NCBI GenBank assembly: GCA_030747075.1
Contig: JASLLL010000024.1
Location: 1-43,898 of the forward strand
Source of the DNA: Gemmatimonadota bacterium
GTDB lineage: Bacteria > ARS69
DNA: 43,898 bases
Direction of reading: 5' to 3'
The notes beneath the pieces were generated by a model, which worked only from the letters and a program-made list of their open reading frames with translations, was not told the origin of the DNA and made no database searches. Each line of letters opens with the position of its first letter. Position 1 is the stretch's first letter. This document shows, in pieces, positions 1-43,898 of this stretch. A program made the translations under genes and the position numbers.

Positions 1-118
1 CCGTGGCGGTAGCTGGGGCAGCGGCGCTCAGGGCTGCCGGTCCGCCTACCGGTACAGCGACTACCCGGGCGGCACGGGCAGCAGCGTTGGGTTCCGGCCC
101 ATGAGGCTGGCCTTCTGA
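1..118 (+). CDS. C-terminal fragment of an FGE/SUMF1-fold (C-type-lectin-like) protein; possible DGR target
   Basis: Reading from base 2 gives 38 codons ending in TGA at 116-118; the gene begins outside the window. The fragment contains RGGSW, then CRSAYR, then VGFRP, the conserved end of the formylglycine-generating-enzyme/SUMF1 family (PF03781). That fold is also used as the display scaffold of many diversity-generating retroelement (DGR) target proteins. The residues between the conserved anchors are almost all Gly, Ser, Tyr or Asp encoded by GGC, AGC, TAC and GAC. All four can come from AAC by changing only adenines, which is the DGR signature. The codons that do not fit AAC (GCT, CAG, TGC, CGG, TCC, GCC, CCG) are in the positions that stay constant in such proteins. 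The family assignment is firm; the diversification role is inference because neither reverse transcriptase nor template repeat is in view. An ordinary FGE-like protein is the alternative. Confidence 0.8.
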   Translation, partial: RGGSWGSGAQGCRSAYRYSDYPGGTGSSVGFRPMRLAF

Positions 119-136
119 TGGCGCTCGCGCCATCAG
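115..136. repeat. Perfect 10-bp inverted repeat at the stop codon (hairpin/cruciform)
   Basis: The arms ctgatggcgc (115-124) and gcgccatcag (127-136) are perfectly complementary and separated by two bases. The stop codon of the FGE-like gene lies inside the left arm. No T-run follows, so an ordinary intrinsic terminator is not well supported. DGR variable regions are typically followed by a short hairpin/cruciform needed for target recognition, and this element is in that place. Confidence 0.75.
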
Positions 137-213
137 AGCGCTTGGCCCTTGGTCCCTTGGCACTCAGCCACGCGCTCACCCGGGGGGCGGGTCCGCCCGG
201 ACTCCGGCGCGAA

Positions 214-233
214 CCCCCCCCCCCCCCCCCCCC
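214..233 (+). repeat. Homopolymer of 20 C residues
   Basis: Twenty consecutive C residues end directly against a TTGACA hexamer (234-239). Tracts of this length are prone to slipped-strand length change in living cells and to error in sequencing, so the true length is uncertain. Confidence 0.85.
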
Positions 234-262
234 TTGACACCCAACGGCTCCCCCGGTAGCGT
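234..262 (+). promoter_or_regulatory. Possible sigma-70-type promoter upstream of the M23 peptidase gene
   Basis: TTGACA at 234-239 matches the -35 consensus exactly. Seventeen bases later TAGCGT at 257-262 matches the -10 consensus in only three positions. It lies about 60 bases before the preferred start codon at 324. The weak -10 keeps confidence low. Confidence 0.3.
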
Positions 263-323
263 CCCCCGGGCTGAGTGCCAAGGGTCACAGAACCGCCTAC
301 AGGCGTTTCACCGGGGGGAGACC

Positions 324-1286
324 TTGCTCGACCAACCCAGGACCGGCCTCCTGCGCTGGATTCGCAAGCGCTACACCGTCATGGTTCTCGACGGCCCGGA
401 GGGCGGCATCCGCCACTTCAACCTCCCGGCCGCCGTCATCCCCATGGTCCTCGTGCTTCTCATCGCGGGTCTGGGCGGCGGGACCGCCGCGTTTCTCGGC
501 TGGACGAGCGGCGCCGTGGAGGAGAGCCACCTCATCCAACTGGAGTCGGAAAACAGCCGTCTCACCGCCCGGCTGATGGATGTTCAGGAGACGGTCCGCA
601 GCTTCGAGGTCCGCATGGAAGAGGCCGCGGATATCGAGCGGGAGTTCCGCAATCTCGCCAACCTCGATCAGATCCCGGATGATGTCCGCCGCCTCGGCGT
701 TGGGGGCCCTCTGGCCCTGTCCGGGTCGCGTGACCTGAACTCCGGCGAACCGGGCCTCGTCATGGCTCGCGAGACGCTCCACCGCCTCGCCGACCTGGAG
801 CGCCGCGCCACATTCCGCTCCGCCAACTTCCGGGAGATGGTCGGCGCACTCCGCACTCGCGAAGACGAACTCTCCAGCACGCCCTCCATTTCGCCGGTGC
901 GCCGGGGGTGGTTCTCCAGCCGCTACGGAATGCGCGAAGATCCCTTCACCGGCCGGCGCAGCATGCACCGGGGTGTGGACCTGAGCGCGTGGACCGGTAC
1001 GCCGGTGTACGCCACGGCGGATGGCCGCGTGTCGCGTGCCAGTCGCCACTCGACACTGGGGCTTCTGGTGGAGATCAACCACGGGAACGGCATCAAGACG
1101 CGCTACGGGCACAACAGCAAGCTTCTCGTCAAGGTCGGCCAGCGTGTTCGCCGTGGGGACATCATCGCGGAAGTGGGCAGCACAGGCCGCTCGACCTCGC
1201 CGCATTGCCACTATGAAATCCAGGTGAACGGACGGCACACCAACCCGCGCCGATACATTCTCGACGGGGGCCCACGCGTCGGCTGA
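324..1286 (+). CDS. Membrane-anchored M23 family (LytM-type) metallopeptidase
   Basis: This is a predicted murein endopeptidase that cleaves peptide cross-links, or an M23 activator of amidases. A short basic N-terminus (RWIRKRYTVMV) precedes one membrane segment at about residues 33-55. A Leu/Glu-rich coiled coil follows at about 65-105, then a C-terminal M23 domain at about 205-310. The zinc ligands are visible as H215-x3-D219 and H294-x-H296, so the domain should be catalytic. The TTG at 324 is preferred because it follows a GGGGGGAG ribosome site (313-320) and gives a normal-length protein of 320 residues; the frame also opens at a TTG at 234 in untranslated-looking sequence. The wall amidase gene lies two genes downstream, consistent with a cell-envelope role. 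Confidence 0.85.
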   Translation: MLDQPRTGLLRWIRKRYTVMVLDGPEGGIRHFNLPAAVIPMVLVLLIAGLGGGTAAFLGWTSGAVEESHLIQLESENSRLTARLMDVQETVRSFEVRMEEAADIEREFRNLANLDQIPDDVRRLGVGGPLALSGSRDLNSGEPGLVMARETLHRLADLERRATFRSANFREMVGALRTREDELSSTPSISPVRRGWFSSRYGMREDPFTGRRSMHRGVDLSAWTGTPVYATADGRVSRASRHSTLGLLVEINHGNGIKTRYGHNSKLLVKVGQRVRRGDIIAEVGSTGRSTSPHCHYEIQVNGRHTNPRRYILDGGPRVG

Positions 1287-1307
1287 GGCCCGTCTCCCGA
1301 GGCCGCC

Positions 1308-3248
1308 ATGCTTCTCTCACTCTCCGGCGTCACCTTCGGCTACGCGGCCGAGGACATCTTCCGGAATCTCACGCTGGCGATCCACCCGGGGGAGCACACG
1401 GGCGTCGTCGGCCCCAACGGGCACGGCAAGTCCACGCTCCTGCGGATCCTCGCCGGGAGGCTCCCCGTCGACACCGGCGTGCGCACAGTGCGTCGCGGCA
1501 CGGAAGTGGGCTACCTTCGGCAGTCTCAGGAGTTCCCGGACGATGTGTCCGTCCACGACCTTCTTCTGGCGACCTTTGCGGAGGTTCTGGAGGCCCGCGC
1601 GAAGCTGGACGCCGTCCAACTCCGCATGGAGGGCGGCGACGACTCCCCCGGGACGCTGGACGCATTCGGGGAGGCGCAGTACCGCTTTGAGGAGCTGGGT
1701 GGCTACGGGCTCGAAGCGCGCGCGGAAGCGCTCGCGGCGGAAGTGGGCCTTACGGCCGAAGACCTCTCGCGGAGCGCCGGTTCGCTCTCCGGCGGCGAAC
1801 GGTCCCGTTTCGAGTTGGCGCGCGTTCTGTTGCGCAACCCGGAACTTCTCCTTCTGGACGAACCCACAAACCATCTCGACCTGACACAGACGGAACGACT
1901 GGAGCGCCGCCTTGCGGAGTACTCGGGCGCGTTCCTTCTCGTCTCGCATGACCGCGCGTTTCTTCGCGCCACCTGTACCACGATTCTGGAGGTGGAGCAT
2001 CGGGGCGCGGCGCGTTACCCCGGGGGCTATGATCATTATCGGAAGATCCGCAGGGCGCGGCTGGATCGCGCGTTCAAGGAGTTTGTGGCGCAGAATGAAC
2101 GCGTTCGCGCCACGGAGGATTTCGTACGGCGGAACATCGCCGGGCAGAAGACCAAGCAGGCGCAGGCCCGCCGGAAGATGCTGGAGAAGATCGACAAGCT
2201 GGCCCGCCCCGAAGATGTCTGGGAGGCGGCCGGGAACCTGGGGTTCGGCTTTGCGTCGGCGGAACACCCCGGCGGCCGCGAGTCCTTTGTGGCGAAGGGA
2301 CTCTCGGTCGGGCACGCCGGGCAGCCTCCGCTCATCGAGGGGCTGGACTGGACCCTGCACCGGGGGGATCGAGTCGGGATTGTCGGGCCGAACGGCGCGG
2401 GGAAGACCACCCTTGCGAAGGTGCTTCTGGGCAAGGCTCGTCCACTTGCGGGCCTGGCCGAGCTCGGATACCGCGTGAGTCCGGGGTATCTGGATCAGAA
2501 GCTCGAAGGCATCCGCGATGAACGAACCCTCATCGAGGAGGTCCAGTCCGTGCGGCCGGACTTCAAGCCGGAGGAGGCGCGGAACGCACTGGGGCGGTAT
2601 CGCTTCCTCGGGGACGACGCCCACCGCGCCGCGGGCGGACTCTCCGGCGGGGAACGGTGCCGGTTGGCCATGCTGAAGCTTTCGCTGGTGCCGTGCAACC
2701 TCCTCCTTCTCGACGAACCGACCAACCACCTGGACATCCCCGCGCAGGAAGTGCTGGAGCGCGCGCTGGCCGAGTACGAGGGCACGCTGCTGGTGGTGTC
2801 GCACGACCGGGACTTCCTGGACGCGGTGACGACACGGACGCTTCTCGTGGATGACGGGAAGGCCGCGCTTCACGAAGGATGTTATTCGCGAGCCCGTGCG
2901 CGATGGACCGAGAGAGCGAAGGCGGCCGCATCGGCCACAGCACCCCCCCCGGCGGAAGAAGCCGCGCCGCCGAAGGGTGCGCAGACGCGGGAGGCTTCCC
3001 GCAGCCGGCGGAGCGAGCTGCAGAAACTCCGCAACAGGAAGGGTGCGCTGGAGCGGAACATCGAGGCGCTGGAGGCGCGCTCCGGCGAACTCCACGAGCA
3101 ACTGGCCGAAGACCCGGCGGGCGACTGGGAGCGACTCCACCGGCTCAGTGCCGAAGAGCGAGAGGTCGCGGCCCGCCTGGAGCGGCGCGTTCAGGAGTGG
3201 GAGCGGGTCTGCACGCGTCTTGAATCGCTCGGGGGCGCGTCGAGCTGA
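1308..3248 (+). CDS. ABC-F family ATPase (Uup/EttA-like, ribosome-associated)
   Basis: This 646-residue protein has two ABC ATPase domains and no membrane segment, which defines the ABC-F class acting on ribosomes rather than in transport. Both nucleotide sites are complete. The first has Walker A GPNGHGKST, signature LSGGERSRFELAR and Walker B LLLLDEPTNHLD. The second has GPNGAGKTT, LSGGERCRLAMLK and LLLLDEPTNHLD. The linker between the domains is rich in Arg and Lys (about residues 245-300), as expected for the P-site tRNA interaction motif. An Ala/Pro-rich stretch and a C-terminal Arg/Glu-rich coiled coil (about 565-640) resemble the Uup C-terminal domain. ABC-F subtype cannot be fixed from sequence alone, so no symbol is given. 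It starts 21 bases after the peptidase stop and is probably co-transcribed. Confidence 0.9.
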   Translation: MLLSLSGVTFGYAAEDIFRNLTLAIHPGEHTGVVGPNGHGKSTLLRILAGRLPVDTGVRTVRRGTEVGYLRQSQEFPDDVSVHDLLLATFAEVLEARAKLDAVQLRMEGGDDSPGTLDAFGEAQYRFEELGGYGLEARAEALAAEVGLTAEDLSRSAGSLSGGERSRFELARVLLRNPELLLLDEPTNHLDLTQTERLERRLAEYSGAFLLVSHDRAFLRATCTTILEVEHRGAARYPGGYDHYRKIRRARLDRAFKEFVAQNERVRATEDFVRRNIAGQKTKQAQARRKMLEKIDKLARPEDVWEAAGNLGFGFASAEHPGGRESFVAKGLSVGHAGQPPLIEGLDWTLHRGDRVGIVGPNGAGKTTLAKVLLGKARPLAGLAELGYRVSPGYLDQKLEGIRDERTLIEEVQSVRPDFKPEEARNALGRYRFLGDDAHRAAGGLSGGERCRLAMLKLSLVPCNLLLLDEPTNHLDIPAQEVLERALAEYEGTLLVVSHDRDFLDAVTTRTLLVDDGKAALHEGCYSRARARWTERAKAAASATAPPPAEEAAPPKGAQTREASRSRRSELQKLRNRKGALERNIEALEARSGELHEQLAEDPAGDWERLHRLSAEEREVAARLERRVQEWERVCTRLESLGGASS

Positions 3249-3324
3249 CGGCCCGGGACTCGCTGATTCCGGTTGTGCGGCGTGCGTGGTATTGTCGCCC
3301 ATCGCACTTGCTTCGGGACCGCCC

Positions 3325-4638
3325 ATGATTCCACGCCGGACACCACTTCTTCTTCTGACGGTGGCGCTTCTTGCGTCCCCACCTCCCGTGCGTGCCGCGG
3401 TGGGCGTACTGGCCGTGCGTCACTGGTCCGCGCCGGACCATACGCGCATCGTGATCGATCTGGCCGGACCCTCCCGCTTTACGCATCGTTCGCTGACCGG
3501 CCCGGATCGCTTCGCGGTGGATATTGCCCGGGCACGCTTCCGGTTTCCCCGGGACGCCGTCACTGTCAACGACGGCCTGGTGAAGCGCCTTCGGTTCAAC
3601 GCGCTCTCCCGAAGCGGCGCCGCGCAGGTTGTGGTGGACCTGGAACAGCCGTCCCCCTGCCGGGTTTTTTCGCTGGCGAAGATCGACTCCAAGCCGGATC
3701 GCATTGTCATTGATGTGACGCGCGCCGCCCCACCCGCCCCGCCCCGCGCGGAAGTTCCGGCGCCGCGTCCGCCACCGGCCGACGGCCCGGGCGGGTTTCT
3801 CGTGATGATCGACCCCGGGCACGGCGGGGAAGATCCCGGGAGGCACAACCCGGACGGGCTGAAGGAAAAGACGCTGGCGCTGGATCTTTCGCGGCAGTTG
3901 CAGGCGGAGATCAACGGTCGCACCGGGTATCGCGCAAAGCTCACGCGAACCGGCGACTACTTCGTGCCGCTTGCCAATCGCGGCGACATCGCGCGGGATG
4001 CGGCGGCCGACCTCTTCGTCAGCATTCACTTCAATGCGGCCCAGGTCCGGTCCGCGCGCGGGACAGAGGTCTACTTCGTTTCGATGAGGGGCGCGACGAC
4101 GCACGCCGTCCGCGAACTGGAGGCCGTGGAGAACTCCGCCGACCTCGTGGGCGGGCTGCCGCCGGGAGATCCCGCCCGGGCGGATGACCTGACGCGGATT
4201 CTCGTGGATGTGCGCCAGAACGACACCGTGGACCGCAGCCAGCGGCTGGCGACCATACTGACCGATTCCGTGGACCAGAGAAGCCGTGTTCCCACTCGCG
4301 CCGTGAAGCAGGCGGGCTTTGCCGTCTTGAAGCAGCTCTTTGTGCCAGCGGTGCTTGTGGAAGCCGGATTCCTCACCAACCGCCACGACGAACGCTTCTT
4401 CCGGTCTTCGCGGAATCGGGAGAAGTACGCACGGGCGCTGGCCGACGGGATTGTGCGGTATTGCGAGGAAGTGGAGATGCCGCGACGCGGCTGGGCGGTC
4501 CATGAAGTCCACCGGGGTGACACCCTCTCCGAAATCGCCCGGCAGTACGGTATGACCGTCCCCGCGCTCCGCTCCGCGAACCGGCTCTCCGGCGACCGCA
4601 TCCTTGTGGGCCAGAAGCTCCGCGTACGCCGGGGATAG
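3325..4638 (+). CDS. N-acetylmuramoyl-L-alanine amidase with AMIN and LysM domains (AmiC-like)
   Basis: This zinc amidase cuts the bond between N-acetylmuramic acid and the stem peptide in the periplasm. The 437-residue protein has a signal peptide (about 1-24), an AMIN targeting domain (about 28-130), a Pro-rich linker and an Amidase_3 catalytic domain (about 157-380). A single LysM repeat ends it ([15 protein letters not shown], about 391-436). Zinc and catalytic residues are visible: H166 in DPGHGG, the Glu in LKEKTLAL, H235 in SIHFN and E346 in LVEAGF. The ATG at 3325 is chosen because it opens the signal peptide; the frame extends upstream to 2851 only as a shadow of the ABC-F gene. AMIN plus LysM suggests recruitment to septal or glycan-rich peptidoglycan. 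Confidence 0.92.
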
Positions 4639-4715
4639 CCCGGCCGCCGCGCCCGTTGTACACTGCGCGGGTCTTCCCGCCCCGACGCGCACCGCCACTT
4701 CCCGGGAGAAAAGCC

Positions 4716-5969
4716 GTGGCCCCCGCCACCCGCCGCCCGACGCCGACCGTTCGCATTGGCGGCGTGCGTGTGGGATCGGCGCACCCGATTGTCATCCAGT
4801 CGATGACGAACACGGACACCGCCGACGCGGAGGCGACCGCCGACCAGATTGCCGCGCTGGTGGACGCGGGGTCGGAGATCGTGCGCATCACGGTCAACAC
4901 GCGGGCGGCGGCCCGGGCGGTCGGGGAGATTGCGGCGCGGCTCGCGAACCGGGGGGTCCGCGCGCCTTTGGTTGGAGACTTTCACTTCAACGGCCATGTG
5001 CTTCTCACCGAGTTTCCGAAGTGCGCGGCGGTGCTTGCGAAATACCGTATCAATCCGGGGAATGTCGGGGTGGGGGATCGCCGCGACGAAAACTTCTCCG
5101 CCATGATCCGTGTTGCGGTCGAACACGGGAAGCCGGTGCGGATCGGTGTGAACGGGGGTTCGCTGGACGGGGAACTTCTGGCGCACCTCATGGACAAGAA
5201 CGCTCGCGCCGCAAAGCCGGAGCCCGCGTCTGCCGTCACCACCCGGGCGATGATCGAAAGCGCCGTGCGTTCCGCGAGCGCGGCGGAATCGCTGGGCCTT
5301 CCCCACGACCGGATCGTTCTCTCCGCGAAGATGTCCGGCGTGCAGGAACTGGTGGCCGTCACGCGCGGACTGGCGCGCGCGACCGACCTTCCCCTTCATC
5401 TGGGGCTTACCGAGGCGGGACCGGGCGCCGCCGCGTCGGCCGCCACGGTTTCCGCGCTGGCGATTCTCCTGCAGGAGGGAATCGGCGACACTCTCCGCGC
5501 CAGCCTGACACCCGCGCCCGGAGGGGATCGCGCAGAGGAAGTGCGCCTCTGTCGCCATGTTCTTCAGGCGCTGGGCCTGCGCCGGTTCACGCCCCGCGTC
5601 ACCGCCTGCCCGGGGTGCGGCCGGACGACCAGCACGCTCTTTCAGGAACTCGCCGCCCGCGTGGAGGAGCGCCTCACGGAACGCATGCGCGAATGGAGCG
5701 AGTGCTATCCCGGCGCGGCGGATCTTCGCGTGGCGGTCATGGGGTGCGTCGTGAACGGCCCGGGAGAATCGAAGCACGCGCATGTCGGGATTTCGCTTCC
5801 CGGCACCGGCGAAGACCCGAAGGCGCCCGTGTTCATCGACGGCCGCCCCGGCCCGACGCTTCAGGGCGAAGGAATCGCGGACGACTTCCTGCGAATCGTA
5901 GAGGAGTATGTGGCGCGGAAGTACGCGGGAGAGGAGGCATCGTGTCGATCGACGGCGCCGGAGAACTGA
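4716..5969 (+). CDS. ispG: 4-hydroxy-3-methylbut-2-en-1-yl diphosphate synthase
   Basis: This is the penultimate enzyme of the MEP isoprenoid pathway, converting 2-C-methylerythritol 2,4-cyclodiphosphate to HMBPP with a [4Fe-4S] cluster. The 417-residue protein begins with the typical GGVRVG...[12 protein letters not shown] region. Its cluster ligands are C298 and C301 (CPGCGRTT), C344 (GCVVNGPGE) and E351. It is the compact bacterial form without the plant-type insert. The GTG at 4716 is preferred because a GGGAGA ribosome site (4704-4709) precedes it; a longer start at 4656 adds a basic Pro-rich tail with no family support. It overlaps holA by 28 bases. Confidence 0.95.
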
Positions 5970-7060
5970 AGTCCGAACTGGCGGGAATCCGCGAAGGCAA
6001 CCCCCGGCCGACCTACCTTGTCTTCGGCGCGGAGTCGTATCTTGTGCGGACCGCGACCGAAGCCCTCACCGACGCGCTCACCACCGCTCTGAGTGCGGAG
6101 ACGGTGCGGGTGGATGCGCAGGGAAAGGACGCGGCCCATGTTGTGGAACCGCTCACGGAGATGTCGCTCTTCGCGTCCGCGCAGGTCACCGTGGTGCGCA
6201 ACTTCGCCCACCTGCTCTCCGGGAGCGCGGCCGACACGCTGATCGCGGGGATTGAAACGGGACTGGCCGCCGGGAATGCCGTCGTCTTCAGTGCGCCGGG
6301 CGGAGCGCCCGGGGATCCCGCCAAGGTGGACAAGCGCGGCAAGGGTTTCAAGGGACTGGCGCGGATCGGGAGCGTGCTGGAACTGAACACGCAGAAGCCG
6401 GATGTCATTGTCGAGTGGCTTCGTTCGCGCGCGTCCCGCGAAGGGAAGAAACTCACCCGCGCGGGCGCTTCGCTTCTTCTGGAGCGCGTCGGGCCGGACA
6501 TGGAAACGCTCTCCGAGGAACTGGAGAAGGCGGTGCTCTTCCGCTGGAAGGAAGACACCATCGACGCGGTCCACCTGGAGTCGCTGGTGGGCAAGACGCG
6601 CGAAGATGCGGTCTGGGACATCACCGGGGCCGTCATGAGCGGAAACTCCGCCCGCGCCATGGAACTGCTCGCCGACCTGCTGGCGTCCGGCGTCTACCCG
6701 TTGGTGCTTCTCACGCTGCTCGTCCGGCAGGGTCGCCATCTCCTGCAGGCGCGCCTTCTGTGGGAGCGTGCCGGCCGACCCGCGTTTCGCGACCCCGCCG
6801 GGTTCCGGTCGCGCATCGCGTCCACCTTCGAGACCGGAGAGTTCGGCAAGGGCGCGGACGATGTCACGGGGATTCACCCCTATGCGTCGTTCAAGCGGTT
6901 CGAGGCGGCGACCGATTATCGTCTGGAGGACCTGCGCCGCATGGTCTCCCGTCTGCGCCGGGCGGACCGGGAGGCGAAAACAGGCACGCTGACCGGCCCC
7001 CGGGAAGTTCTGGAGGAACTCATACTGGATCTCTGCGCCATGGAAGGGTCGGTCGCGTGA
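5942..7060 (+). CDS. holA: DNA polymerase III subunit delta
   Basis: Delta is the clamp-loader subunit that opens the beta sliding clamp. The 372-residue product shows family hallmarks: an N-terminal [14 protein letters not shown] segment, a central lid-like region, [18 protein letters not shown], and [21 protein letters not shown]. As usual for delta, the Walker A loop is degenerate. The GTG at 5942 follows a strong GAGAGGAGG ribosome site inside the ispG end. The frame runs open back to 4604 only because it shadows ispG. It overlaps holB by four bases (GTGA), so both clamp-loader wrench subunits should be made together. Confidence 0.9.
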
Positions 7061-8382
7061 GCACTCTGCTGGGGCAGGAGAGCGTTCTCGAAACACTCCG
7101 CGCCGCCGCCTCGGCGGACCGCCTCCCGCACGCGCTTCTTTTCGCCGGGCCGGAGGGCGTCGGCAAGCGGACGGCCGCCGAAGCCTTCGCGCGGGAGTTC
7201 CTCACGGCGGGGGACCCGGAGGCCGCCGCCCGCTTCGATCGTCGCGCGGACGACCGGTACCTGCTCTACGCCGACCTTGCCCGTCCGCTCCCGGTGCGCC
7301 GCGCGGACCTTCTGGGCGATGGCTTTGAGGAAGAGGATCTTCTCAAAGCCTATACGCGTCTGACTGCGGACGGGTGGATCGAAGGCGTGTCTGCGGCACG
7401 GGGCGAGGGGGTCATCGACCTTATCCGGCGAGACCCCGCGCGGTTCACCGGACGAAAGGGCATTCCGTTCGCGGAGATCCTGGAGAAGGGACTGGCCGGT
7501 CTCGAGAAGGCGCGCAAGTTGCCGCCACGAACCGCGGAAGTGGCCCGGCGGCTCTTTTCGCCCGGAACGGCCATCACCTGGTATCGCCGCCGCATTGGGA
7601 TCGACCTGATTCACGGGCGCGGCGACGGTGCGTACTTCCGCACGGTCGCATCGCTTCTGGCGACGACCGCCAACGGCGCGCGGAGAGTGGCCGTGCTCGA
7701 CGACGCGCACACCATGTCGGTCGAAGCGGAGAATGCGTTCCTGAAGACGCTGGAGGAACCACCCCCGGGGACGCTCCTCATTCTGGTGACTTCGGAACCG
7801 CTGTCGCTTCTTCCCACCACGCTCTCGCGCTGCGCACGGATCGTGTTCGGCTCCATCCGCGAGGGGGTGCTGCGGGAGTTCCTGGCCGGGACGCAGGGTG
7901 TTGGCCCGGAGGATGCGGCCCTTCTTGCGTCGATGTCCGAGGGGAGCGTCCGGCGTGCGCTGGAACTGCGCGATCTGGACATCTCCCGGCGCAGCGAGGG
8001 CGTGACCGAAGTGCTGCAAGCCATCGCGGAGGGCCGGGCGGGTACGGCGCTGTCGATCATCGGGACGCGCGTCTTCCCGAACAGCGGCAAGGGGCGCGAC
8101 CGCGATGACATCCGTCGGGACGCGTCGCTCTTTCTGGAACTGCTTGCGGTCGGATGCCGCGACATGGTGCTCGCGCGAAGCGTTCCGGGGTTCGTGCCCG
8201 GCAGCGGCATGGCACCGGACGAAGCACGCCGCCTGACCCTCCGTATCCCGGCCGGGGAGTGGAGCAGGCTCTTCGATCGCGTCGGAGAGGCCCGTGAGGA
8301 TATCGAACGCGGCGTCGAGTCGCGTCTGGCGGTCGAGGCCGTCTTCATGGAACTCCCCACCCCCGCGAAGGAGACCTCATGA
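7057..8382 (+). CDS. holB: DNA polymerase III subunit delta' with an extra insertion
   Basis: Delta' is the stator of the clamp loader. The 441-residue product starts with the standard LPHALLFAGPEGVGKR segment (Walker A at 31-38). It later carries VAVLDDAHTMSVEAENAFLKTLEEPPPGT (from 211) and an SRC motif (TLSRCARIVF). Two things are odd. The distance from Walker A to the Walker-B-like strand is about 173 residues, roughly 90 more than in E. coli-type delta'. The four zinc-binding cysteines that normally sit between them are absent. The inserted part (about 50-205) is rich in Arg and acidic residues and was not recognised. The reading frame is intact with no sign of a frameshift. Start and stop overlap both neighbours (GTGA and ATGA). 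Confidence 0.85.
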   Translation: MSTLLGQESVLETLRAAASADRLPHALLFAGPEGVGKRTAAEAFAREFLTAGDPEAAARFDRRADDRYLLYADLARPLPVRRADLLGDGFEEEDLLKAYTRLTADGWIEGVSAARGEGVIDLIRRDPARFTGRKGIPFAEILEKGLAGLEKARKLPPRTAEVARRLFSPGTAITWYRRRIGIDLIHGRGDGAYFRTVASLLATTANGARRVAVLDDAHTMSVEAENAFLKTLEEPPPGTLLILVTSEPLSLLPTTLSRCARIVFGSIREGVLREFLAGTQGVGPEDAALLASMSEGSVRRALELRDLDISRRSEGVTEVLQAIAEGRAGTALSIIGTRVFPNSGKGRDRDDIRRDASLFLELLAVGCRDMVLARSVPGFVPGSGMAPDEARRLTLRIPAGEWSRLFDRVGEAREDIERGVESRLAVEAVFMELPTPAKETS

Positions 8383-9047
8383 AACGCACATTCCCGGTTC
8401 TGGTGTCAGCGTCCCTGGCGGTCCTTCTCCTGACCGGGTGCGAACACGAGGGTTCGCGGGAAGCGAAAGTTGCCGACACGATGGCGCCTCCCGCAGTTCG
8501 CGGAGTGCCCGAGGCGTCGTTCCTGCGGTTTCGAGAGAGCCGCGGCGCGGGGTTGGATCGGGAGAGTCTGGAGATAGAGCTCTTTCAACTGAAGGGAGAT
8601 GTCGTTCGTGTCCGGGGGAGTGTGCGCGTGGGGATGGCGTCTGTTCCGGTGAGTTCGACGATGACCGCAACCGAGTACGCGGCCGTCTGGCAACGGGTGA
8701 AGGACTTGCCGCTGGACAATCTGCGGGCGGAGGAGGATTCCCGAGTCGATCCGCCCGGATGGACGAAGACGGCGTCCGTGGACATCGTGATCGACGACAC
8801 CACGCGCCTCAAGTCCAGCGCCACCTGGAAGCGACCGCTGGTGGACGAATCGCCGCTTCTGGAACTGGAAGCCCGGCTTCGCGAAGTTCTGCTGGCGTAT
8901 TCAGAGGCCGAGATCGCGCACATCCACGCGGAGGGCCCGGGGGATCTCCCCGATGTCGGCATTCTCCGCGACAAGGCGATCCGGCGCGCCGAAGAGGCGC
9001 TCGGCGACGCGCTTCCCGAGAATCTCCCGGGGGGATCGCCGGAATAG
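8379..9047 (+). CDS. Predicted lipoprotein of unknown function
   Basis: The 222-residue product has a short basic N-terminus, a hydrophobic stretch and an LLTGC lipobox (Cys at about residue 22), so it should be lipid-anchored. The mature part is charged and contains alternating beta-like (VDIVIDDTTRL) and helical stretches. No family was recognised. Its ATG overlaps the holB stop (ATGA), implying translational coupling with the clamp-loader genes, but nothing in the sequence links its function to replication. Confidence 0.7.
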   Translation: MKRTFPVLVSASLAVLLLTGCEHEGSREAKVADTMAPPAVRGVPEASFLRFRESRGAGLDRESLEIELFQLKGDVVRVRGSVRVGMASVPVSSTMTATEYAAVWQRVKDLPLDNLRAEEDSRVDPPGWTKTASVDIVIDDTTRLKSSATWKRPLVDESPLLELEARLREVLLAYSEAEIAHIHAEGPGDLPDVGILRDKAIRRAEEALGDALPENLPGGSPE

Positions 9048-9137
9048 CGTCCGGACCGGCGGTTGTCGGCCCGGGAATCAGGGGCTAACATCGCGGCAGG
9101 TGTCGCGCTCTCACTTGGACAGAAAGGACCACGCCCG

Positions 9138-10214
9138 TTGCGCTGGAAGCGGCTGACTCATCGACTGGGACCGAAGCTCCTCTCTCTCGTGATGGCACTG
9201 GCGCTCTGGCTGGGTGTGACGAATCAGATCGAGTTCGAGAAGGACATCGTCTTCCCCATCCGATATGCGGATCTTTCGGAGAAGATCACACCGCTGGACC
9301 AACTGCCGGAAGAAGTGCGCACGCGCGTTCGCGCCAAGGGGCGGTTTCTGGCGTACCGATTGCGCGGCGCGTTCTGTCGGGTGGATCTGGCGGCGGCGCA
9401 GGTGGGGCACAACTCCGTGGTCGTGACCGGCGGGAACATGATCCTCCCCGACGATGTCGCCGTGACGCGCGTGGAGATCCTCGAACCGCGAAGCATCGCC
9501 ATGGAGTTCGACGAAACGGTCATCCGCGACATTCCCATTCACGCTTCCGTCACCGGTGTTCCCGAAGAGGGACATGTGCGGGTCGGCAAGACCTTCGTCA
9601 ATCCCACGGTCGCGCGCGTGCGTGGGCCGCGCCGTCTGGTGGATCCCGTCGCGCTGCTCACCACCGAAGAGGTTTCGCTGGAAGGGGCCCGCAACACGCT
9701 TCGGCGGCGCGTCGCGCTGAAGGGGCCGGAAGGGTCGACCGTGGAAGTGACGCCTGAATCCGCGGAAGTCGGGATCACCATTGAACCGATCGTGCGGCAG
9801 GAGGTCGCTTCCGTCGCGGCACACTTTGCGGGAGAGTTGCCGCCGGGGATGGTCCTGTCCTGTGAACCGCCCGAAGTCGCTCTGGTGCTCACGGGAGCGC
9901 GGAGTCTCGTGGAAGTGACGGCGGAGAGCCTCTCCCGCGTCCTGCTCCGCGCCGGAGCATGGCGGGAAGGGGCGGGCCAGTTTGTCTTCGCGACCGAACG
10001 CGAAGGCGAAGCGCTGGCGCTGGTGCCGGAGAACACCACGCGCCCGTCCGCCGACCCGGATTCGCCAGCAGGGTCCGTCGTGACCGGTCCGGTTCAGGTG
10101 ATCCTGCCGCTGCCTCCCGGCGTGAGCGTGGCGGAGGTCCGGCCTTCCACCCTCACGCTGTCCGTGGGCCGCGCCGCGCCGGACACGGTGTCGGCGGAGG
10201 ACGCGGCACCGTGA
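9138..10214 (+). CDS. YbbR-domain protein (CdaR-like), membrane anchored
   Basis: The product (358 residues) has a basic N-terminus, one membrane helix (KLLSLVMALALWLGV) and a long extracytoplasmic region made of YbbR-type beta repeats. Examples of repeat sequence are FEKDIVFPIRYADL, RDIPIHASVTG and RQEVASVAAHF. In Firmicutes, YbbR proteins (CdaR) regulate the diadenylate cyclase CdaA, whose gene usually lies just upstream; none is present here. TTG at 9138 is preferred for an AGAAAGGA ribosome site (9121-9128); the frame also opens at 9063. Its end overlaps tsaD by four bases (GTGA). Confidence 0.75.
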   Translation: MRWKRLTHRLGPKLLSLVMALALWLGVTNQIEFEKDIVFPIRYADLSEKITPLDQLPEEVRTRVRAKGRFLAYRLRGAFCRVDLAAAQVGHNSVVVTGGNMILPDDVAVTRVEILEPRSIAMEFDETVIRDIPIHASVTGVPEEGHVRVGKTFVNPTVARVRGPRRLVDPVALLTTEEVSLEGARNTLRRRVALKGPEGSTVEVTPESAEVGITIEPIVRQEVASVAAHFAGELPPGMVLSCEPPEVALVLTGARSLVEVTAESLSRVLLRAGAWREGAGQFVFATEREGEALALVPENTTRPSADPDSPAGSVVTGPVQVILPLPPGVSVAEVRPSTLTLSVGRAAPDTVSAEDAAP

Positions 10215-11254
10215 TTCTCGGGATCGAGACATCCTGCGACGAAACGGCGGCCGCCCTTCTGGACGCGCAGGGTTGTGTGGTGTCCAGCGTGGTCGCCTCC
10301 CAGCGCGTTCACGAACTCTACCGTGGTGTCGTCCCGGAGATTGCCTCCCGCGAACACACGAAACACCTCGTGCCGGTGATACGACAGGCGCTCTCCGACG
10401 CGGGCGCGGAGATCTCCGACCTGACGGGTGTCGCCGTGACCGCCGGGCCTGGACTGGTCGGTTCGCTTCTCGTGGGGCTTCAGGCCGCCAAGGCGTTTGC
10501 CTCCGCGCGCGGGATTCCGTTCGTCGGGGTGAACCATCTGGAGGGGCATGCGCTCTCTCCGTTCCTGGAAGATCCGTCTCTGCCCGCGCCCGCGGTGGTA
10601 CTGGTGGCGTCGGGGGGGCATACGATTCTGGTGCGCGTGCACCCGGATGAACCGTTGCGCGTTTTGGGGCGTACGCGGGATGACGCGGCAGGCGAGGCCT
10701 TCGACAAGGTGTCGGTGATGCTCGGCCTCGGGTATCCGGGCGGAGGGCCGCTGGAGAAACTCGCGTCGAGCGGAGACCCGCGCGCCTTCGACTTCCCGCA
10801 GGCGCGTCTGGAGCGCGGCAGCCTCGACTTCAGCTTCTCCGGAGTGAAGACGGCGGTCCGGATGGCGCTGGACGCGGAACCCGCGCTCAAGAATCAGCCG
10901 CAGTCGCGGGATGTGGCCGCGTCGTTTCAGGCGGCGGTCGTCTCCGTGCTGGTGGAGAAGACGATGGAGGCCGCGCGTCGCGAAGAAGTGCCGTCGGTCG
11001 CCGTGGCCGGGGGGGTGGCGGCGAATGCCGCGCTTCGGGGTGCGCTGGAGGCGGCCTGCGCGTCTCGCCGGTTGCGGTTTGTGGCCCCCCGGATGGAATG
11101 GTGTGGCGACAACGCCGCGATGATCGCCTTCGCCGGAAAACGGCGTCTGGACCGTGGAGAACGCGACGAGACCACCCTGGACGCAGACCCCAATCTGCCG
11201 CTGGCGTTTGTTCCCAATCGCGCTCCCCGCCGCCCGAAGCGCCGCGCCTCCTGA
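10211..11254 (+). CDS. tsaD: tRNA N6-adenosine threonylcarbamoyltransferase
   Basis: TsaD transfers the threonylcarbamoyl group to A37 of ANN-decoding tRNAs, working with TsaB, TsaC and TsaE. The 347-residue product begins ILGIETSCDETAAAL, the typical Kae1/Qri7/TsaD start. The metal-binding HxxxH motif is present as H109 and H113 (GVNHLEGH). Later signature stretches are VASGGHT, RTRDDAAGEAFDKV and MEWCGDNAAMIAF. The length fits the family. The C-terminus is basic (RRPKRR). The GTG start overlaps the YbbR stop codon. Confidence 0.95.
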   Translation: MILGIETSCDETAAALLDAQGCVVSSVVASQRVHELYRGVVPEIASREHTKHLVPVIRQALSDAGAEISDLTGVAVTAGPGLVGSLLVGLQAAKAFASARGIPFVGVNHLEGHALSPFLEDPSLPAPAVVLVASGGHTILVRVHPDEPLRVLGRTRDDAAGEAFDKVSVMLGLGYPGGGPLEKLASSGDPRAFDFPQARLERGSLDFSFSGVKTAVRMALDAEPALKNQPQSRDVAASFQAAVVSVLVEKTMEAARREEVPSVAVAGGVAANAALRGALEAACASRRLRFVAPRMEWCGDNAAMIAFAGKRRLDRGERDETTLDADPNLPLAFVPNRAPRRPKRRAS

Positions 11255-11356
11255 CCCGGCTCTCGCTGCGAAAATTCTCCCAATGCCGCCCTCAGATGCC
11301 GATGCAACGAGGAGACCTCGTAGTCCCCGTCTGCGCGACACAGGAGAGCCGGAACC
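11255..11356 (+). other. Short intergenic region before the signalling module
   Basis: About 100 bases separate tsaD from the response-regulator gene. They contain an AGGAG ribosome site (11342-11346) and a small palindrome cgagg-aga-cctcg. No convincing promoter hexamers or terminator were found. Confidence 0.4.
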
Positions 11357-12292
11357 TTGGACACAGCCCGAATCCTCGTGGTGGAGGACGAACCGCCCAT
11401 CCGTGAGATCCTCAAGTTCCAACTGGAGGGCGCGGGGTATCAGGTGAGGTGCGCCCGGGACGGCGCGGCGGGGCTCCAGATGGCGCGGGAAGACCCCCCC
11501 GACCTGATGCTTCTCGATGTGATGATGCCGGAGATGGATGGCTTCGAAGTGTGCCGACACCTGCGGGACGGGCACGACACGCGTCAGATTCCCATCATCA
11601 TTCTGACCGCGCGCGGGGAACTCAGCGAGAAGCTCCAGGGGTTGAAGAACGGCGCGAACGACTACATGACAAAACCGTTCGCCATGCCGGAACTTCTGGT
11701 GCGCGTAAAGAATGTCCTCCAGTGGAGTGAGTCGCAGCGAGAGGCGAATCCGCTGACCGGGCTTCCGGGGAATGTGTCCATCGAGCGGGAGTTGACGGAG
11801 CGACTCGGGTCGAAGAAGCCGTTCGCGTTTCTGTATACCGACATCGACAACTTCAAAGCCTACAACGACTACTACGGGTATGCGCGTGGCGACGAAGCCA
11901 TTCGCGCCACAGCGGCCATTCTCACCGAGGCCGTATTGCAGCACGGCGAGCAGGGCGACTTCGTGGGGCACATCGGCGGAGATGACTTTGTCATCATGAC
12001 GGTGCCCGAGCGTGCGGATGAGATTGCACGGACGGTGGTCGCGAAGTTCGACGAAGCGCGGAAAGACCTCATGGACGCGGAAGACCTGGAACGCGGGTTC
12101 CTGCGAATCCGGCGGCGATCCGGCGAGATCATGAAGGTCCAGTCGCTCGGAATCACGCTCGCTGTCGTCACCAACGACAAGGGCGAAGTCGGGCACATCG
12201 GCCGCTTGGCCGACATTGCGTCAGAACTCAAGAGATACGGAAAAACCATGACCGGGAGCATTGTCGTCCGGGAACGAAGAGGGGACTCATGA
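11357..12292 (+). CDS. Response regulator with GGDEF-like output domain
   Basis: The 311-residue product has an N-terminal receiver domain with phospho-acceptor D54 (LLDVMMPEMDG) and the conserved Lys in DYMTKPF. A C-terminal GGDEF-class domain follows at about residues 140-300. That domain retains the metal- and substrate-binding stretch DIDNFKAYND and the ARGDEA turn. The signature loop reads GGDDF (207-211), so the usual glutamate is an aspartate. It may be a weak diguanylate cyclase or a GTP/c-di-GMP sensor. The TTG start follows an AGGAG site. The stop overlaps the start of the downstream kinase (ATGA), so the kinase is the likely phosphodonor. Confidence 0.88.
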   Translation: MDTARILVVEDEPPIREILKFQLEGAGYQVRCARDGAAGLQMAREDPPDLMLLDVMMPEMDGFEVCRHLRDGHDTRQIPIIILTARGELSEKLQGLKNGANDYMTKPFAMPELLVRVKNVLQWSESQREANPLTGLPGNVSIERELTERLGSKKPFAFLYTDIDNFKAYNDYYGYARGDEAIRATAAILTEAVLQHGEQGDFVGHIGGDDFVIMTVPERADEIARTVVAKFDEARKDLMDAEDLERGFLRIRRRSGEIMKVQSLGITLAVVTNDKGEVGHIGRLADIASELKRYGKTMTGSIVVRERRGDS

Positions 12293-15093
12293 CACAGGCA
12301 TCGAACGCGGACGGGTCGTGGCTGCTCTCCGGACCGGAGAGGTTGTGGAAGCACTTTCTGGAGGTTCAGGAGGGGAATCTGCAACTTGCGGAGTCTTCGG
12401 GGCGCGTGGTGGAACTGATGCGGCAGACGCTGGCCTCGGTTCCGGGGGTGGGTCCGGGCGCGATCTTCCTGGCCCGGGGCGACAAGGAGTTCACTTGCGT
12501 GGGGAGCGGGATCGAGTCGGTGAAGCGGTCGGGGTCGGACACTCTTGCAGAGCAGGAGAAACTGGCGCGCCGGGCGGTTCACGAGGCACGAACCGTGGAG
12601 TGCGCGGGGCTTTATGCGGTGCCTCTGGGGCCGGCGGGGCACGCGGTCGGCGCGGTGGTGACTGAAGGAGACCCGGAGGCGATCGAACGGTTCCTGGTGC
12701 ATGCCGGGCGTGCACTGGTCCGCGAGGTTCGCCGCGAGGGTGAGCAAAGCCTCCGGGATGGCGCCACCGGGTTCACCGACGAACTGGAGCGGTCGCTGGA
12801 GATACTGGAGGCACTCGTGCGCGGCGGAGACGCGGCGGACGCGACGCGTGGAGTCGTGAACGGCGTGGCGCGCCTTCCGTGGGTGGCGGGCGTGTCGGCG
12901 TGGGTGCTTCGCCCCGAAGACGGGGCGTATCGCGAAGTGGCGGGCGTGGGCACACGAAACGGATGCGGACGCGGCGGCCCGCCCGAACTTCCGGGAAGTG
13001 CCCGGCGCGGGGAGGGTTTTCCGAAGTGGCTCGGCGGGCTTCCCCGGTGGTCCGGATACGGATGGGTGGCGCATGGATCGCGCACCGGGGCGTGTCCGGT
13101 CGCCAGAGACATGCTCGTGGCGAGCCTCGGCAACGAGGCCCGGCCGCTTCCCGACGGGGCCATTCTCATCCTGCTATCCGGGGCGCCTGACGCGCAGGGC
13201 GCGGTGGAGTCGCTCCGCCGGTGGACCACGCTGGCATCTCTCTCGCTGGAGTCGGGAACCGCGCAGAGCCTACGCCATCGCGACCTGGAGAAACTCCGTG
13301 CCGAAAACGAACACTTGAACGAGATCTATCGCATGAAGTCACGCTTCATTGCCGCGGTCTCTCACGAGCTCCGCACGCCGCTGACTTCTATCTCCGCGTA
13401 TGCGGAAACGCTTCGCGATACGGCAGCCTGGGACGACCCGACCACGCGCACCCGCTTCCTGGATGTCATTCGCGGGGAGAGCGATCGCCTTTCGCGCATT
13501 GTCGACGACATTCTGGATCTCGCGACGATGGAATCGGGCCGCATGCGCATGGCGTGCCGTCGGATTGCGCTGGGCGATGTGGTGGCGTGTTCCGCCGATG
13601 TGATCCGGCCGATTGCGGACGAAGCCGGAGTGCGCCTCGTGCTCCCCGAGTCGATCGAGGCAATGGTCCACGCGGACGCGGACCTCTTGAAGCAGGTGGT
13701 GGTGAACCTGCTGGAGAATGCGGTGAAGTTCTCGGCGGAGGGTGGCGAGGTTCGCCTCTGCGTGGACGAGTCCGGCGCTTCGGTGAGGATTTCCGTGGAA
13801 GACAGCGGTGCCGGGATTCCAGCCGACCAACTGGACCTGGTGTTCGAACAGTTCTATCAGGTGGACGGGTCCAACACCCGGCAGGCCGGGGGCACCGGGC
13901 TGGGTCTGGCCATCTGCCGGAGAATCGTCACCTGGCACGACGGGCGGATTTGGGCCGAAAGTGAAGAGGGGGGCGGAGCGCGTTTCGTCGTGTCGCTCCC
14001 GTCGAGACGGGCGACGGCGTGCGGACCCGTCGCTGGAATCGTGGAGATGGAACCGGAAGAGACGCACCGCATCCCGGAACTCATTGTTGAGATGATCTCT
14101 GAAGTGATGGGCGTGGACATCGTGTCGCTGATGCTCACCGACCCGTCTTCGGAGGAACTGCACATTCACGCGGCAGTGGGGCTCCCCGTCGAGGTCGTGC
14201 GTGATGTACGCGTGGGAATCGGCGAACGGATCTGCGGCGTCGTGGCGCGGACCGGCGAGACACTTCTCATTCCGGATCTGGCGGTGGACGGGCGCTTCGA
14301 GTCCGCGCATCCGACACGCTACCGCACAAAGTCGGTGCTCTCCACGCCGGTGAAGATCGGCGGTCGGGTCGTCGGCGTACTCAATGTGTGCGACAAGCGC
14401 ACCGGCGACACCTTCACCGAGCACGACCGGCGACTCGTGGAACTTCTGTCCGAACGCGTGGCACTCATTCTCGGGAAGATCCGCGAGCACGCACGGTCTC
14501 CGGAGTCGCTGCGCAACATGGAGAACTCGCTTCGATGCGTGATCGATGTGCGTCGGCACTACCACCCCAGCGGCAGCGACTTCGACCGGACGCTTCTTGC
14601 CGTCTGTGGTGAACTGGATGTCCCGCCCCGGGAGGCATCGCTGATTCACTACGCGGGGATGATGCGCGACATCGGCATGGCGAAGATTCCCGACGGCATC
14701 TACCGGCGCTCCACACCACTGGGGTCCGGCGGCCGGGAGATTGTCGAGCGTCACCCCGAAGAAGGCGCGAAAGCCCTTCGCCCGATTGAGTTCCTGCAGG
14801 ATGTGTTCGACATCGTCATCTCCCACCACGAAGGAGAGGGCGGCGGGTACCCGCGCGGGTTGCCTCTCGGGCGCATTCCGAGGGGCGGGAAGATCCTCGC
14901 CGTGGTCGACGCATACCACGCGCTTCGTTCGGACCGGCCGCACCGCAAAGCGGAGGATCGGGAATGGGCGCTGAACACACTGCGCGAGGGCGTGGGAACG
15001 AAATACGATGGCGTCGTCGTGGAGGCTCTAGCGCGCGTGCTGGACGCGAACGGAAGCGAAGGAACCAACCAATCTCACGGGAGCGGGTCATGA
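12289..15093 (+). CDS. Soluble histidine kinase fused to GAF and degenerate HD-GYP domains
   Basis: The 934-residue product has no clear membrane segment. The N-terminal third (about 1-330) looks like one or two divergent GAF-type sensor domains and ends in a coiled coil. A HisKA domain follows with H359 (SHELRTPLTS). The HATPase region (about 440-585) has NLLENAVKFS, DSGAGIP and GTGLGLAICRR. A clear GAF domain (about 600-740) leads into a C-terminal HD-GYP-like domain (about 760-925). That domain keeps H846-H847-E848 and GGGYP, but the HD motif reads R793-D794, so a metal ligand is missing. Phosphodiesterase activity is therefore doubtful; a c-di-GMP-binding role is possible. ATGA overlaps at both ends couple it to two receiver proteins. 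Confidence 0.88.
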   Translation: MTQASNADGSWLLSGPERLWKHFLEVQEGNLQLAESSGRVVELMRQTLASVPGVGPGAIFLARGDKEFTCVGSGIESVKRSGSDTLAEQEKLARRAVHEARTVECAGLYAVPLGPAGHAVGAVVTEGDPEAIERFLVHAGRALVREVRREGEQSLRDGATGFTDELERSLEILEALVRGGDAADATRGVVNGVARLPWVAGVSAWVLRPEDGAYREVAGVGTRNGCGRGGPPELPGSARRGEGFPKWLGGLPRWSGYGWVAHGSRTGACPVARDMLVASLGNEARPLPDGAILILLSGAPDAQGAVESLRRWTTLASLSLESGTAQSLRHRDLEKLRAENEHLNEIYRMKSRFIAAVSHELRTPLTSISAYAETLRDTAAWDDPTTRTRFLDVIRGESDRLSRIVDDILDLATMESGRMRMACRRIALGDVVACSADVIRPIADEAGVRLVLPESIEAMVHADADLLKQVVVNLLENAVKFSAEGGEVRLCVDESGASVRISVEDSGAGIPADQLDLVFEQFYQVDGSNTRQAGGTGLGLAICRRIVTWHDGRIWAESEEGGGARFVVSLPSRRATACGPVAGIVEMEPEETHRIPELIVEMISEVMGVDIVSLMLTDPSSEELHIHAAVGLPVEVVRDVRVGIGERICGVVARTGETLLIPDLAVDGRFESAHPTRYRTKSVLSTPVKIGGRVVGVLNVCDKRTGDTFTEHDRRLVELLSERVALILGKIREHARSPESLRNMENSLRCVIDVRRHYHPSGSDFDRTLLAVCGELDVPPREASLIHYAGMMRDIGMAKIPDGIYRRSTPLGSGGREIVERHPEEGAKALRPIEFLQDVFDIVISHHEGEGGGYPRGLPLGRIPRGGKILAVVDAYHALRSDRPHRKAEDREWALNTLREGVGTKYDGVVVEALARVLDANGSEGTNQSHGSGS

Positions 15094-15464
15094 ACGAGAA
15101 ACGGAAAATACTCGTCGTCGATGACGAGAACTACATTCTGCACATTCTGGACTTCAGTCTCGGTGCGGAGGGGTACGAGGTCATCACCGCCGAAGACGGC
15201 GAAGAGGCCATCCTCCGCGCGAAGGAAGATCGGCCGGATCTTGTCGTGCTGGATGTGATGATGCCGAAGATGGACGGGTTTGAGGCGTGCCGCCAGATCA
15301 AGCGCGATCCGGATCTCTCGGCGACGCCGGTGATTCTCCTGTCCGCGCGCGGCCGCGACACCGACCAGAAGCAGGGACTCGAAGCGGGCGCGGACGACTA
15401 CATCACGAAGCCGTTCAGTCCCGGGCGCCTGGTAGACCGCATCCACGGACTGCTGAGCGCATAG
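15090..15464 (+). CDS. Single-domain response regulator (CheY-like)
   Basis: This is a 124-residue stand-alone receiver domain. VVDDE supplies the acidic pocket, D55 in LDVMMPKMDG is the phosphorylation site, and DDYITKPF contains the conserved Lys. No output domain is present, so it probably acts by protein-protein contact or as a phosphate sink. Its ATG overlaps the kinase stop (ATGA), making it the second receiver partner of the same kinase. Confidence 0.92.
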   Translation: MNEKRKILVVDDENYILHILDFSLGAEGYEVITAEDGEEAILRAKEDRPDLVVLDVMMPKMDGFEACRQIKRDPDLSATPVILLSARGRDTDQKQGLEAGADDYITKPFSPGRLVDRIHGLLSA

Positions 15465-15495
15465 GGCAAACCCCACGCGCTCAGTCCGCGCTCTG

Positions 15496-16146
15496 TCAGT
15501 GGCACAGGGTGCAGGTTGGTTCCGCGTCCGTGTGGCAGGTGGCGCAGTAGGCAATGTCGGCCCGGCCTTCGTCTGAATGCAGCCCGCCGTCCGGCAGGCC
15601 CGGGTTCACCCAGTCCAGCGACCGGTGGTCCGGCGGTCGAACACCACTTCCCGCATGGCAGTCCAGGCAGAAGCTCCGTTCGTCATGACAGGCACCGCAG
15701 TCCGTGAACCCGCCCCGCGCTTCATCCGCGTGCGTGAAGAGGAAGTTCCTCGGGTGGGAGAGCGTCTCGACATTCTCCCCGAGGTGGCATTCCGTACACG
15801 ACTCCTCATCGACATGACACCCCGCGCAGTCCGCCGCATCCGGCCCCACGGCGTCCAGGCGGTGGGTGAAGAGGAAATCCCCGCGATGGCTGGATGGCGC
15901 ACCCCCCGAGAAGATTGGCAGATCAGGAAGGTGTTCTCCTTCGTGGCAGTCCGCGCACCCGTCCCGCGAAACAGGGAGAAGCCTCCCGGCGTCCGCATCC
16001 ATGTGGCACGAAGAGCAATCGATTTCGTTGTCCACGGCGTGGAGATCGTGGGAGAAGGGGGTTCCCGTTTCCGCAACGGCCGCGAAAACAAACGCGAAGG
16101 AACCGAGCAGAGCTCCGACGATGCGGAGATTGCGTCGTCCGGTCAT
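15496..16146 (-). CDS. Small periplasmic octahaem c-type cytochrome
   Basis: The 216-residue product begins with a signal peptide (MTGRRNLRIVGALLGSFAF...) and carries eight CxxCH haem-attachment motifs: CSSCH, CADCH, CAGCH, CTECH, CGACH, CLDCH, CATCH and CTLCH. One haem per about 25 residues makes it a densely packed electron wire. The chosen ATG (complement 16144-16146) overlaps the stop of the upstream beta-barrel gene (ATGA); a longer frame to 16266 lacks a signal sequence. Size and haem number resemble the periplasmic Oma proteins of Geobacter porin-cytochrome complexes, where an Oma, a porin and an outer lipoprotein cytochrome work together. No homology beyond the motifs is claimed. Confidence 0.88.
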   Translation of the reverse strand: MTGRRNLRIVGALLGSFAFVFAAVAETGTPFSHDLHAVDNEIDCSSCHMDADAGRLLPVSRDGCADCHEGEHLPDLPIFSGGAPSSHRGDFLFTHRLDAVGPDAADCAGCHVDEESCTECHLGENVETLSHPRNFLFTHADEARGGFTDCGACHDERSFCLDCHAGSGVRPPDHRSLDWVNPGLPDGGLHSDEGRADIAYCATCHTDAEPTCTLCH

Positions 16147-17414
16147 CGTCCGGCCCTCCCGTTCTTCCCGTCGTCCGGGATGCCGAAGTTGCAGGTGACG
16201 CCACAGAGCAACCGCAGCGCATAGGGGTGCCGGTCGTTGTTGAGGTACTCCAGGCGCGTGTTCCACTTCAGCCGATCCGAAGCGTGGTAATCCGCGGCCA
16301 GGGCGAAGGCGGCGGCCCCGTCTTCCACGGGCACCACGGTGCCGCGCTCATACGATTGAAGATTGGCCGTGGCACGGACATCGAGCCCTGGCCGGAGGTT
16401 CCTTCGGACTGACCCGAAGAGACCGTTTCGGTCGCCCGCGATTCCCCGGGTGGCGCGGTAACCCACCGACCAGTTCTTCCAGGACACCGTGCCGCGTGCG
16501 ATGTCGGACCGCTCATCGTCCGTGCTGCGGATGGAGGAAACCCAGTTTGCGGAGAGGGAAAGATCGCGATCCACGGACCACCTCCACGCGGCGCTCATGC
16601 GGCGGAAGGCGGCGGGTTCGATATCGGCGAACAGCGAGGCGAAGTAGCCCCCGACGATCTCGGGTCGAGCGCGGTCCCGGTACGCCAGCGTCACGCGATG
16701 GTGCGGTGCCGGACGCACCGTTCCGCCGAAGTAGGTCTCCACGGCTTCTTCGGACTCCATGTCGTAACGATGCCCGGCATACGCGGAGGCCACACGCCCG
16801 AAGCGGTAGTCCGCGCGCGTGTCCAGATTGCGTTCCGTGGTCTCCGCGTCCCGGCGGACCGTCTCAACCCCGCCCGACAGGCGAAGCGCCCCCGCGACCC
16901 GCGCAGCGCTCCAGAATCCCCAGCGCGACCCCTCGTCCCGGGAGAGAAGGAGCAACTCCGTACGCTCCTCATGGCCGAGCGTTCCCCCGTAGGCGAGCAA
17001 GTTCACGCGGGATCCCGCACGGACGCGCACCGACACGCCGTCGATTACGCCCGATCCTCCCCCCGCGTGGACATAGTGGCGACCAAGCGCGGCCCGGACG
17101 CCGCTGTCCGCGGACCGGTACCGCAGCGCCGCATGATGAATGCGGGTCTTCGTGAGAGAGGGGTCTCCCTCGGAGAGGTCGTTGCGGGACACCAGCGACC
17201 CGCGAAAAGAAAGACCCCGGCCCAGCCCCGGCACGGAAATGCCGAGTCTCTGATAGGCCAGGGTCCGTGTTCCGGAATCCGATCCGGATCCGTCTTCCAG
17301 AATGTACAGAGTCGTGGCGGCGGTCCCCGAGAGCGACGCGGCATGGGCCGCGCCACCTCCCAGGGCGATCGCCAGGGCGACGGTGAGAAGTCTACCGGGT
17401 CCTGACGATCGCAA
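16143..17414 (-). CDS. Predicted outer-membrane beta-barrel (porin-like) protein
   Basis: The 423-residue product has a cleavable signal peptide (LLTVALAIALGGGAAHA) followed by alternating hydrophobic and polar residues typical of transmembrane beta strands. Arg/Tyr/Asp-rich turns recur every 12-20 residues. The family was not recognised by name. It is sandwiched between two octahaem cytochromes on the same strand and overlaps the downstream one by four bases. That supports a role as the barrel sheath of an electron conduit such as MtrB or OmbB. It is shorter than those (about 650-750 residues), implying fewer strands. The TTG at 17414 is the only usable start after an in-frame stop, and its ribosome site is weak. 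Confidence 0.7.
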   Translation of the reverse strand: MRSSGPGRLLTVALAIALGGGAAHAASLSGTAATTLYILEDGSGSDSGTRTLAYQRLGISVPGLGRGLSFRGSLVSRNDLSEGDPSLTKTRIHHAALRYRSADSGVRAALGRHYVHAGGGSGVIDGVSVRVRAGSRVNLLAYGGTLGHEERTELLLLSRDEGSRWGFWSAARVAGALRLSGGVETVRRDAETTERNLDTRADYRFGRVASAYAGHRYDMESEEAVETYFGGTVRPAPHHRVTLAYRDRARPEIVGGYFASLFADIEPAAFRRMSAAWRWSVDRDLSLSANWVSSIRSTDDERSDIARGTVSWKNWSVGYRATRGIAGDRNGLFGSVRRNLRPGLDVRATANLQSYERGTVVPVEDGAAAFALAADYHASDRLKWNTRLEYLNNDRHPYALRLLCGVTCNFGIPDDGKNGRAGR

Positions 17415-17448
17415 CCGGACACATCCGTGAAACGGGTTTCAGTTTGTC

Positions 17449-18669
17449 CTAGTCGTGGATTCCCACAGCCTGGGCCGAGAGTTCCGCCAGAGTCTTCATG
17501 GACCCGAGGCCTCCCGTACCGGAAGAATCCTGGTGGCAACCATGGCACGCGAAGTCAAGAGTGACCGAGGCTACGCCGCCCTCGTCCACGACCACGAAAG
17601 TGGTGCCGCCGTCATCATAGAACATGGCGTCCTTGCCGACCGCATCCGTGTTGATCTGGAAGATGTGCGACATCACATCTCCGTTGTAGTCGTTCTCCTT
17701 GACCGCGCTCTTGGCGGCTTCCGGCATATGGCAGTCCGTACACCCGACCGTCCCCGGATAGAGGAGATCGTGTCCCGCGATCGTCACCACTTCCGAGTGG
17801 CAATCCTCACAGGTCGTGGTCACGCCCATGCCGAGCGCCTCGTCGTCGAAGACCACGGAGGAGTGCGGGTCGTGACAGTCGTTGCAGCCCGCATATCCCT
17901 TGTGCGGCGAATGCAGCCATTCGTCGTACTGCTCGTGGTGCTTGATGAAGCCACTGCTGACCTGGATCTTCTGCGTGGAATGACGCGTGTGACAGCGTCC
18001 GCACTGGTCGGACGAGGCATCCACGGTCATCGGGAAGAGTTCCGGGTCGGAGACATGCTGCGAACCGGTGCCGTGGCACTCCTCGCAGTGGACGCCGGGA
18101 GCCACGAAGGTTCCGGTCATTCCAGCCATGCCTTCCTGGTTGTTGGTGGCGTCGCCGTCATCGGAGTCCACCCAACCGGTGGTGTGGCACTTGCCGCAGT
18201 TGTACGGCTTCTCCTCACCGACATGGTAGTCCGAGTAGGCCCCGCTCTCGAAGTTGTACTGATTGCTGCCGACATCGGTCTGGATGAATCCGTCGTTCTT
18301 GACCCAGCGCATCTTCCAGCCGTATCCACCGATCGTGTAGCTGTAGTCGGCCCATGTGCCCGTGGGCGGGTCGACCGGATCGTTGGGATAGCGAGAGAAG
18401 GTCGGGAACTTGTCCGTCGGAGCCACACCGTCAATCTTCGTCAGCTTGTACGGATGGCCGGACTCAACCCAGCGATCGTACTCGTCGCTGCCGGTGGCGC
18501 GACCTGCCGAAGATGTGTCGGAGTGACACGTTGCGCAGGCTGCCGAGCCCGCGTAGTCCATGGCCGGAACCGGGTCCGGCGTGATGCAATCGTCATCATT
18601 GTCTGCACATCCGGCCACGAACGCCGCAACGAGCAGAACCAGAAGACAGGGCAACCAACGATTCAGCAT
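17449..18669 (-). CDS. Octahaem c-type cytochrome lipoprotein
   Basis: The 406-residue product has a lipoprotein signal (MLNRWLPCLLVLLVAAFVAGC, Cys at about 21) and a short Asp-rich linker. Eight CxxCH motifs follow: CATCH, CGKCH, CEECH, CGRCH, CNDCH, CEDCH, CTDCH and CHGCH. The spaced distal histidines (HSTQK, HHEQYDEW, SPHKGY) suggest bis-His ligation as in cytochrome c554/OTR-like proteins. The ATG is preceded on the minus strand by a GGGAGGTGG ribosome site. It is the first gene of a minus-strand set with a beta-barrel and a periplasmic octahaem cytochrome. It may sit at the outer face of the outer membrane and hand electrons to external acceptors, but an inner-facing periplasmic position is not excluded. 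Confidence 0.88.
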   Translation of the reverse strand: MLNRWLPCLLVLLVAAFVAGCADNDDDCITPDPVPAMDYAGSAACATCHSDTSSAGRATGSDEYDRWVESGHPYKLTKIDGVAPTDKFPTFSRYPNDPVDPPTGTWADYSYTIGGYGWKMRWVKNDGFIQTDVGSNQYNFESGAYSDYHVGEEKPYNCGKCHTTGWVDSDDGDATNNQEGMAGMTGTFVAPGVHCEECHGTGSQHVSDPELFPMTVDASSDQCGRCHTRHSTQKIQVSSGFIKHHEQYDEWLHSPHKGYAGCNDCHDPHSSVVFDDEALGMGVTTTCEDCHSEVVTIAGHDLLYPGTVGCTDCHMPEAAKSAVKENDYNGDVMSHIFQINTDAVGKDAMFYDDGGTTFVVVDEGGVASVTLDFACHGCHQDSSGTGGLGSMKTLAELSAQAVGIHD

Positions 18670-18967
18670 GAAACCACCTCCCCTGAGGCAGATTTTGGGA
18701 ATACCACCCTGCGGACACCGGGGCCCCGACCCCCACAGGCACAACTCGACACCGAATTGTCGATTACAAGGTCCCCTTCTCCACAAAGAGCGTCAGGGCG
18801 TGTTTGTGAGTGAAGGTCACTGAACATGAAGATAATCAGGAAACGGTCCGAACCGCCCTCGGGGACCCGAAACAGGCGACATTTGGGTTTCCTGCTGGTT
18901 CCCCGGGGAGTTCCGCGATAGCCTGCGACCCGGGCCGAAGCCTGAGAGTTGGCCGGAGGGAAATCGG
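18670..18967. other. Divergent intergenic region between cytochrome and sulfatase genes
   Basis: About 298 bases separate divergent genes, so promoters for both should lie here. Ribosome sites are visible at each end. An inverted repeat tcgaca-ccgaat-tgtcga spans 18746-18763 and could be an operator. I found no convincing -35/-10 pair, no RNA gene and no small coding region. Confidence 0.5.
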
Positions 18968-21280
18968 GTGAAGACGCGCATTCAGGTCGAAATCGTCCTT
19001 GTGGCCGCCTTTCTGGCACTTTGCGGTTGTGGCCGGAAGGAAGCGCCACCGGGGGTTCTCCTGGTGACGATCGACACCTGCCGGGCAGACCGGATTGGCT
19101 GCTACGGCTCCACGCTCTGCGAAACCCCGACCCTTGACGGTCTGGCCGGGCGGGGCGTGGCCTATCTGGACGCCACGGCGACCGCACCCGTCACGCTGCC
19201 CTCCCACTGCTCCATTCTCACGGGGCTCTATCCGGACAGGCATACCGTGCGCGACAACGGGGCCGGCCGCCTCCCCGGGGAGGCCCGGACGATTCCCGAG
19301 ATTCTTCGCGACGAGGGCTGGTCCACCGCCGCCTTTCTTGCCGCCGTTCCGCTGGAGAGCCGCTACGGCACCGGGCAGGGCTTCGACCTCTACGAGGACG
19401 ACCTCGCGGACGACCTTCCGGAGGGGGACATCCTGAACCGGCTCTATTCCGACCAGCGGACCGCGGATCGGGTGGTGGACCTCGCGCTGCCGTGGATGAC
19501 ACAGGCGGCGGCCGGGACAAAGCCGTACTTTGCGTGGGTCCACTTCTTCGACCCGCATCAGGCGTACGAGCCGCCGCCACACATCGCGTCCCGCTATGAG
19601 GACGCCCCCTACGAAGGGGAGATCGCGTTCGTGGACGAGCAGCTCGGGCGGCTGCTCGGCGGTCTCGGGGAGGCGGTGAGGTCGAGGCTTCTCGTGGCGG
19701 TGACCGCGGATCACGGGGAGTCGCTCGGTGAGCACGAGGAGCCCTCGCACGGCTTCTTCGTCTACGATTCCGCGCTCCGCGTGCCGTGGATCATGGCGGG
19801 CCCGGGCGTGCCGGAGGGGGTCCGCGTGGAAGATCCCGTGTCGCTGGTGCAGTTTGCCCCGACGCTTCTGGAACTGGTCGGCGTGCCGGTCCCTTCCGGG
19901 CTGGATGGAGGGAGCGCGGCCGGGCTTCTTCGCGGAGACGACGCCGCCCCCGACGCGATCTTCGCGGAGGCGCTCTTTCCCCGGCTCAACTTCGACTGGG
20001 AGGGCAGCCGGAGCATTCGGAAGGGCGGCTGGAAGTACATCGATGCGCCGCGGCCGGAACTCTACGACCTGACGGCGGACCCCCACGAGACACGAAATGT
20101 GCTGTCCGGGCACCCGGGAGAGGCCCGCGCGCTTCGTGCGGAACTGTGGGAGCATTCGGCGCGCGGGGGGGCGCTCGGTGCGGTCGAGGCCATTGTGGAC
20201 GAGGCGGCGCGGGAGCAACTGGAGGGGCTGGGGTATGTCGGAGGGGTGGGCGCGTCGTCGGCCCCGGCGGCAGAGGCGGCGTTGTGGACCTTCCGCGGCC
20301 CGGACCCGAAGGACGGGGTCACGGTCTTCGCGCTGCTTCAGAAGCTGCCGCAGCTCATTCTTTCGGGGAAGACGGCCGAGGCGAAGGCGGTCGCGGCGGA
20401 GATGGATGCGGCCATCCCCGGGGACCTGCCGGTGCTTCGCAAGGTGGCGCAGCTCTGGCGGCGGGCGGAGGCATGGGAGGAGACGGAGGCCGCGTGGCGC
20501 AAGGTGGTGGCGCTCGACGCGCGGGATGCCGCGGCCTGGCTCGGAATCGGGGAGGCGGCTCTTCGCACGGGAGACCGCCCGGGCGCGACGGAGGCATATG
20601 AACGGGCGGCCGAAGCCAACCCCACGGACGCACGCGCATGGAGGATGGCCGGGAGCCTCCTGGCGGAAACGGGAGATCATGCAGGGGCGGTTGCCGCGCT
20701 GGAGCGTGCGGTGGCGGCGGATTCCTCGGCGGAGGCTCTGGCGGACCTCGGTCGTGCGCTGAAGGACGCGGGGCGTGCCCGAGAGGGCCTTGCCGCTTAC
20801 GACCGGGCGATCTCGGCGGACCCGGGGTTCGCCGGGGCCGTGACCGGGCGGGCATCGATCCTGACGGCGATGGGGCGGCCCGCGGAAGCGGTGGAGACGC
20901 TTCGCAGGGGACTTGTCGCGTCCGGCGAAGACGCGGGGATCGCGAACAACCTGGCATGGATTCTCGCGGACCACCGGGCGGTCTTTGACCCGGAGGAAGC
21001 CTACCGGCTGGCGCGGCTGGCGGCGTCGAAGGAGCCGGACGACGCGGCCATTCTCGACACGCTGGGGTGGGCGGCCATCCGCTCCGGGCGGCCCACGGAG
21101 GCGGTGGAACCGCTGCGCCGCGCCTGGGAGGCCACGCGGGACGCGGAAGTGCGGGCGCATCTGGGGATTGCGCTGGCGGAGTCAGGGCGGGAGGCGGACG
21201 GCCGCGCACATGTCCGGGCGGCGCTTGCCGAACGGCCCGATCTGGGGAGCGTGCCGGAGGTGGCCGAGTGGGCACGCTGA
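18968..21280 (+). CDS. Sulfatase-family (alkaline phosphatase superfamily) lipoprotein with TPR repeats
   Basis: The 770-residue product starts with a lipoprotein-like signal ending LCGC (Cys21). The sulfatase/phosphoesterase domain (about 30-410) has a metal-binding start LVTIDTCRADRIGCYG. Its nucleophile loop is VTLPSHCSILTG, and a later metal site is VTADHGESLGEH. The canonical C/S-x-P-x-R motif is replaced: Thr stands at the nucleophile position and His replaces Arg. Formylglycine modification is thus impossible, and a Thr-type phosphoesterase or phosphoglycerol-transferase-like activity is more likely. From about 430 to the end run TPR-like helical pairs (AAWLGIGEAALRTGD, AWRMAGSLLAETGD). 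GTG start after GGAGGG. It overlaps priA by 13 bases. Confidence 0.85.
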   Translation: MKTRIQVEIVLVAAFLALCGCGRKEAPPGVLLVTIDTCRADRIGCYGSTLCETPTLDGLAGRGVAYLDATATAPVTLPSHCSILTGLYPDRHTVRDNGAGRLPGEARTIPEILRDEGWSTAAFLAAVPLESRYGTGQGFDLYEDDLADDLPEGDILNRLYSDQRTADRVVDLALPWMTQAAAGTKPYFAWVHFFDPHQAYEPPPHIASRYEDAPYEGEIAFVDEQLGRLLGGLGEAVRSRLLVAVTADHGESLGEHEEPSHGFFVYDSALRVPWIMAGPGVPEGVRVEDPVSLVQFAPTLLELVGVPVPSGLDGGSAAGLLRGDDAAPDAIFAEALFPRLNFDWEGSRSIRKGGWKYIDAPRPELYDLTADPHETRNVLSGHPGEARALRAELWEHSARGGALGAVEAIVDEAAREQLEGLGYVGGVGASSAPAAEAALWTFRGPDPKDGVTVFALLQKLPQLILSGKTAEAKAVAAEMDAAIPGDLPVLRKVAQLWRRAEAWEETEAAWRKVVALDARDAAAWLGIGEAALRTGDRPGATEAYERAAEANPTDARAWRMAGSLLAETGDHAGAVAALERAVAADSSAEALADLGRALKDAGRAREGLAAYDRAISADPGFAGAVTGRASILTAMGRPAEAVETLRRGLVASGEDAGIANNLAWILADHRAVFDPEEAYRLARLAASKEPDDAAILDTLGWAAIRSGRPTEAVEPLRRAWEATRDAEVRAHLGIALAESGREADGRAHVRAALAERPDLGSVPEVAEWAR

Positions 21281-23700
21281 CGGCGGGCGTCGCGCTCCCG
21301 GTCCCGGTGTTGGACCCGCCAGCTTTTACATACCGTGTCCCGCAGAGCATGGAGCGCAGCGTACGCGTGGGATGCCGCGTGGCGGTCCCGTTCGGTGCGG
21401 GTCGCACGCTGACGGGCTTTGTCGTTGCCATGAATCCACCGGACCCGCCGGAAGAACTGCGCTCCCTCCATGAACTGGTGGACGATGACCCGCTTCTCGA
21501 CGGGGAGATGCTCGATCTCGGGAAGTGGATTGCCGAGCGGACGCTTTGCTCCTGGGGCGATGCGCTTCGCGCAATGCTGCCGGGACACACGGCGCCGCGC
21601 CGGGAAAAGGTGCTTCGGCTGGGGGCTCCGGTGGCGACCACCCTTTTCGGCACCTCCGAAGAATCCGACCCCGCCGAGCGCGCTCTCGCGGCAGTCGCCG
21701 AAGAAGGGGAACTGTCGACGCTCCTGCTCGCAAAGCGGCTTGGGATGCGTGTGGCGGATCTTCGGCCGGTCGTGCAGCAACTCATCCGGTCGAAGCGGAT
21801 TCTGGCGACCGATCGGGCGGTCTCCCGGGCGTCGTCGGTGCCACGCATCAAGGTGGTGGCGCTGGCCGGAGACGCGGAAGCCGGGGAGGAACTGGCACGC
21901 CGCGCTCCCGTGCAGCACCGATGCGTCGAGTTTCTGCGCGAAGCCGGTGGGGACATCCCGCTGCGCGACCTTGCGGAGGCGGTCGCCGGCGCGCGGGGTG
22001 CGGTGCGCGCGCTCACGCGGAAGAAACTGGTGCGCGTGCGCCTCGGGGAGTGGGAGACGGAGGACGCCGCCGACTTCGTCACCGTCTCCCGGCATGAACC
22101 GAATGCGGAGCAGGCGTCCGCCATTGGCGCGCTTACCGGCGCGCTGGGCTCGCTCACCCATCAGACCTTCCTCCTGCACGGGGTCACCGGCAGCGGCAAG
22201 ACCGAGGTCTACCTCCGCGCCATGGAAGAGGCGAGGCGCCTCGGCGGCCACTCCATTCTCCTTGTGCCGGAGATCACCCTGACGCCGCAGATGGTGTCAT
22301 GCGTGCGCGGCCGATTCGGTCGCCGGGCGGCGGTGCTGCATTCGCGACTCACGGATGCGGAGCGCCGACGCACGCGCTTCCGGGCGCGTCGTGGCGATTA
22401 CGATGTGGTACTCGGGCCGCGCTCGGCGGTGTTCACGCCGCTTCCGAACCTGCGTCTGGTCGTGATCGACGAGGAACACGACGGCGCCTACAAGCAGGAA
22501 GACGCACCCCGGTACCACGCCCGCGATGTCGCCATCGAGCGCGCCCGTCGCGCCGGGGCGACCGTCGTGCTGGGAACGGCGACGCCGGATCTCGAAACCT
22601 GGCATCGCGCCAGCGGCGGGAAGTTCAGCCTCCTTCGCCTGGGCTCGCGTGTGTCGGCGTTGCCTCTGCCGGAGGTGGAACTCGTGGACCAGCGCGGGGG
22701 GCGCGGGGCGTTTTCCGGGGAACTTCTGGAGGCGATCGGCGAACGCCTTGCGCGTCGCGAGCAGACCATTCTCTTTCTGAATCGCCGAGGATTCAGTCCG
22801 TTCGTGCAGTGCGTCACCTGCGGGATGGCGGTTCGGTGTGGCGCGTGCGATGTGTCGCTGACCTTCCACAAGTCCGACGGGACGCTTCGCTGTCACTACT
22901 GCGATCACGAAGAGCCGCGCCTGGACGCGTGTGCGGCGTGCGGCGCTCGGACGCTGGTGTACCGGGGCGCGGGAACCCAGCGGATCGAAGAGGATCTTCG
23001 CGAGCGATTCCCGAAGATGCATCTCGCGCGGCTGGACTCCGATTCCGTGCAGCGGCGCGGCGCCCACGAGGAGATCCTCGGCGCATTCCTGGACGGGAAG
23101 GTGGATGTGCTGCTCGGGACGCAGATGGTCGCGAAGGGGCTGGACTTCCCGCGCGTGACGCTGGTCGGCGTGATCAACGCCGATACCGGGCTGCATCTGC
23201 CGGACTTCCGCTCCGCGGAGCGCACCTTTCAGTTGCTGGCGCAGGTGGCGGGGCGCGCGGGGCGGAGTGAACTGGGCGGAAAGGTGCTGATCCAGACGCG
23301 CTGCCCGGAACACGCGTGCCTTGCGGCGGCGCGCACGCACGACGACGCGGCATTCCGCGAGTCGGAGATGGAGCAGCGGAAGGCGATGGGCTACCCGCCG
23401 TTCGCGAAACTGGCGGCGATCCTCGTGCGCGGCCCGAACCTGGGGCGCACCGAGGGCGCGGCCGAAGTCGTGCGCGATCGAATGGCCGTGCGCGTGCAGG
23501 AGTGCGCGGAGTGGACGGTTGTGCTGGGTCCGGCGGCCGCCCCGATCGCGCAGGTGCGCGGGAAGCACCGGTTCCACCTGCTGGTCAAGGGTCGCCGCCG
23601 GGCGGATGTGCGCCGGGTTGCCCTGGCCGCGCGTGGCGCCATTGCGGGGTACGCGGATGTCGAGGTGCAGGTGGATGTGGACCCGGTGAGCATGCTGTGA
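21268..23700 (+). CDS. priA: Primosomal replication-restart helicase PriA
   Basis: PriA is the 3'-to-5' superfamily-2 helicase that reloads the replisome at stalled forks. The 810-residue product has the N-terminal 3'BD fold (VALPVPVLDPPAFTYRVP), Walker A GVTGSGKTEVYLRAM (about residue 305) and a DEEHD box (about 401). It also has the paired zinc clusters CVTCG, CGACD, CHYCD and CAACG (about 515-560), plus FLNRRGF and QVAGRAGR helicase motifs. It is somewhat longer than the E. coli enzyme (about 730). The GTG at 21268 lies inside the sulfatase end; the frame is open back to 21067 only as an overlap artefact. Confidence 0.95.
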   Translation: MGTLTAGVALPVPVLDPPAFTYRVPQSMERSVRVGCRVAVPFGAGRTLTGFVVAMNPPDPPEELRSLHELVDDDPLLDGEMLDLGKWIAERTLCSWGDALRAMLPGHTAPRREKVLRLGAPVATTLFGTSEESDPAERALAAVAEEGELSTLLLAKRLGMRVADLRPVVQQLIRSKRILATDRAVSRASSVPRIKVVALAGDAEAGEELARRAPVQHRCVEFLREAGGDIPLRDLAEAVAGARGAVRALTRKKLVRVRLGEWETEDAADFVTVSRHEPNAEQASAIGALTGALGSLTHQTFLLHGVTGSGKTEVYLRAMEEARRLGGHSILLVPEITLTPQMVSCVRGRFGRRAAVLHSRLTDAERRRTRFRARRGDYDVVLGPRSAVFTPLPNLRLVVIDEEHDGAYKQEDAPRYHARDVAIERARRAGATVVLGTATPDLETWHRASGGKFSLLRLGSRVSALPLPEVELVDQRGGRGAFSGELLEAIGERLARREQTILFLNRRGFSPFVQCVTCGMAVRCGACDVSLTFHKSDGTLRCHYCDHEEPRLDACAACGARTLVYRGAGTQRIEEDLRERFPKMHLARLDSDSVQRRGAHEEILGAFLDGKVDVLLGTQMVAKGLDFPRVTLVGVINADTGLHLPDFRSAERTFQLLAQVAGRAGRSELGGKVLIQTRCPEHACLAAARTHDDAAFRESEMEQRKAMGYPPFAKLAAILVRGPNLGRTEGAAEVVRDRMAVRVQECAEWTVVLGPAAAPIAQVRGKHRFHLLVKGRRRADVRRVALAARGAIAGYADVEVQVDVDPVSML

Positions 23701-23918
23701 GGGGGCGGGTTCCGCGTCTCCCCCCCCACCGGCCCACACCGGGCGGGCAAGTCGTGTGGCACCAAGAGGATCCGACGATCCCTCCCCCTTGCCCGCCTCC
23801 GCTCTCCGGGCCCGCCCTTGACGATTGCCGGGGCCGTTGCATAAGGTGCCGCAAGGCTTTTGCATGCGGATTCAGTTCTTCGGGGATTCCATCCCCGCAA
23901 CGCCAAGGAGCGGTTTTC
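23701..23918 (+). other. Intergenic region after priA
   Basis: These 218 bases hold G-run/C-run sequence (23701-23730) that could form a weak stem-loop after priA but lacks a T-tract. They also contain a possible promoter at 23818-23845 and an AAGGAG ribosome site at 23905-23910. No coding region was recognised. Confidence 0.4.
23818..23845 (+). promoter_or_regulatory. Possible sigma-70-type promoter for the TPR gene
   Basis: TTGACG (23818-23823) and CATAAG (23840-23845) are separated by 16 bases; they match consensus at five and four positions. It lies about 75 bases before the TPR gene start. Confidence 0.4.
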
Positions 23919-25076
23919 ATGGTCCGGCTCGGCCACGCGGTTCTCGCGTCGATTGTTCTCGTCTCACTTCTTCTTCCCGCGACGGCGCTTGCGGAGTCCG
24001 CCCTGGCGAACTGCAAGTACTACACCAAGACGCAAGGAGAATGGGAACAGGCCGTCCCGTATTGCCTGAAGTGCATGGAGGAGGAACCGGAGAATCCGGA
24101 GACCTACTACTACGCGGGGTGGGCCCTTCGTGAGGCGGGGCGCTTTGACGAAGCCTGGGAGGCCAACTCATGGCTCCTGGACCGGATCGACGGCAGGGAC
24201 AAGAAGACGCGGAAGCTTGCGAAGAAGGTGGAGGACCAACTTCAGAACACTTACGCACGGGCGTTCAACGGCGGGATTCAGCTTCTCGAAAAAGAGGACA
24301 ACGAAGGGGCGATGGCGGCGTTTCTGCATGCGACGAGGGTGTATCCCATCAAGGTGGACGCGTACCTGAACCTCGCGTTTACGCAGGCGCAACTGGGCGA
24401 GAAGGCTGCCGCGCTGGAGAGTTACCGGAGCGCGCTTCGCGTGGAGCCGGAGAACCTGGTGGCGCTGGAAAGAACCGCATGGACGCTCGTGGATGCCTGG
24501 CGGGAAACTTCGGCTGCCGCTGCGGCCGGAGATTCGACGGCTGCGGTTGCCGCCGTGGCTCAGGAGGCGCGGGACATACTGAAGCGCGTGATTGCGCTGA
24601 ATCCCGAGAGCGACCGCGCGTATGCCACGCTGGCGGAGATTGAGTTCGACGCCGGGAATCTGACGGACGCACTGGTCGCCATCCGCAAGGCAATCCAAAT
24701 GGACCGCCAGAATGTTGTCAGTCTCTACAATGTCGCCGTGGGTTTCTATCAGGCGGATCAATACGCGGCTGCTGCGGCGGCGTTTGGTGCCGTCGCGGAC
24801 GAACTCAAGGGCACCGGAGAGGATCTCTGGTCGGACGCGCTCTACAATCGGGGCATCTGCTTCCTTTACCAGGAGCAGTTTGCGGACTGCGTCCAGTCGC
24901 TGCTCCCGCTGGTGGAAGCGAATCGGGAAGTTCAGGACTACTATCGCATTCTTGCCCGTGCGTACTCGAAGATGGGTTTGAAGCAGGAGGCCTCCGAGAT
25001 GCTCCTCAAGTTCCAGGAACTGGAACAGGCGAAGGAACAGGAACAGGAACTGGAACTGGACCAGGCGAAGGAGTAG
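23919..25076 (+). CDS. Secreted TPR-repeat protein
   Basis: The 385-residue product has a signal peptide (VLASIVLVSLLLPATALA) and at least five tetratricopeptide-like units, for example PETYYYAGWALREAGRFDEAW, VDAYLNLAFTQAQLGEKAAAL and DRAYATLAEIEFDAGNLTDAL. Such proteins usually act as periplasmic or outer-membrane scaffolds. An insertion rich in Ala (about 188-205) breaks the repeat register. The tail is a low-complexity Glu/Gln/Lys/Leu run (EQEQELELDQ). The ATG at 23919 follows AAGGAG with good spacing; longer reading of the frame overlaps priA. The next gene begins one base after its stop, so they are co-translated or at least co-transcribed. Precise function unknown. Confidence 0.8.
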   Translation: MVRLGHAVLASIVLVSLLLPATALAESALANCKYYTKTQGEWEQAVPYCLKCMEEEPENPETYYYAGWALREAGRFDEAWEANSWLLDRIDGRDKKTRKLAKKVEDQLQNTYARAFNGGIQLLEKEDNEGAMAAFLHATRVYPIKVDAYLNLAFTQAQLGEKAAALESYRSALRVEPENLVALERTAWTLVDAWRETSAAAAAGDSTAAVAAVAQEARDILKRVIALNPESDRAYATLAEIEFDAGNLTDALVAIRKAIQMDRQNVVSLYNVAVGFYQADQYAAAAAAFGAVADELKGTGEDLWSDALYNRGICFLYQEQFADCVQSLLPLVEANREVQDYYRILARAYSKMGLKQEASEMLLKFQELEQAKEQEQELELDQAKE

Positions 25077-25077
25077 C

Positions 25078-26124
25078 ATGGCGCGCCCGCGCCCCGCACG
25101 GATCCTCCGGGACGCGGACCCCGCGCACCTGACCGGGGCGAGAGTCGGGGTTTTCGGCTTCGGGAATCAGGGCCGGGCCCAGGCGGAGTGCCTGCGGGAC
25201 TCCGGTGTGGCGGTGCGCGTGCTCCCCCGCGCCGGCGGGCCGTCTGAAGCGGCGGTGACCGAGGCGGGCTTCCCGGTGCTTCGCGCCACGGATCTGGGCG
25301 AATGCGACATTCTCGCCGTACTCGTCCCGGACGAAGTCCAGGCCGAACTCCTGAACGGCCCCATTCGCTCCCACGCCGCTCCGGGCACACTGCTCCTTTT
25401 CGCGCACGGATTCACGCTGCGGGAACACCCCCGCCTCCTTCGCGAAGACCTCGACGCCGCGCTCGTATGTCCGCTGGGACCGGGGTCGCTGCTTCGAGAG
25501 CGTTTTCTGGAAGGGGGAGGACTCGCGGGGCTTTTTGCGGCGGTACAGGACTTCACGGGGACTGCTGAGGCGCGTGCCCTGGCGTATGCCGCCGCCATCG
25601 GGTTGACGCGGGCGGGGCTCATTGAGACGACGCTGGAGGAGGAGGTCGTGAGCGATCTCTTCGCCGAGCAGGCGGTGCTGGTCGGCGGCGCGGTGGAACT
25701 GATGCGCGCGGCGTGGGAGACGCTGGTGGAGGCGGGAGTCTCCGGCGAAGTGGCGTACTACAGCTGCGTGGAGGAGTTGCGGCAGATTCTCGAACTCGTC
25801 TCGCGCGACGGCCCGGCAGGAATGCGAAGCGCCATCAGCACCACGGCCCGCTACGGAGGGCTGACGCGCGGTCCGCGGATCGTCGGGGAGGATGCCCGCG
25901 CGGAGATGCGTGCCGCACTGGAGGAGATCCGCACCGGCTCCTTTGCCGCGGAATGGAAGCAGGAGCAGGAGTCCGGGGGGGGGCGCCTGGAGGACCTTAC
26001 CCGGCGAGAGAGGGAGCACCCCATGGAGGCGGCCGGACGACGGGTTCGCGCGGAACTGGGTCCCGCGGGAGACGCCGACCGTGACGACCCCGCAGAGGTT
26101 GACACGGGGCACCCCGAAATCTAG
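25078..26124 (+). CDS. Ketol-acid reductoisomerase-like protein with altered active site
   Basis: The 348-residue protein aligns by eye with class I KARI (IlvC). It has a Rossmann GFGNQG (27-32), the AHGF histidine (H110) and RAGLIETT...[12 protein letters not shown] (about 178-204). Metal ligands D193 and E197, plus E233 and S254, are kept. However, the catalytic Lys of the PKGPG motif is Leu133 (CPLGPG), and the first Glu of the YFECLHE motif is Ser229 (YYSCVEE). Normal acetolactate isomerisation is therefore unlikely; a reductase with a different substrate or a regulatory role is possible. No other branched-chain amino acid gene is nearby. The ATG follows AAGGAG. The C-terminal 50 residues are charged and low in family similarity. 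Confidence 0.7.
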
Positions 26125-26127
26125 TAT
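26099..26127 (+). promoter_or_regulatory. Sigma-70-type promoter for rho
   Basis: TTGACA (26099-26104) is a perfect -35 hexamer; 17 bases later TAGTAT (26122-26127) matches the -10 at four of six positions. It overlaps the end of the KARI-like gene and lies about 165 bases before the rho start, leaving a long leader. Confidence 0.6.
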
Positions 26128-26293
26128 AGCTGCCGATTCGGTGGGATCTGAAGCTGCCCGTCGGGGGCGACCGACCGGAACCCGCCCACTCCCGTTTGTT
26201 CACACCTTCCCCGGCCCGGAGCACCTTCCGGAAATCACCCTCGCGAGTTCTGTGATCACGGGACTCCCCACACCCCACCAGAGAGCGAAGATC
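26125..26293 (+). promoter_or_regulatory. Long 5' leader of rho
   Basis: A 169-base non-coding stretch separates the probable promoter from rho. Its C-rich, G-poor parts (for example 26181-26220 and 26260-26285) would suit Rho-dependent autoregulation, which is known for rho leaders in other bacteria. No stem-loop with a T-tract was seen. Confidence 0.35.
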
Positions 26294-27592
<1,299 letters not shown>

Positions 27593-27681
27593 CGATATTG
27601 CGGCCCGCGCCGAACGGGCGGGCGGAACATCATCCAAGGCCGGACGGCGCGACGCGGCGTCCCAACCCGAGGGAGTTTACG

Positions 27682-27975
27682 ATGAAGGCAGAAGTTCATC
27701 CGGAATACCAGGAGTGTGAGGTCCGCTGCGTCTGCGGAAACACATTCAAGACCCGATCGACCGTCGGCGATGTTCAGGTGGACATCTGCTCTGCGTGCCA
27801 CCCCTTCTTCACTGGCAAGCAGAAACTGATTGATACCGCAGGTCGCGTGGATCGTTACCGGAAGCGTTTTGCCAAGTACGAGGCCGGCAAGAAGGATGCG
27901 CCTGCCGCGGACACTCCCACTGCCGACGCGCCTGCCGCGGACGCATCGCCGGAGACCCCGGCTTCGGGCGAGTAG
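27682..27975 (+). CDS. rpmE: 50S ribosomal protein L31 with an Ala/Pro-rich tail
   Basis: L31 belongs to the large ribosomal subunit and bridges the subunits. The 97-residue product is the zinc-binding (C+) form: C16, C18, C36 and C39 are present (RCVCGN, CSACHPF). The core ends at about residue 70. A low-complexity tail of Ala, Pro, Asp and Thr follows, containing a repeated APAAD unit. The zinc-containing form implies no zinc-sparing paralogue switch at this locus. A GGGAG site precedes the ATG. Confidence 0.94.
27898..27942 (+). repeat. Direct 15-bp repeat in the rpmE 3' end
   Basis: The 15-mer gcgcctgccgcggac occurs at 27898-27912 and 27928-27942 in the same frame, 30 bases apart. It encodes the duplicated APAAD unit of the L31 tail. 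Confidence 0.8.
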
Positions 27976-28896
27976 ATGCCCAGGGCACCACAGTCGCTCG
28001 TTGGGGGACAGGCGGTCATCGAAGGCGTCATGATGCGCGCCCCCCGGGGGGTGGCGACGGCTGTGCGTCGCCCCGACGGTGGAATCTCCGTGCGATATCG
28101 GGACCATGAGCCACTGACGCGGCGTTTCCGTCTTCTCCGTCTCCCCGTTCTGCGGGGGGCCGTGACGCTGGTGGAGTCGTTGATCATCGGGACGGGTTCG
28201 CTCATGTACAGCGCGGAGGAGGCGTCGCGCGAAGAGGGTCAGGCCGCGAAGAAGACCAGCCCGTGGGAGAAACTTCTCTTCGGTGTGGTCATGGTGTTCT
28301 CCTTCGCGCTGGGCCTGGGTCTTTTCTTCTATGTTCCGCTCATTCTCACGGACCTGACCGGCGTTCGCGGCAGCATCCCCTACAATCTCGTCGATGGGGT
28401 GTTCCGCTTGGTTATTTTCTTCGCGTACCTCTTCCTCATTACGCGTTGGGGAGAGATGCGTCGCGTGTTCCAGTATCATGGGGCGGAACACATGACGATC
28501 TTCAACTATGAAGCCGAAGTTCCCATCTCCGTGGAAAACGCACGCACCCGATCGCGCCTCCATCCGCGATGCGGCACCAGCTTTCTCTTCTTTGTGATGA
28601 TTGTGTCGATTCTCGTGTTCTCGGTTCTCGGGCGACCGGAGGGCGTCGCCGAGCGACTCGCGCGGATCGCGTGGGTGCCGGTGATCGCCGGGATCTCGTA
28701 CGAGGTGATTCGGCTCTCCGCGCGTTTCCGTGAGACCTTTGCGGGAAGAGCGCTCGCTGCGCCCGGCATGGGCCTCCAACTCCTGACCACCGCGCCTCCG
28801 GACGACACCCAACTGGAAGTTGCGGTCGTGGCGCTTCGGGCCGCACTGGCCGGAGGGCGGCCCACCGACGAAGGCGATGCAGGCGGCCCCGCATGA
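27976..28896 (+). CDS. DUF1385 (YqhQ-like) membrane protein
   Basis: The 306-residue product carries the family hallmarks: [14 protein letters not shown] at the N-terminus, [18 protein letters not shown] in the middle, and [17 protein letters not shown]. Four to five hydrophobic segments are visible (about 113-133, 143-160, 195-215, 225-245). The biochemical role of DUF1385 is unknown. It starts directly after the rpmE stop and overlaps prfA by four bases, a placement between rpmE and prfA that is common in bacteria. Confidence 0.9.
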
Positions 28897-29954
28897 ACGA
28901 GCGGGCGCGGCAGGGACTCGCCCGGTTCCGCGAGTTGGAGGAAATGCTCGCGGATCCGTCCGTGACTTCCAACATCGACAGACTGCGCGAGATCGGCAAG
29001 GAACGCGCGGATCTGGAGGAACTGGCGCAGGCCGCTGCCGAGTGGGAGCGCATGGATGCGGCCCTCACCGAGGCGCGCGAAGTGGCCCACAGTGGCGACG
29101 AGGACCTCACCGAACTCGCGGCGGCGGAGATTGAGGAACTGGAGCCGAAGCTCACCGAACTTGCGGCACGGCTCAAGATTCTGTCTGTCCCCAAGGATCC
29201 GGACGATTCCCGAAACGCCATCGTGGAGGTCCGTGCAGGGACCGGAGGCGATGAGGCGGCGCTCTTTGCGGGCGAGGTCTTTCGGATGTACCAGCGCTTT
29301 GCGGACCGCCGAAAGTGGAAGACGGAAGTGCTGGAGGTCAACGAGACGGAACTTGGCGGCGTCAAGGAGGCCACCTTCTCGCTGCAGGGGGACGGCGCGT
29401 TCGGCGTGATGCGCTACGAGAGCGGAGTTCACCGCGTGCAGCGGGTCCCCGCGACGGAGACAAGCGGCCGGATCCACACTTCGGCGGTCTCGGTGGCGGT
29501 TCTTCCCGAAGCGGCGGAAGTGGATGTGAGCATCAACCCCAACGATCTTCGGATCGATGTCTTCCGTTCCCAGGGGCCGGGTGGCCAGAGCGTGAACACG
29601 ACCGACTCCGCGGTGCGGATCACGCATGAACCCACCGGACTGGTCGTGACTTGTCAGGACGAGAAGAGCCAGCACAAGAACAAGGCGAAGGCGCTTCGAG
29701 TGCTTCGATCGCGGCTGCTGGACCAGGAGCGGGAGGCGGCCGCCAGCGAACGCGCCGAGGCCCGGCGCAGCCAGATTGGTTCGGGCGACCGGTCGGAGAA
29801 GATCCGGACCTACAACTTTCCCCAGAACCGTGTCACAGACCACCGGATCGGCCTCTCCCTGCACAGTATCGACGCGGTGATGGCGGGAGAGTTCGATGAA
29901 CTGGTGGATGCCGTGCGCCAGCAGGTCGTGGCGGAGATTCTGGGAGGCGACTGA
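28893..29954 (+). CDS. prfA: Peptide chain release factor 1
   Basis: RF1 reads UAA and UAG stop codons and triggers peptide release. The 353-residue product has the codon-recognition tripeptide PxT as P186-A187-T188 ([12 protein letters not shown]) and the catalytic GGQ at 230-232 ([10 protein letters not shown]). The Gln is the target of PrmC, encoded at 41298 beyond the nitrate cluster. Length and motif order are normal. ATG overlaps the DUF1385 stop (ATGA). Confidence 0.96.
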
Positions 29955-30164
29955 TCGACCACAATCACCCCAAAACGGGTGATCCCAGCCGGGTCACCTG
30001 AAAACAGGACAAATGGACCCACTACTCACACAAATCCTTTGACGACAAATGGGGGATTGCGGACACTCCCCATCCGAGATATACGCGCGATATGCGGTCA
30101 GGCTTGAGAGCATCGGCGGCGGCACTGCCCGATGTGTTTGGATTCTAGGAAGAGAGGGGAAACC
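29955..30164 (+). promoter_or_regulatory. Leader/regulatory region before the nitrate operon
   Basis: Two mutually exclusive hairpins lie just after prfA: 29964-29970 with 29977-29983, or 29978-29986 with 29991-29998. Further on, TTGACG at 30039-30044 could be a -35, but the -10 17 bases later (GACACT) is poor. A near-palindrome atatacgcgcgatat sits at 30079-30093. A GAGGGGA ribosome site precedes the cytochrome gene. No TTGAT-N4-ATCAA FNR-type site was seen. Confidence 0.4.
29964..29983 (+). terminator. Hairpin after prfA, possible terminator
   Basis: The 7-bp stem atcaccc/gggtgat with a CAAAAC loop lies ten bases after the prfA stop. No T-run follows, so it would be a weak intrinsic terminator or an RNA-end protector at best. 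Confidence 0.35.
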
Positions 30165-31028
30165 ATGACCAGTTCCCGAGTCGGGATTCGACTCCTTCTC
30201 GCGGGTGCTATGGCGCTTGCGGTTGCAGTCGCGCCCCCCTCCCGGGCCCAGACTGAGGCGGACGGAGAGAAGGTATTCAAGACCGTGTGCTTCGCCTGCC
30301 ACACCATCGGCGGGGGTCGTCTGGTGGGGCCGGACCTTGCGGGCGTGCAGGACCGGCATTCCGCGGAGTGGCTGCGTTCCTTCATTCGCTCGTCGCAGAA
30401 AATGGTCGACGAGGGAGACGCCAAGGCCGTCGCTCTCTTTGACGAGTACAAGATCCCCATGCCGGACAACGCGCTGGACGATGCCGCCATCGATGGCGTG
30501 ATTGCGTACATCGCGCAGGCAGCCGGTGGGTCGGGAGATGCCGAACCGGCCGCCCCGCCCCCTCCGGCCAGGGCAGCCACGGAGGCGGATGTGGAGCTCG
30601 GGCGTCGGCTCTTTCAGGGAACGACCCGACTGGCCGGAGGCGGCCCCGCGTGCAACTCCTGCCACCATGTCCAGAACGACGCGGTCATCGGCGGCGGTAC
30701 GCTTGCGAAGGATCTCACCACCGTCTTCACGCGCATGGGAACACCCGGTGTCGAGGCCATCCTCGGCAGCCCGCCGTTTCCCGTCATGAAGACCGCATAC
30801 TCCGGCCGCCCGCTGGAGGCGGACGAGGTATTCGCGTTGAGCGCGTTTCTGGAGGTCGTCGACGGCCAGAGCATGGACCAGCCTTCGCGGGACTACGGGT
30901 TCCGCCTGCTCTACTCCGGCATCGGGGGTGCCGGATTGCTCTTCGGGCTGTACGGGCTGCTCGGAATGAGACGCAAGCGGGGTTCGATGAATCAGGAACT
31001 TTTTGATCGCCAGGTTCGGTCGCAGTAG
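30165..31028 (+). CDS. narC: Membrane-anchored dihaem cytochrome c of the nitrate reductase operon (NarC-like)
   Basis: The 287-residue product has a signal peptide ([20 protein letters not shown]) and two cytochrome c domains. The haem motifs are C42-FAC-H46 and CNSCH (about 162). A C-terminal membrane helix ([20 protein letters not shown]) with a basic cytoplasmic tail anchors it. In Thermus, a dihaem NarC encoded first in the nar operon is membrane-bound and linked to NarI and electron supply; position and domain layout match. Met residues in the second domain ([11 protein letters not shown]) could be the axial ligand. The ATG at 30165 follows GAGGGGA. Symbol assigned by gene order, not by detailed similarity. 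Confidence 0.75.
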
Positions 31029-31072
31029 GCGCACGCGCCGCGACCCTCAATCGCCAGTGGACGAGGAAGCCA

Positions 31073-34000
31073 ATGAGCTGGATCAAGGACATTGTCTCTC
31101 CGGAGACACGCAAGTGGGAATCGTTCTACCGAAACCGCTTTCAGCATGACCGGGTGGTTCGCAGCACACATGGCGTGAACTGTACGGGCGGGTGCTCGTG
31201 GCAGGTCCATGTGAAGGACGGGATCGTCGTCTGGGAAACCCAGCAACTGGACTATCCGCTGCTCGAAGGGGAGCTTCCGCCGTACGAGCCACGCGGATGC
31301 CAGCGCGGCATTTCCTTCTCCTGGTATCTCTACAGCCCGCTCCGCATCAAGTATCCGCTGATTCGCGGGTCGCTGGTGGACGCTTTCCGCGCGGAGAAGG
31401 CGAAGACCGGAGATCCGTACGCCGCATGGGAGAATCTGCAGGCGGACGAATCGGCGCGCGGCCGATACACGCGGGCTCGCGGCAAGGGCGGCTTCCGGCG
31501 CACTTCGTGGGAAGAGGTCGAGGAGATCATGGCGGTCGCCAACCTCCACACCGCGAAGAAGTACGGCCCGGACCGGGTGATAGGCTTCTCCCCGATTCCA
31601 GCCATGTCCATGTTGAGCTACGCGGCGGGCGGGCGCTTCCTGCAGTTGTTCGGCGGCGTCAACCTGAGCTTCTACGACTGGTACTGCGATCTCCCGACAG
31701 CTTTCCCCGAGATCTGGGGAGAGCAGACGGATGTCTGCGAGAGCGCGGACTGGTACAACTCCAAGATGATTGCGGACATGGGCGCGTGTCTCAACATGAC
31801 GCGTACTCCGGACTGCCACTTCTTCGCGGAGTCGCGGCACAACGGCACGAAGGCGGTTGTGTTCGCGCCGGACTTCAGCCAGGTGTGCAAGTACGCGGAC
31901 CAGTGGGTTCCGCTGCACGCCGGTAGCGACGGCGCGTTCTGGATGGCGGTCTCGCATGTCATCCTGAAGGAGTTCCACCACGACCAGGCGACACCCTACT
32001 TCCTCGACTATGTGAAGAAGTACACAGACAGCCCGTATCTGGTGAAGCTGGAGAAGGACGGGGACCACTACAAGCCCGGCCGCCTTCTCCGCGCGAAGGA
32101 AGTGGCGAACTTCCGGGACATCTCCAACGGAGACTGGAAGTTCCTCAACATCGATGCGAAGACGGGCGCGTTCGTCGTTCCGAAGGGCGCCAGCGGGCAT
32201 CGGTGGGACGCGGACCAGGGACACTGGAACATGAAGGCGGAGAACTCCGCCGACAACGCACCCTACGATCCGCTCCTGTCGTTCATTGACGGCTCCGACG
32301 AAGTGCTTCAGGCGGAGTTCGTGGAGTTCGGGAAGGATGTCACCGCGCTTCGCGGCGTCCCCGTGAAGTATGTGGAGACGGAGTCGGGCCGTGTGGCCGT
32401 GACGACGGTATATGACCTGACGATGGCGCAGTACGGCGTCGGTCGAGGACTGGACGGCGACTACCCGGCGGACTATACGGACCAGACCGCGGCCTATACG
32501 CCCGCCTGGCAGGAGGTCTTCACCGGCGTCGACTCCAAGACGGTGGTTCAGTTTGCGCGGGAGTGGGCTTCGACCGCGTCGCAGACTCAGGGCAAGTGCA
32601 TGATCATCATCGGCGCGGGCATCAACCACTGGTACCACGCGAACCTGATGTACCGCGCGGGCGCCATGGCACTGATGCTGTCCGGTTGCGTCGGCCGCAA
32701 CGGCGGCGGGTTGAACCACTATGTCGGGCAGGAGAAGCTGGCGCCGATGGATTCGTGGGGCTCCATTGCCTTCGCCAAGGACTGGCACGCTCCGTCACGC
32801 CTCCAGCAGGCCCCGCTGTGGCACTACATCAACACCTGCCAGTACCGGTACGACGGCCAGTTCTCCAAGTACAACACCGTGCCCGACAACGACTGGACGG
32901 GGCGGCACACGGCAGACCAGATCTTCCGCGCGGTACGAATGGGATGGATGCCGTTCTATCCGCAGTTCCAGCGGAACACGCTGGACCTTTGCCGCGAGGC
33001 CGCGGACAGCGGATGCGGCACAGACGAGGAAATCAAGGGCTTCGTCATCGACCAGCTCAAGTCGAAGAAACTGGCGTACTCCGTCAGCGACCCGGAAGCA
33101 CCGGAGAACTTCCCGCGTGTGTGGTACATCTGGCGCGGCAACGCCATCATGGGAAGCATGAAGGGTCATGAGTACTGTTTGAAGCACTACCTCGGCACGC
33201 ACTCCAATGCCATTGCCAAGGATTCGGAAGACCACACACAGGAAGTCAAGTGGCACGAGGTGGCGCCGACCGGGAAGATGGACCTGATCGTGGACCTGAA
33301 CTTCCGGATGGACTCGTCTGCGCTCTATTCGGACATCGTGCTGCCGGCGGCGTCCTGGTACGAGAAGGCGGACCTGAACAGCACGGACCTTCACTCGTTC
33401 ATTCACCCGCTGTCGCAGGCCATCCCGCCGGTGTGGGAGTCGAAGAGCGACTGGGAGATCTTCCGCAACCTCGCGAAGAAGACCAGCGAACTGGCCGCGA
33501 AGTATCTGCCGGGTGCGCACAAAGATGTGGTGGCACTTCCGCTGGCCCACGATTCCGCAGACGAAATCAGCCAGCCGGAAGTTCGGGACTGGTACCTCGG
33601 CGAATGCGAGGCCGTTCCCGGCAAGACGATGCACAAACTGGCGGTCGTGGAGCGGGATTACACAAAACTGTACGAGCGCTTCATCTCCCTCGGGGAGAAG
33701 ATCCGGGACAATGGTCTGGGAGCGCACGGGAACAGCTACGACGCCACCCCCGAGTACGACGAGATGGTGTCCTCGAACCACTTCCCGGTGGAGCAGGTGG
33801 ACGGGGTCGCGCTGCCGTCGCTGAAGGAAGACACATCCGCAGCGAACGCCGTGCTTCATCTATCTTCGCTCACGAACGGAGAGTTGACCGTTCGGGCGTA
33901 TGAGAACGCGGAGAAGCGAACCGGGCTGACGCTGGCCGACCTGGCGCACGGGAGTCAGGATGTCCGAATCAACTATGCGGACCTGCAGGCGCAACCGCGT

Positions 34001-34687
34001 CGATACAACACTTCGCCATTGTGGTCCGGCCTCATGAACGACGGCCGTGCGTACGCAGCCTACACCTACAATGTGGAAAGGCTCGTGCCGTGGCGGACGC
34101 TCACCGGTCGCCAGCACTTCTACCTGGACCACGAGATGTACCTGGCATACGGCGAGAATCTTCCGACCTACAAGCCTTCTCCCAAGCCGGAACTCTACGG
34201 CGATCTCAAGGAGACGCTCGAAGGCGGCGAGGCCAAGGTTCTCAACTGCCTTACCCCGCACGGCAAGTGGCACATCCACTCCACCTACATGGAGAACCTC
34301 CGGATGCTCACGCTGTCACGCGGGTGCGAGCCATGCTGGATCAGCGAGGAAGACGCGGCAGACCTCGACATTCAGGACAACGACTGGGTGGAGGTCTACA
34401 ACGATCACGGAGTCTTCTGCACACGCGCGGCGGTTACGGCGCGTGTGCCTCGCGGAGTGTGCATCGTCTACCATGTTCCGGAGCGGACCGTGGGAATCCC
34501 GAAGTCGCAGGTGCGCGGGAACAAACGCGCCGGAGGCCATAACAGCTTCACCCGGATCCACCTGAAGCCGAACTTCCTGAGCGGCGGATACGGACAGTTC
34601 ACCTACCACTTCAACTACTGGGGCCCCATCGCCCCGAACCGCGACACGCATGTCACGGTCAAGAAAATGACAAAGGTCGTGTTTTAG
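31073..34687 (+). CDS. narG: Respiratory nitrate reductase alpha subunit
   Basis: NarG holds the molybdo-bis(MGD) site that reduces nitrate to nitrite, plus the FS0 [4Fe-4S] cluster. The 1204-residue product matches family length. FS0 ligands are in [11 protein letters not shown] plus a distal Cys in PRGCQRG, with His as first ligand. The molybdenum-ligating Asp lies in [10 protein letters not shown] (D206), followed by [16 protein letters not shown]. No twin-arginine signal is present, so it should face the cytoplasm with NarH. The Asp ligand and the linked NarI, NarJ and NarK genes favour nitrate reduction; nitrite oxidoreductases share many motifs and cannot be dismissed by these alone. 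Confidence 0.95.
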
Positions 34688-34723
34688 TGCGTCACGGTAA
34701 CGGAAGACAGGGGTAAGGAAATC

Positions 34724-36268
34724 ATGGATATCAGATCCCAGGTGGCGATGGTCTTCCACCTCGACAAGTGCATCGGATGCCATACCTGTTCGGTTGCGTG
34801 CAAGAACATCTGGACCGACCGAAAAGGCGCCGAATACATGTGGTGGAACAATGTAGAGACCAAGCCCGGCACGGGCTATCCGGGCAAGTGGGAAGACCAG
34901 GACATCTACGAAGGCGGCTGGCGGAAGAACGGGTCCAGCATCGGACTTCGCGGCGCGGGAAAGAAGAAGGGCCTTGCGAACATCTTCCACAATCCGCACC
35001 TGCCGGTCATTGACGACTATTACGAACCATTCACCTACAAGTACCTGAACCTCATCGAGTCGCCCGAATCGGACGACCAGCCCACGGCGCGTCCTGTTTC
35101 CCTGATTACCGGCGAACCGATGGACATTCGCATGGGACCCAACTGGGACGACGACATGGGGGGCACGCCTGATCACGGGCGGAAGGATCCGAATCTGGAG
35201 AACCTGACTCCCGCGGAGCAGGAAGCCATGTTCCAGTTGGAGCGCATGGCGTTCTTCTACCTCCCGAGGATCTGCAACCACTGTCTCAACCCGGCGTGCG
35301 TGGCGTCGTGCCCGTCCGGTGCTATCTACAAGCGCGGCGAAGACGGAGTGGTTCTGATCAACCAGGATGTCTGCCGGGGTTGGCGGATGTGCGTCACGGC
35401 GTGCCCGTACAAGAAGTCGTACTACAACTGGCAGACCGGCAAGTCCGAGAAGTGCATTCTCTGCTTCCCCCGGATTGAGTCGGGACACGCGCCCGCCTGC
35501 ATGCACTCGTGTGTCGGGCGGATCCGCTATCTGGGCGTTCTGCTCTACGACGCGGATCGTATCGAGGAAGTGGCCTCCTGCGACGAGAAGGACCTGGTGG
35601 ATCGCCAGATGGACATGATCATGGATCCGACAGATCCGGCGGTCATCGCGTCGGCTCGTGCGAACGGGATTGCGGACTCCACGCTGGACGCGGCGGCGAA
35701 GTCGCCGGTTTACCGCTTTGTGAAAGAGTGGAACCTCGCGCTGCCACTCCACCCGGAGTTCCGGACGCTGCCCATGTTGTTCTATGTGCCGCCCCTTCTT
35801 CCCGTGATGGCATCGGTGCGCGACCGCTCGGAAGCGGGCGACGAACTCAACCCCATGTCGAAGGTCTGGGAAGACCAGTGGCTATACGACACTTCCACGG
35901 AGGAGTTGTGGGGGTCCATTGAGCAGGCACGCATCCCCATGAAGTACATGGCCAACCTCTTCAGCGCGGGCGACGAAGGCAAGGTCCGCGAACGCATCCA
36001 GAAGATGATGGCGATGCGGATTCACCGGCGTCAAGTGACGGTGGGTGATGTGAGCGAAGACAAGGCCAATGCGGCACTTTGCGCGGCCGACCTCACGACC
36101 GACAGCGCGGATGCCATCTACAAACTCACCTCCCTGGCGAAGTTCAACGACCGCTTTGTGATTCCGGCGGCACATCGCGAGCAGGCCATCGAGATGCTCG
36201 AGTTCACCGGCGACAAGCGCGGCAGCACGGGGTTTGGTTCGCACGACACCCCGGCTCGTGGGATCTAG
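34724..36268 (+). CDS. narH: Respiratory nitrate reductase beta subunit (iron-sulfur)
   Basis: NarH carries electrons from NarI haem b to NarG through four Fe-S clusters. The 514-residue product shows all four Cys groups: C16/C19/C22/C26 (CIGCHTCSVAC), CNHCLNPACVASC, CRGWRMCVTAC and CILCFPRIESGHAPACMHSC. The Trp in CRGWRMC replaces a Cys, giving a [3Fe-4S] cluster as in E. coli NarH. The four-cluster pattern is intact. narJ begins one base after its stop. Confidence 0.96.
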   Translation: MDIRSQVAMVFHLDKCIGCHTCSVACKNIWTDRKGAEYMWWNNVETKPGTGYPGKWEDQDIYEGGWRKNGSSIGLRGAGKKKGLANIFHNPHLPVIDDYYEPFTYKYLNLIESPESDDQPTARPVSLITGEPMDIRMGPNWDDDMGGTPDHGRKDPNLENLTPAEQEAMFQLERMAFFYLPRICNHCLNPACVASCPSGAIYKRGEDGVVLINQDVCRGWRMCVTACPYKKSYYNWQTGKSEKCILCFPRIESGHAPACMHSCVGRIRYLGVLLYDADRIEEVASCDEKDLVDRQMDMIMDPTDPAVIASARANGIADSTLDAAAKSPVYRFVKEWNLALPLHPEFRTLPMLFYVPPLLPVMASVRDRSEAGDELNPMSKVWEDQWLYDTSTEELWGSIEQARIPMKYMANLFSAGDEGKVRERIQKMMAMRIHRRQVTVGDVSEDKANAALCAADLTTDSADAIYKLTSLAKFNDRFVIPAAHREQAIEMLEFTGDKRGSTGFGSHDTPARGI

Positions 36269-36269
36269 C

Positions 36270-36932
36270 GTGGACCGATCCCACTACGCGGTCCTTGCGG
36301 ACCTGTTCGCGTATCCCCACGCGGAGTTCGAAGAGAAGATCGAGCGCGTGCAGGCTATGCTCGACGACCGCTTTCCGGACGCGGCGGAAGAGCTGCGCCC
36401 GTTTACGGATGTGGTCCCGAAACTGCCACTTCATGAGGCGGAGGAGTTGTTTACGCGCTCGTTCGATGTCCAGTCGCTGACCACGCTGGATGCCGGATAT
36501 GTCCTCTTTGGAGACGACTACAAGCGCGGGGAGCTTCTCGCCAACCTGAACGGTGAGCACCGCCGGGCCGGGCTGGATTGCGGAACGGAACTCGGAGACC
36601 ACATGCCCAACCTCCTCCGGTTGATTGCAAAGATGGAGGACCAGGAACTCATGCGGGAACTGGTGGAAGAGATCCTCTACCCCGCACTCAGGCAGATGAT
36701 TGCCGAGTTCGATCCGGAACGCGTGACCAAGAGGGACGCGCTCTATCGGAAGCACCACAAGACGCTGATTGAGACCCGCGAGAATGACGCACTGATATAC
36801 GGTCGCACGCTCAAGACGCTCCGTTGCGTGCTGCACCACGACTTCGAACTGAAGGTCCGGCCGACGACGCCGGCCACCCACGACTTCCTGCGTTCGGTCG
36901 GGTCGGAAATGGCCCTCGAGCGCAATGCGTAG
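36270..36932 (+). CDS. narJ: Nitrate reductase assembly chaperone
   Basis: NarJ (TorD/DmsD-class) holds apo-NarGH and helps insert the molybdenum cofactor before membrane attachment. The 220-residue helical product contains LADLFAYPHAEF, LHEAEELFTRSFDVQSLTTLD and ELGDHMPNLLRLIAKM, all typical of the family. GTG at 36270 is preferred; GTG at 36258 in the same frame is equally open. No membrane segment or signal is present. Confidence 0.9.
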   Translation: MDRSHYAVLADLFAYPHAEFEEKIERVQAMLDDRFPDAAEELRPFTDVVPKLPLHEAEELFTRSFDVQSLTTLDAGYVLFGDDYKRGELLANLNGEHRRAGLDCGTELGDHMPNLLRLIAKMEDQELMRELVEEILYPALRQMIAEFDPERVTKRDALYRKHHKTLIETRENDALIYGRTLKTLRCVLHHDFELKVRPTTPATHDFLRSVGSEMALERNA

Positions 36933-36947
36933 AGGACGGGAGGAATC

Positions 36948-37676
36948 ATGAACAGCCTGAACGGGTTCCTGTTTATCGGGCTCCCCTACCTGACGATGGC
37001 CCTGTTTCTGGCAGGCACCATCTTTCGATATCGACAGACAGGGTTTCGTGTCTCGTCGTTGTCGTCGCAGTTTCTGGAGGGGCAGCGTCTCTTCTGGGGG
37101 TCGGTGCCGTTCCACTGGGGAATCCTCGCGCTCTTTGTGGGGCACCTCTGGGCGTTCTTCCTGCCGGAGCAGATGCTTCTGTGGAACAGCCACCCGGTTC
37201 GACTCCTTGCACTGGAAGTCACCGGCGCCGCGTTTGGACTGAGCGTGCTGTTCGGGTTGGTGTTCTTGCTGGTTCGGCGCCTCGGGAATCCCCGGGTGCG
37301 CATGGTGACGAACCGCATGGATCTCACGATCGAGATTCTCCTGATTGCCCAGGTCATTCTGGGCTGCTGGACGGCCATTGGGTATCGCTGGGGCTCGTCG
37401 TGGTTTGCGGCGGACCTCACGCCCTACCTGCGGTCGTTGTTCCTGCTTCGGCCGGACATCAGCGCGGTGGTTGAATTGCCGCTTATCGTGAAGCTGCACA
37501 TGATTGGGGCCTTCCTCATTACGGGACTGTTTCCCTTCACGCGCCTCGTTCACCTTCTTGTGGCGCCGTTCCACTACATCTGGCGCCCGTACCAGCGAGT
37601 GATCTGGAACTGGGATCGGAAGACCATCCGAGATCCTGCGGGAGCATGGAGCAGGACCCGCCCGCGGAACAACTAA
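36948..37676 (+). CDS. narI: Respiratory nitrate reductase gamma subunit (cytochrome b)
   Basis: NarI is the membrane dihaem b subunit that oxidises quinol and anchors NarGH. The 242-residue product has five hydrophobic helices. Haem ligands H56 and H66 (FHWGILALFVGH) and H184 and H202 (KLHMIGAFL, LVHLLVAP) are present at nearly the same positions as in E. coli. The C-terminal tail is basic. A separate cytochrome c (narC) at the head of the operon may be an additional donor or acceptor. Confidence 0.95.
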   Translation: MNSLNGFLFIGLPYLTMALFLAGTIFRYRQTGFRVSSLSSQFLEGQRLFWGSVPFHWGILALFVGHLWAFFLPEQMLLWNSHPVRLLALEVTGAAFGLSVLFGLVFLLVRRLGNPRVRMVTNRMDLTIEILLIAQVILGCWTAIGYRWGSSWFAADLTPYLRSLFLLRPDISAVVELPLIVKLHMIGAFLITGLFPFTRLVHLLVAPFHYIWRPYQRVIWNWDRKTIRDPAGAWSRTRPRNN

Positions 37677-37748
37677 CTGCGGGCGCCTCCCCGCCTGGAG
37701 TGGCCCGTAGTTCCATCTCCGGTAACCCGACACAAGGAGTTCAGGCTA

Positions 37749-39386
37749 ATGCCAGCGAACATCGACAAATGGGATGTCGAAAACGAAGAGTTCTGGGCGA
37801 GCACAGGTAAGAGTGTTGCGACCAGAAACCTGTGGATCTCGATCCCGAGTCTGCTGTGCGGTTTTGCCGTCTGGCTCATGTGGGGGATCATTACGGTCCA
37901 GATGAAAAACCTCGGGTTCCCGTTTGCACAGACGGAACTCTTCACACTCACGGCCATCGCGGGGCTCACGGGTGCGACGCTTCGCATTCCCAGCACCTTC
38001 TTTATCCGCCTGGCGGGCGGACGAAACACCATCTTCTTCACCACCGCGCTCCTGATGATTCCGGCGCTCGGTTCCGCCCACTTCCTGAAGAACCCGGACA
38101 CCCCGCTCTGGGTATTCCAGATTCTGGCGTTTCTGTCCGGAATCGGCGGTGGGAACTTTGCGTCTTCCATGTCCAACATCAGTTTCTTCTACCCGAAGCG
38201 CGTGCAGGGCTACGCGCTGGGCATGAACGCCGGGCTCGGGAACTTCGGTGTGACGACCATGCAGATTCTGATTCCGCTCTGCATGACGGCCGCCATTGTC
38301 GGGCCGCTGAGTGGTCCCTCGATGGAACTGGCCACGACCAGCGGCACCATCTTCAAGCGCATTCCGGCAGGGTCGCAGACATGGCTCTCCAGCGCGGGTT
38401 GGGTGTGGATGTACTGGCTGATTCCACTGGCATTCCTTGGCTGGACACGGATGAACAACATCACCACCGATTCCGTCACGCCGGGCTTGAAAAACCCACT
38501 GGTCTCGTTTGGCCGGATCGCCTGGCTGCTTCTGATCGGGTTTGTGACGGCAGGTGTGGGTCTGTTCTTCATTCTTCAGTACGCGGCCCTCACATGGGTC
38601 AAGTGGATCGTGCTGCCCGCCGTGATTGGGGCGACGGTCGTCCTGATGAAGGCACTCTCGCCCGGCGAAATCAAAGGCAACCTGGACAGGCAGTACAAGA
38701 TCTTCGGCAACAAGCATACCTGGGTGATGACCATCATTTACACGATGACCTTTGGTTCGTTCATCGGGTTCTCCGCGGCCGTGGGGCTGGCCATCAAGTT
38801 CATCTTCGGCTTTCAGCACGGCATGGTGGATGGCGTCATGGTGCACGGCGGCATGGTGGACGGAGTGTTGTCCGCAGCCGGGAACAACGCGAAGGCTCCG
38901 CCCACCTTTATGTTTGTCTGGGTGGGTGCGTTTGTGGGTGCGCTGATTCGCCCAATCGGAGGAATGATTGCGGACAAGGTCGGTGGCGCCATTGTGACAC
39001 AGGTGGTCGCCGTGGTGATGACGCTCTCCGCGATCGGCGTGGGCTACTACTCATCCCTTGCGTATCAATCGATGACGCCGGAGACCTACTTCATTCCGTT
39101 CTTTGTGCTGATTGTCATTCTGTTTGCCGCGACGGGCGTCGGAAACGGCTCCACATTCCGCACGATCTCCATGGTGTTCAACCAGGAACAAGCCGGACCG
39201 GTTCTCGGATGGACTTCCGCAGTCGCCGCGTACGGCGCTTTCCTGATTCCAAAACTGATCGGCGAGCAGATGAAGGCAGCCACCCCGGAAGTCGCCATGT
39301 ACGGACTGGCCGTCTTCTACGCGTTCTGCGCAGTCCTGAACTGGTGGTACTACCTCGGTCCGAAGGCGGAGCACAAGAACCCGTAG
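37749..39386 (+). CDS. narK: MFS nitrate/nitrite transporter (NarK type)
   Basis: The 545-residue protein has about 12 membrane segments and the NarK-type opening W-DVENEEFW-ASTGKSVATRNLW. Both nitrate signature motifs are present: GGGNFASSMSNISFFYP and GVGNGSTFRTISMVF. An insertion with a repeated GMVDGV/HGGMVDGV stretch lies in the middle (about 358-375). By similarity to NarK/NarK2 it should exchange nitrate for nitrite, but transport mode cannot be set from sequence. A GGAG site precedes the ATG; the gene is followed 36 bases later by a second transporter gene. Confidence 0.9.
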   Translation: MPANIDKWDVENEEFWASTGKSVATRNLWISIPSLLCGFAVWLMWGIITVQMKNLGFPFAQTELFTLTAIAGLTGATLRIPSTFFIRLAGGRNTIFFTTALLMIPALGSAHFLKNPDTPLWVFQILAFLSGIGGGNFASSMSNISFFYPKRVQGYALGMNAGLGNFGVTTMQILIPLCMTAAIVGPLSGPSMELATTSGTIFKRIPAGSQTWLSSAGWVWMYWLIPLAFLGWTRMNNITTDSVTPGLKNPLVSFGRIAWLLLIGFVTAGVGLFFILQYAALTWVKWIVLPAVIGATVVLMKALSPGEIKGNLDRQYKIFGNKHTWVMTIIYTMTFGSFIGFSAAVGLAIKFIFGFQHGMVDGVMVHGGMVDGVLSAAGNNAKAPPTFMFVWVGAFVGALIRPIGGMIADKVGGAIVTQVVAVVMTLSAIGVGYYSSLAYQSMTPETYFIPFFVLIVILFAATGVGNGSTFRTISMVFNQEQAGPVLGWTSAVAAYGAFLIPKLIGEQMKAATPEVAMYGLAVFYAFCAVLNWWYYLGPKAEHKNP

Positions 39387-39422
39387 GAGCGGGTCGTCGC
39401 TTCGCCCCCACCCCTGGAGGAA

Positions 39423-41219
39423 ATGCGGATCATGCAGGTTCAGAACAAAGCGACATCCATTGACCTGTTCAGCCTGAAGACACCGCAGATGCGGACGTTC
39501 CATATGACATGGTTCGCCTTCTTCCTGTGCTTCTTCGCGTGGTTCGGGATTGCCCCGCTGATGGCGGTAGTTCGCGGCGAACTGGGGCTGACCAAGGCGC
39601 AGATCGGAAACACGATCATCGCGTCGGTGGCCATTACCATCGTCGCGCGACTGTTCATCGGCTGGCTCTGCGACCGGATTGGTCCCCGATTGAGCTACAC
39701 CTACCTGCTGCTCATCGCGTCGCTCCCCGTCATGGGGATCGGCCTGTCGAACGGGTACACCTCGTTCCTGCTCTTCCGGTTGGGAATCGGGACGATCGGC
39801 GCGGCGTTTGTGATCACGCAGTACCACACCTCGGTGATGTTCGCGCCGAACTGCGTGGGAACGGCCAACGCCACTTCGGCCGGTTGGGGAAACCTCGGTG
39901 GCGGCGTGACCCAGATGGTGATGCCGCTGGTCTTCTCTGGCTTTCTCGCACTCGGATTTTTGGAACCGTCGGCGTGGCGCCTGTCGATGGTGGCGGCCGG
40001 GTTGGTCTGTTTTCTCGCCGGGTTGGCGTACTACTTCTTCACCACGGACCTTCCGGACGGAAACTTCAAGGACCTTCGCGCTCAGGGCAAGATGCCCACA
40101 GTGGAGAAGACAAAGGGCGCGTTTTGGGTGGCGGCGCGGGACCATCGCGTGTGGGCGCTCTTTCTGATCTACGGGGCGTGTTTCGGGATCGAACTGACGA
40201 TCAACAACATTGCGGCCATCTACTACATGGACTACTTCTCGCTGGGCCTGAAGACTGCGGGGTTGGTCGCGGGACTTTTTGGGTTGATGAACATCTTCGC
40301 AAGAACGATGGGGGGGTTCATCAGCGACCACTTCGTCGCAAAGGGCGGCCTTCACGGACGGGTCAAGTGGCTCTTCATAGCCCTTTTGATCGAGGGAATC
40401 GCACTGGTGTTCTTCTCGCGGATGACGGCGATCGCGCTGGCCATCCCGATGATGATCGTCTTCAGCCTTTTTGTGCAGATGTCCGAGGGCGCGACCTACT
40501 CGATCGTCCCGTTCATCAACAAGAAGGCGCTCGGGGCTGTTGCGGGAATCGTCGGGGCTGGCGGAAACATGGGTGCCGTGAGTGCCGGGTTTCTGCTTCG
40601 CGCCGAGGCCATCTCCTACCCGCAGGCACTCCTGATACTGGGAGGACTGGTCGCGGTCTGCTCCTTCGCGACATTTGCCGTGCGCTTTCGCCCGGAGGAA
40701 GAGGCGGAGGCGGCACGGGAGTTTGAGGTGGCGCAGGAGGCCCAGCGCATCGCGAAGGCGGGCCGGGCCACGATTCACGACCTCATCCCCGGGATTCGCC
40801 ATGTGCGCCCAATGGACGCGCTTCGGATTTACCTGGGGATCGCGCTTGTGATCAAGGGCGTCTACTTCATCATGCACATGTCGGAACTGGAAGGGATGCT
40901 CGGCAGCAACCTCGGACAGGGCGAGATCATGATTGCGTGGTCGGTGGTCTTTGCGCATGTGATCGGCGGGGCTGCGCTGGCACTTGGGTTCGTCACACGC
41001 GTGGCCGCCGCCGCAAACGCGGTGATCCTGGTGGGAGCGGCCATCGTCGGCGGCGTGGCTGCGGGCACCGCCGGAGAGTTGGTCGTCACGAGCACGAGTT
41101 TCCAGTTCACGCTCTTCGTTCTGTTCAGTCTGGTACTTCTCGTCTGGCGCGGATCGGGTCCGTTCTCGGTGGACCATCTTCTCCGCATCGATGTGGACAA
41201 GGAGCCCGAGATTTTCTAG
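39423..41219 (+). CDS. NarK-type nitrate transporter fused to a C-terminal DoxX-like membrane domain
   Basis: The first 430 residues form an MFS transporter with the nitrate signature (NATSAGWGNLGGGVTQMV) and MFS motif-A-like RLFIGWLCDRIG, resembling NarK1/NrtP. A charged linker (about 430-460, EEEAEAAREFEVAQEAQRI) leads to a second hydrophobic part at about 464-590. That part is LRIYLGIALVIKGVYF, then IAWSVVFAHVIGGAALALGFVTRVAA and a terminal helix ending VWRGSGPFSVD. It resembles four-helix DoxX-type proteins. The reading frame is continuous, so it is a true fusion rather than two genes. ATG at 39423 sits too close to GGAGG (39415-39419); ATG at 39432 is an alternative. The role of the fused domain is unknown. 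Confidence 0.85.
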   Translation: MRIMQVQNKATSIDLFSLKTPQMRTFHMTWFAFFLCFFAWFGIAPLMAVVRGELGLTKAQIGNTIIASVAITIVARLFIGWLCDRIGPRLSYTYLLLIASLPVMGIGLSNGYTSFLLFRLGIGTIGAAFVITQYHTSVMFAPNCVGTANATSAGWGNLGGGVTQMVMPLVFSGFLALGFLEPSAWRLSMVAAGLVCFLAGLAYYFFTTDLPDGNFKDLRAQGKMPTVEKTKGAFWVAARDHRVWALFLIYGACFGIELTINNIAAIYYMDYFSLGLKTAGLVAGLFGLMNIFARTMGGFISDHFVAKGGLHGRVKWLFIALLIEGIALVFFSRMTAIALAIPMMIVFSLFVQMSEGATYSIVPFINKKALGAVAGIVGAGGNMGAVSAGFLLRAEAISYPQALLILGGLVAVCSFATFAVRFRPEEEAEAAREFEVAQEAQRIAKAGRATIHDLIPGIRHVRPMDALRIYLGIALVIKGVYFIMHMSELEGMLGSNLGQGEIMIAWSVVFAHVIGGAALALGFVTRVAAAANAVILVGAAIVGGVAAGTAGELVVTSTSFQFTLFVLFSLVLLVWRGSGPFSVDHLLRIDVDKEPEIF

Positions 41220-41233
41220 GGTTCGCGATGCAG

Positions 41234-41254
41234 GGGGGCGGCACGCCGTCCCCC
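41234..41254 (+). terminator. Hairpin after the nitrate operon
   Basis: gggggcgg (41234-41241) pairs with ccg-t-ccccc (41246-41254), leaving a one-base bulge and a CACG loop. No T-tract follows, so termination is doubtful; the next gene has its own GAAGGAA ribosome site. Confidence 0.35.
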
Positions 41255-41297
41255 GCGTCGTCCGCAGGCGTGTCCGGTGATGACGAGAAGGAACTCC

Positions 41298-42215
41298 ATG
41301 AAGACAGGTGGAACCGTTTCCCTTCGGGACCTGGTCTCGGAGGCGGAGGTTATTCTGCGTTCGGGCAACTGCTCGTGCAGTGAAGACCCCCGCCGGGAAG
41401 CCACCACATTGCTGGAGGCGGCAGTTGGCGCAACACGCGTCGATATTCTCGTCCGGCCGGACTTGACCGCCGACGCGGAAGGCGTGGCGCGATACATGGA
41501 GATGATCGACCGCCGGTCCAAGGGAGTGCCCCTGCAGTTGTTGGTCGGGAAGACCGGGTTTCACGACATCGTCCTTCGCGTGGAACGCGGAGTGTTCATC
41601 CCGCGCCCTGAGACGGAAGTGCTGGTAGAACTGGCCCTCGGCGCGATCCGGGAGCGCCTGTCCTCCAGCACGGAACCCATTCGCGTTCTGGACCTGTGCA
41701 CGGGAACCGGCGCCGTCGCCATTGCCGTGGCCGCCAGCGTCCGGGACTCCACGGACAGTCGCGTCTCTATCCACGCCGGAGATCTGAACTCTCGAGCGGT
41801 TCGTCTGGCACGAACCAACGCACAGGAATCAGAAGTGGCGGATCTGGTGGAAGTGCGCCGCTCGGATCTCTTCTCCGCGTTCAAGGACCTCCTCGGGACC
41901 GTGGATGTGCTGACAGCGAACCCGCCATACATCGACCCAAAGGAGAGGGACACACTCCCCCCGGAAGTGAAAAACGCAGACCCGAAGGAAGCGCTCTTCG
42001 ACCCTGCGGGAGGTACGGGGTTTCACCAGAGGATCGCGGAACAGGCGCGGGAGTTTCTGCAGCCCGGCGGATGGCTTCTTTTTGAAATCGGCGAGGCACA
42101 GGGGCCGGAAGTGCGCGACCAGTTGGAGATGCTGGGCTTTGTGGACGCGGAAGTGCTGCCGGACTTCGCAGAGCGGAACCGGATTGTGCGCGCCCGGTGG
42201 ATGGGTCAGGAGTAG
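41298..42215 (+). CDS. prmC: Release factor glutamine methyltransferase
   Basis: PrmC (HemK) methylates the Gln of the GGQ motif in RF1 and RF2. The 305-residue product has an N-terminal helical domain and a SAM-binding Rossmann fold with VLDLCTGTGAVAIAVA. The catalytic NPPY motif is at about residue 208 (TANPPYIDPKERDTL). PRPETE (IPRPETEVLVELAL) is the family signature before the fold. The normal Gly-rich loop GxGSG is CTGTG here. ATG at 41298 follows GAGAAGGAA; an in-frame ATG at 41277 lacks a good site. Its substrate gene prfA is 11 kb away. Confidence 0.94.
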   Translation: MKTGGTVSLRDLVSEAEVILRSGNCSCSEDPRREATTLLEAAVGATRVDILVRPDLTADAEGVARYMEMIDRRSKGVPLQLLVGKTGFHDIVLRVERGVFIPRPETEVLVELALGAIRERLSSSTEPIRVLDLCTGTGAVAIAVAASVRDSTDSRVSIHAGDLNSRAVRLARTNAQESEVADLVEVRRSDLFSAFKDLLGTVDVLTANPPYIDPKERDTLPPEVKNADPKEALFDPAGGTGFHQRIAEQAREFLQPGGWLLFEIGEAQGPEVRDQLEMLGFVDAEVLPDFAERNRIVRARWMGQE

Positions 42216-42265
42216 ATCCGGCGGACTGATTCGTTCGTCGGGAAGGGAGCGGGACGCTGGACGCC

Positions 42266-43516
42266 ATGGTCGTGCAGGGAAACGGTCCTCTGCGGGGCCG
42301 CGTTTCCGTCAGCGGGTCGAAGAACGCCGCGCTTCCCGTGCTGGCCGCGTCGCTTCTCTTCGACAAGCCCTCCGTGGTGGACCGCGTTCCCGATCTCCGC
42401 GACATCGACACGCTGCGCAGCGTTCTGACCACACTTGGCGCACGCTCCTCCCACGAGAACGGCACGGTCACGATGGATGCGTCGCACCTCACATCTTGCG
42501 AGGCGCCGTACGAACTGGTGCGCACCATGCGAGCGTCCGTCTATGTGCTGGGCCCACTTCTTGCGCGGATGGGCCGGGCGCGGGTTTCGCTGCCGGGCGG
42601 CTGCGCGTGGGGTCCAAGGCCGGTGGATCTCCATGTGCAGGCCATGCAGAAGCTCGGCGCGAAGGTGGAGATTGAGCACGGGTACATCGTGGCCGAGGCA
42701 CCATCGGGCGGGCTTCGCGGCGCGGAGATACACTTCCCCATTTCCAGCGTGGGCGCGACCTGCAATGCGCTCCTGGCCGCCGTCCTTGCGAGCGGACAGA
42801 CCGTGCTCGGAAACGCTGCCGCGGAACCGGAGGTGGTGGCACTGGCGGACTATCTGGTCGCGTGCGGTGCGAAGATCTCGGGCGCGGGCACCAAGACGAT
42901 TACCGTGGACGGCGTGTCGCAAATGACGCCGACGCGCTGGGCCGTGATCCCGGACCGGATCGAGGCGGGGACCTTTCTTGCGGCGGCGGCCATCACTGGC
43001 GGGGATATCACGCTGGATGAGTGTCGTGCGGACCACATGGACGCCGTGCTGGAGAAACTGCGCGAGATGGGCGCCGCGGTGGAGGTGGACGCGACGACCG
43101 TACGCTGCCATGCGCCGGACGCTCTGGGCGGCGTTCATGTGCTGACCGCAGTCTATCCCGGCTTCCCGACGGATATGCAGGCGCAGATGATCGCGCTGGC
43201 GTGCATGGGGTGCGAGACCTCAGTGATTTCGGACACGATCTACACGGATCGCTTCACCCATGTGCCGGAACTGAGGCGCCTGGGCGCGGACATTCGCCTG
43301 GATGGCAACACGGCGGTCGTACACCCGGCGGACATGCTCCAGGGTGCCCATGTCATGGCGACGGACCTTCGCGCCTCCGCCGCGCTCATCATTGCGGGAC
43401 TCGTGGCGAAGGGGAAGACAACGATCCACCGCGTCTACCACCTCGACCGGGGCTACGAACGCATCGAGGAAAAGCTCCGTGCTGTGGGCGCGGACATCCA
43501 CCGCATTTCGGAATAA
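42266..43516 (+). CDS. murA: UDP-N-acetylglucosamine 1-carboxyvinyltransferase
   Basis: MurA transfers enolpyruvate from PEP to UDP-GlcNAc, the first committed step of peptidoglycan synthesis. The 416-residue product has K20-N21 (SGSKNAALP), the reactive C113 in SLPGGCAWGPRPVDLH (the fosfomycin target), and late signature TDLRASAALIIAGLVAKG. Both halves of the inside-out alpha/beta barrel are present. The usual MurA N-terminus (MDKLVI) is shorter here; a CTG at 42257 could add three residues. Presence of Cys rather than Asp predicts the fosfomycin-sensitive form. Confidence 0.95.
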   Translation: MVVQGNGPLRGRVSVSGSKNAALPVLAASLLFDKPSVVDRVPDLRDIDTLRSVLTTLGARSSHENGTVTMDASHLTSCEAPYELVRTMRASVYVLGPLLARMGRARVSLPGGCAWGPRPVDLHVQAMQKLGAKVEIEHGYIVAEAPSGGLRGAEIHFPISSVGATCNALLAAVLASGQTVLGNAAAEPEVVALADYLVACGAKISGAGTKTITVDGVSQMTPTRWAVIPDRIEAGTFLAAAAITGGDITLDECRADHMDAVLEKLREMGAAVEVDATTVRCHAPDALGGVHVLTAVYPGFPTDMQAQMIALACMGCETSVISDTIYTDRFTHVPELRRLGADIRLDGNTAVVHPADMLQGAHVMATDLRASAALIIAGLVAKGKTTIHRVYHLDRGYERIEEKLRAVGADIHRISE

Positions 43517-43525
43517 CCCCGCGCG

Positions 43526-43898
43526 TCAGCGAACGCGCACGAGCTTTCCGGTCGCGGGTCCGAGGTCTGTTTCCATCCGGTAGAAGTACACACCGGCGGC
43601 GACCGGTCGCCCGGTGTGATCGCGCCCGTCCCAGCGAACCGTGTGAGTCCCCGCAGAGACGGGCCCGTCCAGCAGCGTGCGGACCCACCGCCCCGCGGAG
43701 TTGTGAATGCGAAGGCTGGCGCGGGAGCCGCCCTCCGGGAGAGAGAAGCGAATGTTCGTCTCGTGCCGGAAGGGGTTCGGGAAACCGGGACCTCCGGCGA
43801 TCTGCACGGACGGGTGCGTCAGCGACTCCACGGCGGTCGCGGCGAAGAGGCCGGCAATCTCCGTGGCGTCCAGGGCGCGGTTGTGAATGCGGACATCG
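43526..43898 (-). CDS. C-terminal part of a secreted LamG-domain protein with FlgD-like sorting domain
   Basis: The frame runs off the right edge of the window; 123 residues are visible. The first residues (DVRIHNRALDATEIAGLFA) match the end of LamG/concanavalin-A-like domains. After a short linker comes a beta-sandwich tail with FPNPF, NIRFSLPEGG, SLRIHNSAGRWVRTLL, HTVRWDGRDHTGRPVAAGVYFYRM and a basic KLVRVR end. This is the FlgD-Ig/type IX-like C-terminal sorting domain common in FCB-group and related candidate phyla. The protein is therefore probably exported and cell-surface attached or released. It converges on murA with ten bases between the stops. Confidence 0.85.
   Translation of the reverse strand, partial: DVRIHNRALDATEIAGLFAATAVESLTHPSVQIAGGPGFPNPFRHETNIRFSLPEGGSRASLRIHNSAGRWVRTLLDGPVSAGTHTVRWDGRDHTGRPVAAGVYFYRMETDLGPATGKLVRVR

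Follow-up and report, generated by a model that had tools for sequence, protein, structure and literature searches.

Several described systems provide a framework for the locus reported here. In porin–cytochrome (Pcc) clusters, such as Geobacter OmbB-OmaB-OmcB, the Ext clusters and Ignavibacterium IALB_1837-1839 (PMC4245776, PMC6148476), the gene for a small barrel adjoins that for a periplasmic multihaem cytochrome, and most clusters also include a surface lipoprotein cytochrome. A survey of these systems gives 18–22 predicted strands for the barrels and 5–14 haems for the periplasmic cytochromes, with eight haems in Geobacter OmaB (PMC4245776); Geobacter OmcB has 12. MtrCAB, MtoAB and PioAB have a cytochrome wire inside the barrel and a surface cytochrome outside it. 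Their barrels, which belong to MtrB_PioB, have about 26–28 strands, and the wire of MtrCAB is an MtrA/DmsE decahaem protein. Two further proteins are relevant to the outer cytochrome. OcwA, a surface nonahaem protein from Thermincola (PDB entry 6i5b), is a terminal reductase for iron oxide and electrodes as well as for nitrite and hydroxylamine; its HH281/282 sit above the open haem 2 (PMC6703420). MccA is an octahaem sulfite reductase (PDB entry 4rkm).

We have analysed a 43,898-nucleotide stretch of DNA from a Gemmatimonadota bacterium (contig JASLLL010000024.1), referred to here in its entirety as the window, in which three genes encode an octahaem lipoprotein, an outer-membrane β-barrel and a small periplasmic octahaem cytochrome. 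In our view, these proteins probably constitute a trans-outer-membrane electron conduit of the Pcc kind. That they form a complex and that part of it is exposed at the surface we infer from the genes, the haem motifs, the strand model, family membership, synteny and homology to OcwA/MccA. The trio fits Pcc in the size of its barrel, in the number of its haems, in the pairing of its genes and in having a lipoprotein cytochrome, whose outer location is deduced from its lipobox and its relatives; the likeness is one of features. The order of the genes (outer cytochrome, barrel, wire) differs from that of the Pcc clusters.

Locus organization

The three genes, which an earlier note on this DNA had described as co-directional, lie on the minus strand at 15496–18669 with reading frames exact to the base (Table 1), and the four-base overlap that it reported between the last two is present as ATGA. 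This overlap likely couples translation of the barrel and the periplasmic cytochrome. The lipoprotein and barrel genes are separated by 34 nt, and the TTG assigned to the barrel is the earliest start codon downstream of the preceding in-frame stop. In 5000 shuffles of each cytochrome the CXXCH motif arose by chance fewer than 0.1 times on average and at most twice, compared with the eight copies present.

The trio is a self-contained unit, because its upstream neighbour is divergent and its downstream neighbour, a response regulator gene, is convergent. No promoter for the trio was found in a scan for the sigma70 consensus, and a promoter/terminator scan was uninformative. The upstream neighbour is a 770-aa open reading frame with a lipobox-like start, in which an arylsulfatase-like domain is fused to TPR repeats. 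On the other side of the trio lies a sensor histidine kinase of 934 aa, the C-terminal part of which resembles GAF plus HD-GYP by eye, flanked on both sides by response regulators.

Table 1. Positions of the trio, its sequence elements and other genes in the window
Feature	Positions	Strand	Remarks
Octahaem lipoprotein gene	18669-17449	minus	ATG start; 406 aa; 8 CXXCH; lipobox VAGC, Cys21 (sequence)
Outer-membrane β-barrel gene	17414-16143	minus	TTG start; 423 aa; CXXCH absent; 22 predicted strands (AlphaFold2, Foldseek, family alignment)
Periplasmic octahaem cytochrome gene	16146-15496	minus	ATG start; 216 aa; 8 CXXCH; c7-like; 27 aa per haem
ATGA overlap, barrel stop/cytochrome start	16143-16146	minus	Sequence
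Lipobox VAGC (residues 18-21), lipid-bearing Cys21, then ADNDDD	18607-18618	minus	Sequence
His244-His245 codons of lipoprotein	17935-17940	minus	Aligned with OcwA HH281/282; position computed from alignment
Barrel signal peptide, residues 1-25, ends AHA	17340-17414	minus	By-eye prediction from sequence
Periplasmic cytochrome signal peptide, residues 1-25, ends AVA	16072-16146	minus	By-eye prediction from sequence
Sulfatase-TPR gene	18968-21280	plus	Points away from trio
Response regulator	about 15075-15464	plus	Converges on trio
Sensor histidine kinase	12289-15093	plus	934 aa
Response regulator	11357-12292
NarG	31073-34687	plus	Within window
NarH	34724-36268	plus	Within window
NarK-type nitrate/nitrite transporter	37749-39386	plus	Within window

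Outer-membrane barrel

The assignment of the middle gene product as a barrel is borne out by an AlphaFold2 model built on a 17-sequence family alignment, which has 22 strands (pLDDT 84.6, pTM 0.75). The top 50 Foldseek matches to this model are outer-membrane barrels throughout, including FimD, AlgE and the Occ porins; MtrB is absent from them. The superposition r.m.s.d. values are high, and the matches with FimD, AlgE and the Occ porins support the barrel fold class only. Profile searches matched the window barrel to no Pfam or NCBIfam family. MtrB_PioB (PF11854) likewise gave no match to it and a single weak one (0.0038) among 17 relatives. In a geometric estimate with a strand tilt of 40°, the backbone radius is near 20 Å for 22 strands compared with about 24 Å for 26; in principle, a 22-strand barrel should be wide enough for a rod of c-haems.

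With the barrel and cytochrome genes adjacent, 22 strands in the model and eight haems, the trio shares these three features with the surveyed Pcc systems. The porin–cytochrome parts list of the earlier note is thus backed by the strand count and the haem count, as well as by synteny elsewhere and by the conserved pairing of barrel and cytochrome. Its description of the conduit as a miniature is not, because both the barrel size and the haem number fall within the known Pcc range of 18–22 strands and 5–14 haems, and OmaB, like the window wire, has eight (PMC4245776). We also considered membership of the MtrAB group, which shares the overall design of the trio. This was ruled out by profile, with no match to MtrB_PioB or to TIGR03508; the trio barrel is smaller than the MtrB_PioB barrels, and its wire is c7-like with eight haems rather than an MtrA/DmsE decahaem protein.

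Periplasmic octahaem cytochrome

The c7-like family to which the small cytochrome belongs is found in 19 of the 386 sampled genomes (E < 1e-10). Searches with profiles made from relatives show that, in nearly every readable locus, a neighbour of the small cytochrome gene encodes a barrel of approximately 400 aa from the same family as the window barrel. The nearest solved relatives are the dodecahaem protein 3ov0, alternative complex III subunit A and c7 cytochromes, with MtrA far behind; TIGR03508, which describes the decahaem MtrA/DmsE wire, does not match the window protein. Most members of the family are longer, with 9–14 haems in 228–394 residues. Compared with these, the window cytochrome is missing three haems at its N terminus and a further one in its interior, and the positions it retains are exactly the eight common to 15 to 17 of the 17 members. 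An octahaem wire cut down to the haems that are nearly always kept in its family could serve structural studies as a candidate for a minimal trans-membrane wire.

Eight or nine additional histidines are conserved in the small cytochrome, which makes an all bis-His wire plausible. Its structure model was too poor for use, as expected without haem. In a phylogenetic tree, the eight-haem cytochromes of the window and of genomes G396 and G399 form one group (85/93), although the branches are long and the tree is soft. The placement of the corresponding wire at locus L104, also on a long branch, is unsure.

Outer octahaem lipoprotein

Close relatives of the lipoprotein (about 50–58%) are mostly found in Krumholzibacteriota, with further relatives in Myxococcota, Bacteroidota, Ferrimonas and one archaeon. 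The family profile (A3) matches OcwA (1.3e-28), MccA (3.8e-21) and MtrA (4.7e-13), and also 1sp3 and NrfA. By these profile matches, the outer cytochrome is a member of the OcwA/MccA/NrfA superfamily and is not OmcB-like or MtrC-like. The earlier note had measured its eight haems against the 12 of OmcB; the protein is not a short OmcB, and its structural relatives are OcwA and MccA. In a limited search of the literature, we came across no description of an OcwA/MccA-class protein in a porin–cytochrome cluster, nor anything pertinent on OcwA homologues encoded next to porins.

The eight haems of the lipoprotein align one to one, and in order, with those of MccA. Haems 1–4 correspond to OcwA haems 1–4, and we read haems 5–8 as OcwA haems 6–9 on the basis of the CHDPH and CHMP signatures, although the aligner itself placed haem 5 on OcwA haem 5. 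On our reading the lipoprotein has no counterpart of OcwA haem 5 or of the second OcwA His-His, such that it has eight haems and one His-His, against nine haems and two His-His pockets in OcwA. The C-terminal helix bundle of both OcwA and MccA is absent, with 27 residues following the last haem motif. The MccA-type copper cysteine is also missing, since every cysteine after Cys28 belongs to a haem motif, and a His-His takes its place near haem 2. The last haem motif is an ordinary CXXCH, and there is no CXXCK haem of the type found in NrfA. Unlike OcwA, the protein is a lipoprotein whose gene, in a Gram-negative genome, adjoins those for a barrel and a wire.

His244 and His245, which coincide with OcwA HH281/282 in the alignment, are both present in 20 of 21 relatives. 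We had considered that the eight conserved extra histidines might be eight distal ligands, which would make every haem bis-His and leave no catalysis; this was dropped when two of them were found to align with the OcwA His-His pocket. Setting His244-His245 aside leaves six conserved histidines for seven haems. A single His-Met haem, like OcwA haem 9, would give just this number, and by homology one open haem is then the simplest reading. We consider the chances about even that haem 2, beneath His244-His245, is open. As all its haems pair with those of MccA and the His-His motif of OcwA haem 2 is kept, the lipoprotein may function at the surface as a reductase and not simply as the tip of a wire.

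The lipoprotein might go further and be a true enzyme for a soluble compound (nitrite, hydroxylamine or a sulfur or selenium oxyanion), fed by the conduit in a DmsEFAB-like manner, and not a mineral reductase. The MccA-like haem order and the widely retained OcwA-type His-His at haem 2 are in keeping with such an enzyme, as are the reduction of nitrite and hydroxylamine by OcwA (PMC6703420) and the presence in the same window of narGH, by which nitrite is produced. The losses of the MccA copper cysteine and C-terminal helix bundle, the lack of an NrfA-type CXXCK haem and the slow nitrite turnover of OcwA argue against it, and we regard it as unlikely. For the conduit as we read it, solid acceptors or shuttles are favoured and N-oxides are possible.

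The surface role known for OcwA is also predicted for the lipoprotein. In most of its close relatives, a serine and two acidic residues directly follow the lipobox. In three relatives (L103:5912-7486, L106:6630-8096 and L108:5699-7246) a T9SS type A sorting tail (TIGR04183) takes the place of the lipobox, and the archaeal relative (L017:5650-6915, on a contig labelled Euryarchaeota) has a C-terminal hydrophobic membrane anchor. Together, the lipobox and these tails and anchor suggest export to the cell surface. A lipoprotein-export signal, CSDDD, has been described in Bacteroidota (PMC5080379). As the corresponding start in the window protein is CADNDDD, and as acidic starts could be a general property of these genomes, the acidic residues next to the lipobox are only a hint of such a signal.

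Inner-membrane partner and direction of electron flow

Cytochromes elsewhere in the same genome were located by pattern and family searches. Contig C18 encodes a NapC/NirT-like pentahaem protein with 61% identity to a G399 protein whose gene is directly downstream of that for the eight-haem cytochrome; in G240 the gene for a relative immediately precedes the barrel cluster. Among the 386 genomes, the pentahaem and small-cytochrome families occur together in 10 compared with 2.1 expected (Fisher 5e-6). The NapC-like protein is the best candidate for quinol-side input.

In the proposed conduit, electrons from quinol would enter most likely through this pentahaem protein, encoded on a contig other than that of the trio, and would run along the eight-haem cytochrome, sheathed by the 22-strand barrel, to the lipoprotein on the outer face. 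The eight haems of the wire would represent the core common to a family reaching 14 haems. With a putatively open haem 2, the lipoprotein could then serve as a terminal reductase for extracellular acceptors such as metal oxides, shuttles or perhaps N-oxides. Given a conduit, we lean moderately towards this outward direction.

The same proteins could operate inward, in which case the surface octahaem protein would draw electrons from extracellular Fe(II), from minerals or from partner cells, and a periplasmic pool would hand them on to nitrate or oxygen reduction. NarG, NarH and a NarK-type transporter are encoded in the window, and a CtaD oxidase together with a Qrc/ACIII-like molybdopterin-type protein on contig C30; it has been proposed that microaerobic Fe(II) oxidisers have alternative complex III in common (PMC5566968). 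From narGH, NarK and CtaD, the organism can probably use nitrate and oxygen and is a probable nitrate respirer. The outer protein is nevertheless related to the reductases OcwA, MccA and NrfA, and its linked partner in the inner membrane belongs with the NapC/NirT quinol dehydrogenases. We consider inward flow the less probable direction, but a real alternative given the genes for nitrate and oxygen respiration.

Near the ACIII/Qrc-like gene on contig C30 is a 956-aa protein with 19 haems and a weak cytochrome b561 match (L124:4796-7666). We note that similar proteins with 17–19 haems are encoded near the barrel and cytochrome pair at L058, L060, L061 and L064.

Occurrence in other genomes

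At L104, in a genome from a different small phylum, all three genes are found again with their order unchanged; they encode a 442-aa octahaem lipoprotein, a 424-aa barrel and a 204-aa cytochrome with seven CXXCH motifs. In G396 the lipoprotein gene points away from those for the barrel, whose frame is interrupted, and an eight-haem cytochrome, the locus being spread over two contigs with an exact 141-base end overlap. The same arrangement is likely in G399, where it is not proved because the locus is split over contigs without overlap. G240 has a pair encoding a barrel and a 12-haem cytochrome and, about 4 kb away, a broken relative of the lipoprotein. An in-frame stop, which may reflect decay or an assembly error, cuts this relative into two open reading frames (L113:7057-8226).

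The lipoprotein and small-cytochrome families are found together in five of the 386 genomes compared with 0.7 expected (Fisher 2.5e-4, uncorrected for the relatedness of the genomes). Both are absent from the four other sampled genomes of the window's phylum, and in most of the Krumholzibacteriota relatives the lipoprotein gene is unaccompanied. This last observation would suit chance adjacency of an ordinary porin and two periplasmic carriers or detoxifying cytochromes, which we consider very improbable given the pairing of barrel and cytochrome genes across many families, the presence of the trio, in co-directional or divergent form, in four genomes and the surface-export signals on lipoprotein relatives.

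A trans-outer-membrane conduit at this locus would add a small uncultured phylum to the groups with extracellular electron transfer and, by way of the common families, Krumholzibacteriota and others as well. More tentatively, and at somewhat short of an even chance, we suggest that its terminal protein is an OcwA/MccA-class reductase with one open haem, acting on solid and soluble acceptors and occurring in several phyla together with a stripped-down wire of seven or eight haems. If true, such a reductase-tipped conduit joins the octahaem enzymes of the nitrogen and sulfur cycles to outer-membrane conduits. If the open haem is kept, surface reductases of the OcwA type are not peculiar to Gram-positive bacteria, and conduits accept unrelated terminal proteins as exchangeable tips.

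A different arrangement is seen at L002:5737-11453, on a contig labelled Binatota. One open reading frame encodes a tandem double octahaem protein with 16 haems and is followed by genes for a seven-haem cytochrome and for a probable barrel of 705 aa that has no cysteine and no Pfam match. If the latter is indeed a barrel, this locus may represent a second, different type of conduit adjoining the same outer-cytochrome family.
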